Assembly (NCBI GenBank): GCA_016125495.1
Contig: WGLQ01000004.1
Span: 310,001-374,000, forward strand
Origin: Hyphomicrobiales bacterium
GTDB lineage: Bacteria; Pseudomonadota; Alphaproteobacteria; Rhizobiales; RI-29
Reading direction: 5' to 3'
DNA length: 64,000 bases
Below, piece after piece: positions 1-64,000 of this stretch. Under the pieces are notes generated by a model that saw nothing but the letters and a program-made list of their open reading frames with translations, was not told where the DNA came from and did no database searches. Each line of letters starts with the position of its first letter. The first letter of the stretch is position 1. A program made the position numbers and the translations under genes.

Positions 1-174
1 GCCGGGCTTCTGGATGAGGTCGACGATCTCCGCACTCGCAAGGCCGCCCGGCTTGAACAGCCAGCCGCAATTGGCGACGTGCAACGCCTGGACATCCCGG
101 TTGAGCCGCGCGATGGCTGCTGCGTCACCTGCTGCTGCGACCCTCACCTCGTAGCTCGGGACGGCGCTCGCCAT
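1..174 (-). CDS. GNAT-family N-acetyltransferase, N-terminal part (truncated by window edge)
   Basis: Only the first 58 codons lie in the window; the gene continues leftwards. The protein begins MASAVPSYEVRVAAAGDAAA, followed by AIARLNRDVQALHVANCGW. This is the usual opening of a GNAT domain (first beta strand, then a helix with D-A-x-x-I-A-x-L-N). The start lies 4 bp after the stop of the FNR-type regulator gene on the same strand, so the two are probably co-transcribed with the regulator first. The substrate cannot be inferred. The call rests on fold-like features of a fragment. Confidence 0.65.
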   Translation of the reverse strand, partial: MASAVPSYEVRVAAAGDAAAIARLNRDVQALHVANCGWLFKPGGLASAEIVDLIQKPG

Positions 175-178
175 CGCG

Positions 179-931
179 TCACTCGCCTTCGGCGGCTGCC
201 ACGAGGCGTTCGAAGGCCGGCACCTGGATTTCCCGGCTCGAACCGATCGAGATGATGCCCTCGCCGTTCAGCTTCGACATCTGCCGGCTGACCGTCTCGA
301 TGGTCATGCCGAGGTACTCGGCGATTTCGGCGCGGGTGAGCGGCAGCCGCAGAACGATGCTGTTGGAGTCCGCATCGCCCATCGCCCGCCGCGCGAGCAG
401 CACGAGGAAGCTCGCGACCTTCTCGCGCGCCGTCTTGCGTCCGAGCAAGAGCATCCAGTCGCGCGCCGCATCGAGTTCGTCCAGCGTCATTTCGAGCAGC
501 CGGCTCTCGAGCTGGACGGTCTCTTTCAGTATGCGGTTGAAGGGCTTCTTCTGGAATAGGCAGAGCGTGACCTCCGTGGCCGCGATCGCATCGTAGGCTT
601 GCAGCCGGCGGTGCGCGTTGCCGACGAAGTCGGAGGGAAACAGCAACCCGACCATCTGCGTGCGGCCATCCGCGAGGGTCTTGGTCAACTTGACCACACC
701 GGTCACGATACTGCCGACGAAGTCCGTCTCCTCGCCGGAAGCGACGATTTCCTGGCCGGGCGCATAGGTTTTGTAGCTCTTGATCGGGTTCAGTCGGTTC
801 AGCTCCGCCTCACCGCAATAGGCACAAACCGCGCGCTCGCGGATCGGGCATTCGCCGCACTTGAGGTGTGTACGCTTGGATCCGATCGGCGGCTCGGCCG
901 CCCCGGTGGGTTTATGCTCCATGGCGCTCAT
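179..931 (-). CDS. Crp/Fnr-family transcriptional regulator with FNR-type Fe-S cysteines (FnrL/FnrN-like)
   Basis: The 250-residue protein has the FNR layout. An N-terminal cysteine cluster (C25, C28, C36, C39 in KCGECPIRERAVCAYC) is followed by a cyclic-nucleotide-binding-like barrel with one further Cys near residue 123 (TLCLF), matching the fourth ligand of E. coli FNR. The C-terminal winged helix (about 195-245) has a recognition helix with E-T-V-S-R, the E-x-x-S-R signature that reads TTGAT half-sites. By family it is an oxygen-labile [4Fe-4S] activator of microaerobic genes. It leads the GNAT fragment by 4 bp. I saw no TTGAT-N4-ATCAA box in its own upstream region, so autoregulation is not supported here. 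Confidence 0.9.
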   Translation of the reverse strand: MSAMEHKPTGAAEPPIGSKRTHLKCGECPIRERAVCAYCGEAELNRLNPIKSYKTYAPGQEIVASGEETDFVGSIVTGVVKLTKTLADGRTQMVGLLFPSDFVGNAHRRLQAYDAIAATEVTLCLFQKKPFNRILKETVQLESRLLEMTLDELDAARDWMLLLGRKTAREKVASFLVLLARRAMGDADSNSIVLRLPLTRAEIAEYLGMTIETVSRQMSKLNGEGIISIGSSREIQVPAFERLVAAAEGE

Positions 932-1201
932 TCAACCTCGCATAGCCCGAGAGCGGGGCGCATCGGGTTCGCAACCGCCGTGCCCCGTTTGGGGCGGCTC
1001 GACGGTCGAGGCCGGCAGAGGGGTGCTGCGGTCGCGCGTCACGAAGTCGCGATGGATCCTCTCGGCGTACATCCGAGATCGGGTGACGCTCCACAGCCGC
1101 ACTCCTTGCGCACAATAGCTTTATCGTCTGGGTACGCAAACCCTCTTCTCGCGGTTGTCAGCTGCACCGGTTCTGCACGGCCGGCCACACCAACCACACC
1201 G

Positions 1202-2155
1202 CTAGACCTGCCAAATCCGATCGAGCGCCGCATGATAAATCCGGTCGGCGAGCGTCTCGCCCTCTGGATGCCATGAAACGACGTTCTCGAGCATGATGCC
1301 GGCGTTGATCTCCATCACGCGTTCACCGTCGGGGGCCGCGGCGATGTCGACCGAGCAAAAGCGTGCCCCCGCCGCCGCCTGTGCACGGCGCGCGAGATCG
1401 ATCGTCTCGGCGATTTCGGGGCCCTCGAGGTCGTAGAGCCGCGCTCGCGCTCCCATTCCGAGATTGTGCCGCCATTGGATCGCCACCACCTCGCCAGCCG
1501 CCGGGACGGCGCCGAGTTCGCAGGAAATCGCGCTCCAGGCGTCCTCCGACAGCGCGAGTTCGCCCTCCGCGATTCGCCGCTCGATGAGCTGGCGGTTGCT
1601 CGCCCGCCCGTCGCCGACGACCACCGGCCTCTCCTTGCCGTAGGCCAGCAGCGGCTCGCCATCGAGCAGCATCACACGCACTTCGCGGCCGAGATCCATG
1701 AACGGGCTGACCGCGACCGCCCTGGCTCGCTCGAACAGCTTTGTGACGGCCCGCTCGTAGGTCGCCGGATCACGCGCCAACAGCACTTCGCGGCCACCTG
1801 TGCCGTTGTTGTCCTTGACCACGACGTTGCGATCGAAAGCCTCGAAGGCCTCGAGAAGCCCGCGCCAGTTGCCCGGCACGTGGACGAACGGAAAGATTTC
1901 GGGATGGACGAACAGCCGGTGCGGAACGTGTGCCACCCCGGATCGAGCGAGGACCTCGGCCGTCGCCGCCTTGTCGTCGCAGAGCTTCAGCACGCTCGAG
2001 CTGTTCAACCCGAGATCGTAGCCGAACACCACCTGCCGCCGCCCGCCGCGGCTCAGCGTTGCGATCCAGCCGAGCGAGAAGACCTCGAGTTCGAGGCCAT
2101 GGCGCTCGCCATAGCGGGCGAGTGAGCGCAGCAGCACGCGATCGTCGTTTTTCAT
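1202..2155 (-). CDS. ATP-grasp fold protein (RimK/cyanophycin-synthetase-like ligase), substrate unknown
   Basis: The protein of about 317 residues carries ATP-grasp features: a nucleotide-binding loop VVVKDNNGTGG, a central segment with SPFMDLGREVRVMLLDG, and a C-terminal metal-binding strand ERVMEINAGIML. Such enzymes form amide or peptide bonds through acyl-phosphate intermediates. Nothing nearby identifies the substrate. The frame stays open to an ATG at 2227, with another ATG at 2170 that has GAGGG only 2 nt upstream. I chose 2155 because the preceding residues are Arg/Ser-rich and look non-conserved. The genes on either side give no pathway link. Confidence 0.75.
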   Translation of the reverse strand: MKNDDRVLLRSLARYGERHGLELEVFSLGWIATLSRGGRRQVVFGYDLGLNSSSVLKLCDDKAATAEVLARSGVAHVPHRLFVHPEIFPFVHVPGNWRGLLEAFEAFDRNVVVKDNNGTGGREVLLARDPATYERAVTKLFERARAVAVSPFMDLGREVRVMLLDGEPLLAYGKERPVVVGDGRASNRQLIERRIAEGELALSEDAWSAISCELGAVPAAGEVVAIQWRHNLGMGARARLYDLEGPEIAETIDLARRAQAAAGARFCSVDIAAAPDGERVMEINAGIMLENVVSWHPEGETLADRIYHAALDRIWQV

Positions 2156-2311
2156 GGAACGGCTCGACATCACCCTCGGGCATGATGCCCGTCGCACGTT
2201 CATGCTGGATCGCCGCGCGGCCGGCAAGCGTCGGTCGGATCGCGATTTGCGGGAGGGGATTGCGCACGCTCGCGAGCCCCTGTGGGCCCCATTCGGGCAG
2301 GGCGTGCGGCT

Positions 2312-3082
2312 CTACTTCTTGCGGAAGGCGTCGAGCGAGACGACCGTCGCCGTGGGCTTGTCCTCATCCTCGGCGTCGTCCGGTGCCGCATCGCCCGCGG
2401 CATCTGGTGCTGGCAGTCCACCGACCGGCCCCGGTTCGCTGCCACCGCGCAAGGTATCGAGGGCATCGTCGAGGGCCTCGCCGAGCAAATCGTCGGTGTT
2501 CTTGCCGTCCCGTCCGCGACCCTTGCCGCGGCCCGTGATCGCACTATTCTGCTCGCTGGCGATCGGCTCGCCCATGCTCGTCGCCACGCGCGGTCCGCGC
2601 GGCCCGTCGTCCTGCTGATCGCGCGAGGCCCTGGCTTCGGCGAAGATCTCACCGAGCGTCTTGCCCTCGTCGCCCGCGCCAAGCGCGTCCCCTGCGCCCC
2701 GTGCCCCTTGCCTGTTCGAATCGGACCCGACCGGCTCGAACTGGAGCCCGTAGGGCACGCTTGGATCGTAGAACATCTTGATCGCGCGATAGGGAACCAC
2801 CAATTGCTCGGTGCGCCCGTTGAACGACAGCTTGACCTCGAAGTGTTCCTTCTCGGCCGTGAGGTCCCAGAACTGGTGCTGCAGGACGATCGTCATGTCC
2901 TCGGGATAGAGCTGGCGCAGCCGCTTGGAAACCGACACGCCCGGCGCGCCCGTCGAAAACGAGATGTAGAAGTGGTGCTCGCCCGGCAGTCCGTTCACCG
3001 CCGCATGCGCAAGCACGCGGCGCACGATTCCGCGCAACGCGTCCTGGGCCAACGCCTCGTAGTCGATCTCGAAGTCGGCCAT
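2312..3082 (-). CDS. sspB: ClpXP adaptor SspB, alphaproteobacterial type
   Basis: The 256-residue protein starts MADFEIDYEALAQDALRG. Residues 1 to about 125 form the SspB substrate-binding domain, with the conserved block LYPEDMTIVLQHQFWDL and a following FNG strand. A long acidic, Gly/Pro/Asp-rich linker (about 130-240) ends in a short conserved tail VVSLDAFRKK, the position at which SspB proteins carry the ClpX-docking peptide. SspB captures ssrA-tagged proteins and hands them to ClpXP. The gene sits directly downstream of the tmRNA gene on the same strand, so tag and adaptor are neighbours. Confidence 0.93.
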   Translation of the reverse strand: MADFEIDYEALAQDALRGIVRRVLAHAAVNGLPGEHHFYISFSTGAPGVSVSKRLRQLYPEDMTIVLQHQFWDLTAEKEHFEVKLSFNGRTEQLVVPYRAIKMFYDPSVPYGLQFEPVGSDSNRQGARGAGDALGAGDEGKTLGEIFAEARASRDQQDDGPRGPRVATSMGEPIASEQNSAITGRGKGRGRDGKNTDDLLGEALDDALDTLRGGSEPGPVGGLPAPDAAGDAAPDDAEDEDKPTATVVSLDAFRKK

Positions 3083-3189
3083 GGCCCACCCGGCGGCTTC
3101 ACCACCCGTCCCGTCGGCTCGCTGTCCGGCTCACGGAGCCCGGTGCTCGCCACCACGCCCCCGGTTGGCGCCCGGTGTGCGCGGGAATT

Positions 3190-3535
3190 GATTGGAGGGC
3201 TTCTGTTGCCCGGTGCCCTCCGAACCGCGCCTAAACCCTGCTAGAGGCTTAGGACTTGATTCCCGGTACCGGGACCGCGTTACGCGGCCACAGCCTCCGG
3301 AGCATAGTTGTCGTTGGCAACTATTGATTTGGCCCGATGTCGGCGGAACCATGCCGAGCGAAAGATCGTCCTTTACACCCTCGTCGATCCTATTTCGCCC
3401 CCATCACCAGCTCACGCCGGGCCTTGTCCGGCTCGCCCGTCTCGTGGGCTGATGGTGGAGGCGCCGGGTACCGCCCCCGGGTCCGAATGGCTTATTACGA
3501 CGGCAGTTTATCGCCATAGCCGGATGCTTCCGGCG
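3190..3535 (-). ncRNA. ssrA: Circularly permuted (two-piece) tmRNA precursor
   Basis: On the minus strand the acceptor piece comes first. It has a T-arm-like hairpin CCGGG-N7-CCCGG and ends in GCGCCTCCACCA, with CCA at 3455-3453. An intervening segment of about 50 nt follows, and then the coding piece starting GGGGGCGAAATAGGATCG at 3402. The two ends pair as a 7-bp acceptor stem with G3-U70, the alanine identity element. The coding piece carries a resume codon and a tag frame encoding ANDNYAPEAVAA plus TAA, followed by strong hairpins, the last at 3221-3194 (GGAGGGC/GCCCTCC). This permuted order is characteristic of alphaproteobacteria, where processing removes the intervening segment. The outer ends are estimates: the 5' end from the promoter, the 3' end from the last hairpin. 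Confidence 0.95.
3280..3318 (-). other. tmRNA proteolysis-tag reading frame (ANDNYAPEAVAA, stop TAA)
   Basis: Twelve codons read from GCC at 3318-3316 to the TAA at 3282-3280. They encode a 12-residue tag starting A-N-D-N and ending in A-V-A-A. The small C-terminal residues are the ClpX recognition signal, and the AND-N head is the part bound by SspB in characterised systems. The frame is preceded by AATAGTT, as usual upstream of tmRNA resume codons. The tag is encoded inside the RNA gene and is not a free-standing protein. Confidence 0.95.
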
Positions 3536-3541
3536 ATGAAC

Positions 3542-3569
3542 AATATAGCGCATCACTCGTGAAATCCAA
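3542..3569 (-). promoter_or_regulatory. Predicted housekeeping promoter of ssrA
   Basis: On the minus strand TTGGAT (3569-3564) and TATATT (3547-3542) are separated by 16 bp. This predicts a transcript start near 3535, just ahead of the acceptor piece of the permuted tmRNA. It is the best sigma-70-like promoter in this interval. Support is positional and by consensus only. Confidence 0.6.
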
Positions 3570-3730
3570 GGGCTTGGCGAAGCCTAGTTGCAGTTTCGTC
3601 ACGATCTGCCGTTCGCCGTGACGGACCGGTCACGGCGATGACCCGGCTCGGTGGTGAAGGGCGCGCCTGCCTGGTTGGCGCGCCCGCGAAATTCGTGCCC
3701 CGGCGGCATGGAATCGCCTAAGCTCGGCGC

Positions 3731-4546
3731 ATGCGCCAGTATCTCGATCTCCTCGCCCGGGTTCGCCGCGATGGCGTGCGGACCGACGACCGCACCGGCA
3801 CCGGGACCCTCAGCGTCTTCGGCCACCAGATGCGCTTCGAGATGTCGGACGGCTTTCCACTCGTCACCACCAAGCGCCTGCATCTGCCGTCCATCGTCCA
3901 TGAGCTGATCTGGTTCCTCTCGGGCGACACGAACATCGCCTATCTGAACGCGAATGGCGTCACGATCTGGGACGAATGGGCCGACGAGCACGGCGATCTC
4001 GGCCCCGTCTATGGCCGCCAGTGGCGAAGCTGGCAGGCTCCGGACGGCCGCGTCATCGACCAGCTCGCCGGCGTCGTTTCGGCCTTGCGGTCAAATCCCT
4101 TCTCGCGCCGCCACCTCGTCACGGCCTGGAATCCGTCCGACGTCGACAAGATGGCGCTGCCGCCCTGCCATTGCCTCTTCCAGTTCCACGTCGCGCCGGC
4201 CCGTACGCCGGCTGGCCGGCCAGTGCTCTCGCTCCAGCTCTACCAGCGCTCGGCGGACGTCTTTCTCGGCGTGCCCTTCAACATCGCCTCCTACGCCCTG
4301 CTCCTGCACATGGTGGCTGAGGTCGCCGACCTCGAACCCGGCACGTTCGTGCACACGCTCGGCGATGCCCATCTCTACCTCAACCATCTCGATCAGGCGG
4401 ACGAGCAGCTGCGGCGCGAGCCGCTCGCGCTGCCGCGTCTCCGACTCTCGCCGAGCGTCGGCGACCTCTTTGCCTTTCGTTACGAGGACGTGACGATCGA
4501 GGATTATCGTGCCCATCCCCACATCAAGGCGCCGGTGGCGGTATGA
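3731..4546 (+). CDS. thyA: Thymidylate synthase (ThyA)
   Basis: The 271-residue protein is close to the usual 264. It converts dUMP to dTMP using 5,10-methylene-THF, producing dihydrofolate. The catalytic Cys146 is in [11 protein letters not shown]. Other signatures are [11 protein letters not shown] near the N terminus, [16 protein letters not shown], and [13 protein letters not shown] near the C terminus. Its TGA overlaps the ATG of folA (ATGA at 4543-4546). That couples it to the enzyme that regenerates tetrahydrofolate from the dihydrofolate made here. Confidence 0.98.
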
Positions 4547-5085
4547 GCTACGGCACGCCTCCGATCGTGGTGGAACTCGTCGTTGCCGTCGCCGAGAATG
4601 GCGTCATCGGCAGGGACGGCAAGCTGCCGTGGCGGATGCCGACCGATCTGAGACGCTTTCGCGCGCTGACCCTCGGCAAACCCGTCGTCATGGGCCGGCG
4701 GACCTTCGCGTCGCTGAAGGGCCCGCTCGATCGCCGCTGCAATGTGGTCGTCACGACGGATCGCGGTTTCGCGCCCGCTGGCGTGCTCGTTGCCCATTCC
4801 ATCGAGGAGGCGCTCGAACGAGCGGCCGGCGCGGCCCACGCCTCCGGCGTCGGGGAGGTCGCCGTGATCGGTGGTGCCAAGATATACGCGGCCGCGCTCG
4901 AATTCGTCGATCGGGTCCACCTGACGATCGTGCACGCCGCGCCCGATGGCGATACCAGCATGCCCCCGTTCCCGGCGGAGCATTGGCGCGAGGTCAACCG
5001 CGTCCGCCAAGCCGCGGGTCCCGGCGACGACCACGACATGAGCTTCGTCGAATTGGTCCGCCGCTCGCGCCCGCCGGCCTCGTGA
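4543..5085 (+). CDS. folA: Dihydrofolate reductase
   Basis: The 180-residue enzyme reduces dihydrofolate to tetrahydrofolate with NADPH. The N-terminal segment has [18 protein letters not shown], the Met20-loop region, followed by [20 protein letters not shown] and the GRRTF nucleotide-binding motif. [14 protein letters not shown] is the conserved GG-x-x-I-Y block. The start overlaps the thyA stop by 4 bp, a translational-coupling arrangement fitting the shared folate cycle. The length is slightly above the usual 160 or so because of short insertions. Confidence 0.97.
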
Positions 5086-5190
5086 CGGGTCCGAACGCGC
5101 GAATTCGGGCTGTTCTTGCCGCCCACGCACTTTGTCGCGACCGCGTCCCCTTGAACGATCGGCCGGGCAACCAACATGCTCGACAGTGCG

Positions 5191-5218
5191 TTTACAGCCT
5201 CGAGGGGGCTGCTATAAC
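5191..5218 (+). promoter_or_regulatory. Predicted promoter of the hflK-hflC-DUF2065 unit
   Basis: TTTACA (5191-5196) and TATAAC (5213-5218) are separated by 16 bp in the folA-hflK intergenic region, with a start expected near 5225. This would leave an untranslated leader of about 130 nt before hflK. No heat-shock (sigma-32-type) element was recognised. Consensus evidence only. Confidence 0.5.
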
Positions 5219-5356
5219 CACGTCGATCTCCGCAACTGCGACCTGCCCACGGGCGAGAGCAGGCAATCGGCCCGAGGGGCGGTGCCTTTCGATGTGACGA
5301 TGGCCAACAGGCGGTCGCCGTCGCTCGAGCCCGAGCAAAGGAACAAGGACCAGCCC

Positions 5357-6478
5357 ATGGCCTGGAATAATCAGAACGGTGGTGGTGGCCCCTGGGGTCG
5401 CGGTGGCGGAGGCCCCTGGGGTCAGGGCCCGCAGGGCGGCGGCCCGCAGCAGCCCGATCTCGAGGAGATCCTCAAACGCAGCCAGGACCGCCTGAAACAG
5501 GCGATGCCCGGCGGAGGCATGAGCAAGTCGTTCACCGCGCTGGTCGTCCTCGTTGGTTTGGCTGTCGCGGCATTCTTCGGCTTCACGGTGCGCATCAACC
5601 CCGACGAATACGGCGTCGTGCTGCGGTTCGGGGAGCACGTTCGCGATCTTCAGCCGGGCCTGCAGTTCCGTTGGCCTTATCCGATCGAGCAGGTGCTGCA
5701 GCCCAAGGTGACGCGCGTCAACCGGGTCGAGATCGGCATTCGCGGTGCGAGTGACACGGGCCGCTTCGCCGGACCGGACCGTGACGTGCCTGAAGAGAGC
5801 CTGATGCTCACGGGCGACGAGAACATCGTCGACGTCGACTTCGTGGTCTTCTGGCGCATCAACGACGCCAAGTCCTATCTGTTCAACATCCAGAACCCGA
5901 TCAATACGGTCAAGGAGATCGCCGAAAGCGCCATGCGTGAGGTCGTCGGGCGCAGCGACATTCAGCCCATCCTGACCCAGGATCGTGCTCGCGCCGAGCT
6001 TCAAGTGCGCGAACTCATCCAGCGCACGCTGGACAGCTATGGCGCTGGCATCCAGGTCACCCAGGTGCAGCTGCAGAAGGTCGACCCGCCGATGCAGGTG
6101 ATCGATGCCTTCCGTGACGTCCAGGCCGCGCGCGCCGACCAGGAGCGTCTGCAGAACGAGGCGCGCTCCTACGCCAACCGTGTCGTGCCCGAGGCGCGCG
6201 GTGATGCCGAGCGGATCGTACAGGGCGCGCAGGCCTACAAGGAGCGCGTCGTCGAGGAGGCCAAGGGTCAGGCGGCGCGCTTCGAGAGCGTGCTCCGCGA
6301 ATACCAGCTCGCCCCCGAGGTGACCCGCCAGCGGCTCTTCCTCGAGACCATGGAACGGGTTCTGGGTGGCACCGAAAAGATCATCATCGACCAGACGGGA
6401 GGCTCGGGCGTGGTGCCCTACCTGCCGCTCAACGAGATCAACCGCGGCCAGCCGGCCCAGCGTTCGACGGGGCAGTGA
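5357..6478 (+). CDS. hflK: FtsH protease regulator HflK (SPFH/Band 7 protein)
   Basis: The 373-residue membrane protein has a cytoplasmic, very Gly-rich N-terminal tail (residues 1-33: WNNQNGGGGPWG and repeats), one transmembrane helix (about 58-77), then a periplasmic Band 7/SPFH domain beginning VRINPDEYGVVLRFGE. A helical segment rich in Ala/Glu/Arg follows (about 250-320). HflK and HflC form a cage-like complex around the FtsH protease. I chose the ATG at 5357 because it gives the family-typical MxWNNQ start and has AAGGAC upstream. The reading frame is open further upstream to 5132. It is followed directly by hflC. Confidence 0.96.
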   Translation: MAWNNQNGGGGPWGRGGGGPWGQGPQGGGPQQPDLEEILKRSQDRLKQAMPGGGMSKSFTALVVLVGLAVAAFFGFTVRINPDEYGVVLRFGEHVRDLQPGLQFRWPYPIEQVLQPKVTRVNRVEIGIRGASDTGRFAGPDRDVPEESLMLTGDENIVDVDFVVFWRINDAKSYLFNIQNPINTVKEIAESAMREVVGRSDIQPILTQDRARAELQVRELIQRTLDSYGAGIQVTQVQLQKVDPPMQVIDAFRDVQAARADQERLQNEARSYANRVVPEARGDAERIVQGAQAYKERVVEEAKGQAARFESVLREYQLAPEVTRQRLFLETMERVLGGTEKIIIDQTGGSGVVPYLPLNEINRGQPAQRSTGQ

Positions 6479-6480
6479 TC

Positions 6481-7440
6481 ATGCGGACATTCCTCTTCAT
6501 CCTGCTCCTCCTGATCGGCGTTGCAGCCGTGGCGGCATCGTTCTCGATCTTCATCGTCGAGCAGACGCAGCAGGCGATCGTGCTGCGCTTCGGCGACCCG
6601 CGCAGCGAGATCAAGAAGCCGGGGCTCTACTTCAAGGTGCCGTTCGCCGAGACGGTGGAGTATTTCGATAAGCGCATTCTGGATCTCGACACCCAGCCGC
6701 AGGAGGTCATTGCCTCCGATCAGAAGCGGCTCGTCGTCAACTCCTTCGCGCGCTATCGCATCACCAACCCGCTACTCTTCTTCCAGACCGTTCGCGACCA
6801 GCGCATCGCCAACTCACGGCTCGGCTCGATCCTCGATTCGTCACTGCGCCGGGTGCTCGGCGCCGCGACCTTCCAGGATGTCGTGCGTGACAAGCGCGAG
6901 TCGCTGATGGCTGAAATCGCCAAGCAGTTCAATGCGGAAGCCGACGATTTCGGGGTCGAGATCGTGGACGTCAGGATCAAGCGCGCGGACCTGCCGCAAG
7001 CCAACTCCGACGCCATTTTCCGCCGTATGCAGACCGAGCGCGCCCGCGAGGCCGCTGAAATCCGCGCCGGCGGCGAGGAGATCGCCCGGCGCATCCGCGC
7101 CAACGCGGACCGCGAGGTGACCGTCATCACCGCTGGTGCAACTCGCGATTCCGAGCGCTTGCGCGGTGAAGGTGAGGGCGAGCGGGCCGGGATCCTCGCG
7201 AGTGCCTTCAACAAGGACGAGGACTTTTTCGCCTTCTATCGTTCGATGGAGGCATACGAGAAATCCTTCAGGGCGGGCGACACGCGCCTCGTCATCTCGC
7301 CCAACTCCGAGTTCTTCCGCTATTTCGGCACACCGGAGCCGGGCGGCAATGCGGCGAGCAGCCGGGCCGAGACCGCCATTCGCGGCAGCGGCGGCGCGCG
7401 TGGCGAGGCGGCCGGCATTGCCACCGGTGGGGCGAACTGA
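6481..7440 (+). CDS. hflC: FtsH protease modulator HflC (SPFH/Band 7 protein)
   Basis: The 319-residue partner of HflK has an N-terminal signal-anchor (MRTFLFILLLLIGVAAVAAS), then the SPFH domain (IFIVEQTQQAIVLRFGDP) and a long alpha-helical region with RMQTERAREAAEIRAGGEE. The ATG at 6481 has GGGG 8 nt upstream. A GTG at 6475 overlapping the hflK stop is the alternative start. The C-terminal 40 residues are low-complexity Ala/Gly and look dispensable. Confidence 0.96.
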   Translation: MRTFLFILLLLIGVAAVAASFSIFIVEQTQQAIVLRFGDPRSEIKKPGLYFKVPFAETVEYFDKRILDLDTQPQEVIASDQKRLVVNSFARYRITNPLLFFQTVRDQRIANSRLGSILDSSLRRVLGAATFQDVVRDKRESLMAEIAKQFNAEADDFGVEIVDVRIKRADLPQANSDAIFRRMQTERAREAAEIRAGGEEIARRIRANADREVTVITAGATRDSERLRGEGEGERAGILASAFNKDEDFFAFYRSMEAYEKSFRAGDTRLVISPNSEFFRYFGTPEPGGNAASSRAETAIRGSGGARGEAAGIATGGAN

Positions 7441-7503
7441 CGTTCGACCCGCCAGGCCTTCGGTGCGTGTCGAGGCCGTCACCGTCGGCGCCGGGGAGAG
7501 GCT

Positions 7504-7695
7504 ATGACGACCGACGATCTGTTGACCGCCCTCGGCCTCGTTCTGGTGATCGAGGGACTTGTTTGGGCCTTCTTTCCGCACTACGCGGAACGGATGCTGG
7601 AGGCCATCGCGGCGACCCCGCCCGAGGTCGTTCGGCTGTCCGCCGTTTTTTCGATCTCGGCGGGCGTTCTCATCGTGTGGTTGATTCGAGGCTAG
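7504..7695 (+). CDS. DUF2065 small membrane protein
   Basis: The 63-residue protein has two hydrophobic helices (about 6-24 and 46-61) flanking PHYAERMLEAIAATPPEVVR. It matches the DUF2065 family, short integral membrane proteins often found directly after hflC. No biochemical role is established. AGAGG precedes the ATG, and the gene lies about 60 bp after hflC in the same direction, so it probably belongs to the same transcript. Confidence 0.85.
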   Translation: MTTDDLLTALGLVLVIEGLVWAFFPHYAERMLEAIAATPPEVVRLSAVFSISAGVLIVWLIRG

Positions 7696-7855
7696 ATGGT
7701 TTTACCTGTGCCGCGTGCACGGGATAGAGCGCCCCGGATCCGGTGGCACGTCGGGAGGCGTGGAGATGCTTGCTCGCGGGATGTCTGGCGTCGATGCTGA
7801 TGGGTGCGTCCGCGGTGGCGTAACGAACAGGGCCGTGCCGCTAGCTCGCCGGACG

Positions 7856-9346
7856 ATGGGCCCCGTTTTCGGGCACGCCTTGGGCTTCTACGCCTCGCGA
7901 ATGGCGGCCGCCCTAGCGGCCCTCGTTCTGGCGTTGCCGCTCCCCGCGAGCGCCTGCCGCGACAGCCTGGCCGACGTCGTCGAACCGCTGATCGATGCGG
8001 TCGTCAACATTTCGACCACGCAGAACCTGCGCGGCCCCTCGGGTATCCCCCTTCCGAGCGTTCCGGACGGCTCCCCGTTCGAGGAGTTCTTCCGCGACTT
8101 CTTCCAGAATGCTCCCGACCGTCGCCAGCGCCAGCGCGTCAATTCGCTCGGCTCCGGCTTCGTCATCGATCCTTCCGGCCTGATCGTCACCAACAATCAT
8201 GTGATCGCCGAGGCCGACGAGATCGAGGTGAATTTCAACGACGGCACAAAGCTGAAGGTGGAGAAGGTTCTGGGCCGCGACCAGAAAACCGATCTGGCTT
8301 TGCTGCAGGTGCGCCCCAAGCGCCCGCTCGTTGCCGTCCGGTTCGGCGATTCGACCTCCATGCGCGTGGGCGATTGCGTGATCGCGATCGGCAACCCCTT
8401 CGGCCTCGGCGGCACGGTCACCACCGGCATCATCTCGGCCAAGAAACGCGACATCAACAACGGCCCGTACGACGAGTACCTGCAGACCGATGCCGCCATC
8501 AACAAGGGCAACTCGGGCGGTCCCCTCTTCAATCTTCAGCGCGAGGTGATCGGGGTCAACACGGCGATCATCTCGCCGACCGGCGGCTCCATCGGCATCG
8601 GCTTTGCCAACCCATCCGAGACCGCGAGCCTCGTCGTCGAGCAATTGCGCAAATTCGGTCGCACGCGCCGTGGCTGGATCGGGGTCCGCATCCAGTCCGT
8701 CAGTGATGAAATCGCCGAAAGCCTGGGCCTCACGGGCGCCTCTCGCGGCGCATTGATCTCCAGCGTCAACAAGGACGGTCCCGCCGACCGCGCCGGTCTC
8801 CAGCCCGGCGACATCATCCTCCAATTCGATGGCCGCGACGTCGAGAGCATGCGGATGCTGCCACGCCTCGTTGCCCGCACCCCCATCGACGTCGATGTCG
8901 CGATCGAGGTCCTGCGCAAAGGTAAGATGGAGAAGTTGACCATCCGCGTCGAGCAGCTGGACGAGGAGGGTGCCGTCGAAACCGCGTCTGTGAGCCCCGA
9001 CGTCGAGCCGGATCAGCCCAAGACGGATCACCGTGTCCTCGGCCTGACATTGCGTGATCTCGACGAGGCGCTTCGCCGTGAGCATGGTCTCGAAGAGAGC
9101 GTTGCGGGTGCCGTGATAACGGGAATCGCCGAGGACAGCCCCGCGAGCACCCAGGATCTCAAGGTCGGCGATGTGATCGTCGAGGTGACGCAGGAAAAGG
9201 TCGTCTCCGCCGCCGCCGTCGAGGAGCGGGTGGAACAGGTGCGGCGCCTCGGACGACCACGTGTCCTGCTGCTCGTGACCGATTCGACAGGCGACATCAG
9301 GTTCGTCGCCGTGCCCCTCGAAAAGTCCGCCGGCTCGTCCGAATAG
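7856..9346 (+). CDS. degP: Periplasmic Do/DegP-family serine endoprotease
   Basis: The 496-residue protein has a hydrophobic signal (AAALAALVLALPLPASA) followed by a trypsin-like domain with the catalytic triad H115 (TNNHVI), D146 (KTDLALL) and S220 (NKGNSGGPLF). Two PDZ domains follow, the first around LISSVNKDGPADRAGLQPGD and the second around AVITGIAEDSPAST. By family it degrades or refolds misfolded envelope proteins. The start is uncertain. An upstream in-frame ATG at 7766 has a strong GGGAGG ribosome site but would add 30 non-signal-like residues. It lies downstream of hflKC, so the two quality-control systems are adjacent. Confidence 0.93.
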   Translation: MGPVFGHALGFYASRMAAALAALVLALPLPASACRDSLADVVEPLIDAVVNISTTQNLRGPSGIPLPSVPDGSPFEEFFRDFFQNAPDRRQRQRVNSLGSGFVIDPSGLIVTNNHVIAEADEIEVNFNDGTKLKVEKVLGRDQKTDLALLQVRPKRPLVAVRFGDSTSMRVGDCVIAIGNPFGLGGTVTTGIISAKKRDINNGPYDEYLQTDAAINKGNSGGPLFNLQREVIGVNTAIISPTGGSIGIGFANPSETASLVVEQLRKFGRTRRGWIGVRIQSVSDEIAESLGLTGASRGALISSVNKDGPADRAGLQPGDIILQFDGRDVESMRMLPRLVARTPIDVDVAIEVLRKGKMEKLTIRVEQLDEEGAVETASVSPDVEPDQPKTDHRVLGLTLRDLDEALRREHGLEESVAGAVITGIAEDSPASTQDLKVGDVIVEVTQEKVVSAAAVEERVEQVRRLGRPRVLLLVTDSTGDIRFVAVPLEKSAGSSE

Positions 9347-9464
9347 GCGGCCGATGCCCGGCGATGAGGCTTGCCCGTGTCGGCGGGGCGCATTTGATCG
9401 AGCGCAAGGCGGGGTGGCGGCCGGTCTGGTTGAAGACGTCTCCGGACTGAGAGAGGAGACGACC

Positions 9465-9728
9465 ATGAACCACCGACACCGCAAGGTGCTGCACGCGCTT
9501 TTCGCCCATCCCGTCAGCGGAAACATCAGCTTCAAGGCCGTCGAATCGGTTCTGGCGGAACTGGGCGCCGAGATCGACAACCGCCATGGCGCGCGCGTCG
9601 GCGTGACCCTCGCCGGTCATACGGCCGTTTTCCACCATGCCCAGCACGACCTGCCGATCGAGGAAGTCATCCAGATCCGCAAGTTCCTGGAGCGTTGTGG
9701 CGTCGATCCCGCGGATTACCCGGTCTGA
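9465..9728 (+). CDS. HicA-like small protein without an adjacent HicB
   Basis: The 87-residue protein MNHRHRKVLHALFAHPVSGN... resembles the HicA mRNA-interferase-like fold. The H-R-K-x-L start, a helix SFKAVESVLAELGAE, a strand RVGVTLAGHTAVFH and a closing helix are all present, and the C-terminal IRKFLERCGVDP matches that group. Chromosomal HicA toxins usually pair with HicB, but none is adjacent, and the canonical G-S-H-H motif is not clear (HGARVGV instead). A strong GAGAGGAG site fixes the start. The 3' end overlaps the convergent serB gene by 13 bp. It may be a domesticated, non-toxic member. Confidence 0.6.
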   Translation: MNHRHRKVLHALFAHPVSGNISFKAVESVLAELGAEIDNRHGARVGVTLAGHTAVFHHAQHDLPIEEVIQIRKFLERCGVDPADYPV

Positions 9729-10639
9729 CCGTCGCTGCGACCGCCCGCCGTCTGCCGGATTCCCTGAAGAAAGAGCACGCACTCGAGATCGCAGTGGTCG
9801 ATCCTGGCTGCGGCCGCCTCGGCAACCTTGGGTTTCGCCCGGAACGCGATCCCGAGGCCCGCGGCGCCGAGCATGTCGAGGTCGTTGGCACCATCGCCGA
9901 TGGCGATCGCACTTTCGAGCGCGACGCCGTGCTCGCGCGCCAGGCGCTCGAGCGCGGCTCGCTTCGCGGCGCGCCCGAGGATCGGGCGCATCACCTCGCC
10001 GGTCAGTCGGCCCCCCGCGATGCCGAGCCGGTTGGCTTGATACGTGTCGAACCCGAGCCGCTTGGCGATCGGCTCGGCGAAGATTGCAAAACCGCCCGAG
10101 ACGAGCGCGCACCGGACGCCCGCTTCCCGCATCGTCGCGAGCAAGTGCTCCGCCCCGGGCATCAGCGTCACGCGCTGCTCGAGCACTTCGACCAGTCGTT
10201 CCACCTCGAGGCCGGCGAGCAGGCCGACTCGCTCGGTCAGTGCCGCCTCGAAATCGACCTCGCCCCGCATCGCGCGTTCGGTGATCGCCTCGACGGCCTT
10301 GCGCTGACCGACGAACTCGGCCAGTTCGTCGAGGCACTCCTGCTGGATGATCGTCGATTCCATGTCCACGACCAGTAGCTGGAAGGGCCGCCCCGCGATC
10401 GGCAGGCAGTTGATGTCGATCGCCTCGCCTTGCAGCAGCTGTCGCATCCGCGCGACGATGGCTTGGCCGTCGGCGATCGTGTCGAGTTCGCCCGTGACTT
10501 CACAGGCGCGCCCCGGCGATAGTGTTCTCGGTCCGGCGATCCGCGCCGCGCCGAGGCCCTGGCAGGCAAGGTCGGCCGCGCGATCGATGAGCGAGGCGTC
10601 AGGGCGCGCGGCGGCGGCGATGATGGCGAATGCGGGCAT
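9716..10639 (-). CDS. serB: Phosphoserine phosphatase (HAD family)
   Basis: The 307-residue protein releases serine from O-phosphoserine, the last step of serine synthesis. An N-terminal regulatory segment (1-85) precedes the HAD domain. Motif I is VVDMESTIIQQECLDELAE (D92), a cap helix region contains RVGLLAGL, motif II is CALVSGGF and motif III/IV is AIGDGANDLDML. The second motif I acid is Glu (E94) rather than the usual Asp, so it reads D-M-E-S-T. The gene is divergent from miaA with only 27 bp between start codons. Confidence 0.93.
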   Translation of the reverse strand: MPAFAIIAAAARPDASLIDRAADLACQGLGAARIAGPRTLSPGRACEVTGELDTIADGQAIVARMRQLLQGEAIDINCLPIAGRPFQLLVVDMESTIIQQECLDELAEFVGQRKAVEAITERAMRGEVDFEAALTERVGLLAGLEVERLVEVLEQRVTLMPGAEHLLATMREAGVRCALVSGGFAIFAEPIAKRLGFDTYQANRLGIAGGRLTGEVMRPILGRAAKRAALERLAREHGVALESAIAIGDGANDLDMLGAAGLGIAFRAKPKVAEAAAARIDHCDLECVLFLQGIRQTAGGRSDGQTG

Positions 10640-10666
10640 CGGGTGTCCCGGTTAGAGGTGCCGAGC

Positions 10667-11605
10667 ATGGGCGAGGAGCAGGGCGCGCCATGCGCCATTC
10701 TGATCGCAGGTCCAACCGCCTCCGGCAAGTCGGCCATCGCCCTTCGTCTGGCCGAGCGCCTCGGCGCCGTCGTCGTCAATGCCGACAGCATGCAGGTCTA
10801 TTCCGCGCTCTCCGTGTTGACCGCGCGCCCGTCGCCGGCCGACCTCGCCCGTGCTCCCCACCGCCTCTACGGCCACGTCGCGGGCAACGAAGCCTATTGC
10901 GTCGGCCGTTATCTCACGGAGGTGGCCGATGTGATCCGCGAGGCATCGGCGCGTGGCTCGCGGATCATCGTCGTCGGCGGCACCGGTCTTTACTTCAAGG
11001 CCTTGACCGAAGGTCTCGCGCCGGTCCCCGAGATCGCGCCGGCCACCCGGGCGCGCTGGCGCGAAATGGCGCTCCGGCACGGCGCGGCCACCCTGCATGC
11101 CGAACTCGCCGCCCGTGATCCCGAAATGGCCAGCGCCCTTCGCCCGAACGATACCCAGCGTCTGGTGCGCGCGCTCGAGGTTTACGAGTCGACGGGGCTT
11201 TCGCTGAGGCAATGGCAGGCCCAGTCCGCGGCACCGGTTCTGGCGCCGGGATGCTGGCGGGGCTTTGTCCTCTCGCTCGAACGCGGCGCGGTCCGAGCGC
11301 GTTGTGATGAGCGCCTCGAGGCGATGCTGACGGCCGGGGCCCTCGACGAGGTGCGCGCCCTGCTCGATCTCGGTTTGCCGGACGATCACCCGCTGCTGCG
11401 CGCCGTGGGGGTACCGCAGTTCGCCGCACACCTTGTCGATCGGGAGCCGCTGGATCGCGCGCTGGAGCGCGCCAAGGCGGCGACGCGGCAGTATGCCAAA
11501 CGGCAGATGACTTGGCTGCGCGGCAATATGATGTCGTGGAGCTGGCATTCAACGCAACAAATGGAAAAAGAAATCGTCCGCCGCTTTGCGAAAGTTGACG
11601 ATTGA
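10667..11605 (+). CDS. miaA: tRNA dimethylallyltransferase
   Basis: The 312-residue enzyme transfers a dimethylallyl group to A37 of tRNAs reading UNN codons. The P-loop is ILIAGPTASGKSAIALRLAE. NADSMQVYSALSVLTARP and VVGGTGLYFKAL are the classical MiaA motifs, and QYAKRQMTWLRG lies near the C terminus. The ATG at 10667 has AGAGG 8 nt upstream. An in-frame GTG at 10643 would nearly abut the divergent serB start. The promoter must overlap the serB coding start or lie within it. Confidence 0.96.
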   Translation: MGEEQGAPCAILIAGPTASGKSAIALRLAERLGAVVVNADSMQVYSALSVLTARPSPADLARAPHRLYGHVAGNEAYCVGRYLTEVADVIREASARGSRIIVVGGTGLYFKALTEGLAPVPEIAPATRARWREMALRHGAATLHAELAARDPEMASALRPNDTQRLVRALEVYESTGLSLRQWQAQSAAPVLAPGCWRGFVLSLERGAVRARCDERLEAMLTAGALDEVRALLDLGLPDDHPLLRAVGVPQFAAHLVDREPLDRALERAKAATRQYAKRQMTWLRGNMMSWSWHSTQQMEKEIVRRFAKVDD

Positions 11606-11635
11606 TGGTTGACCGGTCGGCGGGCCACCGCTAGT

Positions 11636-11650
11636 TGTTGCGCCGCAACA
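11636..11650. promoter_or_regulatory. 15-bp palindrome upstream of acetolactate synthase gene (operator candidate)
   Basis: TGTTGCG-C-CGCAACA is a perfect 7-bp inverted repeat with a single central base, 77 bp upstream of the acetolactate synthase ATG. The arms and spacing resemble a dimeric regulator site rather than an RNA terminator, because there is no loop and no T-run. No specific regulator is suggested. Confidence 0.4.
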
Positions 11651-11726
11651 GAGACCTTGGACACGGTCCGGACCACATGGCAGGGTGGGGCGCCGTTGGC
11701 GCTGCCCGAGGAAGGAGCGGTTGGAA

Positions 11727-13496
11727 ATGACACGACGGATGTCGGGCGCCGAGATCGTCTTGCAGGCCCTGAAGGATCAGGGCGTCGAGCACATCTTCGG
11801 CTATCCGGGTGGCGCGGTGCTGCCGATCTACGACGAACTCTGCCAGCAGGACGCCGTCGAGCACATTCTCGTCAGGCACGAGCAGGGTGCTGTGCACGCC
11901 GCCGAGGGCTATGCCCGCTCGACCGGCAAGGTCGGCGTCGTGCTCGTCACCTCCGGCCCCGGCGCAACGAACGCGGTAACCGGCCTCACCGACGCGCTCA
12001 TGGATTCGATCCCCGTCGTCTGCCTGACGGGGCAGGTGCCGACCCACATGATCGGCAACGACGCGTTCCAGGAATGCGACACCGTCGGCATCACGCGGCC
12101 CTGCACCAAGCACAATTGGCTGGTCAAGGACGTCAACGACCTCGCCCGTGTGATCCACGAAGCCTTTTATGTCGCCCGCACCGGCCGCCCCGGCCCGGTC
12201 GTCGTCGACATCCCCAAGGACATCCAGTTCGCCGAGGGCCCCTACGTCGAGCCCGCCAATATCGAGCACAAGACCTACAAGCCCCGCCTCGATGGTGAGC
12301 AGAGTGCCGTCGAGGCCGCCGTCCGCCTCCTGGCCGGGGCCAAGCGCCCGCTCTTTTATTCAGGCGGCGGCGTCATAAACTCCGGTCCCGAGGCCTCGCG
12401 CCTGTTGCGCCAGCTCGTGCGCGCGACCGGTTATCCGATCACCTCGACGCTCATGGGGCTCGGCGCCTATCCTGCTTCGGACCGCCAGTGGCTCGGCATG
12501 CTCGGCATGCACGGCACCTACGAGGCCAATCTGGCGATGCACGACTGCGATGTGATGGTCTGCGTCGGGGCGCGCTTCGACGATCGTATCACCGGTCGTC
12601 TCGATGCCTTCGCGCCCCATTCGCGCAAGATCCACATCGATATCGATCCCTCGAGCATCAACAAGAACGTCCGCGTCGATGTGCCGATCGTCGGCGACGT
12701 CGCCCGCGTGCTCGGGCAAATCCTGGCGGGTTGGAAGGCCGCCAAGGCCAAGCCGGATGCCGCCGCCATCAAGGCGTGGTGGAAGACCATCGATGGATGG
12801 CGTGCGCGCGATTGCCTCAAGTACCGCGAGAATGCCGACGTCATCATGCCGCAGTACGCGATCCAGCGACTCTACGAGCTGACCCGTGGGCGCGACGTCT
12901 ACGTGACGACGGAAGTCGGACAGCATCAGATGTGGGCGGCCCAGTTCTTCCACTTCGAGGAGCCGAACCGCTGGATGACCTCGGGCGGCCTCGGCACCAT
13001 GGGCTATGGTCTGCCGGCCGCCATCGGCGTCCAGGTCGCCCACCGCGACGCCCTCGTGGTCGACATCGCGGGCGATGCCTCGATCCTGATGAATATCCAG
13101 GAGCTGTCGACCGCGGTTCAGCACCGCCTGCCGGTCAAGGTTTTCATCCTCAACAACCAGTACATGGGCATGGTCCGCCAGTGGCAGCAATTGCTCCACG
13201 GCAACCGGCTCTCGCACAGTTACACCGAAAGCTTGCCCGATTTCGTGAAGCTGGCCGAGGCCTACGGTTGCGTCGGCCTCAGGGTGGAAAAACCGGACGA
13301 ACTCGACGATGCGATCCGCACGATGATCGAAAGTGACCGTCCGGTCGTCTTCGATTGCCGTGTCGCCAACCTCGCCAATTGTTTCCCGATGATCCCGTCC
13401 GGCAAGGCGCACAACGACATGTTGCTCGGCGACGACGCCGACGACGACGAGAAGATCGGCGGCGCGATCGGCAAGGAGGGCAAGGTGCTGGTCTAG
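11727..13496 (+). CDS. ilvB: Acetolactate synthase large subunit
   Basis: The 589-residue ThDP enzyme forms acetolactate or acetohydroxybutyrate in branched-chain amino acid synthesis. The N-terminal Pyr domain has IFGYPGGAVLPIYDEL and the catalytic Glu in VRHEQGAVHAAEGYARSTG. A middle FAD-binding-type domain follows. The ThDP-binding segment starts at VDIAGDASILMNIQEL and ends with ILNNQYMGMVRQWQQ. The ATG at 11727 follows AAGGAGCGGTTGGAA. The regulatory small subunit gene (ilvH/ilvN), often next in line, is absent here; the following gene is convergent and unrelated. Confidence 0.97.
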   Translation: MTRRMSGAEIVLQALKDQGVEHIFGYPGGAVLPIYDELCQQDAVEHILVRHEQGAVHAAEGYARSTGKVGVVLVTSGPGATNAVTGLTDALMDSIPVVCLTGQVPTHMIGNDAFQECDTVGITRPCTKHNWLVKDVNDLARVIHEAFYVARTGRPGPVVVDIPKDIQFAEGPYVEPANIEHKTYKPRLDGEQSAVEAAVRLLAGAKRPLFYSGGGVINSGPEASRLLRQLVRATGYPITSTLMGLGAYPASDRQWLGMLGMHGTYEANLAMHDCDVMVCVGARFDDRITGRLDAFAPHSRKIHIDIDPSSINKNVRVDVPIVGDVARVLGQILAGWKAAKAKPDAAAIKAWWKTIDGWRARDCLKYRENADVIMPQYAIQRLYELTRGRDVYVTTEVGQHQMWAAQFFHFEEPNRWMTSGGLGTMGYGLPAAIGVQVAHRDALVVDIAGDASILMNIQELSTAVQHRLPVKVFILNNQYMGMVRQWQQLLHGNRLSHSYTESLPDFVKLAEAYGCVGLRVEKPDELDDAIRTMIESDRPVVFDCRVANLANCFPMIPSGKAHNDMLLGDDADDDEKIGGAIGKEGKVLV

Positions 13497-13643
13497 GGGG
13501 CCGCGCTCTCCACCATCCGGCGGCGCGCTCTCCGCGCTAGGGTATCGACGGCGCACGCCGCCGGGTCGCGCGCCGCTCCTCCGCGATCGTGGGGCGGCGT
13601 TGCGGCAGTGGGCGTTCGTTCCGGCGCGCCGCCGCTTCCGCCC

Positions 13644-15611
13644 TCAGATTTTTTCCGCCACCAGTGCGCCCTCCGCGATGGCGACATGAACCTGGCGTGG
13701 GGCGAGACAGTCGCCGATCACGTGCGCCTCGATGCCCATGGTGCGCGCCTCTTCGGCGAACGCGGGCAACGTGACGTTGCCGCGCCAGTCGACGAGGATG
13801 TCGGCGTCTTCGATGGCGCCTTCGTGGTCGCTGTAGATGTTGCGCGTCGAGATCCGACGCCCATCGACCGCGGTGACCACCTCGTTGGGACGGAAAACCG
13901 CGCCGGCGCCGAGCAGCCGTTTGTAGAGTGGTGTCCGCAGATTGGGGTTGACGAGTTCGCCGATGGCGTTGTCGCTGCTCGCGATCGTGACACGGTTGCC
14001 GTCCAGTACGGCATCGACGGCCGACAGTCCGCCCCGCCCGCCGCCCTCGTCCGCGAGCACGATGTGCACGCCGCGCGGGGCGGCATCGATCAGTTCGGCC
14101 GGTGTCATGAGCCGGATCGACGAGCGCTCGTGACCGGCCGGCGCCGCCGGTTCGATCGCGACCGAACCCGTTGCGAAGATGATGGCATCCGCACCGAGTT
14201 CACCGAGGTCCGCGGGTGCGAGCCGCCGGTTGCGGTGCACCTGGACCTGCAAGCGCGCGAGCTGTCCTTCGTACCACTCGATCGTGCGTCCGAATTCCGC
14301 CGTGAGTGGCGCCCGCGCCCACACCCGCAATTGTCCACCGAGCTCGCTGCTGGCCTCGTAGAGGCTGACCCGGTGGCCTCGTTCCGCCGCGCGGCGTGCC
14401 GCCTCGAGACCGGCCGGACCACCGCCGACCACCACCACGTGCCGTGCCTTTTCCGTCCGCGCGCCCGGCAATGCCGCCGGGACGGCCTCCCTCCCGACAT
14501 TGGGATTGTGGAAGCAGCGGATGACTTTGCCCTCCGTTGCGCGCGCGATGCACACGTTCGCGCCGACACAGGGTCTGACGTCCTCGGCCCGACCGCCGGC
14601 GATCTTGGCGACGAGGTCGGGATCGGAGATGTGCGCGCGGGTCATGCCGACCATGTCGGCCTCGCCCGAAGCGATCACCGCATTCGCCATACGGGCATCG
14701 ACGATCCGTCCCGTTGTGAAGACCGGGATGGCCACCACGCGCTTGATGGCGGCCGCGAGGGGAACGAAAAGCCCGTGCGGGGCCGGGGTCGGCGGCCAGT
14801 GCTCCATGCGCTGGAGGCGGTCGTAGTTCGTGCCGACGATGATGTTGAGGTAGTCGATCTGGCCGGTCGCAGCGAGCCGCCGCGCGATCTCGGCGAGTTC
14901 GTCCGGCCCGAGCCCGCCTGGAACACGCTCGTCTCCCGGCAGGCGCACGCCGACGATGCGCTCGCGGCCGACGGCCTCGCGCGCCACCGCGATCACCCTC
15001 GACAGGAACCGCATGCGATTGTCGAGCCCACCACCGTACTCGTCCGTGCGCTTGTTGGAATAGGGCGAAAGAAACGCCGCGCCGAGGTAGCCGAAGGCCG
15101 CCAGGATCTCGACGCCGTCGAGCCCGCCGTCCGCGACCCGTCGCGCCGCCACACCGTGCGCCTCGACGATCTCGTCGATATCGGCCAGCGACATCGCGTA
15201 GGGCATCTCGCGCGAGAGCTGGGAGGCGACCGCCGACGGCGCCCAGAGCGGGCGCCCCGCGTCGGTGTCGTTGACGGTCGCGGCCGAATGCCCGAGTTGG
15301 ACGAGGAAGCGCCCGCCTTCGCCATGGATCGCATCGGCGAGGCGCCGGAAGCCCTCCACGATCTCGCCTTTGGTGAGATCGAGCGCCCGCCCGCCACCGA
15401 CGCTGCCGGTGCGATGGACAGCGCTCGCGCCGGTCACCTGCAGGGCCGCCCCGCCGCGCGCGCGCGCCCGCTGATAGGCGATGTAATCGTCGTTGACGAG
15501 CCCATCCTTCTCGAAACCGGGCACGTGCGCCGTGACCAGAACGCGGTTCCGCATGGTCAACGGCCCGACCTGGACCGGCGACAACAGCGCTTCGAAATCC
15601 CCCGGCATCAT
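13644..15611 (-). CDS. NADH:flavin oxidoreductase of the dienoyl-CoA reductase/methylamine demethylase family
   Basis: The 655-residue protein has three parts. Residues 1 to about 330 are an FMN-binding Old Yellow Enzyme barrel (VQVGPLTMRNRVLVTAH; GGRFLVQLGHSA). A short iron-sulphur segment CVGANVCIARATEGKVIRC follows, then an FAD/NAD(P) module (VVVVGGGPAGLEAARRAAE) to the C terminus. This is the architecture of FadH, trimethylamine dehydrogenase and DgcA-type demethylases. The Fe-S segment follows the demethylase spacing but shows only three cysteines, with Ala where FadH and trimethylamine dehydrogenase have the second ligand. The substrate is unassigned. Confidence 0.88.
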   Translation of the reverse strand: MMPGDFEALLSPVQVGPLTMRNRVLVTAHVPGFEKDGLVNDDYIAYQRARARGGAALQVTGASAVHRTGSVGGGRALDLTKGEIVEGFRRLADAIHGEGGRFLVQLGHSAATVNDTDAGRPLWAPSAVASQLSREMPYAMSLADIDEIVEAHGVAARRVADGGLDGVEILAAFGYLGAAFLSPYSNKRTDEYGGGLDNRMRFLSRVIAVAREAVGRERIVGVRLPGDERVPGGLGPDELAEIARRLAATGQIDYLNIIVGTNYDRLQRMEHWPPTPAPHGLFVPLAAAIKRVVAIPVFTTGRIVDARMANAVIASGEADMVGMTRAHISDPDLVAKIAGGRAEDVRPCVGANVCIARATEGKVIRCFHNPNVGREAVPAALPGARTEKARHVVVVGGGPAGLEAARRAAERGHRVSLYEASSELGGQLRVWARAPLTAEFGRTIEWYEGQLARLQVQVHRNRRLAPADLGELGADAIIFATGSVAIEPAAPAGHERSSIRLMTPAELIDAAPRGVHIVLADEGGGRGGLSAVDAVLDGNRVTIASSDNAIGELVNPNLRTPLYKRLLGAGAVFRPNEVVTAVDGRRISTRNIYSDHEGAIEDADILVDWRGNVTLPAFAEEARTMGIEAHVIGDCLAPRQVHVAIAEGALVAEKI

Positions 15612-15623
15612 GCTCTCGCTCGA

Positions 15624-16001
15624 TCAGCGTCCCCGCTCGTCCAGCACGTCCCGCAGCGTCTGGGCAACGATTGTGGGCAGATCATTGCGAAGTCCACGCA
15701 ATTCGCCGCGCACCTGCTGCATCTCCGACTTCAGAGTCGAGACGTCGGACTTCAACGTCGTCACGTCCGACTTCAACGTCGCCACGTCCGACTTCAGCGT
15801 CGAAACGTCCGACTTCAGCCCGCCGATGTCCGCCTCCACCCTGCGCAGCCGGCCATTCAGCACGGCGATGTCGTCGCCGTTGCGCCGCGTTTGCTCCAGG
15901 ATGTGCCTTGTCACGGATTTCTCACCGTCGAATTCGCCTTCGAGGACGGACACCCGCGCCTCGAGGCGGCCGAACTCGTCGCGTGTCACGGTATCGCTCA
16001 T
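15624..16001 (-). CDS. Coiled-coil heptad-repeat protein, function unknown
   Basis: The 125-residue, highly charged protein lacks signal peptide and membrane segments. After MSDTVTRDEFGRLEARVSVL it is predicted to be almost entirely helical, with a block of five near-identical seven-residue units (LKSDVST/LKSDVAT/LKSDVTT) encoded by 21-bp DNA repeats. It ends in a hydrophobic helix LPTIVAQTLRDVLDE. The design suggests an extended multimeric coiled coil. The ATG at 16001 has GGAAGGGG upstream. It ends 13 bp before the start of the flavoenzyme on the same strand. Confidence 0.7.
   Translation of the reverse strand: MSDTVTRDEFGRLEARVSVLEGEFDGEKSVTRHILEQTRRNGDDIAVLNGRLRRVEADIGGLKSDVSTLKSDVATLKSDVTTLKSDVSTLKSEMQQVRGELRGLRNDLPTIVAQTLRDVLDERGR
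15727..15831. repeat. Five tandem 21-bp repeats encoding coiled-coil heptads
   Basis: Units start with GACTTCA at 15727, 15748, 15769, 15790 and 15811. They have few differences between copies and each encodes one heptad (LKSDV plus two small residues) of the coiled-coil protein on the minus strand. Because the unit is a multiple of three, copy-number changes would keep the frame. The units abut each other and have no spacers. Confidence 0.9.
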
Positions 16002-16197
16002 CGAGGCCCCTTCCCGCCCCGTCGCCTCTGCCCCGAAAGGAACATTGGCAGAACATCGAGGCTGATGCAACCCTCAACTCTTGGCCCCGCTAAAACCACG
16101 CGAACGTGTGCGGTCATTCGTTGAAAGCTGGCATGGAGGCGCACACGATGTCGAGCGCGATGTGCTCGTCGCCACGTCCCTCGGACCATCCCGGCAT

Positions 16198-16479
16198 TCA
16201 CTTCCGGTTCGGGCCGCGCTGCCAGTAGATCGTCGCCACCGTGACGATGGCCGTCAGGACGATCGTGCCGAGGATGTCCGATCGCTGGATGAAGGCGGTC
16301 CAGGCGGCGATGCCCTTCATCCAGCCGCCCTGCGCGGTGAGGCCATGGTTGAGCACGATGACCGCCAGCGAGGCGAGCGCCGTCATGATGACGGCCGAGA
16401 GCACCTGCACGGTGCGCTTGAAGAGCTTCGGCACGGAGAACGACGTCTGGCCGACGGCGAATTGTGTGCGGTCCGACAT
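16198..16479 (-). CDS. Small membrane protein, function unknown
   Basis: The 93-residue protein has an N-terminal soluble stretch MSDRTQFAVGQTSFSVPKLF and two hydrophobic segments (about 29-46 and 68-84), the second in LGTIVLTAIVTVATIYW, ending in a basic tail. The start at 16479 is fixed by a strong GGGGGAG six bases upstream. No family was recognised. It sits between the coiled-coil gene and the J-domain gene on the same strand. Confidence 0.65.
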   Translation of the reverse strand: MSDRTQFAVGQTSFSVPKLFKRTVQVLSAVIMTALASLAVIVLNHGLTAQGGWMKGIAAWTAFIQRSDILGTIVLTAIVTVATIYWQRGPNRK

Positions 16480-16597
16480 GTGAGTCTCCCCCTGCTGAGC
16501 TGCGTTCGATTGCGCGGGCGATGGTTGGGCGAATCGGTGGCGAGAAGATGGCGGTGCGGTGCGAGCCTCGACGCGCGGGCCCCGCCGCTCCAAGCGC

Positions 16598-17485
16598 TCA
16601 GGCCGCGGCCCCGACCAGCAGATCGCGCGCGGCATTGACCCGTTTCAGCGCCTCCTCCTTGGCAATCCGGACGTCCGGGTTCTCGTTCATGTGGCGGTCC
16701 GGATGGAGCTCGAAGGCGATGCGAAGCCAGGCGCGGCGCAGTTGCGCGGCGGTAAATCCCTTCTGGAGACCGAAGAGTTCCATGGCGGCGGCGGCTAGAT
16801 TTTCGGCAGTGCGCGGGCGCTCGGGCGACTTCGGGGGCGACTTTTTGCCGACCGAATCGATCAGCCGTTTCAATCGGTGGGCGTAGGCCTCGCCCCGGAT
16901 CAGCGGGTTCGACATGCCGATCCAGTCGATGTCGATGCTCACTATCGCCGCCGCAAAGAAGAAGAAAAACAACCGCCAGTGGTCGCGCGACGTCAACCGG
17001 TGGACCACTTCGGCGAGATCGATGTTCACGATCGCGCCATCGATCCGGGTCGATGCCTTGTGGATCGCGAACATCAATCCAATGAAGAGGAGCGCAATCG
17101 CATAGCGCAGGAGGAAGCGCGAAGTGCGACGGAGCAAGCCGTTCAATCGGTACTCCTCGGCTTCGAGGATGCGAACCCGCCGGTGAATGACCTGGAGGGC
17201 CTCCAGCTGGCCCGCCGCGAATGCAGCTTCGCCCGTAGCGTAAAGAGTGCGAATGCGTACGGCGAGCCGGGTTCGGTCGGCTTCCTCGAACATCGCCATG
17301 CTGGCCGGTACGATATGCGCGAGGATGTAGAACGCGACCCCCGGCTCACGCAGGACCGCCGTGAACGCCACAACGGGCTCGAGGCCGTCGATCAGTCCCA
17401 CGAAACCTTGCCCAAGGATGAGGATTAGGTAGAGCGTCAGATAGAGGCGCAGATGTTCTGCGGGAAAATAGTTGGCGATCACCAT
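16598..17485 (-). CDS. Membrane-anchored J-domain protein
   Basis: The 295-residue protein has several hydrophobic segments (about 10-30, 42-62, 124-142 and 170-186) and a C-terminal J domain (about 232-295). The J domain has the diagnostic His-Pro-Asp loop in IAFELHPDRHMNENPD, preceded by FTAAQLRRAWLR and followed by a helix with EEALKRVNAARDLL. J domains stimulate Hsp70 ATPase, so a DnaK-recruiting role at the membrane is likely but not shown. The gene lies 28 bp upstream of a convergently placed intergenic gap to uvrA's 3' end. The client is unknown. Confidence 0.75.
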   Translation of the reverse strand: MVIANYFPAEHLRLYLTLYLILILGQGFVGLIDGLEPVVAFTAVLREPGVAFYILAHIVPASMAMFEEADRTRLAVRIRTLYATGEAAFAAGQLEALQVIHRRVRILEAEEYRLNGLLRRTSRFLLRYAIALLFIGLMFAIHKASTRIDGAIVNIDLAEVVHRLTSRDHWRLFFFFFAAAIVSIDIDWIGMSNPLIRGEAYAHRLKRLIDSVGKKSPPKSPERPRTAENLAAAAMELFGLQKGFTAAQLRRAWLRIAFELHPDRHMNENPDVRIAKEEALKRVNAARDLLVGAAA

Positions 17486-17513
17486 TTGTCCGGCTCCCGG
17501 TGAATTCCCCGCC

Positions 17514-20459
<2,946 letters not shown>

Positions 20460-20590
20460 GGCCCGGGCCCGTTGTTGAGGCCCCAGTGCCTAGCCGAATT
20501 GGCTCGCGGCGTCCATGCAACCCGAAGGAGGGGCTTGGTAACCGCGAGCGCTCGCACACGAACCGCGCCCCCGCCAGCCCGGTGTCGAGA

Positions 20591-20631
20591 AAAGGCAAGG
20601 GCCCCCGACCTCGAGGTCGGGGGCCCTTGCC
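20591..20631 (-). terminator. Terminator-like 36-bp perfect palindrome after the polysaccharide deacetylase gene
   Basis: Bases 20595-20630 form a perfect inverted repeat with 18-bp arms that meet at CTCGAG. On the minus strand it is followed immediately by CTTTTCTC. It sits about 30 bp beyond the stop of the deacetylase gene, so it most likely ends that transcript before uvrA. The arms are unusually long and leave no loop beyond the central bases. Confidence 0.75.
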
Positions 20632-20660
20632 GTCCCGGCGCATGATCGACCGGCTCGAGA

Positions 20661-21518
20661 TCAGTCGCTGATGGTGCTCACGACGCTGGAGAGTGGCCGC
20701 ACCGCAAGGGTATCGGCGCCCCTGAAGCCCTTGCGGATTTCTTCGTCGTAGCTCTCGATCGTCGTCACCGGCGTCTTTGCGGTCAGGTGCACGATCCTGA
20801 ATCCGCCCTTCTTGAGCTCGGCGAGGAAGCCGGCCATCGCGGCTGCCGTGATCGGCTGGATGTCGTGGAAGAGGAGGATGCCCTTGCCGCGCTTGCGCAG
20901 GTTCGCCATGACCCGTTCGATCATCTTCTGCGGCTTGCCGCCACGGAAATCGAAAGAGTCGAGGTCGGTCGAGAACATCGCGATGTTGCGGCTCGCCAGA
21001 TGCTGCAAGGTCTCGGGCGAATCCTTGAGGAACGGGAAGCGGAAGAACGGCGCCCCCGGCTGGCCGAGCGCGATGGCAACGGCGCTCACCGCCTTCTCGA
21101 TCTCGGCCTGGGCTTCCGGCAGCGCCTTCTTGCCGAGGTTGGGATGCGACCAAGTGTGGCTGCCGACGGTGTGGCCGGCCGCCGCGACCTGCTTCAGCAC
21201 CTCCGGATAGCCGACTGCGAGCTTGCCGACCGGAAAGAACGTCGCCAGCACGCATTCCTGCGCCAGCGCCTTGAGAATGGTGACGGTGTGCGTCGGCAGC
21301 GGCCCGTCGTCGAACGTCAGCACCACCTCGCCTTCCTCGAGGAAGTCGTAGAACTTGTAATGCTGGAAGCCGAAACCGGGCCCGCCGGTCGTGTCGATCG
21401 CGACGGTTCGCGCGACGCCGAGGGCATTGGGATTGTTGCACTCCTTTGCGATCGAACTGTCCGCCATGGCGGCCGCGAACGCGAGCGCAAGGCAGAGTTT
21501 CACCACGGGTCCGCGCAT
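20661..21518 (-). CDS. Secreted polysaccharide deacetylase (NodB domain)
   Basis: The 285-residue protein has a signal peptide (MRGPVVKLCLALAFAAAMADSS up to about residue 24). Its NodB/CE4 domain has the metal and catalytic motif VVLTFDDGPLP and the SHTWSHP His motif, plus PFFRFPF and a late LLFHDI motif. Such enzymes remove acetyl groups from chitin-like or peptidoglycan sugars in the envelope. The ATG at 21518 is preceded by GAGGAGAGGGG. A strong hairpin follows the stop. The exact substrate is not determinable. Confidence 0.9.
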   Translation of the reverse strand: MRGPVVKLCLALAFAAAMADSSIAKECNNPNALGVARTVAIDTTGGPGFGFQHYKFYDFLEEGEVVLTFDDGPLPTHTVTILKALAQECVLATFFPVGKLAVGYPEVLKQVAAAGHTVGSHTWSHPNLGKKALPEAQAEIEKAVSAVAIALGQPGAPFFRFPFLKDSPETLQHLASRNIAMFSTDLDSFDFRGGKPQKMIERVMANLRKRGKGILLFHDIQPITAAAMAGFLAELKKGGFRIVHLTAKTPVTTIESYDEEIRKGFRGADTLAVRPLSSVVSTISD

Positions 21519-21843
21519 TGCCCCTCTCCTCGAAAGTGAATTTTTCCGAATCTTTGGACAACATTGCACATTCGAACACATCCACCAAGGTGGCCGAGGC
21601 GAAGCCCGCCGCCAATTGGCGCGACCGTGGCCGGCCCGCAATCCTCGGCCGTGCCTGGCCGAACGGGTGACCCAGCCGGACCGGTCTGCCGTGAGGTCTG
21701 CCCGCGCGAGCCGGTTGATGAGTTGCGAAATCGGTGCATCGCCGCTCCCTCACCTCGATCGCCCGAGGCGCCGCGCCCCGACACTTGCTAGGGAGGGCGG
21801 AATGGACGCGGCCCCCTCGGCGGCCGCAACGAGGAGGCGAGCA
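21519..21843. other. Intergenic region between divergent genes, no gene seen
   Basis: This region of about 325 bp separates the deacetylase (minus) and a hypothetical gene (plus). The part nearest the deacetylase is AT-richer than its surroundings and probably holds its promoter, but no convincing -35/-10 pair was identified. The rest has only short overlapping frames without ribosome sites. Confidence 0.5.
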
Positions 21844-22257
21844 ATGCACGATCGCATGGGCGGCGCGTTCGCCCCAGGCCAGGTCTGGCGCTACGAGACC
21901 CGCGCCCACGAGCGCGAGTCGCGCATCGAGATCCTCAAGGTCGAGGACGAGGGCGGCACCGCCATCGTTCACATTCGTCTCGTCGACGTCGGCATTCTGA
22001 ACCCGGGCCTCAGCGGCGGGCGCGCCCCCATCGTCGAACACCTCCCGATCACCGAGGCGGCGCTGCGGGCGAGCGTCACCGAGCGCCTGATGCTGCCGGC
22101 GAGCGAGCCGGGAGCCATGGAGGCCTACCACTCCTGGCGCGAAGCCTTCGAGCGTGGCGAGGCCGGCGTCTTCGATCTGACGGTCGCCGAAATCGTTGAA
22201 TTGTTGGACGAGGGCGTCGCCGCCTTTCTCGCCGGCGAGGATGTCGGCGGCCTTTGA
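21844..22257 (+). CDS. Hypothetical protein
   Basis: The 137-residue soluble, acidic protein starts MHDRMGGAFAPGQVWRYETR, behind a good GAGGAGG site. It appears alpha/beta: an early strand-rich part (RIEILKVEDEGGTAIVHIRL) and a helical C-terminal half (EAYHSWREAFERGEAGVFD, then VAEIVELLDEGVAAFL). No known family was recognised. It converges on the LysR-type gene, ending 20 bp from its stop. Confidence 0.65.
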   Translation: MHDRMGGAFAPGQVWRYETRAHERESRIEILKVEDEGGTAIVHIRLVDVGILNPGLSGGRAPIVEHLPITEAALRASVTERLMLPASEPGAMEAYHSWREAFERGEAGVFDLTVAEIVELLDEGVAAFLAGEDVGGL

Positions 22258-22277
22258 GGCGCAAGAGACGGCCCGTC

Positions 22278-23195
22278 TCAGGTCGTGCTCGAAGCCAGGA
22301 TGGGGGCGAGGCGCTCCTGTGTCGTCGCCATCTCCTCGTAGAGCCACTCGACGAACGCCTCGGCAGGTGGGCTGAGTGGCCGCTCTGGCGCCCGCACGAT
22401 CCAGTAGGCATCTTCCCGGACGGTGAGCGCGAACGGCTTGACGAGCCAGCCTTCGAGGAGCCCTTCGGCCGCAACCACGTTGTCCGCGAGTGCGAAACCC
22501 TGGCCGGTCGCGGCCGCCTCGAGCGCGAGGAACCGCCGGAACATCGGTCCCTGCGTGGCATCGACGTTGCGGGCGCCGGCGGCCTCCAGCCACTCCGCCC
22601 ACCACTGTTTGCTTTCGTCGTGCAGCAGCACCGAGCGCGTCAGCTCGCGCGGCGATTTGATGCCGGTGCGCTCGAGGTGGCGCTTGGAGCAGACGGGGAA
22701 GATGATGAGGTCGATGAGCTTCTCGACCTCGACGTCTTCCCACGGCCCTTTGCCGTAGCGGATCGCCAGATCGGCGTCCTCGGCCCGGAACGAGATGAGG
22801 TCGTCGCTCGGATCGATGTCGAGCGCGACGTCGGGATGGCGCTCGGCAAAGCGCCCCATGCGCGGGATCAGCCACCACGAGGCAAAGGCATCCTCGACGC
22901 TGACCCGAAGCACCGGCCGCTCCGCCGCCGCCTGGATCGCCTGGGTAGCGCGCACCAGCCCGTCGAACAGCGGCGTCAGCGCCGCGCCGTAAGCTTCGCC
23001 CTTCTCGGTCAGGCGCACACCCCGCCCCGTGCGGCGGAACAACTCGACGTCCAGCCACGCCTCGAGATCGCGGATGTGGCGGCTGACGGCGGCATGTGTC
23101 ACTGCCAGCTCCTCGGCCGCCGCCGAGAAACTCTCGTGGCGCGCCGCGGCCTCGAAGGCGCGCAGGGCATTCAGCGATGGCAGGCGTCTGGCCAT
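22278..23195 (-). CDS. LysR-type regulator of the GcvA group
   Basis: The 305-residue protein has an N-terminal winged HTH (MARRLPSLNALRAFEAAARHESFSAAAEELAVTHAAVSRHIRDLE). This is the GcvA-like R-x-L-P-P/S-L-N-A-L-R-A-F-E-A-A-A-R signature. A co-inducer-binding domain (about 90-300) contains RPVLRVSVEDAFASWWLIPR and DDLISFRAEDADLAIRYG. It is divergent from a small ORF with a 17-bp palindrome in between, the standard layout for an autoregulated LysR gene and its target. Confidence 0.92.
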   Translation of the reverse strand: MARRLPSLNALRAFEAAARHESFSAAAEELAVTHAAVSRHIRDLEAWLDVELFRRTGRGVRLTEKGEAYGAALTPLFDGLVRATQAIQAAAERPVLRVSVEDAFASWWLIPRMGRFAERHPDVALDIDPSDDLISFRAEDADLAIRYGKGPWEDVEVEKLIDLIIFPVCSKRHLERTGIKSPRELTRSVLLHDESKQWWAEWLEAAGARNVDATQGPMFRRFLALEAAATGQGFALADNVVAAEGLLEGWLVKPFALTVREDAYWIVRAPERPLSPPAEAFVEWLYEEMATTQERLAPILASSTT

Positions 23196-23205
23196 GGGTC
23201 CGATG

Positions 23206-23222
23206 TGTAAGTTTTTGTTACA
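23206..23222. promoter_or_regulatory. Candidate LysR-type operator in the divergent promoter
   Basis: TGTAA-GTTTTTG-TTACA is an interrupted palindrome 10 bp upstream of the LysR-type start codon and about 70 bp upstream of the small ORF. It contains the T-N11-A pattern that defines LysR boxes. A TATATG possible -10 element for the divergent ORF lies at about 23268. Confidence 0.5.
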
Positions 23223-23292
23223 TGAAGGGTAAGAACTTGCCGTTTGTCTGGCAAGGGCGGATCGCTCATATATGCTGCAACGCAACAAGATC

Positions 23293-23496
23293 ATGAGCAA
23301 ACCAATGGAAACCCTCATCAAGACCTACGCCGGTCTCATGGACGTGGCGATTTACGGCGCGCGTGCTGGCGCCGCGCACGAGCACGAAATGGTTGCCCGC
23401 TCCGACGAGCGTGATCAGCCGTCGAGGCATCTGCGCCGCGACGACCGCACCAGCCGCTTCGCGCGTATCGTGCGCCTGCCTGGCAAGTCCAGCTGA
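23293..23496 (+). CDS. Small hypothetical protein divergent from the LysR-type gene
   Basis: The 67-residue basic protein begins MSKPMETLIKTYAGLMDVAIYGARAG. After a short amphipathic N-terminal part it becomes Arg/Asp/His-rich (DERDQPSRHLRRDDRTSRFARIV). It lacks the conserved DUF1127 core, although DUF1127 genes often occupy this position. No clear ribosome site is seen; an in-frame ATG at 23272 is an alternative. A good terminator hairpin about 47 bp after its stop supports it as a real transcribed gene. Confidence 0.5.
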   Translation: MSKPMETLIKTYAGLMDVAIYGARAGAAHEHEMVARSDERDQPSRHLRRDDRTSRFARIVRLPGKSS

Positions 23497-23543
23497 GCGA
23501 CGGCTGATAGACGCCGCTGGGCGTCATCGCCACTGGCAATGCC

Positions 23544-23571
23544 ATGCCCCGGCCCCGTGCCGGGGCATTTG
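23544..23571 (+). terminator. Rho-independent terminator
   Basis: ATGCCCCGG (23544-23552) pairs with CCGGGGCAT (23560-23568) and is followed by TTTGCG. It lies beyond the small ORF ending at 23496 and before the convergent nuclease-fold gene. Confidence 0.7.
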
Positions 23572-23599
23572 CGTTGAAGAGGGGCAATGCGGCCAGACC

Positions 23600-24598
23600 T
23601 CACAGTCTCAGATCGCCCGCCTGGCCCGCCTCACGCGCCAACGGTCCATCGGGCCGTGGTGCCACCTTCGGCCGCCGGGGCAACCCGCCGCGCTTGCCGA
23701 CGAGCTGCAGCTGCTCGGGATGCGTTACCCGGACCAGCGGGCCGTTCCAGCTCTCTATCCAACCGCGCACCTCCAGCATCCGCCCGCCGAGTCCCTCGAG
23801 ATCCACCTCGAGCCGCTCGAAGAGGCGGTGCGCGCCGCCCTCGATGACGGCCGTGAAATCGCTCCGCCAGTCGCTGCCGAAGTTGATGAAGGTGCGCTTG
23901 CCGACGCGTTTGACGGACGTGACCTCGCCCGAGACGATTTGGAAGGAATGGCGGAAGCGCTCGATCTCGCTGGGTTTGAGCGCCGAGCGCGGCTGATAGG
24001 CGGCGTTCTGCCAGAGCCCGAGGCCCGCCGCCCGCGCCTTCGCCTCGGCCGCCAGAAGCCAGCGCGCGCAATTTCTGGTGCCGGGAAAGGAAACCGCCCG
24101 GGCATGGCCGCCCTCGAGAAGCCGCTCTCCGACCGAGCCGGCGTCCTCGCCATCGCCCTCGATCTCGAGGTGGGCGAGCGTGCGCCCGTAGCGATCCCGG
24201 CGCGTGCCCTCGAACCGGAGCTGCACCGTCCGCCCGGCGACCAGTTCGACGAGACGGGTGTGCGCCGCCTTGCCCGGTGGCCAGTCGAGATCCCCGGCCG
24301 CGGACGCCGGCGCCGCCGGAGCGAGCACCCCGATGAGCCGCACTGTCGAGCCGTCGTCGAGGCGCACCGTCTCGCCGTCCGGCACATCGACCACCGCGCG
24401 GCGCGGTCCGCGCACGAGCTTGCAGGGAGCGGTCGCGGCCGATCGTGACGGACGGGTGCCCGCCTCGGCGCCGCGTTCGGTGCGCGCCCCTGCCTCGGCG
24501 CCGAGCGATCCGCCACCGAAAAGACCGGCGAGCGCCAGTCCACCGAGCATCACGGCTGCTTTCAAACGCCAACGCCCGGTCAACGCACCGGCCCCCAC
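23600..24598 (-). CDS. Thermonuclease-fold (SNase-like) protein, exported
   Basis: The 332-residue protein has an N-terminal hydrophobic segment (about 12-30: LKAAVMLGGLALAGLFGGG), then an SNase/OB-type domain (about 65-195). In it VVDVPDGETVRLDDGSTVRLIGV, RRDRYGRTLAHLEIEG and LAAEAKARAAGLGLW are the recognisable stretches. The C-terminal third (about 220-300) looks like a second OB-like unit (GEVTSVKRVGKRTFINFGSD). Staphylococcal nuclease uses R35, E43 and R87. The DRYGR motif provides the later Arg, but I cannot confirm the full active site, so nuclease activity is uncertain. Confidence 0.8.
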   Translation of the reverse strand: MGAGALTGRWRLKAAVMLGGLALAGLFGGGSLGAEAGARTERGAEAGTRPSRSAATAPCKLVRGPRRAVVDVPDGETVRLDDGSTVRLIGVLAPAAPASAAGDLDWPPGKAAHTRLVELVAGRTVQLRFEGTRRDRYGRTLAHLEIEGDGEDAGSVGERLLEGGHARAVSFPGTRNCARWLLAAEAKARAAGLGLWQNAAYQPRSALKPSEIERFRHSFQIVSGEVTSVKRVGKRTFINFGSDWRSDFTAVIEGGAHRLFERLEVDLEGLGGRMLEVRGWIESWNGPLVRVTHPEQLQLVGKRGGLPRRPKVAPRPDGPLAREAGQAGDLRL

Positions 24599-24687
24599 GA
24601 CCTTCGCGGCCCGATGGCCGCGATCACGAAGGCAACCTTAAGCGCTGAACGGGCGTCTGAGAAGCCACGGTTTGGCCGCGCGAAAAG

Positions 24688-24990
24688 CTAGTTCAGCAAT
24701 TCGACGTCGTTGTTTCCGGCATAGCCCTGGATGAAGTCGAGCGCCGAGGTGCAGACGTCCTCGAGACCGGCTTCTCCGTCCTGCTCCAGTTCCTCGAGGC
24801 CTTCCTCCAGGACCTGGATGCAGCTGTCGCTGCTGTTGGCGAGGGACTGCGCCGTGCTGGTGAGGTTGCCATCGCACTGGTCGCGATAGGTCTTGAGGGC
24901 GTGCGAAATGTTCTGATCCTCGCAGGTGCTGGCGAGCGCCGGCGCCGAGAATGCCATGACGAGGGCGAGGGAGATCAGTGAGCGCTTCAT
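24688..24990 (-). CDS. Small secreted acidic protein with four cysteines
   Basis: The 100-residue protein has a clear signal peptide MKRSLISLALVMAFSAPALA, giving a mature form of about 80 residues. The mature part is strongly acidic (EEGLEELEQDGEAGLEDV) and has four Cys (C23, C39, C57, C80), likely forming two disulphides in the periplasm. No family was recognised. It is divergent from the TadG-like gene across a 420-bp AT-rich interval that contains a CtrA-like box. Confidence 0.7.
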   Translation of the reverse strand: MKRSLISLALVMAFSAPALASTCEDQNISHALKTYRDQCDGNLTSTAQSLANSSDSCIQVLEEGLEELEQDGEAGLEDVCTSALDFIQGYAGNNDVELLN

Positions 24991-25409
24991 CGTGTTGTCC
25001 TACTCGATTGAACTGGCGAGAGCCGTGTAAAGCTGACGATGACCTTGCCGAAGGGGAATTAAAACTCGATTAATGTTTCAGCGCCTTCAGGGGTCTTTGT
25101 GCTGATCGGTGAATGATTTATGATCGTCGATCGGGCAAATTGGCGACAAGAGTTCGTAAATTGAATTTGGTCATTCTGGCGTCCGGTGGAATTCGATTGG
25201 ATTTCGTTTTCGATTCAACTATGCGCAGCCGACGTTCATGATTCGTTATTTTTGAATGCGGGATTGCCATCTTGAGCGGCCTTTCCCCCCAGGAATCGTT
25301 AAACTTGCGACGATCTGGTAAGGCGCTCCGCAACATCTGAGTGCGATCGTGGCAGCACAAAGAAACGAACGGCCGGGTGTGGGCCCGTCCGTCGCGTGGG
25401 GTTGGTGTC
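24991..25409. other. AT-rich intergenic region between divergent genes
   Basis: This interval of about 420 bp is clearly poorer in GC than the flanking genes. It holds a TTAA-N7-TTAA element (listed separately) and a TTAAAC half-site at about 25307. Promoters for both the small secreted protein and the TadG-like gene must lie here. No RNA gene or conserved ORF was recognised. Confidence 0.5.
25059..25074. promoter_or_regulatory. CtrA-like binding box TTAA-N7-TTAA
   Basis: TTAA (25059-25062), seven bases, then TTAAT (25070-25074). The reverse strand also reads TTAA-N7-TTAA. This matches the CtrA full-site consensus TTAA-N7-TTAAC except for the last base. It lies 69 bp upstream of the small secreted protein start and about 335 bp upstream of the TadG-like start. 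CtrA controls pilus and cell-cycle genes in alphaproteobacteria. Confidence 0.45.
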
Positions 25410-26789
25410 ATGCAAGCTAAGAGTAACGGATTCGATCGTCTGCGCGCTTTCGCGGGCGACAAAAAAGGCAACGTGGCGATGATCTTCGCCGCGTCGATCG
25501 TCCCGATCGTCGTCGCCGTCGGTGCGTCGGTCGACTACGGCAATGCCCTGCAGACGCGTACGCGCATGCAGGCCGCTCTCGACGCCGCGGTCATCGCCGG
25601 CGCCAAGAACTTTTCGGCCACCGGCAGCACCAGCGCTGCCGAGGCGGCCGCGCGCAACCATTATGCCAAGGCTTCGAGCGGCAGTCCTGCCGGCACCGTC
25701 GACAGCTTCGTGATCAGCGAGGACGGCTACGTCACGATGTCGGCCTCGTCCTCCGTCGACACGACCTTCCTCGGTCTCGCCGGCATCAACGAGATGGACA
25801 TTTCGGCCGACAGCAAGGCCGCCATGTCGGGCAAGGAACTCGAACTCTCCGTCATGCTCGACGTCACGGGCTCGATGTCGAATGACATGGCGGCGCTCAA
25901 GGCCGCCTCCGAGGACCTCCTCGACATCGTGCTGCGCCGCGTCCAGAAGGAGCGCCGCATTGCCATCGTTCCGTTCGCGCACGCGGTCAACGTCGGCGAA
26001 TACTTCGACGCACTGACGGACTACGACAACGGCGATGAGAACGGCGACGGTTGGATCGATGGCATCCCGAGCAACCGCCGCAACTGGTGCAACCGCAACA
26101 TCAACAATCAGCACCACTGGAACTGGCAGCAGAAGTGCAATCCCTGGCGCCCGGTCGCGGTAACGGCCTGCGTCACCGAGCGTACGGGCACCGTCTACAA
26201 GAAGGACGACGCGCCGGGGCCGAACAAGTACTTCGGCGTTTTCGACCAGACGAAGAACTCGTCATACGGCCAGAACATGTCGGACCAAGCCTGCCGTCCG
26301 TCGAACTCGCCGATCATCCCGCTGACGGACGACCGCACCGTGCTCGACGATGCGATCGACAATTTGCAGGCCAACGGCTGGACCTCGGGCCACCTCGGCA
26401 CGCAGTTCGCATGGTACATGATCTCGCCGAACTTCAACAACGTCTGGCCCGCCGAGAGCCAGGCCGGCGCCTACAACGATCCCAAGCTGCTGAAGGTCGC
26501 CATCCTCATGACCGACGGCGAGTACAACACGTGGTATTCGTCGGGCAACGGCAACTCCTGGCAGCAGGCTCGTGACATCTGCGCGGAGATGAAAGCCAAG
26601 GGCATCGAGATCTTCACCATCGGCTTCGACATGACTCCCGGCAGCAATTCGACGACCACCCTGCAGCAGTGCGCCTCGAGCCCGGCCCACTACTTCTTCC
26701 CCTACGACGGCCAGGCGCTGCGTCAGGTGTTCCGCGACATCGGTGCCAAGATCGCCTTCGCCGCCGACGGCGTGACGCTTTCGGAGTAG
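25410..26789 (+). CDS. TadG-like pilus-assembly protein with von Willebrand factor A domain
   Basis: The 459-residue protein has an N-terminal TadE/TadG-type segment (GDKKGNVAMIFAASIVPIVV, one transmembrane helix, then DYGNALQTRTRMQAALDAAV), with the bulk outside the membrane. A VWA domain starts at about residue 145 with the metal-ion site D151 in MLDVTGSMSNDM and continues to MTDGEYNTWY and FTIGFDM. Such proteins assist tight-adherence (Flp) pilus assembly or surface attachment. The ATG at 25410 has GGGGTTGG upstream. Its last 15 codons plus downstream hairpin are duplicated about 890 bp later. A second paralogue starts at 57019. Confidence 0.88.
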   Translation: MQAKSNGFDRLRAFAGDKKGNVAMIFAASIVPIVVAVGASVDYGNALQTRTRMQAALDAAVIAGAKNFSATGSTSAAEAAARNHYAKASSGSPAGTVDSFVISEDGYVTMSASSSVDTTFLGLAGINEMDISADSKAAMSGKELELSVMLDVTGSMSNDMAALKAASEDLLDIVLRRVQKERRIAIVPFAHAVNVGEYFDALTDYDNGDENGDGWIDGIPSNRRNWCNRNINNQHHWNWQQKCNPWRPVAVTACVTERTGTVYKKDDAPGPNKYFGVFDQTKNSSYGQNMSDQACRPSNSPIIPLTDDRTVLDDAIDNLQANGWTSGHLGTQFAWYMISPNFNNVWPAESQAGAYNDPKLLKVAILMTDGEYNTWYSSGNGNSWQQARDICAEMKAKGIEIFTIGFDMTPGSNSTTTLQQCASSPAHYFFPYDGQALRQVFRDIGAKIAFAADGVTLSE

Positions 26790-26828
26790 TCCGGATCGCA
26801 AGCAGAGGGCGGGGCCACGGTCCCGCCC
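26748..26828 (+). repeat. 81-bp direct repeat, copy 1 (3' end of the TadG-like gene plus hairpin)
   Basis: This copy spans the last codons (AAG ATC GCC ... TCG GAG TAG) and the downstream hairpin GGGCGGG-N8-CCCGCCC (26807-26828). It matches the copy at 27634-27714 with only three differences. Two are third-position synonymous changes and the third is TAG versus TAA. Confidence 0.95.
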
Positions 26829-27633
26829 GACCATCATCCGGCTGTTGCGGCCGCCCTCGAAAGAGAGCGGCCCTATGGCCTTTTGGAGAGCGAGCGACGT
26901 TTCACTGCTGGCCCGGGGAGGTCTGAACCTCCCCGCTCGGCGGGTGCTGTTCATTGGAATCACGTCGACCATGGGCCAGCGAGTTCCTCGAGGCCCGCTT
27001 GTCCCTGACCCACTTGACGGCCGACCAAAGCAGTCGCGCGACAGAGACCACATCGCCGAAGATGCCAAGGGCCTCGAGCAACTCATAGGTCAGTTCCGTT
27101 CCAAAACTATGAGCGAGCCCGGCGCCAAGTTCCACGCTGAATCTATCAAGATGAATGCTCAATTCTGGCCAAGCGCCAGAACCGAGAATCGCTGCGCCCT
27201 GAAGCGCTAGGTAGCCACCTGCCATCCAATCTGCATATCGCATAACTACCTCATCTTTGACGCGATTGCCGAAATGCGTCGCGCGATCGCTCGACACGCC
27301 GCGGAAGCCGCAGCGGAGCCGAAACGATGTTGACGTCGCGCAGCAGCGCCACTCCGCAGGGAGTATTGGCGTTCGAGCGATTGCGCTTCCGCCCGTTGGC
27401 GGTCGATGCTTTGGTTGCCTTGCGATCCTAGGCGCACTCGATCCAAGGTGCGCTGCCTCGCAATGAACTTGCGAAGCAATGGACTTCGGTGGGCTGGTCC
27501 CTCGGTTCGTCGAAGGCGGCCGGCCACTAATCCGTTTCGGATTCGCTTATGGGCGATCTGTGATCGCGAGCTTTACGTACAACTCTCCTCACACAGGGAT
27601 GTGACAATTCAACCAATTGATATTGTTGCCGCT
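26829..27633. mobile_element. AT-richer insert between 81-bp direct repeats (genomic scar or small element)
   Basis: About 800 bp lie between the two repeat copies and are visibly less GC-rich than everything around them, especially 27100-27630. The insert holds one plausible gene on the minus strand (26902-27243) and no transposase, integrase or terminal inverted repeats. The outer-repeat arrangement fits either integration at the 3' end of the TadG-like gene, or the wreck of a tandem paralogue replaced by foreign DNA. From 27244 to 27633 no further gene is convincing. Confidence 0.5.
26902..27243 (-). CDS. Orphan hypothetical protein inside the insert
   Basis: The 113-residue protein starts MRYADWMAGGYLALQGAAIL, with GAGG five bases before the ATG. 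The first 60 residues look like a compact helical domain with a hydrophobic N-terminal segment (GYLALQGAAILGSG). ELTYELLEALGIFGDVVSVARLLWSAVKWV is a second, amphipathic or membrane-associated helix. The last 25 residues are charged and disordered-looking. No family was recognised. Base composition differs from the neighbours, consistent with transfer. Confidence 0.5.
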   Translation of the reverse strand: MRYADWMAGGYLALQGAAILGSGAWPELSIHLDRFSVELGAGLAHSFGTELTYELLEALGIFGDVVSVARLLWSAVKWVRDKRASRNSLAHGRRDSNEQHPPSGEVQTSPGQQ

Positions 27634-27714
27634 AAGATCGCCTTCGCCGCCGATGGCGTGACGCTCTCGGAGTAATCCGGATCGCAAGCAGAGGGCGGGG
27701 CCACGGTCCCGCCC
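27634..27714 (+). repeat. 81-bp direct repeat, copy 2 (remnant TadG-like 3' end plus hairpin)
   Basis: In the coding frame this copy still encodes the terminal peptide KIAFAADGVTLSE with TAA. The preceding codons encode D-I-V-A-A, similar to D-I-G-A in copy 1. Further upstream no homology to the gene remains. A second hairpin (CGCCCGCC/GGCGGGCG, 27725-27743) follows. Confidence 0.95.
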
Positions 27715-27895
27715 TTCGAGACGGCGCCCGCCACCGGCGGGCGTTCGTGCGTCTTTGGACGGCCACACGCTCGATCACATGGCCTCGGCCCGCGCACGCA
27801 CCCCCTGGCAAACCGGCCGGCGCGACCCCATACTGCGAATCGCGGCAGTGCTGCGGTGCGCGTCAGGGCACACATCACCCGGGGCCTATAAGATC

Positions 27896-28050
27896 TTCCA
27901 GGGAGCTGACCCTGACCGGGGCCGTGGTCCCGGCCACTCGGCGCCCACCTACATTGTAGGGACCCAGGGGATCAAAACGCCCAACGGCTCTCGCGGGCTG
28001 CCGCACGATTCCTCAAGCGATCACCTGCCATGGTGCGGCTCCGTTGGCAC
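27896..28050 (+). ncRNA. ssrS: 6S RNA (regulator of RNA polymerase)
   Basis: A non-coding, structured segment lies directly upstream of the 5-formyl-THF cyclo-ligase gene, the classic ssrS-ygfA order. CCAGGGAGCTGACC (27898-27911) pairs with GGTGCGGCTCCGTTGG (28032-28047) as a long closing stem with small bulges. Inside are a CCTACA/TGTAGG hairpin and a GATCAAAACGCCC segment resembling the central-bubble side of other 6S RNAs. TATAAG at 27887 is a possible -10 element. 6S RNA mimics an open promoter and sequesters housekeeping holoenzyme in stationary phase. Ends are estimated from the pairing. Confidence 0.65.
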
Positions 28051-28145
28051 ACCACTCCCGCCCGATCGGGTGCCGACGGATTGCGTCGGGGGCACCCGGA
28101 ATTCGTCAGTTGCCCGCCATCGCCCGGTCTGCTCTAAGGCGGGCG

Positions 28146-28790
28146 ATGAGCAGCGAGATCACCCTTTCGGAACGACCCTCGGCGCGCCCGGCACCGATCG
28201 AATCCGTCGCGGGCGCCGAGGCCAAGGCGCGGCTGCGCGCGATCGTGATGGCGCGGCGCTCGGCGGCCGCGCTGGCGCACGGCGATTCGGCCGGCAACGC
28301 ATTGCGGCGCGAGGGATTGCGGTTGCTCGAGGCCGCGCCGACCGGCCCGATCAGCGCCTTCTGGCCGAGCCGCAACGAGATCGACGTTGTTCCCTTGATC
28401 ACGGCCCTCGCGGAAGCTGGCCGCGAGATCTGCCTGCCGGTCATGCAAGGGTCCCGGGAACCGTTGCTGTTCCGCTCCTGGCGGCCCGGTGACCGGCTCG
28501 TCGACGGCCCCTTCCGCATCCCGCAACCGGCCGGCGACAGGCCGGTGCTCGAGCCCGCCGTCATGCTGGTACCGCTGGTGGCGTTCGACGCCGAGGGCTA
28601 CCGCATCGGTTACGGCGGCGGCTACTATGACCGGACCTTGGCGCGGGCGCACGCGCGCGGTGCGGCCGGGCTGGTCACCATTGCCGTCGCCTTCGACGAG
28701 CAGGAACTGGTGCGCGTGCCGCGTGAGGCGCACGATCAGCGCCTCGACTGGATTCTGACACCGCGCGGCGCGCGTTTGACGCGGGCTTGA
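28146..28790 (+). CDS. 5-formyltetrahydrofolate cyclo-ligase
   Basis: The 214-residue enzyme converts 5-formyl-THF to 5,10-methenyl-THF with ATP. A helical N-terminal part has KARLRAIVMARR. The middle has ISAFWPSRNEIDVVPLI. The diagnostic C-terminal block is VAFDAEGYRIGYGGGYYDRTL, followed by a strand with VTIAVAFDEQELV. The ATG at 28146 has AAGGCGGG upstream. Position after 6S RNA is the conserved ygfA arrangement, and co-transcription is likely. The next gene starts 3 bp after its stop. Confidence 0.93.
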   Translation: MSSEITLSERPSARPAPIESVAGAEAKARLRAIVMARRSAAALAHGDSAGNALRREGLRLLEAAPTGPISAFWPSRNEIDVVPLITALAEAGREICLPVMQGSREPLLFRSWRPGDRLVDGPFRIPQPAGDRPVLEPAVMLVPLVAFDAEGYRIGYGGGYYDRTLARAHARGAAGLVTIAVAFDEQELVRVPREAHDQRLDWILTPRGARLTRA

Positions 28791-28792
28791 CG

Positions 28793-29614
28793 ATGCGCCT
28801 GCTCTTTCTCGGCGACATCGTCGGGCGGTCGGGGCGCTCGCTGGTCATCGAGCGCCTGCCCGAATTGCGCCGACGCCACGCCATCGATTTCGCCGTCGTC
28901 AACGGCGAGAACGCGGCCGGCGGCTTCGGCATCACCGAGCAGATCTACCACGACCTCCTCGATGCCGGCGCCGATGTCGTCACGACCGGCAATCATGTCT
29001 GGGACCAGAAGGAGACGCTGGTCTTCATCGAGCGCAGCGATCGACTTCTTCGTCCCTTGAATTTTCCCGCCGGGACGCCGGGCAAGGGGGCCGGGGTCTA
29101 CCGCGCGGCCAACGGCGCCGACATCCTCGTCATGAATGCCATGGGTCGGGTCTTCATGGCCGACCTCGATTGTCCGTTCGTGGCCGTCGATACGACGCTC
29201 GAGGGGTGTTCGCTGGGGCAGGGTTGCGATGTCGCCATCCTCGATTTCCACACCGAGGCGAGCAGCGAGACCCAGGCCATGGGCTTCCACGTCGATGGCA
29301 GGGCGAGCCTCGTCGTCGGAACCCACACCCATGTGCCGACGGCCGACGAGCGGGTCCTGCCGGCCGGGACCGCCTACATCACCGACGTCGGCATGTGCGG
29401 CGACTACAACTCCGTGGTCGGCATGGAGCGCGAGGAATCGGTCAATCGCTTCCTGACGAAGATCGCCCGTGAGCGATTCCGCCCCGCGACCGGACCGGCC
29501 ACGATCGCCGGCGTGATCGTCGACGTCGACGAGGGCAGTGGGCTCGCCAAGGACATTCAACCACTGCGGCTCGGAGGATCCCTCAGATCCGCCGAGCCGC
29601 TTGGGGTCGAGTGA
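28793..29614 (+). CDS. YmdB-family metallophosphoesterase (TIGR00282-type)
   Basis: The 273-residue protein has the full motif set of the YmdB/TIGR00282 family: FLGDIVGRSGR (metal-binding Asp), VVNGENAAGGFGIT, VTTGNHVWDQK, ILDFHTEASSE and VVGTHTHVPTADE. The characterised Bacillus member hydrolyses 2',3'-cAMP and affects RNA turnover and biofilm formation. The start lies 3 bp downstream of the cyclo-ligase stop, so the two genes form one transcription unit. Confidence 0.92.
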   Translation: MRLLFLGDIVGRSGRSLVIERLPELRRRHAIDFAVVNGENAAGGFGITEQIYHDLLDAGADVVTTGNHVWDQKETLVFIERSDRLLRPLNFPAGTPGKGAGVYRAANGADILVMNAMGRVFMADLDCPFVAVDTTLEGCSLGQGCDVAILDFHTEASSETQAMGFHVDGRASLVVGTHTHVPTADERVLPAGTAYITDVGMCGDYNSVVGMEREESVNRFLTKIARERFRPATGPATIAGVIVDVDEGSGLAKDIQPLRLGGSLRSAEPLGVE

Positions 29615-29736
29615 GAGAGTGGGTTCTCTCGTGTGGGGAAGAGCTCTTGCTCCTCGAATGCGGGCGCCGTGGGCCGCCGCCCGTTGGACCGCCGTGGGCA
29701 GCTAGGCGGTATGGGAGTGATTCTGCGTCGATTTGG

Positions 29737-29752
29737 TTAATGAATGGTTAAC
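29737..29752 (+). promoter_or_regulatory. Perfect CtrA full site TTAA-N7-TTAAC upstream of purA
   Basis: TTAA (29737-29740), TGAATGG, TTAAC (29748-29752) matches the CtrA consensus exactly. It lies 153 bp upstream of the purA ATG, in a non-coding interval of about 290 bp with no other recognised element. CtrA is the master cell-cycle regulator of alphaproteobacteria. Occupancy is inferred from sequence only. Confidence 0.55.
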
Positions 29753-29904
29753 GCGGGGGTAGCACGAGGCCGCCCATGCGCTTCGAACCTTGCTAAGGCT
29801 TGCGGCTTGAGGCACGCAAGCGTGTCTCGCGCGTCGATCGGCATCGGGCAAGCTCGCCCCTGACCGGTTCGCCGCGCCCAATCCCGAAGTCAGGTGAGCC
29901 GGTC

Positions 29905-31200
<1,296 letters not shown>

Positions 31201-31251
31201 TCCCGCCCCGTCCGGCGAAGGCATGGTGGCGCAGAGGGCGCCGCGATGTCG

Positions 31252-32496
31252 TCATGGGCGGAGAGAAAGACATTCCGGGGCCGGCCTCCCGCTCTCGAGC
31301 AGGATCGTGCCATCGACCCATCCGCGCAGCGGCTCGTCGGCGCTCTCACCCTGGGGCGGCTGCACGAGGCACCACGGCGCGGGAAAGACGCCCCTGTCCA
31401 CCAGGTCGAACGAGTGCCACTTTGCGAGGGAATAATCGCCCCGGCACTCGATGCCGGTGATCTCGGTTTCATCGACCGGCAGGACGCCGACGACCGGAGA
31501 ATTGGCGTCGGGCTCGGCGTGGAGTTCGACGAGCGCGTCGGGCGCAACGCAAACGAAGCGCAGCGCGAGTCTCGAACCGTCCGCCGCGCGCGGGCTCGGC
31601 ACCGCGCCGACGGTCTTGGCGATGAGCTGTTCCATGCTGTCGGCCGCGCCGCTCGCGTCGCCCGCCGGCGCGCGTGACCCCTCCGGATGCGGCAGGATCT
31701 CGAAGTCGAAGAAGGTGCGCTTGAAGGGCTCGTCGGTGAGTTCGTAGTGCCACCACTCCTTGCGGTAGTTCTTGAAGCCGACGCGTGCCATTTCCGCGAC
31801 GAGCATCTGGCGGTTCTCGCGCGCCGTTCCCTTGATCGCCGGGTTGCCCGTGTGGCTCAGTTCGTGGAAGCAATCGTAGCCGGTTCCGAAATCGAGGCTG
31901 TTGTCGGCAAAGCGCTCCGCCTTCGGCCGATGGCAGGGAACCTGGGCGCCAGGATCGAAATCCGGCTGCGGGCCCGGCGGCAGGGAAACGACGGCGAGGT
32001 CGACCGTGCTGCCGCGCGCATGCGCCGAACGCGACGAGATGTAGCCGAGCGAGAACAGCGACCGCTTGTCGATTTCGGGATAGAATTCCCCTTTCGTGAT
32101 GTCGTCGTCGACGTCCTTGGCCCAGCGCACGAAATGGCGCACGCCCGCCATCGGGCGGTAGCAGTCGTAGACCTTGAGCGAGAGGTTGCGCGCTTGGAGG
32201 CGGGCCTGCACCTTGGCGAGCGCCAGCGCTGCCTTTCGTGTCAGGATGCACTCGGGCGCCAAATATCCGTCGACCCGACGGCCGACGAAATTGTGCTCCC
32301 CGAAATAGCGCATCTCCTGGATGATCGTGGCATCGATATCGCGCAGGTAGACGAACTCCTTCGGCATGGCCTCCTTGGCGCCCGCGCCGCCGGGCTGCCC
32401 GACGCCCGCGAGCAGGAGCGCGAGCATGACGGAGCCGACGAGGCGCCCCATCCGATTGCACGCCGCGTCCGCACCGGCACTTCTTCTTTTCACCAT
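31252..32496 (-). CDS. Exported VanX/DdpX-type D-alanyl-D-alanine dipeptidase with C-terminal SH3-like domain
   Basis: The 414-residue protein has a signal peptide (about residues 15-41). Its VanX-type zinc peptidase domain (about 45-265) has metal and catalytic residues in SAHARGSTVDLAVV (H159, D166) and EWWHYEL (E247, H250), as in D-Ala-D-Ala dipeptidases. The last 110 residues resemble an SH3b unit (ALVELHAEPDANSPVVGVLP and RGWVDG). The ATG at 32496 has AAAGGACGA upstream. It starts 38 bp after the caspase-like gene and is third in that operon. No vancomycin-resistance partners are near, so a cell-wall remodelling or recycling role is more likely. Confidence 0.85.
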   Translation of the reverse strand: MVKRRSAGADAACNRMGRLVGSVMLALLLAGVGQPGGAGAKEAMPKEFVYLRDIDATIIQEMRYFGEHNFVGRRVDGYLAPECILTRKAALALAKVQARLQARNLSLKVYDCYRPMAGVRHFVRWAKDVDDDITKGEFYPEIDKRSLFSLGYISSRSAHARGSTVDLAVVSLPPGPQPDFDPGAQVPCHRPKAERFADNSLDFGTGYDCFHELSHTGNPAIKGTARENRQMLVAEMARVGFKNYRKEWWHYELTDEPFKRTFFDFEILPHPEGSRAPAGDASGAADSMEQLIAKTVGAVPSPRAADGSRLALRFVCVAPDALVELHAEPDANSPVVGVLPVDETEITGIECRGDYSLAKWHSFDLVDRGVFPAPWCLVQPPQGESADEPLRGWVDGTILLESGRPAPECLSLRP

Positions 32497-32534
32497 GCTT
32501 TTCGTCCTTTGGGCGGGTATCGCCACTGCCCCGC

Positions 32535-34301
32535 CTACTGCCCGAGGAACTGGGATGAAACCCATCCGCGTGCCCCGCCGTAGCTCACGTAGCACCAGCT
32601 CGCGCTGCCGGCCGGCTGCACGCAGCGCTGCACCGCGATTCCCGTTCCGTTGTAGGGAATGGCGCCAATGCGGCCATAGCTTGGCCCCGGGCCGCTACGC
32701 ATGTTGAGAACGTCGTTCGAGGCGACCCCGACGACCCGATAGGCACCTCCCGAATTCTGGGGCGGGGTGGGCTGGCCACCGCCGCCCGCGACGGTGAGAT
32801 ATTTGCCGTTCGCCCACCCCTCGATGCAGCGGTAGCGCACGTAACACCAGTTCCGCGAATCGCACTGCGTGACCTCGATGCCCGAGCCGTCGTAGGGGAT
32901 TTCACCCGTGATGCGATAGGTGGTGCGCGGCCCGCGCCGCACGTTGAGGGTGTCGTTGGAGGCGACGCCCGTCACCCGCCAGTTGCCGCGTGGATGTCCG
33001 CAATCGGTCGAGAGGGGCGGCTGCGGCGTCGTCGGTGGTCGCTGGAGGTTGGCGAGCCGCTCGCGCTCCTCGCGCTCCCTTCGCTCGCGTTCCTGCTGCT
33101 CGCGATAGATGCGCTCCTGGGCGGCCTGATCCTCCGCCGCGCGGGCGTTGGCGAGGCGCTGGCGGTGCGCCCGGGCGAAGGGCGCGCGCGGGCCCTCCGG
33201 ATGTTGCGAGAGGAACGCGTCCCACCCCTCCATGGTGCCCACCTGTTCGGCGAGCGTGTAGGCTTCCGCCTCGCTGAGGCCGTTAGGCTCGGCCGGTTCG
33301 GTTTGCGGCTCGTTGGCCCCTGCCTCGGCGCCGTCGAGCGCGACCGGGGTGATCGGGCCGGGAAGAAATTGCCAATCGACCTCCCGCTGGGCGGTGAACT
33401 CGGGGGTCTGGGCCCGGCTCCTGAGACGAAGGGCGGTCCGGTGCACCTGCCGGCGCACGTAGAGCTGCAGCTCCTTGAACTCGACGATGCCGTCGCCGTC
33501 GCCGAAGAATTCGGGGCTGTCGGCCTCGCCCTCCGCGCCCTCGAGGAAATGCTGTGTGAAGAGCCCGCGCCGGCTTTCGGCGTCCCAGAACGCGACCTGG
33601 TCCGACGCCGCGGCTGCGAGCCGAACCACACCTGCCGTCGCCTCCATGGAAAAGACGAGTGCACCCGCACTGCTCTGGATCAGCGCGCCGCTCGACGATT
33701 CCCCGGAGAAACACGCCTCCATCATGAGGAACACGCGATTGTTCGGTCCGAGCAGTTCGCCGATCTCCTCGAGGTTTCGCTCGAGGGTGGCGACACCGAG
33801 GCCATAGCGTGCCTCGTTCGGCGAGACGTCGACGGGGATGAGGAAATTTTTCTTCTCGATCGGGTCGGGCGCGCCGTGCCCGAAATAATAGACGAAGATG
33901 TCGGCGAGGCGCTTGCCGTCCTGGAGCGGAATGCCGGACTCGACGAGCCGTCGCAGCTCCCCGTTCGAGGAATGCTCATTGCCGAACCAATCGCGCAACT
34001 GCGCTGCCCTCGCATCCCTGAGGATGAAGATGTTCTGCTCCTCGTAGCCGAGCTTTTCGAGGAGGAAGGCCTTCATCGCCGCCACGTCGTTGAGGGCGTA
34101 GTCGACCGGATGGGTGCGCTGGTAGTTCTGATTGGCGATGAGGACGGCGATACTGTGCTGGTTGCGATAGGGGTCCGCTGCCTGGGCGGACGACCACACC
34201 GGCGCCAGCGCGCCGAGCATCGCCGCAAGCAGGAGAACGAGGGCGATCAGGGGCCGCTGTCCGGTTCGGTTTGCGATGGGGTGCGTCATGTCGTGCCTCA
34301 T
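32535..34301 (-). CDS. Exported caspase-fold (C14) protease with EF-hand-like motif and two SH3b domains
   Basis: The 588-residue protein has a signal peptide (about 16-41), then a caspase-like p20 domain with catalytic His142 (VYYFGHGAPDP) and Cys197 (FLMMEACFSGES). FFGDGDGIVEFKELQLYV resembles a single calcium-binding loop. A charged, Arg/Glu-rich helical segment (about 430-480) follows, then two SH3b domains near the C terminus, each with VASNDxLNxRxGP. Bacterial caspase homologues cleave after basic residues. The target here is unknown. The ATGA overlap with the preceding gene shows translational coupling; the ATG at 34289 is an alternative start. Confidence 0.85.
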   Translation of the reverse strand: MRHDMTHPIANRTGQRPLIALVLLLAAMLGALAPVWSSAQAADPYRNQHSIAVLIANQNYQRTHPVDYALNDVAAMKAFLLEKLGYEEQNIFILRDARAAQLRDWFGNEHSSNGELRRLVESGIPLQDGKRLADIFVYYFGHGAPDPIEKKNFLIPVDVSPNEARYGLGVATLERNLEEIGELLGPNNRVFLMMEACFSGESSSGALIQSSAGALVFSMEATAGVVRLAAAASDQVAFWDAESRRGLFTQHFLEGAEGEADSPEFFGDGDGIVEFKELQLYVRRQVHRTALRLRSRAQTPEFTAQREVDWQFLPGPITPVALDGAEAGANEPQTEPAEPNGLSEAEAYTLAEQVGTMEGWDAFLSQHPEGPRAPFARAHRQRLANARAAEDQAAQERIYREQQERERREREERERLANLQRPPTTPQPPLSTDCGHPRGNWRVTGVASNDTLNVRRGPRTTYRITGEIPYDGSGIEVTQCDSRNWCYVRYRCIEGWANGKYLTVAGGGGQPTPPQNSGGAYRVVGVASNDVLNMRSGPGPSYGRIGAIPYNGTGIAVQRCVQPAGSASWCYVSYGGARGWVSSQFLGQ

Positions 34302-35776
34302 CTCACCTCGATGCGTGTCATGGCCTCGACGATGCCCGGCTCGGCGCGCATGCGCGCCAGCAACTCGACGATGACCTCCTCCTCGATCTCCCCGTTCGGT
34401 CCTGTTCCGGCCGCCCCGAAGAGGGAAAGCCATTTCCGGTGCAGGTCCTCGTCGATCGGCCTTTCGCTCGCGAAACAGTGGAACAGATCATTGCTGGCGC
34501 TCGTGAGGCGCTGCGGCGGAATGCCGAAATCGTCGGGAAAGACCCGTGTCTTGTGCCCGCTGATCTCACCGCTCTCGGGCATGCTCGGGTTGGGCACGAG
34601 GATGTAGGCGGATGCATCGTCGGCAAGGTACCAGCAATAGATCGCGAAGCGGGCGTCACGCTCACGCGCCGACGTGAGCTTCACCTTGAGCCGGTCGACC
34701 CCCACCCGGAAAAAGGGTTGGTCGAGATGCACCCAGAGTGTCCGGCGATCCATCTTTGCGCGCGCTTCGATGGTCCGCGTGAAGCTTTCGGTGCGCGCGC
34801 TGCACGAGAGGCCCGCGACCGCGAGCCGCTGGCGCGCGTGCATGACGACGTTGCCGCGTCGCACCTCGAGCGAGACCCAGAGCCGTGGCGCTTGAGCATC
34901 GCCGTCCGAGGCGCCGTTCGCCGCGCTCGGCGCGCCGCGCTCCGCCTCCGTCAGACCCCAGGAGCCGCCGATCACGATCGCGCCCTCGGGCACCTCACTC
35001 GAAGGCGTCGCGGCCCGTGCGTCGACCCGCAGTCGCCGTTCGTTCGCCGCGCGATTGATCGCGCCGATGCCCGTGTCGAGTTCCAGGTTGAAGGCTTCGA
35101 GCAAGTGGGCGCGCACAAGGTCGTCGCAATCGCCATAGGTGTTCGGGGCCGATCGGAAGGGCAGGAGGACGATGGTCTCGGCGCTCGCGCTTTCGCTGTC
35201 GGCGAGCGTTCGCCGCGCGACCGACGCCATCAGCCGGCGCACGTCGATGGTCCCGCTCACCGTCGCCATCTCGACCTCGGTCTGCAGCACCGTCTTGCAT
35301 GCCGGCGTCGGGCGCATGGCGACCAGGGTGAGGCGCACGCGTCCTTCCGCGACCAGCCGAACCTCCGGCCAGAGCAGGATTTCGCCGGCCGCCCGCGCGC
35401 CCGCCTCGATGCGCTCGGCTTCGCGCACCCCCGCCTCGCCCGACGCGACCGTGAGACCGATGAGCTTGGCCGCATCGTGCGACAGCCCCGTGCGCACACC
35501 CCGCTCGGCGAGCGCCGCCTCGATGGCCCGTGTCAATGCCGCTTCGTCGTCGCTCGCGAGCGGCGAGCCGGTGGCGCTGACGGGCACGACGCCGATCGAG
35601 ACGACGCCGTCGCCGAGTTCGCAGTCGCGCCGGATCTGGGAAACGAGGGTATCGCTCGCCGAGGCCGACAGCACGGTTTCGGCTGCCTCCGGTCGCTGGA
35701 CGCCCGTGCCGAGAGCCAGAAGCCCAGCCGTGAGGGCGGCGAGGACGGTCTGCGGCATCGCTCGTGTGCGCTGCAT
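34298..35776 (-). CDS. Exported DUF4384-like protein, first gene of the caspase operon
   Basis: The 492-residue protein has a signal peptide (MPQTVLAALTAGLLALGTG, cleavage near residue 32). Residues 40 to about 230 have alternating strands and helices and look like two repeated alpha/beta units. The C-terminal part LKVKLTSARERDARFAIYCWYLADDASAYILVPN resembles DUF4384, a domain repeatedly associated with caspase-like proteins. GAGGTCGG precedes the ATG at 35776. It overlaps the caspase gene by 4 bp. Exported location and coupling suggest it partners with the protease in the periplasm. Confidence 0.65.
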   Translation of the reverse strand: MQRTRAMPQTVLAALTAGLLALGTGVQRPEAAETVLSASASDTLVSQIRRDCELGDGVVSIGVVPVSATGSPLASDDEAALTRAIEAALAERGVRTGLSHDAAKLIGLTVASGEAGVREAERIEAGARAAGEILLWPEVRLVAEGRVRLTLVAMRPTPACKTVLQTEVEMATVSGTIDVRRLMASVARRTLADSESASAETIVLLPFRSAPNTYGDCDDLVRAHLLEAFNLELDTGIGAINRAANERRLRVDARAATPSSEVPEGAIVIGGSWGLTEAERGAPSAANGASDGDAQAPRLWVSLEVRRGNVVMHARQRLAVAGLSCSARTESFTRTIEARAKMDRRTLWVHLDQPFFRVGVDRLKVKLTSARERDARFAIYCWYLADDASAYILVPNPSMPESGEISGHKTRVFPDDFGIPPQRLTSASNDLFHCFASERPIDEDLHRKWLSLFGAAGTGPNGEIEEEVIVELLARMRAEPGIVEAMTRIEVR

Positions 35777-35877
35777 GACGGGCCGACCTCGATTTGACTA
35801 TCCACGAACGTTGGAAACTCTATTAGCTGGGCGCTTCAATTCCAACCCTCGGCATGAACCTGCACTGAACACGGTCC

Positions 35878-36438
35878 TCAAATCGCGGGCTTGCCTCCCG
35901 CTCCGCCCGATCGAACGCGGTCCGAGGCAATTGCGCCACGGTAGTCCGCGAGCGCCCCGGCCTCGAGCTCGAGGGCCAAGAGCCTGCTCGGATCGACCGG
36001 CCCCGGCATCTCCATCTGTCCGACCGGCACCGGACCGTAGCCGGCCCGCGCATAGTAGGGCGGATCGCCGACCAGCACGATGAGCCGGTGGCCCGCCTCG
36101 CGTGCCGCCACCTCGACCGCTCGCATCAACGCGAGGCCATAGCCCTGGTTCTTGCGCTCGGGGGCGACCACGATCGGACCGAGCAGCAGCGCTCCGCCCC
36201 GCCCGCCGATCGTGATCGGTGTCATCTTGACGGCCGCGATCAGTTCGTTCCCGGCGCCTCGGATGATCCGGCAGAGCGGCGAGATCGCCGGCATTCCTTC
36301 GCGCAGCCGAAAGGCGGTGCGCGCAAAGCGTCCCGGCCCGAACGCGATGTCGTTGAGCCGCTCGATGGCTGGCAGGTCCTGGGGTGTGACGGCCTCGATC
36401 TGGAACGGGCCGGGTGGGCAGGTGGGCATGGCGGGCAC
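35878..36438 (-). CDS. GNAT-family N-acetyltransferase
   Basis: The 186-residue protein has a GNAT domain. FQIEAVTPQDLPAIERLNDIAF is the N-terminal strand and helix. GGALLLGPIVVAPERKNQGYGLALM is motif A, with the acetyl-CoA pyrophosphate-binding Q/R-x-x-G-x-G/A signature. VVLVGDP-like and YYARAGYGP segments follow. It resembles the YhbS subgroup. The Nudix gene lies upstream on the same strand, separated by about 240 bp containing a GTGCGCCGC/GCGGCGCAC hairpin (36458-36489). The substrate is unknown. Confidence 0.85.
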   Translation of the reverse strand: MPAMPTCPPGPFQIEAVTPQDLPAIERLNDIAFGPGRFARTAFRLREGMPAISPLCRIIRGAGNELIAAVKMTPITIGGRGGALLLGPIVVAPERKNQGYGLALMRAVEVAAREAGHRLIVLVGDPPYYARAGYGPVPVGQMEMPGPVDPSRLLALELEAGALADYRGAIASDRVRSGGAGGKPAI

Positions 36439-36677
36439 TCGCGCTCGGGCGTGAGGGGTGCGCCGCCGGGTTCAGGTGGTGCGGCGCACGGCGGCGGACG
36501 ACGGCATGATGGACATGCCTCGTCGCGACGACCGAAGGCGTCGGCTCAGGTGCCGTGGGTTGTGCGCGTGCCGGAACATGGGCTCCGGTTAGCAGGCTCG
36601 CCCGGCGTGGTCCAGCATTTGCTGGCGTCCCCATTTCGTGGCGTCCGCTGGCCGAACGGGCCGCGACCTCATCGGGT

Positions 36678-37139
36678 TCACCAGTCCGCCGCCGGCGGAT
36701 CGTCGGCCAACACTTCGGCGAGCCGATTGCGCACCCCCGGAACGGTGCCCTCGGGCAGGCCGTCGCAGGAAAAGAACCCGAGTTCGGCGATTTCGTGGTT
36801 CGGCTCCGGAATGCGCGGCTGCTGCCAGTCCCGCACGACGAAGAACGCGATGTGATCGCCGGGAAAACTGCGGAAATTTGCGTGGATGCTGCGCAGCAGC
36901 GGCGGGCCGCGCAGCACGACACCCGCCTCTTCCTCCAGTTCCCGCGCGAGCGCGGTGAGAACGGTTTCGCCCTTTTCGACCCCGCCGCCCGGAAAGTGCC
37001 AGCCGGGCCGGTATCCGTGGCGCACGAGCAGCACGCGCCCTTCTGCATCGAAGATCGCCGCCTGCGCGCCGAGCGTAAGTGACCGGGTGAACCGCCAATA
37101 GGCTTGCAGACTCTTGTTGACGATGCGTCTTGCTGGCAT
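36678..37139 (-). CDS. Nudix hydrolase
   Basis: The 153-residue protein has the Nudix box GGGVEKGETVLTALARELEEEAGV (G-x5-E-x7-R-E-U-x-E-E-x-G-U), which binds the metal for pyrophosphate hydrolysis. LGAQAAIFDAEGRVLLVRHGY is the first strand and HIAFFVV is a later one. I chose the ATG at 37139; the frame stays open upstream but overlaps the divergent metallophosphoesterase region. A house-cleaning or nucleotide-sugar role is typical; the substrate cannot be inferred. Confidence 0.9.
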   Translation of the reverse strand: MPARRIVNKSLQAYWRFTRSLTLGAQAAIFDAEGRVLLVRHGYRPGWHFPGGGVEKGETVLTALARELEEEAGVVLRGPPLLRSIHANFRSFPGDHIAFFVVRDWQQPRIPEPNHEIAELGFFSCDGLPEGTVPGVRNRLAEVLADDPPAADW

Positions 37140-37247
37140 GCCTCGGGCCTTCGGTTCGACCTGGTTGGCGGAACGGCCGCCACCCGATCTGCCGATAGCA
37201 CGAGCCTGCGGGCCTCGACGACCACGTCCGCGCCCTGGGAGGCGATC

Positions 37248-38198
37248 ATGGTTACGCTCTGCCACTTGAGCGACGTCCACCTCGCTCCCGTGCCTGCGCC
37301 CGACCTTGCCGGGTTGCGCTTCAAGCAGGCGCTCGGCATCGCCAACTGGCGCTATCGTCGCCACCGGGTGCACGACCGCGCAACGCTCGACCGCGTCGTC
37401 GAGCACGCCCTCGCAAGCCGCCCGGATCATTTCGTCATCACCGGCGACCTCGTCAACTTCTCGCTACCGGCCGAGTTCACCCGGGCGGCCGACTGGCTCG
37501 GCGCACTCGCCGACCAGGTCGCCCTCAGCGTCATTCCCGGCAACCACGACGCCATCGTCAGCCGTCCGTGGGGCGAAGGCTTCGAGCGCTGGGCGACCTG
37601 GATGGGCGAGGAGGCGCGCGCTGTCCTCGCCGAACGGCCCGCCGGGCCAGCGCCGAGGGAACGCGAGGCTCACCGTCAGAGCGCCTTTCCCTTCACCCGC
37701 CGCCTCGGCGATGTCCTGCTGATCGGCCTTTCATCGGCAGTGCCGACGCCGCCCTTCTATGCCGCTGGCAGCCTCGGACAAGAGCAGTGCGGCCGCCTCG
37801 ATCGCCTGCTCGCCGAAGCCGGCGAGGCCGGCCTCGCGCGAGTCGTGCTGATCCACCACCCGCCGCTGCCGGGGCTCGCGCCACGCCGTTGCGGCTTGTG
37901 GGACTCGGACCGGCTGGAGGCCATCCTGGCGACGCGTGGCGCCGAACTGGTGCTGCACGGCCACAACCACCGTTGGATGCGCAATCGGGTCGTCGGCCCC
38001 GCTGGCCCCATACCGGTGCTCGGGGCGCCATCGGCCTCGGCGCGCCACGGCTCGCCACTCGGACTTGCCGGTTACCACCTTATCGAAATAGCTGGATCGC
38101 GCGGCGGCGGGCGCGGCGCTCGGATCACCGCGACGGCCTATGGGCTGGTCGAGCACGACGGGTCGTTGCGCTCACGAGAGGTGTTGGATTTCGGCTGA
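37248..38198 (+). CDS. Calcineurin-like metallophosphoesterase
   Basis: The 316-residue protein has the full metallophosphoesterase motif series: CHLSDVHL, FVITGDLVNFS, VIPGNHDAI, VVLIHHPP and VLHGHNHRWM. These provide the two-metal centre. GGGAGG lies 5 nt before the ATG at 37248. The set resembles the 3',5'-cyclic-nucleotide phosphodiesterase-like subgroup, but the substrate is not determinable. Confidence 0.9.
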   Translation: MVTLCHLSDVHLAPVPAPDLAGLRFKQALGIANWRYRRHRVHDRATLDRVVEHALASRPDHFVITGDLVNFSLPAEFTRAADWLGALADQVALSVIPGNHDAIVSRPWGEGFERWATWMGEEARAVLAERPAGPAPREREAHRQSAFPFTRRLGDVLLIGLSSAVPTPPFYAAGSLGQEQCGRLDRLLAEAGEAGLARVVLIHHPPLPGLAPRRCGLWDSDRLEAILATRGAELVLHGHNHRWMRNRVVGPAGPIPVLGAPSASARHGSPLGLAGYHLIEIAGSRGGGRGARITATAYGLVEHDGSLRSREVLDFG

Positions 38199-38388
38199 GT
38201 GGGTCGCGGGTCGTCACCAAGGGCGCGGTTGATCATCCACCGGTCGCTGTGCGTGGCTCTTGTGCGGACCCGCTTGGTCGGGCAATCACGGGGCGCGTCG
38301 GCCGGATGATCGAGGCGGATGGACGCATCATGGGGGATCGGTGGACGCGCGCCATCCTGCGGGTCGGAACTCGCGAAGGGGGGAATCG

Positions 38389-39258
38389 ATGTCGATGCTC
38401 TCACGGATGGAGATGCGGCCCGAGGCTGTCGCGCAATGGCGCGCGAAGCTGCGCTCGATCGTTTCCGCGACCTGGTTCGAGAACCTGATCATCGGCCTCA
38501 TCGTGATCAACGCCATCACGTTGGGGCTCGAGACCTCGGCGACCATGGTCGCGCGTTTCGGCACGCTCCTCTCGGTGATCGATACCGCCGTTCTCATTGT
38601 CTTCGTCGCCGAACTGGCAGCGCGATGGTTCGCCCACGGGCCCCGGCTGCTGCGTGATCCCTGGACGATCTTCGACACCTTGGTCGTCGCTGTCGCGGTC
38701 CTGCCGGCATCCGGCGACCTCTCGGTCCTGCGCGCCCTGCGGATCCTGCGGGCGCTTCGCCTCGTCTCGGCATTTCCACGGATGCGCCGCGTGGTCGAGG
38801 GGCTGTTCGCGGCGATCCCGAGCATGTCGACGGTGATCGTGCTGCTGATACTGATCTTCTATGTCTTCGCTGTCATGGCCACGAAGATGTTCGGCAGCGC
38901 GTTCGAGGAGCTTTTCGGCACGCTCGGAGCATCCGCCTACACACTCTTCCAGGTGATGACGCTGGAGGGCTGGTCCGACGGTGTCGCGAGGCCGGTCATG
39001 GAGCGCTACCCCTGGGCCTGGGCCTTCTTCGTGCCTTTCATCCTGATCACCAGCTTCGCGGTGCTGAACCTCTTCATCGGTATCATCGTCGATGCCATGC
39101 AGACCGAGCAGACCGAGGTGCGCGAGGAGGTGCACGAGGCCGAGCGACACACGATCGACGAGATCCATGTGCTAGTTCGAGAGGTCAAGAGCCTGCGGGC
39201 GGAGGTTGCCGCGATCAAGGCGGCCGTGGAACGCGAGCGCGCCCCCGGCGACGGCTGA
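38389..39258 (+). CDS. Bacterial voltage-gated sodium-channel-like ion transporter
   Basis: The 289-residue protein has six transmembrane helices. S4 is VLRALRILRALRLV with Arg at every third position (R115, R118, R121, R124), the voltage sensor. The pore loop has the selectivity filter TLEGWSDG (residues 191-198), related to the TLESW filter of NaChBac and NavAb. The C terminus (about 240-285) is a charged coiled coil (REEVHEAERHTIDEIH), as in BacNav tetramerisation domains. GAAGGGGGG precedes the ATG. The Gly and Asp in the filter make Na versus Ca selectivity uncertain. Confidence 0.9.
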   Translation: MSMLSRMEMRPEAVAQWRAKLRSIVSATWFENLIIGLIVINAITLGLETSATMVARFGTLLSVIDTAVLIVFVAELAARWFAHGPRLLRDPWTIFDTLVVAVAVLPASGDLSVLRALRILRALRLVSAFPRMRRVVEGLFAAIPSMSTVIVLLILIFYVFAVMATKMFGSAFEELFGTLGASAYTLFQVMTLEGWSDGVARPVMERYPWAWAFFVPFILITSFAVLNLFIGIIVDAMQTEQTEVREEVHEAERHTIDEIHVLVREVKSLRAEVAAIKAAVERERAPGDG

Positions 39259-39325
39259 GCAACGTGGAACCAGCGTCGAAGTGTCGACCTGCGCCGATTG
39301 GGCGCGAGGCATCGAGGAGCGTTGC

Positions 39326-40414
39326 ATGTGGGGCATGACCCTTCGGCGCTGTGTCGGGAACGTGTGGCACCTCTGGCGCAAGGCACGCGTCTTCGGCGTG
39401 GTTCTGTTCGCAGCCGCGTTGCCGGCCCTCGCCGAGACCGGCGCCGATCGCCCCGCCCTGCCCGTGGACCCGATCACGCGTGTCGCATTCGCCTCTTGCT
39501 TCGTGCAGTCCGCGCCGGCCCCGATCTGGCAATCGGTGCGCGCCAGGGCCCCCGATCTCCTGGTGATGATGGGCGACAACGTCTACGGCGACACCCGTAG
39601 CGGCACCACGCGTGAACTCGAGGACGCCTATCGGGCGGCCGCCGCGCATCCGGATTTCAATCCGGTCCTGACCGGCGTGCCGGTGCTCGCCACCTGGGAC
39701 GATCACGATTACGGCCGCAACGACGGTGGCGCGGAATACGAACTCCGCCTCGAGACCGAACGTCTGTTCCGCGCGTTCTGGCGGATGCCGGGCCTGCCGC
39801 CGGAGGGCGAGGGAATCTATTCCGCGCACATGCTCGGCACCGAGGGCAGCCGCCTCCACGTCATCCTGCTGGACGTGCGTTCGTTCCGCTCTCCCCTGAA
39901 GCGAAAGCCCGAAGGCTCCGCAATCGTCGGACGCTATGTCGAGCAGGACGCCCCCGGTCAGGACATGCTCGGCGCCGCCCAGTGGGCCTGGCTCGAGCGC
40001 GAACTGGCCCGTCCTGCCGATCTCAAGGTGCTCGTCTCCGGCATCCAGGTGCTGGCTGAGGGGCACGGCTGGGAGCGCTGGGGCAATTTGCCGGATGAAC
40101 GTCGGCGTCTCCTCGAGCTCGTCGATCGGATGGGAACCGGGCCACTCCTCGTTCTGAGCGGCGACCGCCACAACGGCTCCTTCTACGAGCGTCCCGCAGC
40201 CGATGGCCGTCGCCGCATCGTCGAGGTCACCTCGAGCCCGATTTCGCGCCCCTATCCCAACGAGGATGCCGCCGGTCCCGAAAAGCTCGGCACCTCCGTC
40301 GAGGTCGAGAACTTCGGTCTCCTCGAGATCGATTGGGCGCGCCGGATCGCCCGCGTTGGGCTCCATCTCGCGGATGGTTCGCCCGCCCGTGAACCGATGG
40401 AGATTGGCTTTTGA
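39326..40414 (+). CDS. Secreted PhoD-like alkaline phosphatase/phosphodiesterase
   Basis: The 362-residue protein has a signal sequence (about 1-36, WHLWRKARVFGVVLFAAALPALA) and PhoD-like metal motifs: VAFASCF, LLVMMGDNVYGD, TWDDHDYGRND and LVLSGDRHNGSFY. PhoD-type enzymes cleave phosphomono- or diesters outside the membrane. GAGGAG precedes the ATG at 39326. The patatin gene starts about 30 bp after its stop (or overlaps it), so co-transcription is likely. Confidence 0.9.
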   Translation: MWGMTLRRCVGNVWHLWRKARVFGVVLFAAALPALAETGADRPALPVDPITRVAFASCFVQSAPAPIWQSVRARAPDLLVMMGDNVYGDTRSGTTRELEDAYRAAAAHPDFNPVLTGVPVLATWDDHDYGRNDGGAEYELRLETERLFRAFWRMPGLPPEGEGIYSAHMLGTEGSRLHVILLDVRSFRSPLKRKPEGSAIVGRYVEQDAPGQDMLGAAQWAWLERELARPADLKVLVSGIQVLAEGHGWERWGNLPDERRRLLELVDRMGTGPLLVLSGDRHNGSFYERPAADGRRRIVEVTSSPISRPYPNEDAAGPEKLGTSVEVENFGLLEIDWARRIARVGLHLADGSPAREPMEIGF

Positions 40415-40445
40415 TCGGGTCCGAGCCATCGCTGCGGGGGCTGGC

Positions 40446-41483
40446 GTGAGCTTGCGCCGTCGGCCGGTCGGCACGCCGCCGGTGTTCAATCTCGCACTCC
40501 AGGGCGGCGGCAGTCACGGCGCCTTCACCTGGGGCGTTCTCGACCGCCTCCTCGAAGAAGAGGATTTGCCGATTGGCTGGGTGAGCGGCGCGAGCGCGGG
40601 CGCCGTCAATGCGGTCGCACTCGCCGATGGCTTGGCCGCGGGCGGGCGGAACGAGGCCCGCGCGCGGCTCTCGGCACTCTGGCAGGCGATCGTCGCCGCC
40701 GGACCGCCCGGTCTTCCCGAGGAACTTGCCCGCACCGCCGCCGGCATCGCTCTGGAGCGCGTCGCCGCCGCCTCGATGCGCCACCTTTCCGGTGCCCTCT
40801 CGCCGTACAGCCTCAATCCGATGAACATCAATCCGCTGCGCGGTGTGCTGGAGAGCTGCATCGACTTCGCCCGTCTGCGGCGGGAAAGCCCGGTGGAATT
40901 GGTCATCTCCGCGACCGACGTCGCCACCGGTCGCGCCCGCCTCTTCCGACGCTCCGAGATCACGGTCGATGTGGTTTTGGCCTCGACCTGCCTGCCACAT
41001 CTCTTCCAGGCGGTGGAGATCGACGGCCGCCATTATTGGGACGGTGGCTATTCGGCCAATCCCGACCTCTCGAGTTTGGCGCGCGAGAGCCCGCATGCCG
41101 ACACGGTGCTGGTGCTGCTCGCCCCCCTCGAGCGGGAGAACCCGCCGCGCACTGCCGAGGAGATCGTCGGCGAGGTCGCCCGCCTCACCTTCAACCGCCC
41201 ACTCCTCGACGACCTCGATCGCTTGGCCGAGGCGCACCGGCTCGGGCTTTTCGCGAGCTACCTGACCGGGGCCGCGCGCCTGCGCCGCCACCGGCTCCAC
41301 CTGATCGATGGTGCGGCGCACACAAAAAGCCTTGCCGCGAGCTCGAAGCTGCGCCCGGATCGCACCGTTGTGCGCTCTTTGTTCGTTGCCGGAAGGGACG
41401 CTGCCGGGGCTTGGATCGACCAACAGGCGGCCGACCGGTGGAGGGGGAAAGGTGTTGCAATACAACGATTGACGGTTCGTTGA
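40446..41483 (+). CDS. Patatin-like phospholipase
   Basis: The 345-residue enzyme has an oxyanion-hole motif NLALQGGGSHGAF, a nucleophile elbow GASAG with Ser50, and a catalytic-dyad Asp200 in YWDGGYSANP. I chose the GTG at 40446 (GGGGGCTGGC upstream); no ATG fits, and a TTG at 40404 is the alternative. No signal peptide is present, so it is probably cytosolic. It follows the PhoD-like gene and may share its transcript. Confidence 0.87.
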   Translation: MSLRRRPVGTPPVFNLALQGGGSHGAFTWGVLDRLLEEEDLPIGWVSGASAGAVNAVALADGLAAGGRNEARARLSALWQAIVAAGPPGLPEELARTAAGIALERVAAASMRHLSGALSPYSLNPMNINPLRGVLESCIDFARLRRESPVELVISATDVATGRARLFRRSEITVDVVLASTCLPHLFQAVEIDGRHYWDGGYSANPDLSSLARESPHADTVLVLLAPLERENPPRTAEEIVGEVARLTFNRPLLDDLDRLAEAHRLGLFASYLTGAARLRRHRLHLIDGAAHTKSLAASSKLRPDRTVVRSLFVAGRDAAGAWIDQQAADRWRGKGVAIQRLTVR

Positions 41484-41623
41484 TACAATCGTGGCGGAGC
41501 CTGGGCGGACATGCCTTGCCTGCATGTCTCACATGCAGAGATCAGGCTGGTGCTGCGATGCAAAAAGAACGATCTCTCTCGGCAGCGGCGACCTGAACAC
41601 AGGCGCCGGAATCATCCAATTTG

Positions 41624-41633
41624 CCGATATCGG
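41624..41633. promoter_or_regulatory. 10-bp palindrome before the DUF1127 gene
   Basis: CCGATATCGG is a perfect palindrome ending 17 bp before the DUF1127 start codon, next to the ribosome site. It may be an operator or an RNA hairpin in the leader. It is too short to call with confidence. Confidence 0.2.
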
Positions 41634-41650
41634 ACAATGGGAGCACCTTC

Positions 41651-41893
41651 ATGAGCATCCTCAGCACGACCAACGGTCGTTACCTCGCCAGCCCCGCCGA
41701 GAAGGGCGTTGGCTTCCACATCTTCGACAGCTTCTTTGCCGCCCTCGCCGCTCACCGCACCCGCAGCGAGCTTTCGCGTCTGAGCGATCGCCAGCTCGCC
41801 GACATCGGCGTCAATCGCGCGGATCTGCCGGTCAGCGACGAACTCGACCGCGTGCGCGCGCGTATCGAGATGCATTGCGGCACCGGCTTCTGA
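41651..41893 (+). CDS. DUF1127 small protein
   Basis: The 80-residue protein has the DUF1127 core in its second half: HRTRSELSRLSDRQLADIGVNRADL, a helix ending in the D-I-G motif. DUF1127 proteins are short and Arg-rich, common in alphaproteobacteria. Some bind RNA or affect phosphate and carbon metabolism. GGGAGC precedes the ATG at 41651. A strong terminator follows the stop, so this is a monocistronic transcript. Confidence 0.85.
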   Translation: MSILSTTNGRYLASPAEKGVGFHIFDSFFAALAAHRTRSELSRLSDRQLADIGVNRADLPVSDELDRVRARIEMHCGTGF

Positions 41894-41936
41894 TCGAGCA
41901 TCCGAAGCATTGCGCCTTTGGCCATCGGGCCATCGA

Positions 41937-41967
41937 CGGCAACCGGCACCCCCGGTTGCCGTTTTTG
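41937..41967 (+). terminator. Rho-independent terminator of the DUF1127 gene
   Basis: GGCAACCGG (41938-41946) pairs with CCGGTTGCC (41952-41960), with a five-base loop, followed by GTTTTTG. It is a clear intrinsic terminator 45 bp after the stop. Confidence 0.9.
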
Positions 41968-42192
41968 CGTTTCGGGGTGTCCCGCGCTGACGGTCGGGCG
42001 CGCGTGGGGTTCCCGCACCCGTGTTTTCGCGAACAACTGATGCCGGCCGCCGCCTGCAAAGATTGCTGATCGCGCCACAGTCAAGGCTGTTTTCCGCACC
42101 GGTTTCTGTGCTAACCGATCCTCATTCGCGCAACCGGCCCTCAATGAGGCTGGGCGTGGATGCAACGGGTCACATCTGGAGGATCAGCCCCC

Positions 42193-43293
42193 ATGAAGAC
42201 GTTGTTCTCGGCTGCTGCGGCGGCCGTGTTTGGTCTGGCCGCTACGGCGGCGCATGCCGATACCATTACGATTGCCACCGCCGGCCCCATGACCGGTCAG
42301 TACGCCAGCTTCGGCGCGCAGATGAAGGCGGGTGCCGAAATGGCCGTCGCCGACATCAACGCCGCTGGTGGTGTGCTCGGCAAGCAGCTCGTCCTGCAGG
42401 TCGGTGACGATGCATGCGATCCCAAGCAGGCTGTCGCCGTCGCCAACCAGTTCGCTGGCGCGGGCGTGGCCTTCGTCGCGGGCCACTTCTGCTCCGGCTC
42501 GTCGATCCCGGCTTCGAAGGTCTACGAGGAAGAGGGAATCATCCAGATTTCGCCCGCCTCGACGAACCCGAAGTTCACCGATGAGGGTGGCCCGAACGTC
42601 TACCGCGTCTGCGGCCGTGACGACCAGCAGGGCCAGGTGGCGGGCGCCTATCTCGCCAGCCAGTATGGCAGCGCCAACGTCGCCATCATCCACGACAAGA
42701 CCGCTTACGGTAAGGGTCTCGCCGACGAGACCATGGCCGCGATGCGGGCTGCCGGTAAGAACGAGACCCTCTACGAAGCCTATACGGCTGGTGAGAAGGA
42801 CTATCGCGCGCTGGTCTCCAAGCTTGCCGCCTCGAACATCGACGTCGTCTACGTCGGCGGCTACCACACCGAAGCAGGCCTCATCCTGCGCCAGATGCGC
42901 GACCAGGGCATGAAGGCACAGCTCATCTCTGGCGACGCGCTCGTGACGCAGGAGTACTGGGCCATCACCGGCGATGCGGGTGAGGGCACGCTCATGACCT
43001 TCTCGCCGGATCCGCGCAAGAACCCCGTCGCCGCTCCCGTCGTCGCCAAGTTCAAGGCTGGTGGCGTCGATCCCGAGGGCTACGTCCTCTACACGTACGG
43101 CGCTATCCAGGCATGGGCCCAGGCCGTGAACGCCGCCGGTTCGCTGGACTCCGCTGCCGTGCAGAACGCGCTCAACACCGGCACGTTCAACACGGTGCTC
43201 GGCGATCTCTCGTTCGACGACAAGGGCGACGTCAAGCTGCCCGGCTATGTCTGGTATCGCTGGTCGAAGGGCACCTACGACTACGCCAACTGA
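42193..43293 (+). CDS. Branched-chain amino acid ABC transporter substrate-binding protein
   Basis: The 366-residue periplasmic protein has a signal peptide MKTLFSAAAAAVFGLAATAAHA and a LivJ/LivK-type fold. ITIATAGPMTGQYASFGAQMKAGAEMAV is the first lobe. GHFCSGSSIPASKVYEEEGI is typical of Leu/Ile/Val-binding proteins. The C-terminal lobe contains DVVYVGGYHTEAGLILRQMR. GGAGG precedes the ATG. No permease or ATPase genes are adjacent, so it must work with a transporter encoded elsewhere. The strong terminator downstream suggests a monocistronic, highly expressed transcript. Confidence 0.94.
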   Translation: MKTLFSAAAAAVFGLAATAAHADTITIATAGPMTGQYASFGAQMKAGAEMAVADINAAGGVLGKQLVLQVGDDACDPKQAVAVANQFAGAGVAFVAGHFCSGSSIPASKVYEEEGIIQISPASTNPKFTDEGGPNVYRVCGRDDQQGQVAGAYLASQYGSANVAIIHDKTAYGKGLADETMAAMRAAGKNETLYEAYTAGEKDYRALVSKLAASNIDVVYVGGYHTEAGLILRQMRDQGMKAQLISGDALVTQEYWAITGDAGEGTLMTFSPDPRKNPVAAPVVAKFKAGGVDPEGYVLYTYGAIQAWAQAVNAAGSLDSAAVQNALNTGTFNTVLGDLSFDDKGDVKLPGYVWYRWSKGTYDYAN

Positions 43294-43344
43294 GGACTTG
43301 CGAGGCTGCGTGACCGCGGCCGGAACGACACGACGATCGATCGA

Positions 43345-43376
43345 GGGGCTCGCCGTCCGGCGGGCCCCTTTTTTTG
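43345..43376 (+). terminator. Rho-independent terminator of the amino acid binding-protein gene
   Basis: GGGGCTCGCC (43345-43354) pairs with GGCGGGCCCC (43359-43368), including one G-T pair and a 4-base loop, and is followed by seven T residues. Confidence 0.92.
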
Positions 43377-43418
43377 CCCCCTGCCCGCCAAGGTGCTCCG
43401 CCGGGCAAGGCGCACGCC

Positions 43419-43622
43419 TCACCGGCCCTGCGATTCCTCACAGAACGCCGCCATCAGCGCCTCTTCCAGATCGAGCAGATCACGCGGCAGAGGCTGGCCC
43501 GTCGCCCGCAGCTCGTTGAGCTTTTGATGCAGACGCGCATAGATTTCGCGCGCGTCTTCCGGCGGGGTATCCATGTCATTGAGAAGGTTTGCAATTTCGG
43601 CTTCCAACTCCTTCAGATCCAT
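43419..43622 (-). CDS. Small hypothetical acidic helical protein
   Basis: The 67-residue protein MDLKELEAEIANLLNDMDTP... has two predicted helices. EDAREIYARLHQKLNELRATG forms the second, and LPRDLLDLEEALMAAF is a third, shorter one. No membrane segment or signal is present. GGGAG lies 8 nt before the ATG at 43622. No family was recognised by eye. It is convergent with the amino acid binding-protein gene and divergent from the P1 peptidase gene. Confidence 0.65.
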   Translation of the reverse strand: MDLKELEAEIANLLNDMDTPPEDAREIYARLHQKLNELRATGQPLPRDLLDLEEALMAAFCEESQGR

Positions 43623-43830
43623 GGTCTGAACTCCCGTTTGGTCGGCTTGCTTCGGCCACGTCGCGCGCATTTTTCATGTTATCGCGCAGTCGACTTGGCT
43701 AGCCTGCGAGCGGCAAGGTCGCATCGTCGTCCGGCCCACGTGCCACCGTGCGTCGGCAGACCTCGGCGTGCCCGTCGGGCTGTCCATCCGACCTTGTCCG
43801 GCGAGCGAGCGCCAGGAAGGTGAGCGTAAC

Positions 43831-44877
43831 ATGGAACCACACGTGTTCGCGACCGGTGAGCGCGATCTCTTGAGCGATGTCGAGGGCATCACGGTCGGGC
43901 ATGCCACGGCGCGGGGCCTGCGCACTGGAACCACGGTGATCCGTCTGGCACGCCCGATGGCCGCCGCGGTCGATGTCAGAGGCGGTGGCCCCGGGACCCG
44001 AGAGACCGACGCCCTCGGGCCCGATGGCACCGTCGAACACGTCCACGCCATTGCGCTCTCGGGCGGCTCTGCCTTCGGTCTTGCAGCGGCGAGCGGCGTC
44101 CAGGCCCGTCTCCAGGCGGAGGGGATCGGATTCGAGGTCGCCGGCCACCGCGTGCCCATCGTGCCGGCCGCCATCCTGTTCGATCTCGTCGCGGCCGGCG
44201 CGCCGCCATTTGCCGTGGACCGCCCGCTGCCGGCCGACGCATTGGCACCGGCAACCTACGAGCGGTTGGGTGGCGAGGCCCTCGCCGCCGCCACGGCCGA
44301 ATTCGCGCTCGGCAGCGTCGGCGCGGGAACCGGGGCGACGACGGCGCGCGTGCGCGGCGGTCTCGGCAGTGCTTCCATGCGGTTGCCCGATGGGCAGGTC
44401 GTCGCCGCCCTTGCCGTTACGAATCCGGTCGGCTGCGTCCTGGTTCCCGCCACCCGTCATTTCTGGGCGGCTCCTTTCGAGCGTGGAGATGAATTCGGGG
44501 GGCGCGGCGCGGCGTCCGCCGAGGCCTGCGCGAAGGCCCTCGCCGACCCGCCTCCCTTGAAGGGGGGCGCCATCCGGAACACCACCCTCGTGGTCGTCGC
44601 CACGAACGTCCGCCTCGGGAGACGCGAACTGCGGCGCCTCGCTGTGATGGCGCAAACCGGCATGGCTCGGGCGATCGTCCCGGTCCACACGCCACTCGAC
44701 GGCGATGTCGTTTTCGCGCTCTCCGGTGGCACGCACGAGGCGCCCGCGGACCTCACCCTGCTCGGCCACATCTGCGCCATTGCCGTTGCCCGCGCGATCG
44801 CGATCGGCGTCTACCGGGCCGATCCCGAAGGCGCGCCGGCCGGTCACCCCGCCTATCGGCGTCTTGCGGAGGGGTGA
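43831..44877 (+). CDS. P1-family (DmpA-like) self-processing peptidase
   Basis: The 348-residue protein belongs to the N-terminal-nucleophile P1/S58 group. An early block has LLSDVEGITVGHATA and a family motif is HAIALSGGSAFGLAAASG. IRNTTLVVVATN is the predicted autocleavage site, where a new N-terminal Thr (T in N-T-T-L) becomes the nucleophile. Characterised members are aminopeptidases or beta-aminopeptidases. AGGAAGG precedes the ATG. A DUF2259 gene follows directly. Confidence 0.87.
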   Translation: MEPHVFATGERDLLSDVEGITVGHATARGLRTGTTVIRLARPMAAAVDVRGGGPGTRETDALGPDGTVEHVHAIALSGGSAFGLAAASGVQARLQAEGIGFEVAGHRVPIVPAAILFDLVAAGAPPFAVDRPLPADALAPATYERLGGEALAAATAEFALGSVGAGTGATTARVRGGLGSASMRLPDGQVVAALAVTNPVGCVLVPATRHFWAAPFERGDEFGGRGAASAEACAKALADPPPLKGGAIRNTTLVVVATNVRLGRRELRRLAVMAQTGMARAIVPVHTPLDGDVVFALSGGTHEAPADLTLLGHICAIAVARAIAIGVYRADPEGAPAGHPAYRRLAEG

Positions 44878-44951
44878 TGCGACTTGAACGCTTTTCACAG
44901 GCGAAGCGAATTGGCAGGATGGCTCGAGGTTTGGAAGCGGGGACGTATCGG

Positions 44952-45734
44952 ATGCAGGTGATGAAGGTGGCGCGGCTCGGCTTGGCGCGGTTCGGATCGA
45001 TCATCCTGGCTTGCGGGTTGGCACTCTCACTCGCCTGGGTGTCGTCGATGACCCCTGCGGCATGGGCCGGCGACGTCGCCGAGCGGGAGGTGATCGGCTT
45101 TTCGAGCGACGGCGGCATGTTCGCCTTCGAGGAGTTCGGCATCCAGGACGGCAGCGGCTGGCCGTACAGTACGATCTACGTCGTCGACACGCGTCGCAAC
45201 GCCTGGGTCGAGGGCACGCCAATTCGCGTGCGCATCGAGGATGAAAAAGCAGCTCTCGCCACCGCGCGCGCCGAGGCGATGGCCAAGGCAGGCGAGGCCC
45301 TTCGCCGGGCCGCCATCCAGCCTGGTCGCAAGGGCACGCTCCTCGCCAGCAATCCCGTGACGGAGGTCAGCTCCGATCCGATGAGCGTGACCGTCGTGCC
45401 GCGCGTCATCGTCCCGCCGAGCGATGAACGCATCAACTTCGAGATCCGTGCCTTCGATCTCGCCGACGCGGCGTGCGAGCAGTACACCGGCGTCGTCGGC
45501 CTCGCGGCGCGCATGCGCATCGGTGACGGCGAGCCGGTCACCTTGCACCGGGACAAGCGCATTCCCAAGAGCCGCGCCTGCCCGACCGGCTATTCCATCT
45601 CGGACGTCATCGCCTACGAGCCGGGGGCCGACCAGATCCTGCTCGTCCTCCTCGTCAACGTCTTTTCGTATGGCTTCGAGGGACCGGATCGGCGCTTCAT
45701 CGCCATCCCGGCCTGGACCACGACGGGCCGCTGA
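44952..45734 (+). CDS. DUF2259 secreted protein
   Basis: The 260-residue protein has a signal peptide (ARFGSIILACGLALSLAWVSSMTPAAWA) followed by VIGFSSDGGMFAFEEFGIQDGSGWPYSTIYVVD, which is diagnostic of DUF2259. The rest is beta-rich with two Cys (ADAACEQY, SRACPTGYS) that could form a disulphide. The function is unknown. The frame is open back to an ATG at 44877 that overlaps the peptidase stop (TGATG). I prefer 44952 because it gives a normal signal peptide. Confidence 0.78.
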   Translation: MQVMKVARLGLARFGSIILACGLALSLAWVSSMTPAAWAGDVAEREVIGFSSDGGMFAFEEFGIQDGSGWPYSTIYVVDTRRNAWVEGTPIRVRIEDEKAALATARAEAMAKAGEALRRAAIQPGRKGTLLASNPVTEVSSDPMSVTVVPRVIVPPSDERINFEIRAFDLADAACEQYTGVVGLAARMRIGDGEPVTLHRDKRIPKSRACPTGYSISDVIAYEPGADQILLVLLVNVFSYGFEGPDRRFIAIPAWTTTGR

Positions 45735-45874
45735 GGAGAGGCTGCAACGCGCGGTGGTCCGCGGCGCGGCCGCGGCTGTGTGCGCCGGCACGCCACTGCG
45801 TTGAAGCTTCGGGCTCAGGGTGTTACGCCAGCGCCCATGCACGCGGTCACCAGCACGAGCGGAGCCATGCCCCG

Positions 45875-47176
45875 ATGATCCCACGCTATTCGCGCCCCGA
45901 GATGGTCGCCATCTGGTCGCCAGAGACGAGGTTCCGCATCTGGTTCGAGATCGAGGCACACGCGACCACGCGCATGGCCGAACTCGGCGTGGTGCCGCGC
46001 GCTGCCGCCGATGCGGTCTGGGAGCGCGGTGGCAAGGCCACCTTCGACGTCGCACGCATCGACGAGATCGAGCGCGAGACCAAGCACGACGTCATCGCCT
46101 TCCTGACGCACCTTGCAGAGATCGTCGGGCCCGAGGCGCGCTTCGTTCATCAGGGCATGACCTCCTCCGATGTCCTCGACACTTGCTTCAACGTGCAGCT
46201 CGTGCGCGCGACGGACCTCCTCGTTGCCGGTCTCGATCGCCTGCTCGCGGCCCTCGAGCGTCAGGCTCACACCCACAAGCTGACGGTCACGATCGGACGC
46301 AGCCACGGCATTCATGCCGAGCCGGTCACCTTCGGCCTCAAGATGGCGCTCGCGCATGCCGAGTTCCAGCGGGCGAGAGAGCGCCTCCTGGCGGCCCGCA
46401 AGGACGTGGCAACCTGCGCCATCTCGGGCGCGGTCGGCACCTTCGCGCACATCGATCCGAGCGTGGAGGAATATGTCGCCGCGCGCATGGGGCTCGTTCC
46501 CGAGCCGATCTCGACCCAGGTCATCCCGCGTGACCGCCATGCGATGTATTTCGCTACGCTCGCCGTCGTGGCCTCCTCGATAGAGCGCCTCGCCATAGAG
46601 GTTCGGCACCTCCAGCGCACCGAGGTGCTGGAGGCGGAGGAATATTTCGCGCCGGGTCAGAAGGGCTCGTCCGCCATGCCCCACAAGCGCAATCCGGTTC
46701 TGACGGAGAATTTGACAGGGCTCGCGCGCATGGTGCGGGCCTATGCCCTGCCCGCCATGGAGAACGTCGCCCTCTGGCACGAGCGCGACATCTCCCATTC
46801 GTCCGTCGAGCGGATGATCGGTCCGGACGCGACGGTGACGCTCGACTTCGCCCTGCATCGTCTCGCCGGCGTCATCGAGAAGCTTGTCGTCTATCCCGAG
46901 CGCATGCTGGCGAACCTCGACCGCCTCGGCGGCCTCGTGCATTCCCAGCGCATTCTCCTCGCCCTTACCCAGGCCGGTGTCAGCCGTGAGGATGCCTACC
47001 GTCTCGTGCAGCGCAACGCCATGAAGGTGTGGGAGGAGGGCAAGGATTTTCTTGCCGAACTGCTCGCCGACGGGGAGGTGCGCGCGGCGCTGGGCGAGGA
47101 GGTCATCCGCGCCCAGTTCGACATCGCCCATCACCTGAAGCACGTCGACACGATTTTCCGCCGCGTCTTCGGCTGA
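45875..47176 (+). CDS. purB: Adenylosuccinate lyase
   Basis: The 433-residue homotetrameric lyase cleaves adenylosuccinate and SAICAR in purine synthesis. The fumarase/aspartase signature is GSSAMPHKRNPVLTENLTGL. Active-site regions HQGMTSSDVLDT and GRSHGIHAEPVTFGLK are present, and the C-terminal half is helical. The start MIPRYSRPEMVAIWS is typical. No other pur genes are adjacent. Confidence 0.97.
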   Translation: MIPRYSRPEMVAIWSPETRFRIWFEIEAHATTRMAELGVVPRAAADAVWERGGKATFDVARIDEIERETKHDVIAFLTHLAEIVGPEARFVHQGMTSSDVLDTCFNVQLVRATDLLVAGLDRLLAALERQAHTHKLTVTIGRSHGIHAEPVTFGLKMALAHAEFQRARERLLAARKDVATCAISGAVGTFAHIDPSVEEYVAARMGLVPEPISTQVIPRDRHAMYFATLAVVASSIERLAIEVRHLQRTEVLEAEEYFAPGQKGSSAMPHKRNPVLTENLTGLARMVRAYALPAMENVALWHERDISHSSVERMIGPDATVTLDFALHRLAGVIEKLVVYPERMLANLDRLGGLVHSQRILLALTQAGVSREDAYRLVQRNAMKVWEEGKDFLAELLADGEVRAALGEEVIRAQFDIAHHLKHVDTIFRRVFG

Positions 47177-47233
47177 AAAGCGCCGGGGGCGACCAGACGA
47201 TCCGCCCCGTGCGCACCGGTCTCCGCGTCCTGG

Positions 47234-47560
47234 TCAGCGGCGCAGTTGATAGCCGATCACCGCGCCGATCACCGGCAGCCAGTCGATCGCGAACGGGATC
47301 TTGAGCCCCGGAACGAATTTGAGGGCGGCTGCGAGCGCCGCCACCACGAGCGCGGTCGCGAGTGTCGTGCCGGACGGACGGCCGACATCCTTCAGAACCT
47401 CGGCGCCGATGATACCGATCAGCCAGACCACGATGGCCGCGATGATGACGAGCGCGCCGAGCCGCAGGTCGCCGCTGACGGGAATGTATTTGATCAGAGC
47501 CTGGCTTGCGAACCAGCCACCGGCGATTTGCAGTAGGATCAGTACGAGCCGTCCGAGCAT
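47234..47560 (-). CDS. Small integral membrane protein, function unknown
   Basis: The 108-residue protein is mostly hydrophobic, with three predicted transmembrane helices: LVLILLQIAGGWFASQAL, LGALVIIAAIVVWLIGIIGAEVL, and TLATALVVAALAAALKFVPG with a final IDWLPVIGAVIGYQL segment. No known family was recognised by eye. It precedes the helicase 3' end on the same strand, 45 bp apart. Confidence 0.7.
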   Translation of the reverse strand: MLGRLVLILLQIAGGWFASQALIKYIPVSGDLRLGALVIIAAIVVWLIGIIGAEVLKDVGRPSGTTLATALVVAALAAALKFVPGLKIPFAIDWLPVIGAVIGYQLRR

Positions 47561-47605
47561 CTTTCATTCCCCCCGATCGTACCCCCCAACGACGATCGAT
47601 GGGGG

Positions 47606-49198
47606 TCAGCTTCTTGTCGGCACCGGTCGCAGCAGGAATGCCGGCAGATGATCGCCGGCGGCGTCCGGTTGCTCCTCGCGCGCATTCTGCCTGCGCGGTC
47701 TCTCGCTGCCGCGCTCGCGCGGCCCCCGGCGTTCGCTGCCGCGGTTCTCCCGCCGCTCGCCCTGCCGTTCACCTTGCCGTTCAGCCTCGCGGCGGCGCCC
47801 GCCGCTGGCCTCGCCGGCCTCCGTCTTGATCGGTGCGCGCGCCTCGGGCCGCGCCTCGTCGCTCGTATCGACCGCTGCGGCGGTGGTTTGCGCTTCGCTT
47901 GCGGCCTCTTGCGGCACGCCTCGTGGTTCGCGCTCGCCGCCCCGCTCGCGCCGGCCGTCCCCCGAGCGTCCCGACCTCTCGCGGCCGCGCTCGCGCTCAC
48001 CCGTGCGCTCCCGTCCCGGTTCACCCCGCCCGCGCCCGCGCTTGCGCGCTTTCGCCTCGCGCTCGGCGTCCTCCGGCAGCCCCTCGCCGATCCAGACGAG
48101 ATCACCACCGAGGTTCTTTTCGATCTCGCGGAACACCTTTAGGTCGTCGAGTGTCACGAGCGTCGCGGCAAAACCCTCCCGTCCGGCGCGTCCCGTGCGC
48201 CCGATCCGGTGGACGTAATCCTCCGCATGCACGGGCACGTCATAGTTGAAGACGTGACTGACTTCCGGAATGTCGAGGCCGCGCGCTGCGACATCGCTCG
48301 CCGCCAGCAGCGTGATCTCGCCCTTGCGGAACGCATCGAGCGTCGCCGTGCGCTGGAACTGGTCCATGTCGCCGTGCAGACCACCGGCGTTGAAGCCATG
48401 CTTCAACAGGGACTTGAGCAGAACCGCGACGTCGCGCTTGCGGTTGGCGAAGACGATGGCGTTCTTGATCGACTGGCTCGCGATGAGTTCGCGCAAGGCC
48501 GCGCGCTTCTCGCGGTCGTCGCTCGAAGCAAAAAGGAAACGCTGCGTGATGGTCGCCGCCGTCGTGCTCTGGCGGGCCACCTCGATGCGCACCGGATCAT
48601 CGAGGAAGCGCGCGACGAGCCGCTGGATCTCGGCCGGCATGGTGGCGGAGAAAAAGAGTGTCTGGCGACGCGGCGGCAGCAGCGAACAGATCCGCTCGAT
48701 GTCCGGAATGAAGCCCATGTCGAGCATGCGGTCCGCCTCGTCGATGACGAGTATCTCGACCCCGTTGAGGAGGATTTTGCCGCGCGAGAAATGGTCGAGC
48801 ATGCGCCCCGGCGTCGCGATCAGCACGTCCGCGCCGCGATCGAGCTTGCGGAACTGCTCATCGAACGAGACGCCGCCGATCAGGAGGGCGACGGTCAGCT
48901 TGTGGTCGGCCCCGTAACCTTCGAAATGCTCGGCCACCTGGGCGGCGAGTTCGCGCGTCGGCGCCAGTATGAGCGAGCGTGGCATCCGTGCCCGTGCCCG
49001 CCCCCGCTCGAGGCGGGTCAGCATCGGCAGCACGAAGGACGCGGTCTTGCCAGTCCCCGTCTGTGCGATGCCGAGCACGTCCCGCCCCGTCACGGCGACG
49101 GGAATGGCCTGCGCCTGGATTGGTGTCGGTGTCGTGTAGCCCGCGGCCTCGACGGCCTTGAGAACCTTGGCGCTGAGGCCCAGTTCGGAAAACGTCAT
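47606..49198 (-). CDS. DEAD-box RNA helicase (RhlE/DeaD-like)
   Basis: The 530-residue protein has all helicase motifs: Q motif region SAKVLKAVEAAGYTTPTPIQ, motif I AQTGTGKT, Ia PTRELA, II VIDEADRMLDMGF, III FSATMP, and VI HRIGRTGRAGREG. The C-terminal 130 residues are low-complexity Arg/Glu/Gly (ARKRGRGRGEPGRERTG), a basic tail typical of RhlE-type enzymes that bind RNA. Its leader carries a long hairpin. By family it remodels rRNA or mRNA, especially in the cold. Confidence 0.95.
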   Translation of the reverse strand: MTFSELGLSAKVLKAVEAAGYTTPTPIQAQAIPVAVTGRDVLGIAQTGTGKTASFVLPMLTRLERGRARARMPRSLILAPTRELAAQVAEHFEGYGADHKLTVALLIGGVSFDEQFRKLDRGADVLIATPGRMLDHFSRGKILLNGVEILVIDEADRMLDMGFIPDIERICSLLPPRRQTLFFSATMPAEIQRLVARFLDDPVRIEVARQSTTAATITQRFLFASSDDREKRAALRELIASQSIKNAIVFANRKRDVAVLLKSLLKHGFNAGGLHGDMDQFQRTATLDAFRKGEITLLAASDVAARGLDIPEVSHVFNYDVPVHAEDYVHRIGRTGRAGREGFAATLVTLDDLKVFREIEKNLGGDLVWIGEGLPEDAEREAKARKRGRGRGEPGRERTGERERGRERSGRSGDGRRERGGEREPRGVPQEAASEAQTTAAAVDTSDEARPEARAPIKTEAGEASGGRRREAERQGERQGERRENRGSERRGPRERGSERPRRQNAREEQPDAAGDHLPAFLLRPVPTRS

Positions 49199-49622
49199 GT
49201 AACTCTTTGGCTCGGTTCGGCTGCCGCTCGCGGCGCTGGTTTCGTGGGGCGCTGCAAGGCCCCACCCCTACGAAACACCGTCCCCATGACGGGTTTCCTC
49301 GTCTTGCTGCCCGATGGCACGGGTTCCATGCCAAAAGTCGCAGGTCAGGTCCAGGCACTGACCGGCGGCCTGTCGCGCCATCGTCAGCTGCCCGCCTCGC
49401 CGTTCGGCCGAGCGGGCGGCCATCGATCCACGAGCCGCCGGCTTTCGCTCGTTGCTCGCCCCGGGGCGTGCGAGCAAGAGCCGGTTCGACCGCAGAAGTC
49501 AAGCTTTCGTGCCGCTTGCGCCGGGCCGTCACACTTTGTCAGGATGGCCTGGGGACGCTGGCGCGGGCGGCTCGCGCCGCTCCTGCGCCCGCCACGCGGC
49601 GTTTCGACCGGAGGGCCTCGCC
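49199..49622. other. Intergenic region between divergent helicase and hydrolase genes
   Basis: About 420 bp. On the helicase side an 11-bp stem with one bulge (arms GTTTCGT/ACGAAAC at 49276-49239, extended by GGGG/CCCC) lies in its leader, about 40 nt before the start codon. The rest contains short frames without ribosome sites; no gene is supported. Confidence 0.55.
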
Positions 49623-50327
49623 ATGCTGCCGCTCGTTCTGGTGCCCGGCCGGCTCTGCACGGTCGAACTCTTTCGCCCGCAGATCAGCGCCTTGGAGGCA
49701 CTCTCCGAAACTACGGGGAAGGTCCACATCGCCGATCACACGCGCCACGATACGATCGAGGCGACGGCCGAGGCGATCCTTGCGGCAGCACCCGAGCGGT
49801 TCTCGCTCGCCGGCCTCTCCCTCGGTGGCTTCATCGCCCTCGAGATCATCCGCCGGGCCCCCTCGCGCGTCGCGCGCCTCGCTCTCCTCGATACCAGCGC
49901 CCGCGCCGAACGGCCGGATCGCATCGCCGATCGTGCCGCCGATCTCGAGCTCGCCGACCGGGTCGGAATTGCAGGCCTCGTCGAACACTATTGGCCGCAC
50001 CTCGTCCACCCCGACCGCCACGGCGATACGCGCCTGCGTGCCGTCGTGGCGGAGATGGCGGAGGCAACAGGCATTGCGGCCTTCAAGCGTCAGCAGCGGA
50101 TGGTGATGCACCGGCCGGAGCAGCGCCCGAATCTTGCGTCCATCGCCTGCCCGACCCTCGTCGTCGTCGGGGATGCCGACGCTTTGACACCGCCGCGCCT
50201 GGCCGAGGAGATGGCTGCGGCCATCCCCGGCGCCCGGCTCGCGGTCGTAGCCGGCTGCGGCCACCTTTCGACCCTCGAATGTCCGCGCGAGGTCGGTGCG
50301 CTGCTCGGGGACTGGCTTGTCGCCTGA
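49623..50327 (+). CDS. Alpha/beta hydrolase
   Basis: The 234-residue protein has a standard alpha/beta fold. The nucleophile elbow is GLSLGGFIALEI (Ser), the acid lies in LVVVGDADALTPP and the His in AGCGHLSTLECP. CCGGAGGG lies upstream of the ATG at 49623. No signal peptide. The substrate is unknown; the MenH/BioH-like size and motifs fit an esterase or thioesterase. Confidence 0.88.
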   Translation: MLPLVLVPGRLCTVELFRPQISALEALSETTGKVHIADHTRHDTIEATAEAILAAAPERFSLAGLSLGGFIALEIIRRAPSRVARLALLDTSARAERPDRIADRAADLELADRVGIAGLVEHYWPHLVHPDRHGDTRLRAVVAEMAEATGIAAFKRQQRMVMHRPEQRPNLASIACPTLVVVGDADALTPPRLAEEMAAAIPGARLAVVAGCGHLSTLECPREVGALLGDWLVA

Positions 50328-50353
50328 GCCCTTCGCGGACCCGGGCACCGTGG

Positions 50354-50387
50354 CCCCGCTGAGGTCGAGGCCCCGCTCAGGTCGAGG
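50354..50387. repeat. 17-bp tandem duplication at the end of the 53-residue ORF
   Basis: CCCCGCTGAGGTCGAGG and CCCCGCTCAGGTCGAGG lie back to back with one mismatch. The second copy contains the last codons and the stop of the short minus-strand gene; the first lies just beyond it. Confidence 0.85.
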
Positions 50388-50538
50388 CGGTGACGAAAAC
50401 CGTCAGCAGCCCCAATCCGGCTGCCAGCAGCGGCAGCTTCCAGGCATCCTGGCGCCGCTTCAGCCCCGGCAGACCGAGCGGCTTGATGAGCTGAATGATC
50501 GCGAGCGCGGCACCAAAGAGCATGAAGAGCTTGAGCAT
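50377..50538 (-). CDS. Small hydrophobic protein, 53 residues
   Basis: MLKLFMLFGAALAIIQLIKP is a hydrophobic N-terminal segment, followed by a basic loop GLKRRQDAWK and a second hydrophobic stretch LPLLAAGLGLLTVFV. A two-helix membrane miniprotein is plausible. GGGAGG lies 11 nt upstream. No family was recognised. It could also be non-coding; the call rests on hydrophobicity and ribosome site. Confidence 0.45.
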   Translation of the reverse strand: MLKLFMLFGAALAIIQLIKPLGLPGLKRRQDAWKLPLLAAGLGLLTVFVTAST

Positions 50539-50666
50539 TGCCGGTCGTGCCTCCCTCGCGGGGCGGCCTGGCGACCGCGCCTTGCCTGTTGCATGACGCC
50601 AATCGCGCGCGCCTGCAACCTCCTGCGCGCCATGGCTTGCGCCTCCAACCGCCGTCGGCCGGACGC

Positions 50667-52514
50667 CTACTTCTGCCACCACGTATCGATCTGGTAGCCC
50701 CAAAGGGATGTCGTCCGTGGTGCCTCGAGGCGCGCGGCGTGCGCCACCCACTGTTCCTGCAGGTGAAAGAGCGGCAGCACGTAGTTGCCCGAGATGAGTG
50801 CCCGGTCCAGCGCCCGCGCCGCACTGACGAACGCCTCACGATCGTGCGCGGCAAGGAGTTGGGCGATCATGGCATCGACCGCAGGGCTCTTGACGCCCGC
50901 GAAGTTGAAGGTGGCCTCGCTCGCCGCGCTTTCGCTCGACCAGCGATAGAGCTGCTCGTTGCCGGGTGAGAGCGAGGCGCCCCAGGCGTTCTGGATCATG
51001 TCGTAGTAGTAGGTCTTCTTGCGCTGCTGGAAGATCGCCGAGTCGACCTGGCGGATCTGCAACTCGATGCCGAGCGGGCCGAGGCCGCGCGCGAGGGCGA
51101 GAAAGAGCCGCTCCTGCTCCTTGGTGACCGCCAGGATCTCGAAGGTGAGCTGGCGCCCGTCGGCTCCCACCAGCTTTCCGCCCTCGATTCGGTAGCCGGC
51201 CTCGGCGAGGAGGGCGAGTGCCATCCGCTGGTTGTCCCGGTTGCGTCCGCTGCCGTCGGTCGCCGGAAGATTGTGTCGCCCTTCCAGCACGTCCGCATCG
51301 ATCTCGCCCACGAACGGCGCCAGCCACGCGCGCTCGCGGGCGTCGGCCGGCCGGCCGTGGGCGCTGAGGTCGGAGCGCTCGAAGTAGCTCTGCGTGCGGG
51401 CATAGAGGCCGTGATAGAGGTTCTTGTTGAGCCACTCGAAGTCGAAGAGCAGCGTCAGGGCCTTGCGCACGCGGATATCGTCGAGTGGCTTCCTGCGCGT
51501 GTTGAAGACGATGGCGTTCATGCCCGCCGGCAGCCCGATCGGAAAGGCGCGTTTGACGATGCGCCCGTCGTCGAAGGCGGGTCCCGTGTAGGCTTCCGCC
51601 CACTGCCCCGGATCGCCTTCGCCGCGCACGTCGATGAGCCCCTTCTTGAAGGCCTCGAGCATCGCGTTGGTGTCCCGGTAGTAGTCGTAGCGGATGCGCT
51701 CGAAATTGTGCCGCCCACGCTGGCTGGGCCGATCCTTGGCCCAGTAGTCGGGATCGCGCCGGTAGTCGATGCGGTCGCCGGTTACGATGCCGTCGACGAG
51801 GTAGGGGCCGCTGCCGACGGGGATCGTGAGGCTGGTCTGCTCGAACGTCGCGGGATCGGTCGCATGCTTCGGCAGGATCGGCATCAGCCCCATGATGAGC
51901 GCCATCTCGCGGTCGCCGTCGGCATCGAACGAGAAGCGCACGCCGCGCTCTCCGACGCGCTCGACCTTCGAGACCTTGCGATAATAGGTGCGGTGATTGT
52001 GCCGACCCTTGTCGCGCAACAACGCGTGGCTGAAGATCACGTCCTCGACCGTGACCGGCTCGCCGTCGGAGAACCGCGCCGCAGGATCCATGTGGAAGGT
52101 GATGCTGGAGCGGTCGTCCGGCACCTCGACGCTCTCGGCAAGATGGGCATAGAGCGTGAACGGCTCGTCGAGCGCGCGCTCGAGCAGGCTTTCATAGACG
52201 TATCCCCGGATCCCGATCGCAGCATCGCCCTTGAGGATGTGCGGGTTGAGACTGTCGAACGAGCCGAGCACCCCGAGTGTGAGCATGCCGCCCTTGGGTG
52301 CCTGCGGGTCGACGTAGGAAAAGTGCGTGAAATCGGGGCCGTGGCGCGGGCCGCCATGCATCGCGATGGCGTGCATCCGCTCTCCCGCGAGCGCCCCATC
52401 GCCAGCGAACGGTGCGGTGATCGCGAGCAGGGTGGCGACAATCGCTCGCCTGAGGCCGCGAGTGCCGCCGAAGGCCTGCCCACCGGTCCAAGCTCTGGCA
52501 CCGCGTGCCCTCAT
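50667..52514 (-). CDS. ABC transporter peptide/oligopeptide-binding protein (family 5, YejA-like)
   Basis: The 615-residue periplasmic protein has a signal peptide (GLRRAIVATLLAITAPFAGDGALA). The YejA-type opening MHAIAMHGGPRHGPDFTHFSYVDPQAPKGG follows, then SBP family 5 motifs (LNPHILKGDAAIGI...YESLLERAL and VRVMLLDG-like strands). It binds peptides or related compounds for import. No permease genes are adjacent on either side. The ATG at 52514 was chosen so that a signal peptide follows. Confidence 0.9.
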   Translation of the reverse strand: MRARGARAWTGGQAFGGTRGLRRAIVATLLAITAPFAGDGALAGERMHAIAMHGGPRHGPDFTHFSYVDPQAPKGGMLTLGVLGSFDSLNPHILKGDAAIGIRGYVYESLLERALDEPFTLYAHLAESVEVPDDRSSITFHMDPAARFSDGEPVTVEDVIFSHALLRDKGRHNHRTYYRKVSKVERVGERGVRFSFDADGDREMALIMGLMPILPKHATDPATFEQTSLTIPVGSGPYLVDGIVTGDRIDYRRDPDYWAKDRPSQRGRHNFERIRYDYYRDTNAMLEAFKKGLIDVRGEGDPGQWAEAYTGPAFDDGRIVKRAFPIGLPAGMNAIVFNTRRKPLDDIRVRKALTLLFDFEWLNKNLYHGLYARTQSYFERSDLSAHGRPADARERAWLAPFVGEIDADVLEGRHNLPATDGSGRNRDNQRMALALLAEAGYRIEGGKLVGADGRQLTFEILAVTKEQERLFLALARGLGPLGIELQIRQVDSAIFQQRKKTYYYDMIQNAWGASLSPGNEQLYRWSSESAASEATFNFAGVKSPAVDAMIAQLLAAHDREAFVSAARALDRALISGNYVLPLFHLQEQWVAHAARLEAPRTTSLWGYQIDTWWQK

Positions 52515-52926
52515 GCCATTCTCCAATCGCTGTCGTCGTCGTCCGCGCGAGCGTGCCCGGCAAATGCGTGTGGCACAAGGCGGACGGCGGACGGCGGTCG
52601 ATTCGGCTGTCCACACCGACGCAGCGCCCGGCCTTGCGGCCTCCGCGAAAGCATGCTTGGTGCCTTTGCTGACGACGTTGGGTTCGGCGTTGCTGGTAGG
52701 ACACGGTCACCACAACAACCGTGTCGATAAGCCCCAGGCGGCGCGGTTGTGCCGGGGCTGGGCCACGTGAATGCCTCAATTGGGGCGTTTCACGCGGCAG
52801 GCCGAGCGGGGCCGGGCGGAGCCAACGCGAACATGATGGCCTCCGCCCCGCGGCAAGGGTGCTGCGGAAGTGGCCGGATGCCGGTGGTTCTAAGGGTCTG
52901 AGGACCGAGCGCAGGGGGTCAGGATC
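52515..52926. other. Intergenic region between divergent genes
   Basis: About 410 bp between the binding-protein and IalB genes. It contains an 8-bp-arm hairpin (GACACGGT at 52700-52707, ACCGTGTC at 52718-52725, 10-base loop), which could be an operator for either gene. No ORF is supported. Confidence 0.4.
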
Positions 52927-53619
52927 ATGGAAGTCATGGGCGTGCGGCAGGCCATGCGTGCAGTTGCCATCGCATGTGCGCTGGTGCTGCCGAGTTCGGT
53001 GGCGCTCGCGCAGCAGACGCAGCAGCCGGCCGCGAATGCCGCGGCCAATCAGAGCGCGTGGGTCAAGATCTGCGAGAAGGCGCCCACCCAGAACGGCGAG
53101 CAGAAGGAAATCTGCATCACCCACCACGAGCGGCTCGACGGCAACTCGGGCCTCGTGATCGTTTCCGCGGCCATCCGCCGGATCGAGGGTGAGGAAAAGG
53201 AACGCTTCATGGTCATGGTGCCGCTGGGCATGGCGCTTCCCGCTGGTGTTCGCGTGCAGGTCGACCAGGAGGAGAAGCAACTCGTGCTGCCGTTCACCAT
53301 CTGCCACGGCGGGGGCTGCACGGCCGAGGTCGAGGCGACGCCCGAGGTCATCGCCCAGCTCAAGAAGGGCAAGCAGATGATCGTCGCGGCGCGCAATGCC
53401 GCCGGCACGATCGTTCCCTTGCCCGTCCCGCTGAATGGCTTCACCGCCGCCTATGATGGTGCCCCGGTCGACAGCCAGAAGTACGCGGAGGCGCGGCGTG
53501 AGCTGATGCTCAAGATCCGTGAGCGCCAGATCGCTCTCGCCCGTCAGCGCCAGCAGGAGGCTGCCGGTCAGCAGGGTCAGCAGGGCCAGACCGGTCAGAC
53601 GGGCGGCTCGACGCAGTAG
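52927..53619 (+). CDS. Invasion-associated locus B (IalB) family protein
   Basis: The 230-residue secreted protein has a signal peptide (AVAIACALVLPSSVALA). The IalB core is SAWVKICEKAPTQNGEQKEICITHHER...RFMVMVPLGMALPAGVRVQVD. Two Cys pairs (WVKICE/KEICIT and TICHGGGCTAE) fit the family. The C-terminal 40 residues are helical, then Gln/Gly-rich (QQGQQGQTGQTGG). Despite the name, many free-living alphaproteobacteria carry it. The role is unclear. Confidence 0.87.
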   Translation: MEVMGVRQAMRAVAIACALVLPSSVALAQQTQQPAANAAANQSAWVKICEKAPTQNGEQKEICITHHERLDGNSGLVIVSAAIRRIEGEEKERFMVMVPLGMALPAGVRVQVDQEEKQLVLPFTICHGGGCTAEVEATPEVIAQLKKGKQMIVAARNAAGTIVPLPVPLNGFTAAYDGAPVDSQKYAEARRELMLKIRERQIALARQRQQEAAGQQGQQGQTGQTGGSTQ

Positions 53620-53812
53620 TGCTGGAGACCGTGGCTCGCCGGGGGCCGATGGGTTCCACGGCGCCATTGTGAATTCGTTGATTTCATTCGGGGTGACGCT
53701 CCACGAGGGCGCCGCCCCGAATTGCGTATGGGGCCCAGGTCATCCGTCCGGGTCTGCCACCGTCCGGTCCCGACAGCTCGGGCGGTCGCCGCGCCTCGGG
53801 GCCATCCGTACC

Positions 53813-54145
53813 TCAATGCATTTCGACGAGCCGGGGGTGATACGCTCCGTCTTCGTCACGCACGAAGAACTCCGACACCTGGGGATGACGCACCGGCGCA
53901 CCGGTTTCGTCGGGCAACAGGTTCTGCTCCGAGACGTAGGCGATGTACTCGGTCTCCGCGTTTTCGGCGAGCAGATGGTAGAAGGGCTGGTCCTTCGACG
54001 GTCTGATCTCTTCCGGGATCGACTGCCACCATTCCTCGGTGTTCGCGAAGGTGGGGTCGACATCGTAGATGATGCCGCGGAAGGGAAAGAAGCGATGCCG
54101 GACCACTTGTCCGATTTGGAACTTGGCCTGTCGTGATGTGGTCAT
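53813..54145 (-). CDS. hspQ: HspQ heat-shock/hemimethylated-DNA-binding-like protein
   Basis: The 110-residue protein has the YccV-like/HspQ fold: KFQIGQVVRHRFFPFRGIIYDVDP near the N terminus, PFYHLLAENAETEYIAYVSEQNLL and HPQVSEFFVRDEDGAYHP. In enterics HspQ is a Lon specificity factor that enhances degradation of selected substrates. The start at 54145 gives the family-typical length. An upstream extension in the frame is not conserved-looking. Confidence 0.88.
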   Translation of the reverse strand: MTTSRQAKFQIGQVVRHRFFPFRGIIYDVDPTFANTEEWWQSIPEEIRPSKDQPFYHLLAENAETEYIAYVSEQNLLPDETGAPVRHPQVSEFFVRDEDGAYHPRLVEMH

Positions 54146-54296
54146 CTGGCGCCATCCGCTCCGCGGGTCGTGATCGCTTTGGATTGAGGAAGTTGCGCGT
54201 GGATTTGTCAACGTGCCAGTGCCGGATCGATGCCTCTGGCGCGCCCCCCCTGCACATCGTGCGAGATGGCGGCTGGGCAGTGAGGGCCACGCGCCG

Positions 54297-55622
54297 ATGA
54301 GCGCGCGCGAGAGACGCTTCGACGGTGGTTGGCTGATCGCCGCCGCGATGCTCTCGACCTTTTCGACGAGCTTCGGGCAGACCTTCTTCATCTCGTACTT
54401 TGGCGCGGAGATCCGGGCGAGCCACGGCCTTGGCCACGGCGAGTTCGGGCTCGTCTACCTCGTTGCGACGGCGACGAGCGCTCTGCTCCTCATGCGCTTC
54501 GGCCAGCTTGCCGACACGTTGGCCCCGCGTCTGCTGACCGCCGCCACCATCCTGGGGCTCGCCGTCGCGTGCCTTCTGATGGCGGGCTCGAATTCCCTGA
54601 TCACCCTGCTGCTCGCGATTCTGGGGCTGCGGTTCTTCGGTCAGGGTATGCTTTCCCACGCCGCGCTGACGGCCGTTGCCAGGTTTTTCTCGGGCTATCG
54701 GGGCCGTGCCCTTGCGCTCGTCGTCCTCGGATTCTCGGCTGGCGAGATGGTGCTGCCGCTGGCGGCCGGGGTTGTCATCGAGGCCTACGGTTGGCGGGCC
54801 GCCTGGCTTGCGGCCGCCGGTGTGTTGCTGTTCGTCAGCCTTCCAACGGTCGCACTGCTGCTGCGCCCGAAGCGCCTGCCACCGGAGGCCCCAGCTGCGG
54901 TCAACGGCGAGCCCGCGGCACCCCGTGGTGCAGGCGAGGTGACGAGCGATCACCGCGTTCTGCGCGGCGCTCCGCCGGACCACCACGGGACGCCATACTG
55001 GACGCGGCGTGCCGTCTTGCGCGATTCCGTCTTCCTGCTGCTCATGATGCTCGCGATGGCCCCCTCGTTCATCGTCACCGGCCTTTTCTTCCATCAGGCG
55101 CACCTGGCAGACACCAAGGGCTGGCGGATGCTCGAGCTCGCGGCATTCTACCCGGGTTACGCGGCGGTCTCGGTGTGTGCCTCGTTGGTCGCGGGCGTGC
55201 TGATCGACCGCTTCGGCAGTCTCGCGCTGCTGCGTGGGTATCTCCTGCCGCTCGGCCTGGCACTGGTTCTTCTCGCCACCAGCGAGAGCCTCGCCGTGGC
55301 TGGTCTCGCCTTCGCCTTCCTCGGGATCACGGCGGGGATCGCGGCCCCGGTGCACTCGGCGCTCTGGGCCGAACTCTACGGCATCCGCCACCTCGGGGCG
55401 ATCAAGGCGACGGTGGCGGCGATCCTCGTGCTCGCGTCCGCGCTCTCGCCCGGCCTGCTCGGGGTGCTGCTGGACCAAGGCATCGCGCTGGAAGCACAGT
55501 TCGTGGCAATGGCGACCTACACGATCGCCGCATCGCTCGTCGTGCCCTTCGCGGTCGTTCGGCTGATGCGTCGGAGCGCCGCGTTGGAGGTTGCCGCACC
55601 CGCCCCGGCTCAGAGCCCGTAG
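54297..55622 (+). CDS. Major facilitator superfamily transporter
   Basis: The 441-residue protein has about twelve hydrophobic helices and loop motifs of MFS carriers. The first half has [20 protein letters not shown] (motif A-like, G-x-x-x-D) and [20 protein letters not shown] large cytoplasmic loop (about 215-240) separates the halves. The substrate cannot be inferred. It is divergent from hspQ and converges on the lyase gene, overlapping its 3' end by 13 bp. Confidence 0.85.
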
Positions 55623-56662
55623 TCGGCTGCTCTCGCGGGATCGCGTGCCACCACCTGGCGGGCGAGATCGACGATGACCTTGGCCTGCTTCCAGGTGGCG
55701 TCGTCCTGCATCTTGCCGTCGATCATGACCGCGCCGGTGCCGTCCGGCATGGCCTCGAGAATGCGGCTGGCAAAGCGCACCTCACCCGGATCGGGGCTGA
55801 AGACGCGCTTGGCGATCTCGATCTGGCTCGGATGCAGCGACCAGGCCCCGAGGCAGCCCTGCAGGAAAGCGTTGCGGAATTGTGCCTCGCAGGCGGCGGG
55901 GTCCGAGAAGTCGCCGAAAGGCCCGTAGAACGGCTTGAGGCCGTGCGTCAGGCAGGCGTCCACCATGCGCCCGACAGTGTAATGCCACAGGTCCTGTTGC
56001 GCGAAGCTGCGCGCCGAATCGCTCGCCCCCGCGTCGCCGAGCACGCCATAGGCCGGATGCCCGCCGCCGACCCGTGTCGTTTTCATGCCCCGTGAGGCCG
56101 CGAGATCCGCCGGCCCGAGGCTCATGCCGTGCATGCGCGGGCTGGCCGCCGCGATCGCCTCGACATTGGCGACGCCCTCTGCCGTCTCGAGGATCGCGTG
56201 GATCATGATCGGACGGGCGATGGCGTGCCGCGCCTCGAGCTGCGCGAGGAGCTGGTCGAGATAGTGGATGTCCCACGGTCCTTCGACCTTGGGCAGCATG
56301 ATGACGTCGAGCTTGTGACCAACCGCCGGCACGATCTCGAGGATGTCGTCGAGGGCCCAGGGACTGTTGAGGCAGTTGATGCGGGTCCAGAGCCCGGCCC
56401 CGGCAAAATCGGTCGACTCCGCCATCCGGATGAAACCGCGCCGCGCCGCGTCCTTGTCGCCGGCTGCGATCGCGTCCTCCAGGTTGCCGAGCACGACATC
56501 GACATTGCGAGCGAGTTCGCCGACCTTGGCGGTGATCTTTTCGATGTGCGGCGGCACGAAGTGGATCATCCGCTCGAGGCGGATGGGCGGCGCCCGGAAC
56601 GGCTCGGGCGCCCCGATGGCGAGTGGCTTGAAGAAGGCGCGCGGCGTGCGGCTTGCGGTCAT
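55610..56662 (-). CDS. Malyl-CoA/citrate-lyase-like (HpcH/HpaI) CoA ester lyase
   Basis: The 350-residue TIM-barrel lyase has [20 protein letters not shown] near the N terminus. [10 protein letters not shown] provides metal- and CoA-binding acidic residues, [20 protein letters not shown] is the catalytic Glu region, and [15 protein letters not shown] matches the G-x-x-D motif. It reversibly cleaves malyl-CoA-type esters to acetyl-CoA and an aldehyde acid. Which substrate is used is open. A perfect palindrome lies upstream. GAGGAG precedes the ATG at 56662. Confidence 0.85.
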
Positions 56663-57018
56663 GTTGGGGTCTCCTCGGCGGGCATGCCCCGAAGCTGGCC
56701 GACCGCGGCCACCGTGCATGCTGCATTGCAGCATAACGGGCCGCCCGGGCGGCGGCAATCGTCTCGCGACCGCCCCCGGGTCGTCCCGCCGGACCGATAT
56801 CGCGAGTGGTCTCGCCTCACCCGTTGGAGATTGCTGCGGGGCCGCGCCGTTCCGGTTCCAACCCGCTGCACATCGATGCCCATCAGTCTTGGAACAAATG
56901 GAAGCGACCTGGAAATCTTCAATCAGTTCAATTTCAAAGCCTCTCTATACGAAGTTTGAAATCGACGCGTATAAGGTCCCGTTCACGATTTCGAGAGCAG
57001 TGTCGAGTGGAGTGGTTG
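56663..57018. other. Intergenic region between divergent genes
   Basis: About 355 bp between the lyase gene and the second TadG-like gene. It holds the operator-like palindrome at 56718-56734. The stretch next to the TadG-like gene (56880-57000) is AT-richer and probably contains its promoter, but no clear -35/-10 pair stands out. Confidence 0.45.
56718..56734. promoter_or_regulatory. 17-bp palindromic operator upstream of the lyase gene (CTGC-N3-GCAG)
   Basis: ATGCTGC-ATT-GCAGCAT is a perfect interrupted palindrome 56 bp upstream of the lyase start codon. The CTGC-N3-GCAG core resembles the pattern reported for PhaR, the PHB/carbon-flux regulator of alphaproteobacteria. The assignment is by motif only. 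Confidence 0.4.
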
Positions 57019-58407
57019 ATGTTGGGGCGCAGAGTTTTTGATTCTGTCGCGAGGGGGTGGAGCGATCGAAGGGGCAACGTCGCCATGATGGCGGCGGGCG
57101 TCATCGTTGCGATCGCGGTCGGCGCCGGAGCGATGATCGACTATGGCCGCAGCTATCAGGTCCGCACAGCTCTTCAGTCGGCTCTCGATGCAGCCATCGT
57201 AGCCAGCGCATTGGCCGCCAGCGGCGACCAGGACGAGAGCGAGGCGCATGTGCGCGCAGGGCTCGTCAGCAACTGGAAGAATTCACAAGGAACATCGACG
57301 CCGAACCTCGTCGAATACAGCGAGAACGACGGTGTGCTCTTTGCCGCCGCGACGGTCGAAGTGCCGGCGAGCTTTCTCGGCATTGCCGGCATCGACACGG
57401 TCCCGGTGCGCGTCGAAACGCGTGTGCAGGTCGGTCTCGGCAAGATGGAAATCGCACTCGTTCTCGACAACACCGGCTCGATGTCCGGCAGCAAGCTGGC
57501 CGAACTCGACGATGCCGCGACCGATCTCGTCAACACGCTGATGCGCGGTGGCAACGACGATGCGGTCAAGATCGCAGTCGTCCCCTTCGCCAACTACGTC
57601 AACGTCGGCCTGGCGAACCGCAACGCCAGCTGGATCGACGTACCGCCGGACACCGCGAGCACCGAGACCCAGTGCGAGATGAGAGCGCCGGTGACCGGCC
57701 AGTCGAACTGCCGCACCGAGACGGCAACCTATGACGACGATGGGCGCACCGTCAGCTATGACTACGAGGTCTGCGACTACACCTACGGCACGCCGGTCGA
57801 GGAGTGCTGGCAGGCGACCACGGGTGCCGTTTGGCAAGGCTGCGTCGGCTCGCGCAACCATCCCCTCGACGTGTCGGTCGGCAACATGGGCACGCGCGTA
57901 CCCGGGCTCCTCGGCCGCTCCTGCCCCAGCGCGATTCTGCCGCTGACCAACGACAAGTCCACCATCACCACGATGTTGGACAGCCTCCAGGCGGTCGGCA
58001 ACACCTACATCCCGGCGGGCCTCGTCTGGGGCTGGCGCGCGCTCGATTCCGAAGCCCCGTTCACCGAGGCGACCTCCACCGCCGAGGCCACCCAGAACCA
58101 TGTCAACAAGGTCATCGTGCTGATGACCGACGGCGAGAACACGCGCAGCCCTTCCTACCCCGACCACGACCTGCAGGAGCGCGCGCTCGCCGATCAGCGG
58201 ACCGCCGAACTCTGCACGAACATCAAGGCCGCCGGCATCAAGATCTACACCGTCACGTTCGACGTTTCCGACAACGGTATCAAGGACCTGATGGAAAGCT
58301 GCGCGAGCGGCCCGCCCTACTACTTCGATGCCACCGGTGTTGCGGGTCTGAACGAGGCCTTCAAGGACATCGCCGGCAAGCTCGTGCAACTGCGCATCGC
58401 CGGCTGA
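57019..58407 (+). CDS. TadG-like pilus-assembly protein with von Willebrand factor A domain (second paralogue)
   Basis: The 462-residue protein shares the plan of the paralogue starting at 25410. The N-terminal TadE/TadG segment DRRGNVAMMAAGVIVAIAV has one transmembrane helix, followed by DYGRSYQVRTALQSALDAAI. The VWA domain has the metal site LDNTGSMSGSKL (near residue 153), MTDGENTRSPSY and IKIYTVTFDV. GGAG lies upstream of the ATG at 57019. No other tad/flp genes flank either copy, so both are away from a pilus operon. Confidence 0.87.
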   Translation: MLGRRVFDSVARGWSDRRGNVAMMAAGVIVAIAVGAGAMIDYGRSYQVRTALQSALDAAIVASALAASGDQDESEAHVRAGLVSNWKNSQGTSTPNLVEYSENDGVLFAAATVEVPASFLGIAGIDTVPVRVETRVQVGLGKMEIALVLDNTGSMSGSKLAELDDAATDLVNTLMRGGNDDAVKIAVVPFANYVNVGLANRNASWIDVPPDTASTETQCEMRAPVTGQSNCRTETATYDDDGRTVSYDYEVCDYTYGTPVEECWQATTGAVWQGCVGSRNHPLDVSVGNMGTRVPGLLGRSCPSAILPLTNDKSTITTMLDSLQAVGNTYIPAGLVWGWRALDSEAPFTEATSTAEATQNHVNKVIVLMTDGENTRSPSYPDHDLQERALADQRTAELCTNIKAAGIKIYTVTFDVSDNGIKDLMESCASGPPYYFDATGVAGLNEAFKDIAGKLVQLRIAG

Positions 58408-58468
58408 ACCTTTCGGGTGTGGTGGCCGTCGGCCACCGCGCCTGCCGTCGAGCGCGTGCCCGTCTGCC

Positions 58469-59371
58469 TCAGCTCCAGCGCCGGTTCGACCACATCCACT
58501 GCTCCGGGCGCTCGCGCACCCAGGCTTCGAACTGTGCGTGCATGGCGGCGGTGATGGCGCGGATGTCGTCGCCCGGATTGCCCGAACGCGGCACCTTCAG
58601 CTCCTTCACCTCGATGCGAAACCGCGATTGGCGTGCGATCCGCACCGCGCGTGCCATCCAGATCCGCGCTCCGACCCGCCGCGCGATCATCGCCGGAACC
58701 GGCGTCGATTTGGCCGGATGCCCGAAGAACGGCACCGCGATGCCGCTCTTGTCGTAGAGATCGCAGACGATGCCGAGCCGCCCGCCCTTGCGCACGTAGT
58801 CCGTGATCAGCCGCGCCGTTCGCTGGCCCTCGGCGTTCGAGCCGTGCGCCTTTCCCTTGGCCAGCAGGCCGCCGGGATAGAGCTGGCGCCGCTGCTCGCG
58901 CACGTAGGCATCGACGTAGGGGTTCTTGATGAGCCGGTAGATCGCCGCCGGCTGGCCGCCGTAGCGCGCGAGCGGCCAGACTGCCAGCTCCCAGTTGCCG
59001 GTGTGCAGTGTCACGCCGACCGCCGGCCCGAAGCGGCCCTGGTAGCGCGAGAGGAGGTGCGCGTCGGCGAGCTCGATGCGGCCTTCCTGCGCGAGCAGGC
59101 GGTCGAGCTGCATGCCCTCGATGCTGACCCGTCCGAGGTTGTCCCAATGCTCGAGCGCGATCGTCCGCCGTTCGCTCTCGCTCTTTTCGGGAAAGGCGAG
59201 CGCCAGGTTCTCGAGGGCGCGCTTGTGCCGCGGCGTCAGCGGCGCCAGCAAACGCCAGAGCCTGGCGGAGACCCCGGCGGCGAAGTCGAGCGGCAGCAGG
59301 CGGAAAAAGCCGACGACGACGCGCAGGATCACGTATTCGAGCCGGTATTGCAGGTCGAGCAGAGGTGACAT
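58469..59371 (-). CDS. LpxL/HtrB-type lysophospholipid (lauroyl) acyltransferase
   Basis: The 300-residue membrane-associated enzyme has an N-terminal hydrophobic helix (YVILRVVVGFFRLLPL) and catalytic H-x4-D/E-type motif in VGVTLHTGNWELAV. RLGIVCDLYDKSGIAVPFFGHPA is the second conserved block and a C-terminal PEQWMW signature is present. Such enzymes add secondary acyl chains to lipid A. It is convergent with the TadG-like gene, with a GGTGGCC/GGCCACC hairpin between them (58421-58437). Confidence 0.88.
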   Translation of the reverse strand: MSPLLDLQYRLEYVILRVVVGFFRLLPLDFAAGVSARLWRLLAPLTPRHKRALENLALAFPEKSESERRTIALEHWDNLGRVSIEGMQLDRLLAQEGRIELADAHLLSRYQGRFGPAVGVTLHTGNWELAVWPLARYGGQPAAIYRLIKNPYVDAYVREQRRQLYPGGLLAKGKAHGSNAEGQRTARLITDYVRKGGRLGIVCDLYDKSGIAVPFFGHPAKSTPVPAMIARRVGARIWMARAVRIARQSRFRIEVKELKVPRSGNPGDDIRAITAAMHAQFEAWVRERPEQWMWSNRRWS

Positions 59372-59500
59372 CGGTCGGGCGGTCTCGCGAAAGCCGTGCC
59401 GGCGAAGGGCGGTGTGGCTTGCGCGCCATGCCCGAGCCCGTCGTCTCCGTCAAGCGCCGCGCCTTCGGCTCCTGGCCGCCCGCCAATCCGGCAGCGCTCG

Positions 59501-60763
59501 CTAGACACCGCGCCGTCGCGCCACTGTCGTCGGCTCGCGCATCAGCGGTGGCAGTGGTCCCTCCGGCGCCATGCCCGAGCGCATCAGCCGGCGCCGCGCC
59601 ATCGGAGCGAGCTGCATGGCATGGAGCCCGATGACACGTGCGAGGCCCGCAACGGGCGCGCGCGAGAGGAGGCTGCGGTTGAGCAGATCGACGATTGCCG
59701 CCCGGCTGGCGACGTCGAAGCGCCGCCGCCGGTCGTAGGCTTCGATGATACCGGCCTCGCCCGGGTCGGCGGCCACCCGGCACCCCGCCGCATCGGTCAG
59801 CACCTCGAGCAGGGCCGCGATGTCGCGATATCCGAGGTTGAGGCCCTGCGCGCCGATCGGCGGCACGACGTGCCCCGCCTCGCCGACCAGGGCGATGCGG
59901 CGGGCGCCGTAGCGCGGCACCGTGAGCATCGTCAGTGGGAAGGCATGGCGCCGTGTCGGGGCCTCGATCGACCCGAGCAGGCCGAGGAGCGCCCGTTCGA
60001 GCTCGCCCGAGAAGGTCCGGTCGTCGAGCCCGGCGATGCGGCGCGCCTCCTCGGGGCCCTCGACCCAGACGAGGCTGGAGCGCCGCCCGGGGAGCGGAAC
60101 GGTGGTGAGCGGCCCGTGCGGGCGGTGGAATTCCGTCGAGGTGTCCTCGTGCGCCCGCGAATGCGTGAAAAGCGTGGTGACGGCGACTTGCGGGTAGTCT
60201 TGACGGCGCGCCGTGATGCCGGCCGCCGTCCGGCAGCGCGATTGCCGACCGTCCGCCCCGACCACCAGCCGCGCCGAGCAACTCCCGCCGCCCTCGAACA
60301 GCACCTCGACCGCCTCGGGTCCCGGCCGCACATCGCCCGCCGCCGCGCCGACGAGCGTCACCCCGGCGTGCTGTTCGAGCCGCTCCCGCAACACGGCAAC
60401 GAGCGCGGCGTTGGCCACGTTCCAGCCGAAAGTCGCCTCGCCGATCTCTTGGGCGGCAAACAGGAGGTCCGGCCCGGCGAGCAGGCGTCCGGTCGCATCG
60501 ATCATCCTGAGACGGCGCAGCGGTGCGGCCTCGCCGACCAGGTTCTCCCACACCCCGAGATTGCGCAAAATATTGATCGAGCTGATGAAAAGAGCGGCCG
60601 TGCGGGCGTCCCCCGCACTGGGCGGGCGGGCCAGCGCCGGATCGATAACCGCCGTGCGGTAGCCGGCTTCCGCGAGCGCCAGCGCCGCTGTCAGTCCGGC
60701 CGGACCGGCCCCGACGACCGCAACGTCGGTGCTCTCGCTTGGCATCGGGGCGACGGTTTGCAT
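59501..60763 (-). CDS. UbiH/UbiF-family FAD-dependent hydroxylase
   Basis: The 420-residue flavoprotein has a Rossmann FAD site DVAVVGAGPAGLTAALALAEAG, a second region VVGADGRQSRCRTAAGI (GD-motif) and the C-terminal GEAGHVVPPIGAQGLNLGYRD signature of ubiquinone hydroxylases. It likely hydroxylates the ubiquinone ring precursor. The exact position (UbiH/F/I/L type) cannot be told by eye. It lies upstream of the acyltransferase gene on the same strand. Confidence 0.88.
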   Translation of the reverse strand: MQTVAPMPSESTDVAVVGAGPAGLTAALALAEAGYRTAVIDPALARPPSAGDARTAALFISSINILRNLGVWENLVGEAAPLRRLRMIDATGRLLAGPDLLFAAQEIGEATFGWNVANAALVAVLRERLEQHAGVTLVGAAAGDVRPGPEAVEVLFEGGGSCSARLVVGADGRQSRCRTAAGITARRQDYPQVAVTTLFTHSRAHEDTSTEFHRPHGPLTTVPLPGRRSSLVWVEGPEEARRIAGLDDRTFSGELERALLGLLGSIEAPTRRHAFPLTMLTVPRYGARRIALVGEAGHVVPPIGAQGLNLGYRDIAALLEVLTDAAGCRVAADPGEAGIIEAYDRRRRFDVASRAAIVDLLNRSLLSRAPVAGLARVIGLHAMQLAPMARRRLMRSGMAPEGPLPPLMREPTTVARRRGV

Positions 60764-61100
60764 GGATCCCTCTCGGAACGGTCTCGCTATGGTCGCCGAC
60801 TTCGGAGCGATCGGTTCGGCGGGGGCTGAGGCATGCCCCGCGATTCCGCCCGAACGGCCCTCTAGGATCGTGGTGGCACCGGTTGATTCGCCGGGTCAAG
60901 AAGCATTCTGTGGTTTTCGAGACACGGGCGACGCCGATGTCGCACAGTCCGGCGTCGGTTTTGTTGTGCATCGAACCGGCCGTGGGCTAACGCTAGGTCC
61001 AGGTCAGCGGCCAATCGGTCCGGCGTTCGGGTGATGCGCTGACTGAGCGTCGGCTCTGGCCGTATTGGGGTAGTAAGCGTAGTCCAACGGAGAAGTAATT
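60764..61100. other. Intergenic region upstream of porin 1
   Basis: About 337 bp. It contains an inverted repeat CGACGCCG (60929-60936)/CGGCGTCG (60950-60957) followed by GTTTTGTTG. This has the form of a plus-strand intrinsic terminator although no plus-strand gene ends nearby, so a regulatory leader or operator is also possible. No ORF is supported. Confidence 0.4.
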
Positions 61101-62405
61101 ATGATCGGGGGACTTTTTGGAACGTCTAGCCGGCTCGCCATCGTGGCTGCTGGCCTTTTCGTCGGTGGCGCGGCTCTGAGCCCGGCACAGGCGGCCGACC
61201 TCGGCGGCGACTGCTGCGCCGATCTCGAGGAGCGGGTTGCTGAACTCGAGGCGACGACTGTTCGCCACGCGAACCGCAAGATCTCGCTGTCCATCTCTGG
61301 CCAGGTCAACCAGGCTCTGCTCTGGTTCGACAACAACGAAGAGGCCGACGTCTACGTCATCGACAACGACGAGTCGTCCACCCGCCTCAACTTCAAGGGC
61401 CAGGGCACTGTCCGTCCGGGCCTGACCATCGGCTTCCAGATCGAATTCGATCTCCAGATGGGCAACAACTTCACGTTCGACGCCAACGACGGCGACGACG
61501 GTGACCTCTTCCAGTTCCGCCGCGCCGAGTGGTTCATCCGCGACGACGCGCTCGGCACCTTGACGGTCGGCCAGGGCTCCATGGCTTCGGACGGCGCACA
61601 CGAGACCTCGTTCTCCGAGGGCTGGTATGCGGGCGTCGGCTACGGTCTCGGCATCACCAACAACTACATCTCGCTCTTCGACGACAACTCTGGCCTCTAC
61701 TTCCAGAGCACCACGTGGGCCACGATCGGCACCGACCACGACGCGTCGCGCCGCAACCGTGTCCGCTACGACTCGCCGACCTTCGCCGGCTTCACGCTGT
61801 CGGCATCGTGGGGTGAGGACGACGAGTGGGATACCGCTCTGCGTTATGCCAACGAGTGGAACGGCCTGCGCGTTGCAGCCGCCATCTCGTACCACGAGGA
61901 CCACGACGACAACACCTGCTTCACGAACACCGTTCCGGAAAACCACACGTCGGTTCCTGGTGCTCTGACGGGCAACGACTCGAACTGCACGTACACCGGG
62001 ACGTGGGGCGGCTCCATCGCCTTCCTGCACGTTCCGTCGGGCATCCACCTCCAGGGTGGTTACTCCGAGCGTGAGTTCTTCAACACGGACGGCAACGACG
62101 CGGTCGTCTCCCTGCGTGAGGCCAACGAGGCCGAGCACTGGTGGATCGCTGCTGGTATCCAGGGCCGTTGGAACTCGCTGGGTGAGTCGGACGTCTCGAT
62201 CCAGTACATCGAGAACACCAACCAGGGTGTCCTGGGCCTCGATTACACCAACTGGGCGATCAGCTTCACGCAGCACATCGACGCGGTTGGCGCGACGGCC
62301 TACATCTCCTACCACCACGAGGAGTTCGACGACAACGCACTCTTCGGCGTGGACGTCGACGGCGAGATCGACCGCGTGCTGGCTGGCATGCGCGTCCGCT
62401 TCTGA
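61101..62405 (+). CDS. Porin (alphaproteobacterial Porin_2 type), copy 1
   Basis: The 434-residue outer-membrane beta-barrel has a signal peptide (to about residue 32, AALSPAQAADLGGDCC). A short helical region CADLEERVAELEAT follows, then strand-loop repeats: SGQVNQALLWFDN, STRLNFKGQGTVRPGLTIGFQIEF, GTLTVGQGSMASDG, and a C-terminal aromatic residue (RVRF, ending in Phe as required for BAM recognition). GGAGAAGTAATT precedes the ATG. A strong terminator follows. The acidic loops and Asn/Asp richness are typical. Confidence 0.92.
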   Translation: MIGGLFGTSSRLAIVAAGLFVGGAALSPAQAADLGGDCCADLEERVAELEATTVRHANRKISLSISGQVNQALLWFDNNEEADVYVIDNDESSTRLNFKGQGTVRPGLTIGFQIEFDLQMGNNFTFDANDGDDGDLFQFRRAEWFIRDDALGTLTVGQGSMASDGAHETSFSEGWYAGVGYGLGITNNYISLFDDNSGLYFQSTTWATIGTDHDASRRNRVRYDSPTFAGFTLSASWGEDDEWDTALRYANEWNGLRVAAAISYHEDHDDNTCFTNTVPENHTSVPGALTGNDSNCTYTGTWGGSIAFLHVPSGIHLQGGYSEREFFNTDGNDAVVSLREANEAEHWWIAAGIQGRWNSLGESDVSIQYIENTNQGVLGLDYTNWAISFTQHIDAVGATAYISYHHEEFDDNALFGVDVDGEIDRVLAGMRVRF

Positions 62406-62437
62406 TCGAAGCACCGCACAACCGTTGGACGAGACTC

Positions 62438-62470
62438 GAAAGGGGCGCTTCGGCGCCCCTTTCTGCTTTT
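62438..62470 (+). terminator. Rho-independent terminator of porin 1
   Basis: GAAAGGGGCGC (62438-62448) pairs with GCGCCCCTTTC (62453-62463) around a TTCG tetraloop, followed by TGCTTTT. It is a strong intrinsic terminator before the second porin. Confidence 0.9.
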
Positions 62471-62932
62471 GGAGCGATGGGCGCGGGTTCGAAGCCCCAC
62501 GCTTTCCGGGCGCGAAGCAGCGTGGATCTGCACGAGTCCCGAATGCACTGCGGCATGGAGCGCAGCGGAACCATGCGCATCAGACCCGGGACCGCCCTCG
62601 TTCCGCTCCCCTCCCGCCCGAGACCGGTTCAGCCGCCCACTTCGCCGCGCCGCCTCCGGAGATCGAGCCACATTCGTGCCCGCGCTTTCCATCTGTAGCA
62701 CTTTGGCTACAGCGCAAGTGATTCGGCGTGTGGGCACTGCCACCCGATTGTCAACCTGTGGATTTTCGTGGCTATCCTGGACGGTCGACCAGCGCAAAAA
62801 CGCAATGCGTTCCAGAAACTTGGAGCGCCGGTTACGACGGTATTGGGGATGTCGCGCCGCGCGAGGATCACCGGTCCGCAATTGCTGACCGCAGTCTAGC
62901 CGGCAGGTCGAAATGGGGATTCGGGGATGTCG
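62471..62932. other. Intergenic region between porin paralogues
   Basis: About 460 bp with its own probable promoter. It includes an inverted repeat CTGTAGC-N6-GCTACAG (62693-62712) and a weak TTGTCA/CTATCC pair at 62748-62777. So the second porin is not simply co-transcribed with the first. No gene is supported here. Confidence 0.4.
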
Positions 62933-64000
62933 ATGATCGGCAGCGGATTTCGGGGAACCTCCAGCAGGCTGGCGCTGGTCGCCGGCGGGTGGCTGATTGC
63001 GGTCGGGATGTTGAACCCGGCGATGGCGGCCGACCTCGGCGGCGATTGCTGCGCCGACCTCGAGGAGCGCGTGGCGGAGTTGGAGGCGACCGTCGTGCGC
63101 CATGCCAACCGCAAGATCTCTCTCGAGATTTCGGGGCAGGTGAACCAGGCCCTCCTCTGGTACGACAACAATGAGGAATCTGACGTCTACGTCATCGACA
63201 ACGACGAGTCGTCCACGCGCCTCAACTTCTCGGGTGAGGGCACTGTCCGTCCGGGTCTGGCGATCGGTTTCCAGATCGAATTCGACCTCCAGATGGGCAA
63301 CAACTTCACGCTCAACGCCAACGACGGCGACGATGGTGACCTTCTCCAGTTCCGCAAGTCGGAGTGGTTCATCCGCGACGACGCGCTGGGCACACTGACG
63401 GTCGGCCAGGGCTCGTTCGCCGCCGATGGCACCTTCGAGAGTTCGTTCTCGGAAGGCTGGTACTCCGGCGTCGGCTACGGCACGGTCATCACCAACAACT
63501 ACATCCAGCTCTTCGACAACATCAGCCGCACCTACCTCAGCACGAGCTGGGTGACGATCGGCACGGACCTCGACCCCGAGCGCGGCAACCGCGTGCGCTA
63601 CGACACGCCGACCTTCGCCGGCTTCACGCTCTCGGCGTCGTGGGGCGAGGACGACTATTGGGACGTCGCGGCCCGCTACGCCGGTGAATGGAACGGCATC
63701 GAGGTGATCGCAGGCGCCTCCTACAACGAGAATTCCGACGACCAGCAGTGCTTCGCCAACACGGTCCCCGAAAACCACACTTCGGATCCGGCGAACCTCA
63801 CGTCGAACGACTCCAATTGCACGACGGTCAACACGTGGGGCGGTTCGATTGCCTTCAAGCACACCTCGTCCGGCTTCCATGTCCAGGGCGGTTACGTCGA
63901 GGTCGAATTCGAGAACACGGACGGCGACAACACGGTCGTCAGCGCGCGCGAGGCGACGAACTCGAACTACTGGTGGACCGCGGCTGGCTGGCAGGGCCGC
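62933..64000 (+). CDS. Porin (Porin_2 type), copy 2, truncated by window end
   Basis: The visible 356 codons encode a close paralogue of porin 1, beginning MIGSGFRGTSSRLALVAGGW with signal peptide to NPAMAADLGGDCC. It then follows the same path (CADLEERVAELEATVVRHAN, NQALLWYDNNEESDVYV, GTVRPGLAIGFQIEFDLQMG). The start is placed by homology with porin 1; an ATG at 62927 is possible. The C-terminal strands and stop lie beyond the window. Tandem porins of this kind are common and often differ in loops, giving different permeability. Confidence 0.92.
   Translation, partial: MIGSGFRGTSSRLALVAGGWLIAVGMLNPAMAADLGGDCCADLEERVAELEATVVRHANRKISLEISGQVNQALLWYDNNEESDVYVIDNDESSTRLNFSGEGTVRPGLAIGFQIEFDLQMGNNFTLNANDGDDGDLLQFRKSEWFIRDDALGTLTVGQGSFAADGTFESSFSEGWYSGVGYGTVITNNYIQLFDNISRTYLSTSWVTIGTDLDPERGNRVRYDTPTFAGFTLSASWGEDDYWDVAARYAGEWNGIEVIAGASYNENSDDQQCFANTVPENHTSDPANLTSNDSNCTTVNTWGGSIAFKHTSSGFHVQGGYVEVEFENTDGDNTVVSAREATNSNYWWTAAGWQGR

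Follow-up and report, generated by a model that had tools for sequence, protein, structure and literature searches.

An exported-looking caspase paired with a VanX-like D,D-dipeptidase in Hyphomicrobiales: a candidate protease-linked cell-wall module

Caspases of animals kill cells, and the bacterial proteases of the type considered here are their relatives. To our knowledge, the bacterial caspase partners with tested functions are cytosolic and serve mostly in phage defence, and we know of no role for the many exported-looking caspases of Alphaproteobacteria. VanX-type dipeptidases, in turn, split D-Ala-D-Ala. The pro-nucleases of canu and related loci belong to one family, for which either a caspase or a trypsin-like protease acts as partner (PMC12799240). 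Putative peptidoglycan-binding domains on prokaryotic caspase homologues were noted in 2012 (PMC3501461), and in cyanobacteria caspase homologues can carry DUF4384 (PMC7475262). Here we describe an operon in a 64,000-nucleotide stretch of a Hyphomicrobiales genome (the window; assembly GCA_016125495.1, contig WGLQ01000004.1, positions 310,001 to 374,000), in which an exported-looking caspase directly precedes an exported-looking VanX-like dipeptidase.

The three genes of this operon, here called A, B and C, follow one another in that order by reading of the open reading frames, all on the minus strand of the window (Table 1). They lie head-to-tail with a 4-bp overlap and a 38-bp gap, as the original prediction had described: the stop codon of A and the start codon of B overlap in ATGA (4 nt), and 38 nt separate the stop of B from the start of C, for which an alternative ATG at 32451 would give a protein of 399 aa. 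The signal peptides claimed for the three proteins correspond to a hydrophobic N-terminal stretch in each (best 12-residue mean 2.4-3.2), from which we infer export. Invariant cysteines in the family alignments, four in C and six in A (all of those in A, across four family members), fit an oxidising compartment. The operon neighbourhood in the window comprises purA, A, B, a GNAT gene and a NUDIX gene, and no ligase or dehydrogenase genes of the vanHAX type adjoin C there. Elsewhere in the window, ARAGORN called a tmRNA at 3189-3548 with the tag ANDNYAPEAVAA, flagged with an asterisk.

Table 1. Coordinates of the operon genes and their domains in the window
Feature	Position	Strand	Description and basis
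Gene A	34298..35776	-	Exported-looking, 492 aa, DUF4384-bearing family; ORF and family alignment
DUF4384-like region of A	34502..34744 (limits approximate)	-	Aligned to L056 residues 356-427 (PF14326 E=4.8e-5)
Gene B	32535..34301	-	Exported-looking caspase with two SH3b domains, 588 aa
Caspase domain of B, residues 50-304	33390..34154	-	PF00656 E=4e-11; motifs YFGHG, EACFSGES
B His142 codon	33876-33878	-	
B Cys197 codon	33711-33713	-	
First SH3b of B, residues 450-498	32808..32954	-	PF06347/PF08239; model pLDDT ~80
Second SH3b of B, residues 530-586	32544..32714	-	PF08239; model pLDDT ~80
Gene C	31252..32496	-	Exported-looking VanX-like M15 D,D-dipeptidase with SH3b-like tail, 414 aa
M15 catalytic domain of C, residues 46-267	31696..32361	-	R114, H159, D166, E247, H250
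SH3b-like tail of C, residues 324-395	31312..31527	-	PF08239 17.5 bits (below cut-off); common to f34 homologues

The caspase profile PF00656 recognises B with 43.5 bits against a cut-off of 21.4, and the catalytic dyad is present as His142 in YFGHG and Cys197 in EACFSG. The protein also matches SH3_3 in two stretches (E=3.7e-19) and PF08239 likewise in two (69.1 bits, cut-off 27), which bears out the prediction of a caspase with intact His and Cys and two SH3b domains. The structure model of B is reliable for the SH3b and helical parts only; its low-confidence caspase domain (pLDDT ~50) has metacaspases as best matches (Z 11.6, 192 residues, 3.6 Å), which weakly supports a caspase fold. The PADLOC caspase model PDLC02987 gives a weak partial match to B (E=2.3e-5), and PADLOC returned no match for A or C. 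Five more exported-looking caspases, of the ESCFSG type, are encoded on contigs C2, C7 and C14 of the same genome (L066-L069), and L066, the only one compared with Pfam, matches PG_binding_1 weakly.

C matches the peptidase profile PF01427 (E=2.1e-31) and, over the whole domain, the VanX chain of PDB 1r44 (E=9.5e-33). VanX residues R71, H116, D123, E181 and H184 correspond to R114, H159, D166, E247 and H250 of C, and all five are invariant in 13 homologues linked to a caspase. C scores below the NCBIfam equivalog cut-offs for VanX (NF033115; 171 against 320 bits) and DdpX (81.7 against 176 bits). The SH3-like tail ascribed to C falls under the Pfam cut-off, but it is shared by the f34 members among the C homologues (E about 1e-14 (3e-14)). 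A similar division holds for the DUF4384 domain ascribed to A, which Pfam profiles do not detect in A itself at E<1 but do detect in its homologues L056 (E=4.8e-5) and L119 (28.9 bits against a 27-bit cut-off). A has no sequence match in the PDB, and its single-sequence structure model has a pLDDT of 34.

Of 397 genomes of the order, 90 contain C homologues by profile search. The neighbourhoods of most of these hits, together with further class-level hits, were scanned in all six reading frames using profiles of C, of caspase subclasses c1 and c2, of the SH3b pair, of a PF25302-like domain and of A. A caspase lies directly upstream of C on the same strand at 16 of the 90 VanX-like loci, the window included, and directly downstream on that strand at none of the 90. 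A 17th link comes from a named genome collection (L151, Proteobacteria bacterium petrobras_54); L154 (Methyloligella sp. DHS20C07), L155 and L176 were taken as genomes already counted and were not added. Sixteen genomes besides the window's therefore keep an exported-looking caspase with a tail of wall- or glycan-binding type directly upstream of C, so that the proposed partnership of an exported caspase with an exported wall dipeptidase recurs elsewhere, rather than C being unlinked to caspases in all other genomes. The linked genomes belong to eight families (f1, f9, f12, f29, f32, f34, f36 and f49, the window's included) plus one unplaced genome, with nine of them coming from two families (f34 and f29) and hence not independent. 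The His and Cys motifs are kept in 17 of 17 linked caspases, and the caspase and C genes overlap by 4 nt at the closest and lie about 110 nt apart at the widest. Flanking genes give two matching pairs in all between linked loci of different families. With 3-18 caspases per genome (mean 7.9), a caspase would by chance be the upstream neighbour of about 0.1-0.2% of genes, and chance thus does not explain the arrangement. In genome G155, the VanX-linked caspase (L078:5665-7266) carries an in-frame TAG, marking either a pseudogene or a sequencing error, and contig C74 holds an unusual array of six caspase-domain matches within 13 kb on one strand.

An SH3b-pair tail scores above 100 bits in 12 of the 397 genomes (the next score is 78.5 bits), and 11 of the 12 sit on a caspase directly beside C; in the twelfth (G213), tail and C come from two separate short contigs, and both lie close to where their contig stops. 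Most C homologues have no caspase neighbour (~70 of 90 loci, and 75 of 80 in another locus set), and C accordingly does not need the protease everywhere. On the tree of C, the label "linked" requires from 3 changes, forced by strong branches, to 7, and the history of the linkage is one of repeated gain, or of gain with losses. At one locus inside the linked clade, L153, the caspase is absent; the C homologue there (L153:4022-6702) is 61% identical to that of the window and follows minC- and minD-like genes. Outside the order, no link was found in 11 class-level C neighbourhoods, nor in Streptomyces and other homologues.

The partner of C varies, and the window itself is a case in point. The catalytic domain of B falls in caspase subclass c2 with 100/100 support in the tree, whereas the other linked caspases are all c1. 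It is 35-41% identical to caspases adjacent to A-family genes and 24-25% identical to VanX-linked ones, while its tail is 41-47% identical to the tails of the VanX-linked caspases. B is chimeric, with a catalytic domain of the c2 type and an SH3b tail of the kind that VanX-linked caspases have. A-family genes adjoin c2 caspases in G173, G365 and G195 and have one within ~6 kb in G374, G225, G244 and G018, seven other genomes together; given this and the nearest relatives of the two parts of B, the window operon joins two conserved pairs. The triad of caspase, DUF4384 protein and VanX-like enzyme, which the original prediction had put forward for a neighbourhood survey, is ruled out as a conserved unit: A stands beside the pair in the window only, and its family normally accompanies the c2 exported caspases in a separate cluster. 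This multigene cluster, found in the same genome outside the window (C4:1-16000, L065) and at L056, L112, L114, L117 and L120, contains a c2 exported caspase, A, a ~500-aa protein and two more without Pfam match, a trypsin-like protease or haem peroxidase, an OmpA-type protein and a secreted-looking ~350-aa protein without Pfam match, and looks like an undescribed envelope system.

Across the linked loci, the caspase tails are either two SH3b domains or PF25302 (NADase_transloc, F5/8 type C). In G014 (L059), a trypsin-like protease with a PF25302 tail takes the place of the caspase beside C, and this protease is homologous to that of the A/c2 cluster (E=1.2e-74). In G018 (L055), an A-like N-terminal domain (a weak profile match, E=3.6e-5) is joined to a PF25302 tail beside C, and in G285 (L108) a caspase-PF25302 gene is convergent with C. 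The c2 domain of the window, the protease of G014 and the A-like domain of G018, all three departures from the c1 caspase, thus draw on one other gene cluster. The protease type changes between c1 caspase, c2 caspase (the window) and trypsin-like enzyme (G014), and the pairing with C stays. Ion-channel-like genes of similar sequence occur at 38407-39258 of the window, ~6 kb from C, and at L055:8791-9576 in G018, directly after C.

Because the pair persists while its surroundings and the type of protease change, it is very probable that B and C cooperate in the cell envelope. The further reading, in which one envelope module has an exported, wall-tethered protease as its input and C as its output, has in our judgement about an even chance of being right. 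The exported protease would be held at the wall by its SH3b domains (elsewhere by PF25302, F5/8 type C), and the exported VanX-type C would split D-Ala-D-Ala in the periplasm. The protease would act as the switchable input, its activity altering that of C or the supply of its substrate. In the window, the usual catalytic domain appears to have been replaced by the c2 one, and A, the customary partner of c2 and probably its regulator, may have come along. The direction from input to output is suggested by the exchangeability of the protease, the constancy of C and the precedent of canu and related loci. As no pro-segment is evident in C, control by an indirect route (a shared target or the location of C) would be at least as likely as zymogen cleavage.

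It is possible, though we would not call it probable, that B and C are two independent envelope hydrolases co-produced for turnover or scavenging, where the protease digests envelope or external protein and C splits D-Ala-D-Ala for reuse, with no mutual regulation. Both proteins have an exported look, C is on its own in the majority of genomes and lacks a pro-segment, and a trypsin-like enzyme can replace the caspase, all of which suits such an arrangement. Bulk digestion fits poorly, however, with dyads intact in all linked caspases and with the caspase class itself, which is usually site-specific and regulatory, and a tail of wall- or glycan-binding type that is always kept points to action at a fixed site. 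We consider it unlikely that C is made as a zymogen, or held inactive in some other way, and is activated directly by protease cleavage, as the canu caspase activates its nuclease. While an interchange of caspase and trypsin-like protease activating one pro-enzyme family has a precedent (PMC12799240), and the same swap occurs beside C in G014, no pro-segment is visible in the linked C proteins, which led us to downgrade direct activation; among the C proteins that lack the SH3 tail, the linked do not exceed the unlinked in length (about 240-275 aa), and no insertion confined to the linked proteins was noticed in the alignments. That protease and dipeptidase form a secreted antibacterial or anti-predator weapon against other cells is very improbable: the exported look, the parts of wall- or glycan-binding type and PF25302, named for the translocation domain of an NAD glycohydrolase, would agree with it, but no secretion system or immunity gene was noticed beside the window operon, and a hydrolase of free dipeptide is a poor weapon. 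Accidental linkage or inherited synteny deserves the least credence of all, for despite the nine non-independent genomes of f34 and f29, the link spans eight families and needs three or more changes on the tree of C, domain swaps keep the pair, and the unrelated flanking genes rule out passive synteny.

Returning to the reading of protease as input and C as output, we tentatively suggest that the operon may represent a family of exported wall modules, switched by proteases, in bacteria of the Hyphomicrobiales type, with interchangeable inputs (two caspase subclasses, a trypsin-like enzyme and DUF4384-family domains) and the wall dipeptidase as constant output. Such modules might be a periplasmic counterpart of caspase-effector pairs, setting the recycling of wall precursors or committing the cell to lysis. 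A conserved partner with a simple assay, the hydrolysis of D-Ala-D-Ala, makes the role of exported caspases directly testable.

In kind, the caspase and C would form a protease-effector pair, and this pairing was not found described in the papers searched: literature searches for a caspase with M15 or VanX gave no description of it, and it is absent from the operon types in the main text of one survey of prokaryotic caspase homologues (PMC3501461). B resembles the prokaryotic caspase homologues (orthocaspases/metacaspases, C14) in its C14 domain and His-Cys dyad. C shares all five catalytic and zinc residues with VanX, DdpX and PcgL (peptidase M15) over a whole-domain match, and differs from them in its export-like start, four invariant cysteines, SH3b-like tail, protease partner and lack of vanH/vanA-type neighbours. 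Compared with the DUF4384-bearing caspases of cyanobacteria, A stands apart as an exported-looking protein in its own right, from a family that goes with a single caspase subclass and a multigene cluster. The window operon is like canu in having a caspase gene upstream of a hydrolase gene, and in the interchange of caspase and trypsin-like protease beside one partner. It is unlike canu in that the gene after B encodes an M15 peptidase and no MBL-fold nuclease and, whereas canu is cytosolic, B and C are exported-looking, with no gating insert seen and a partner that would act on a wall dipeptide.
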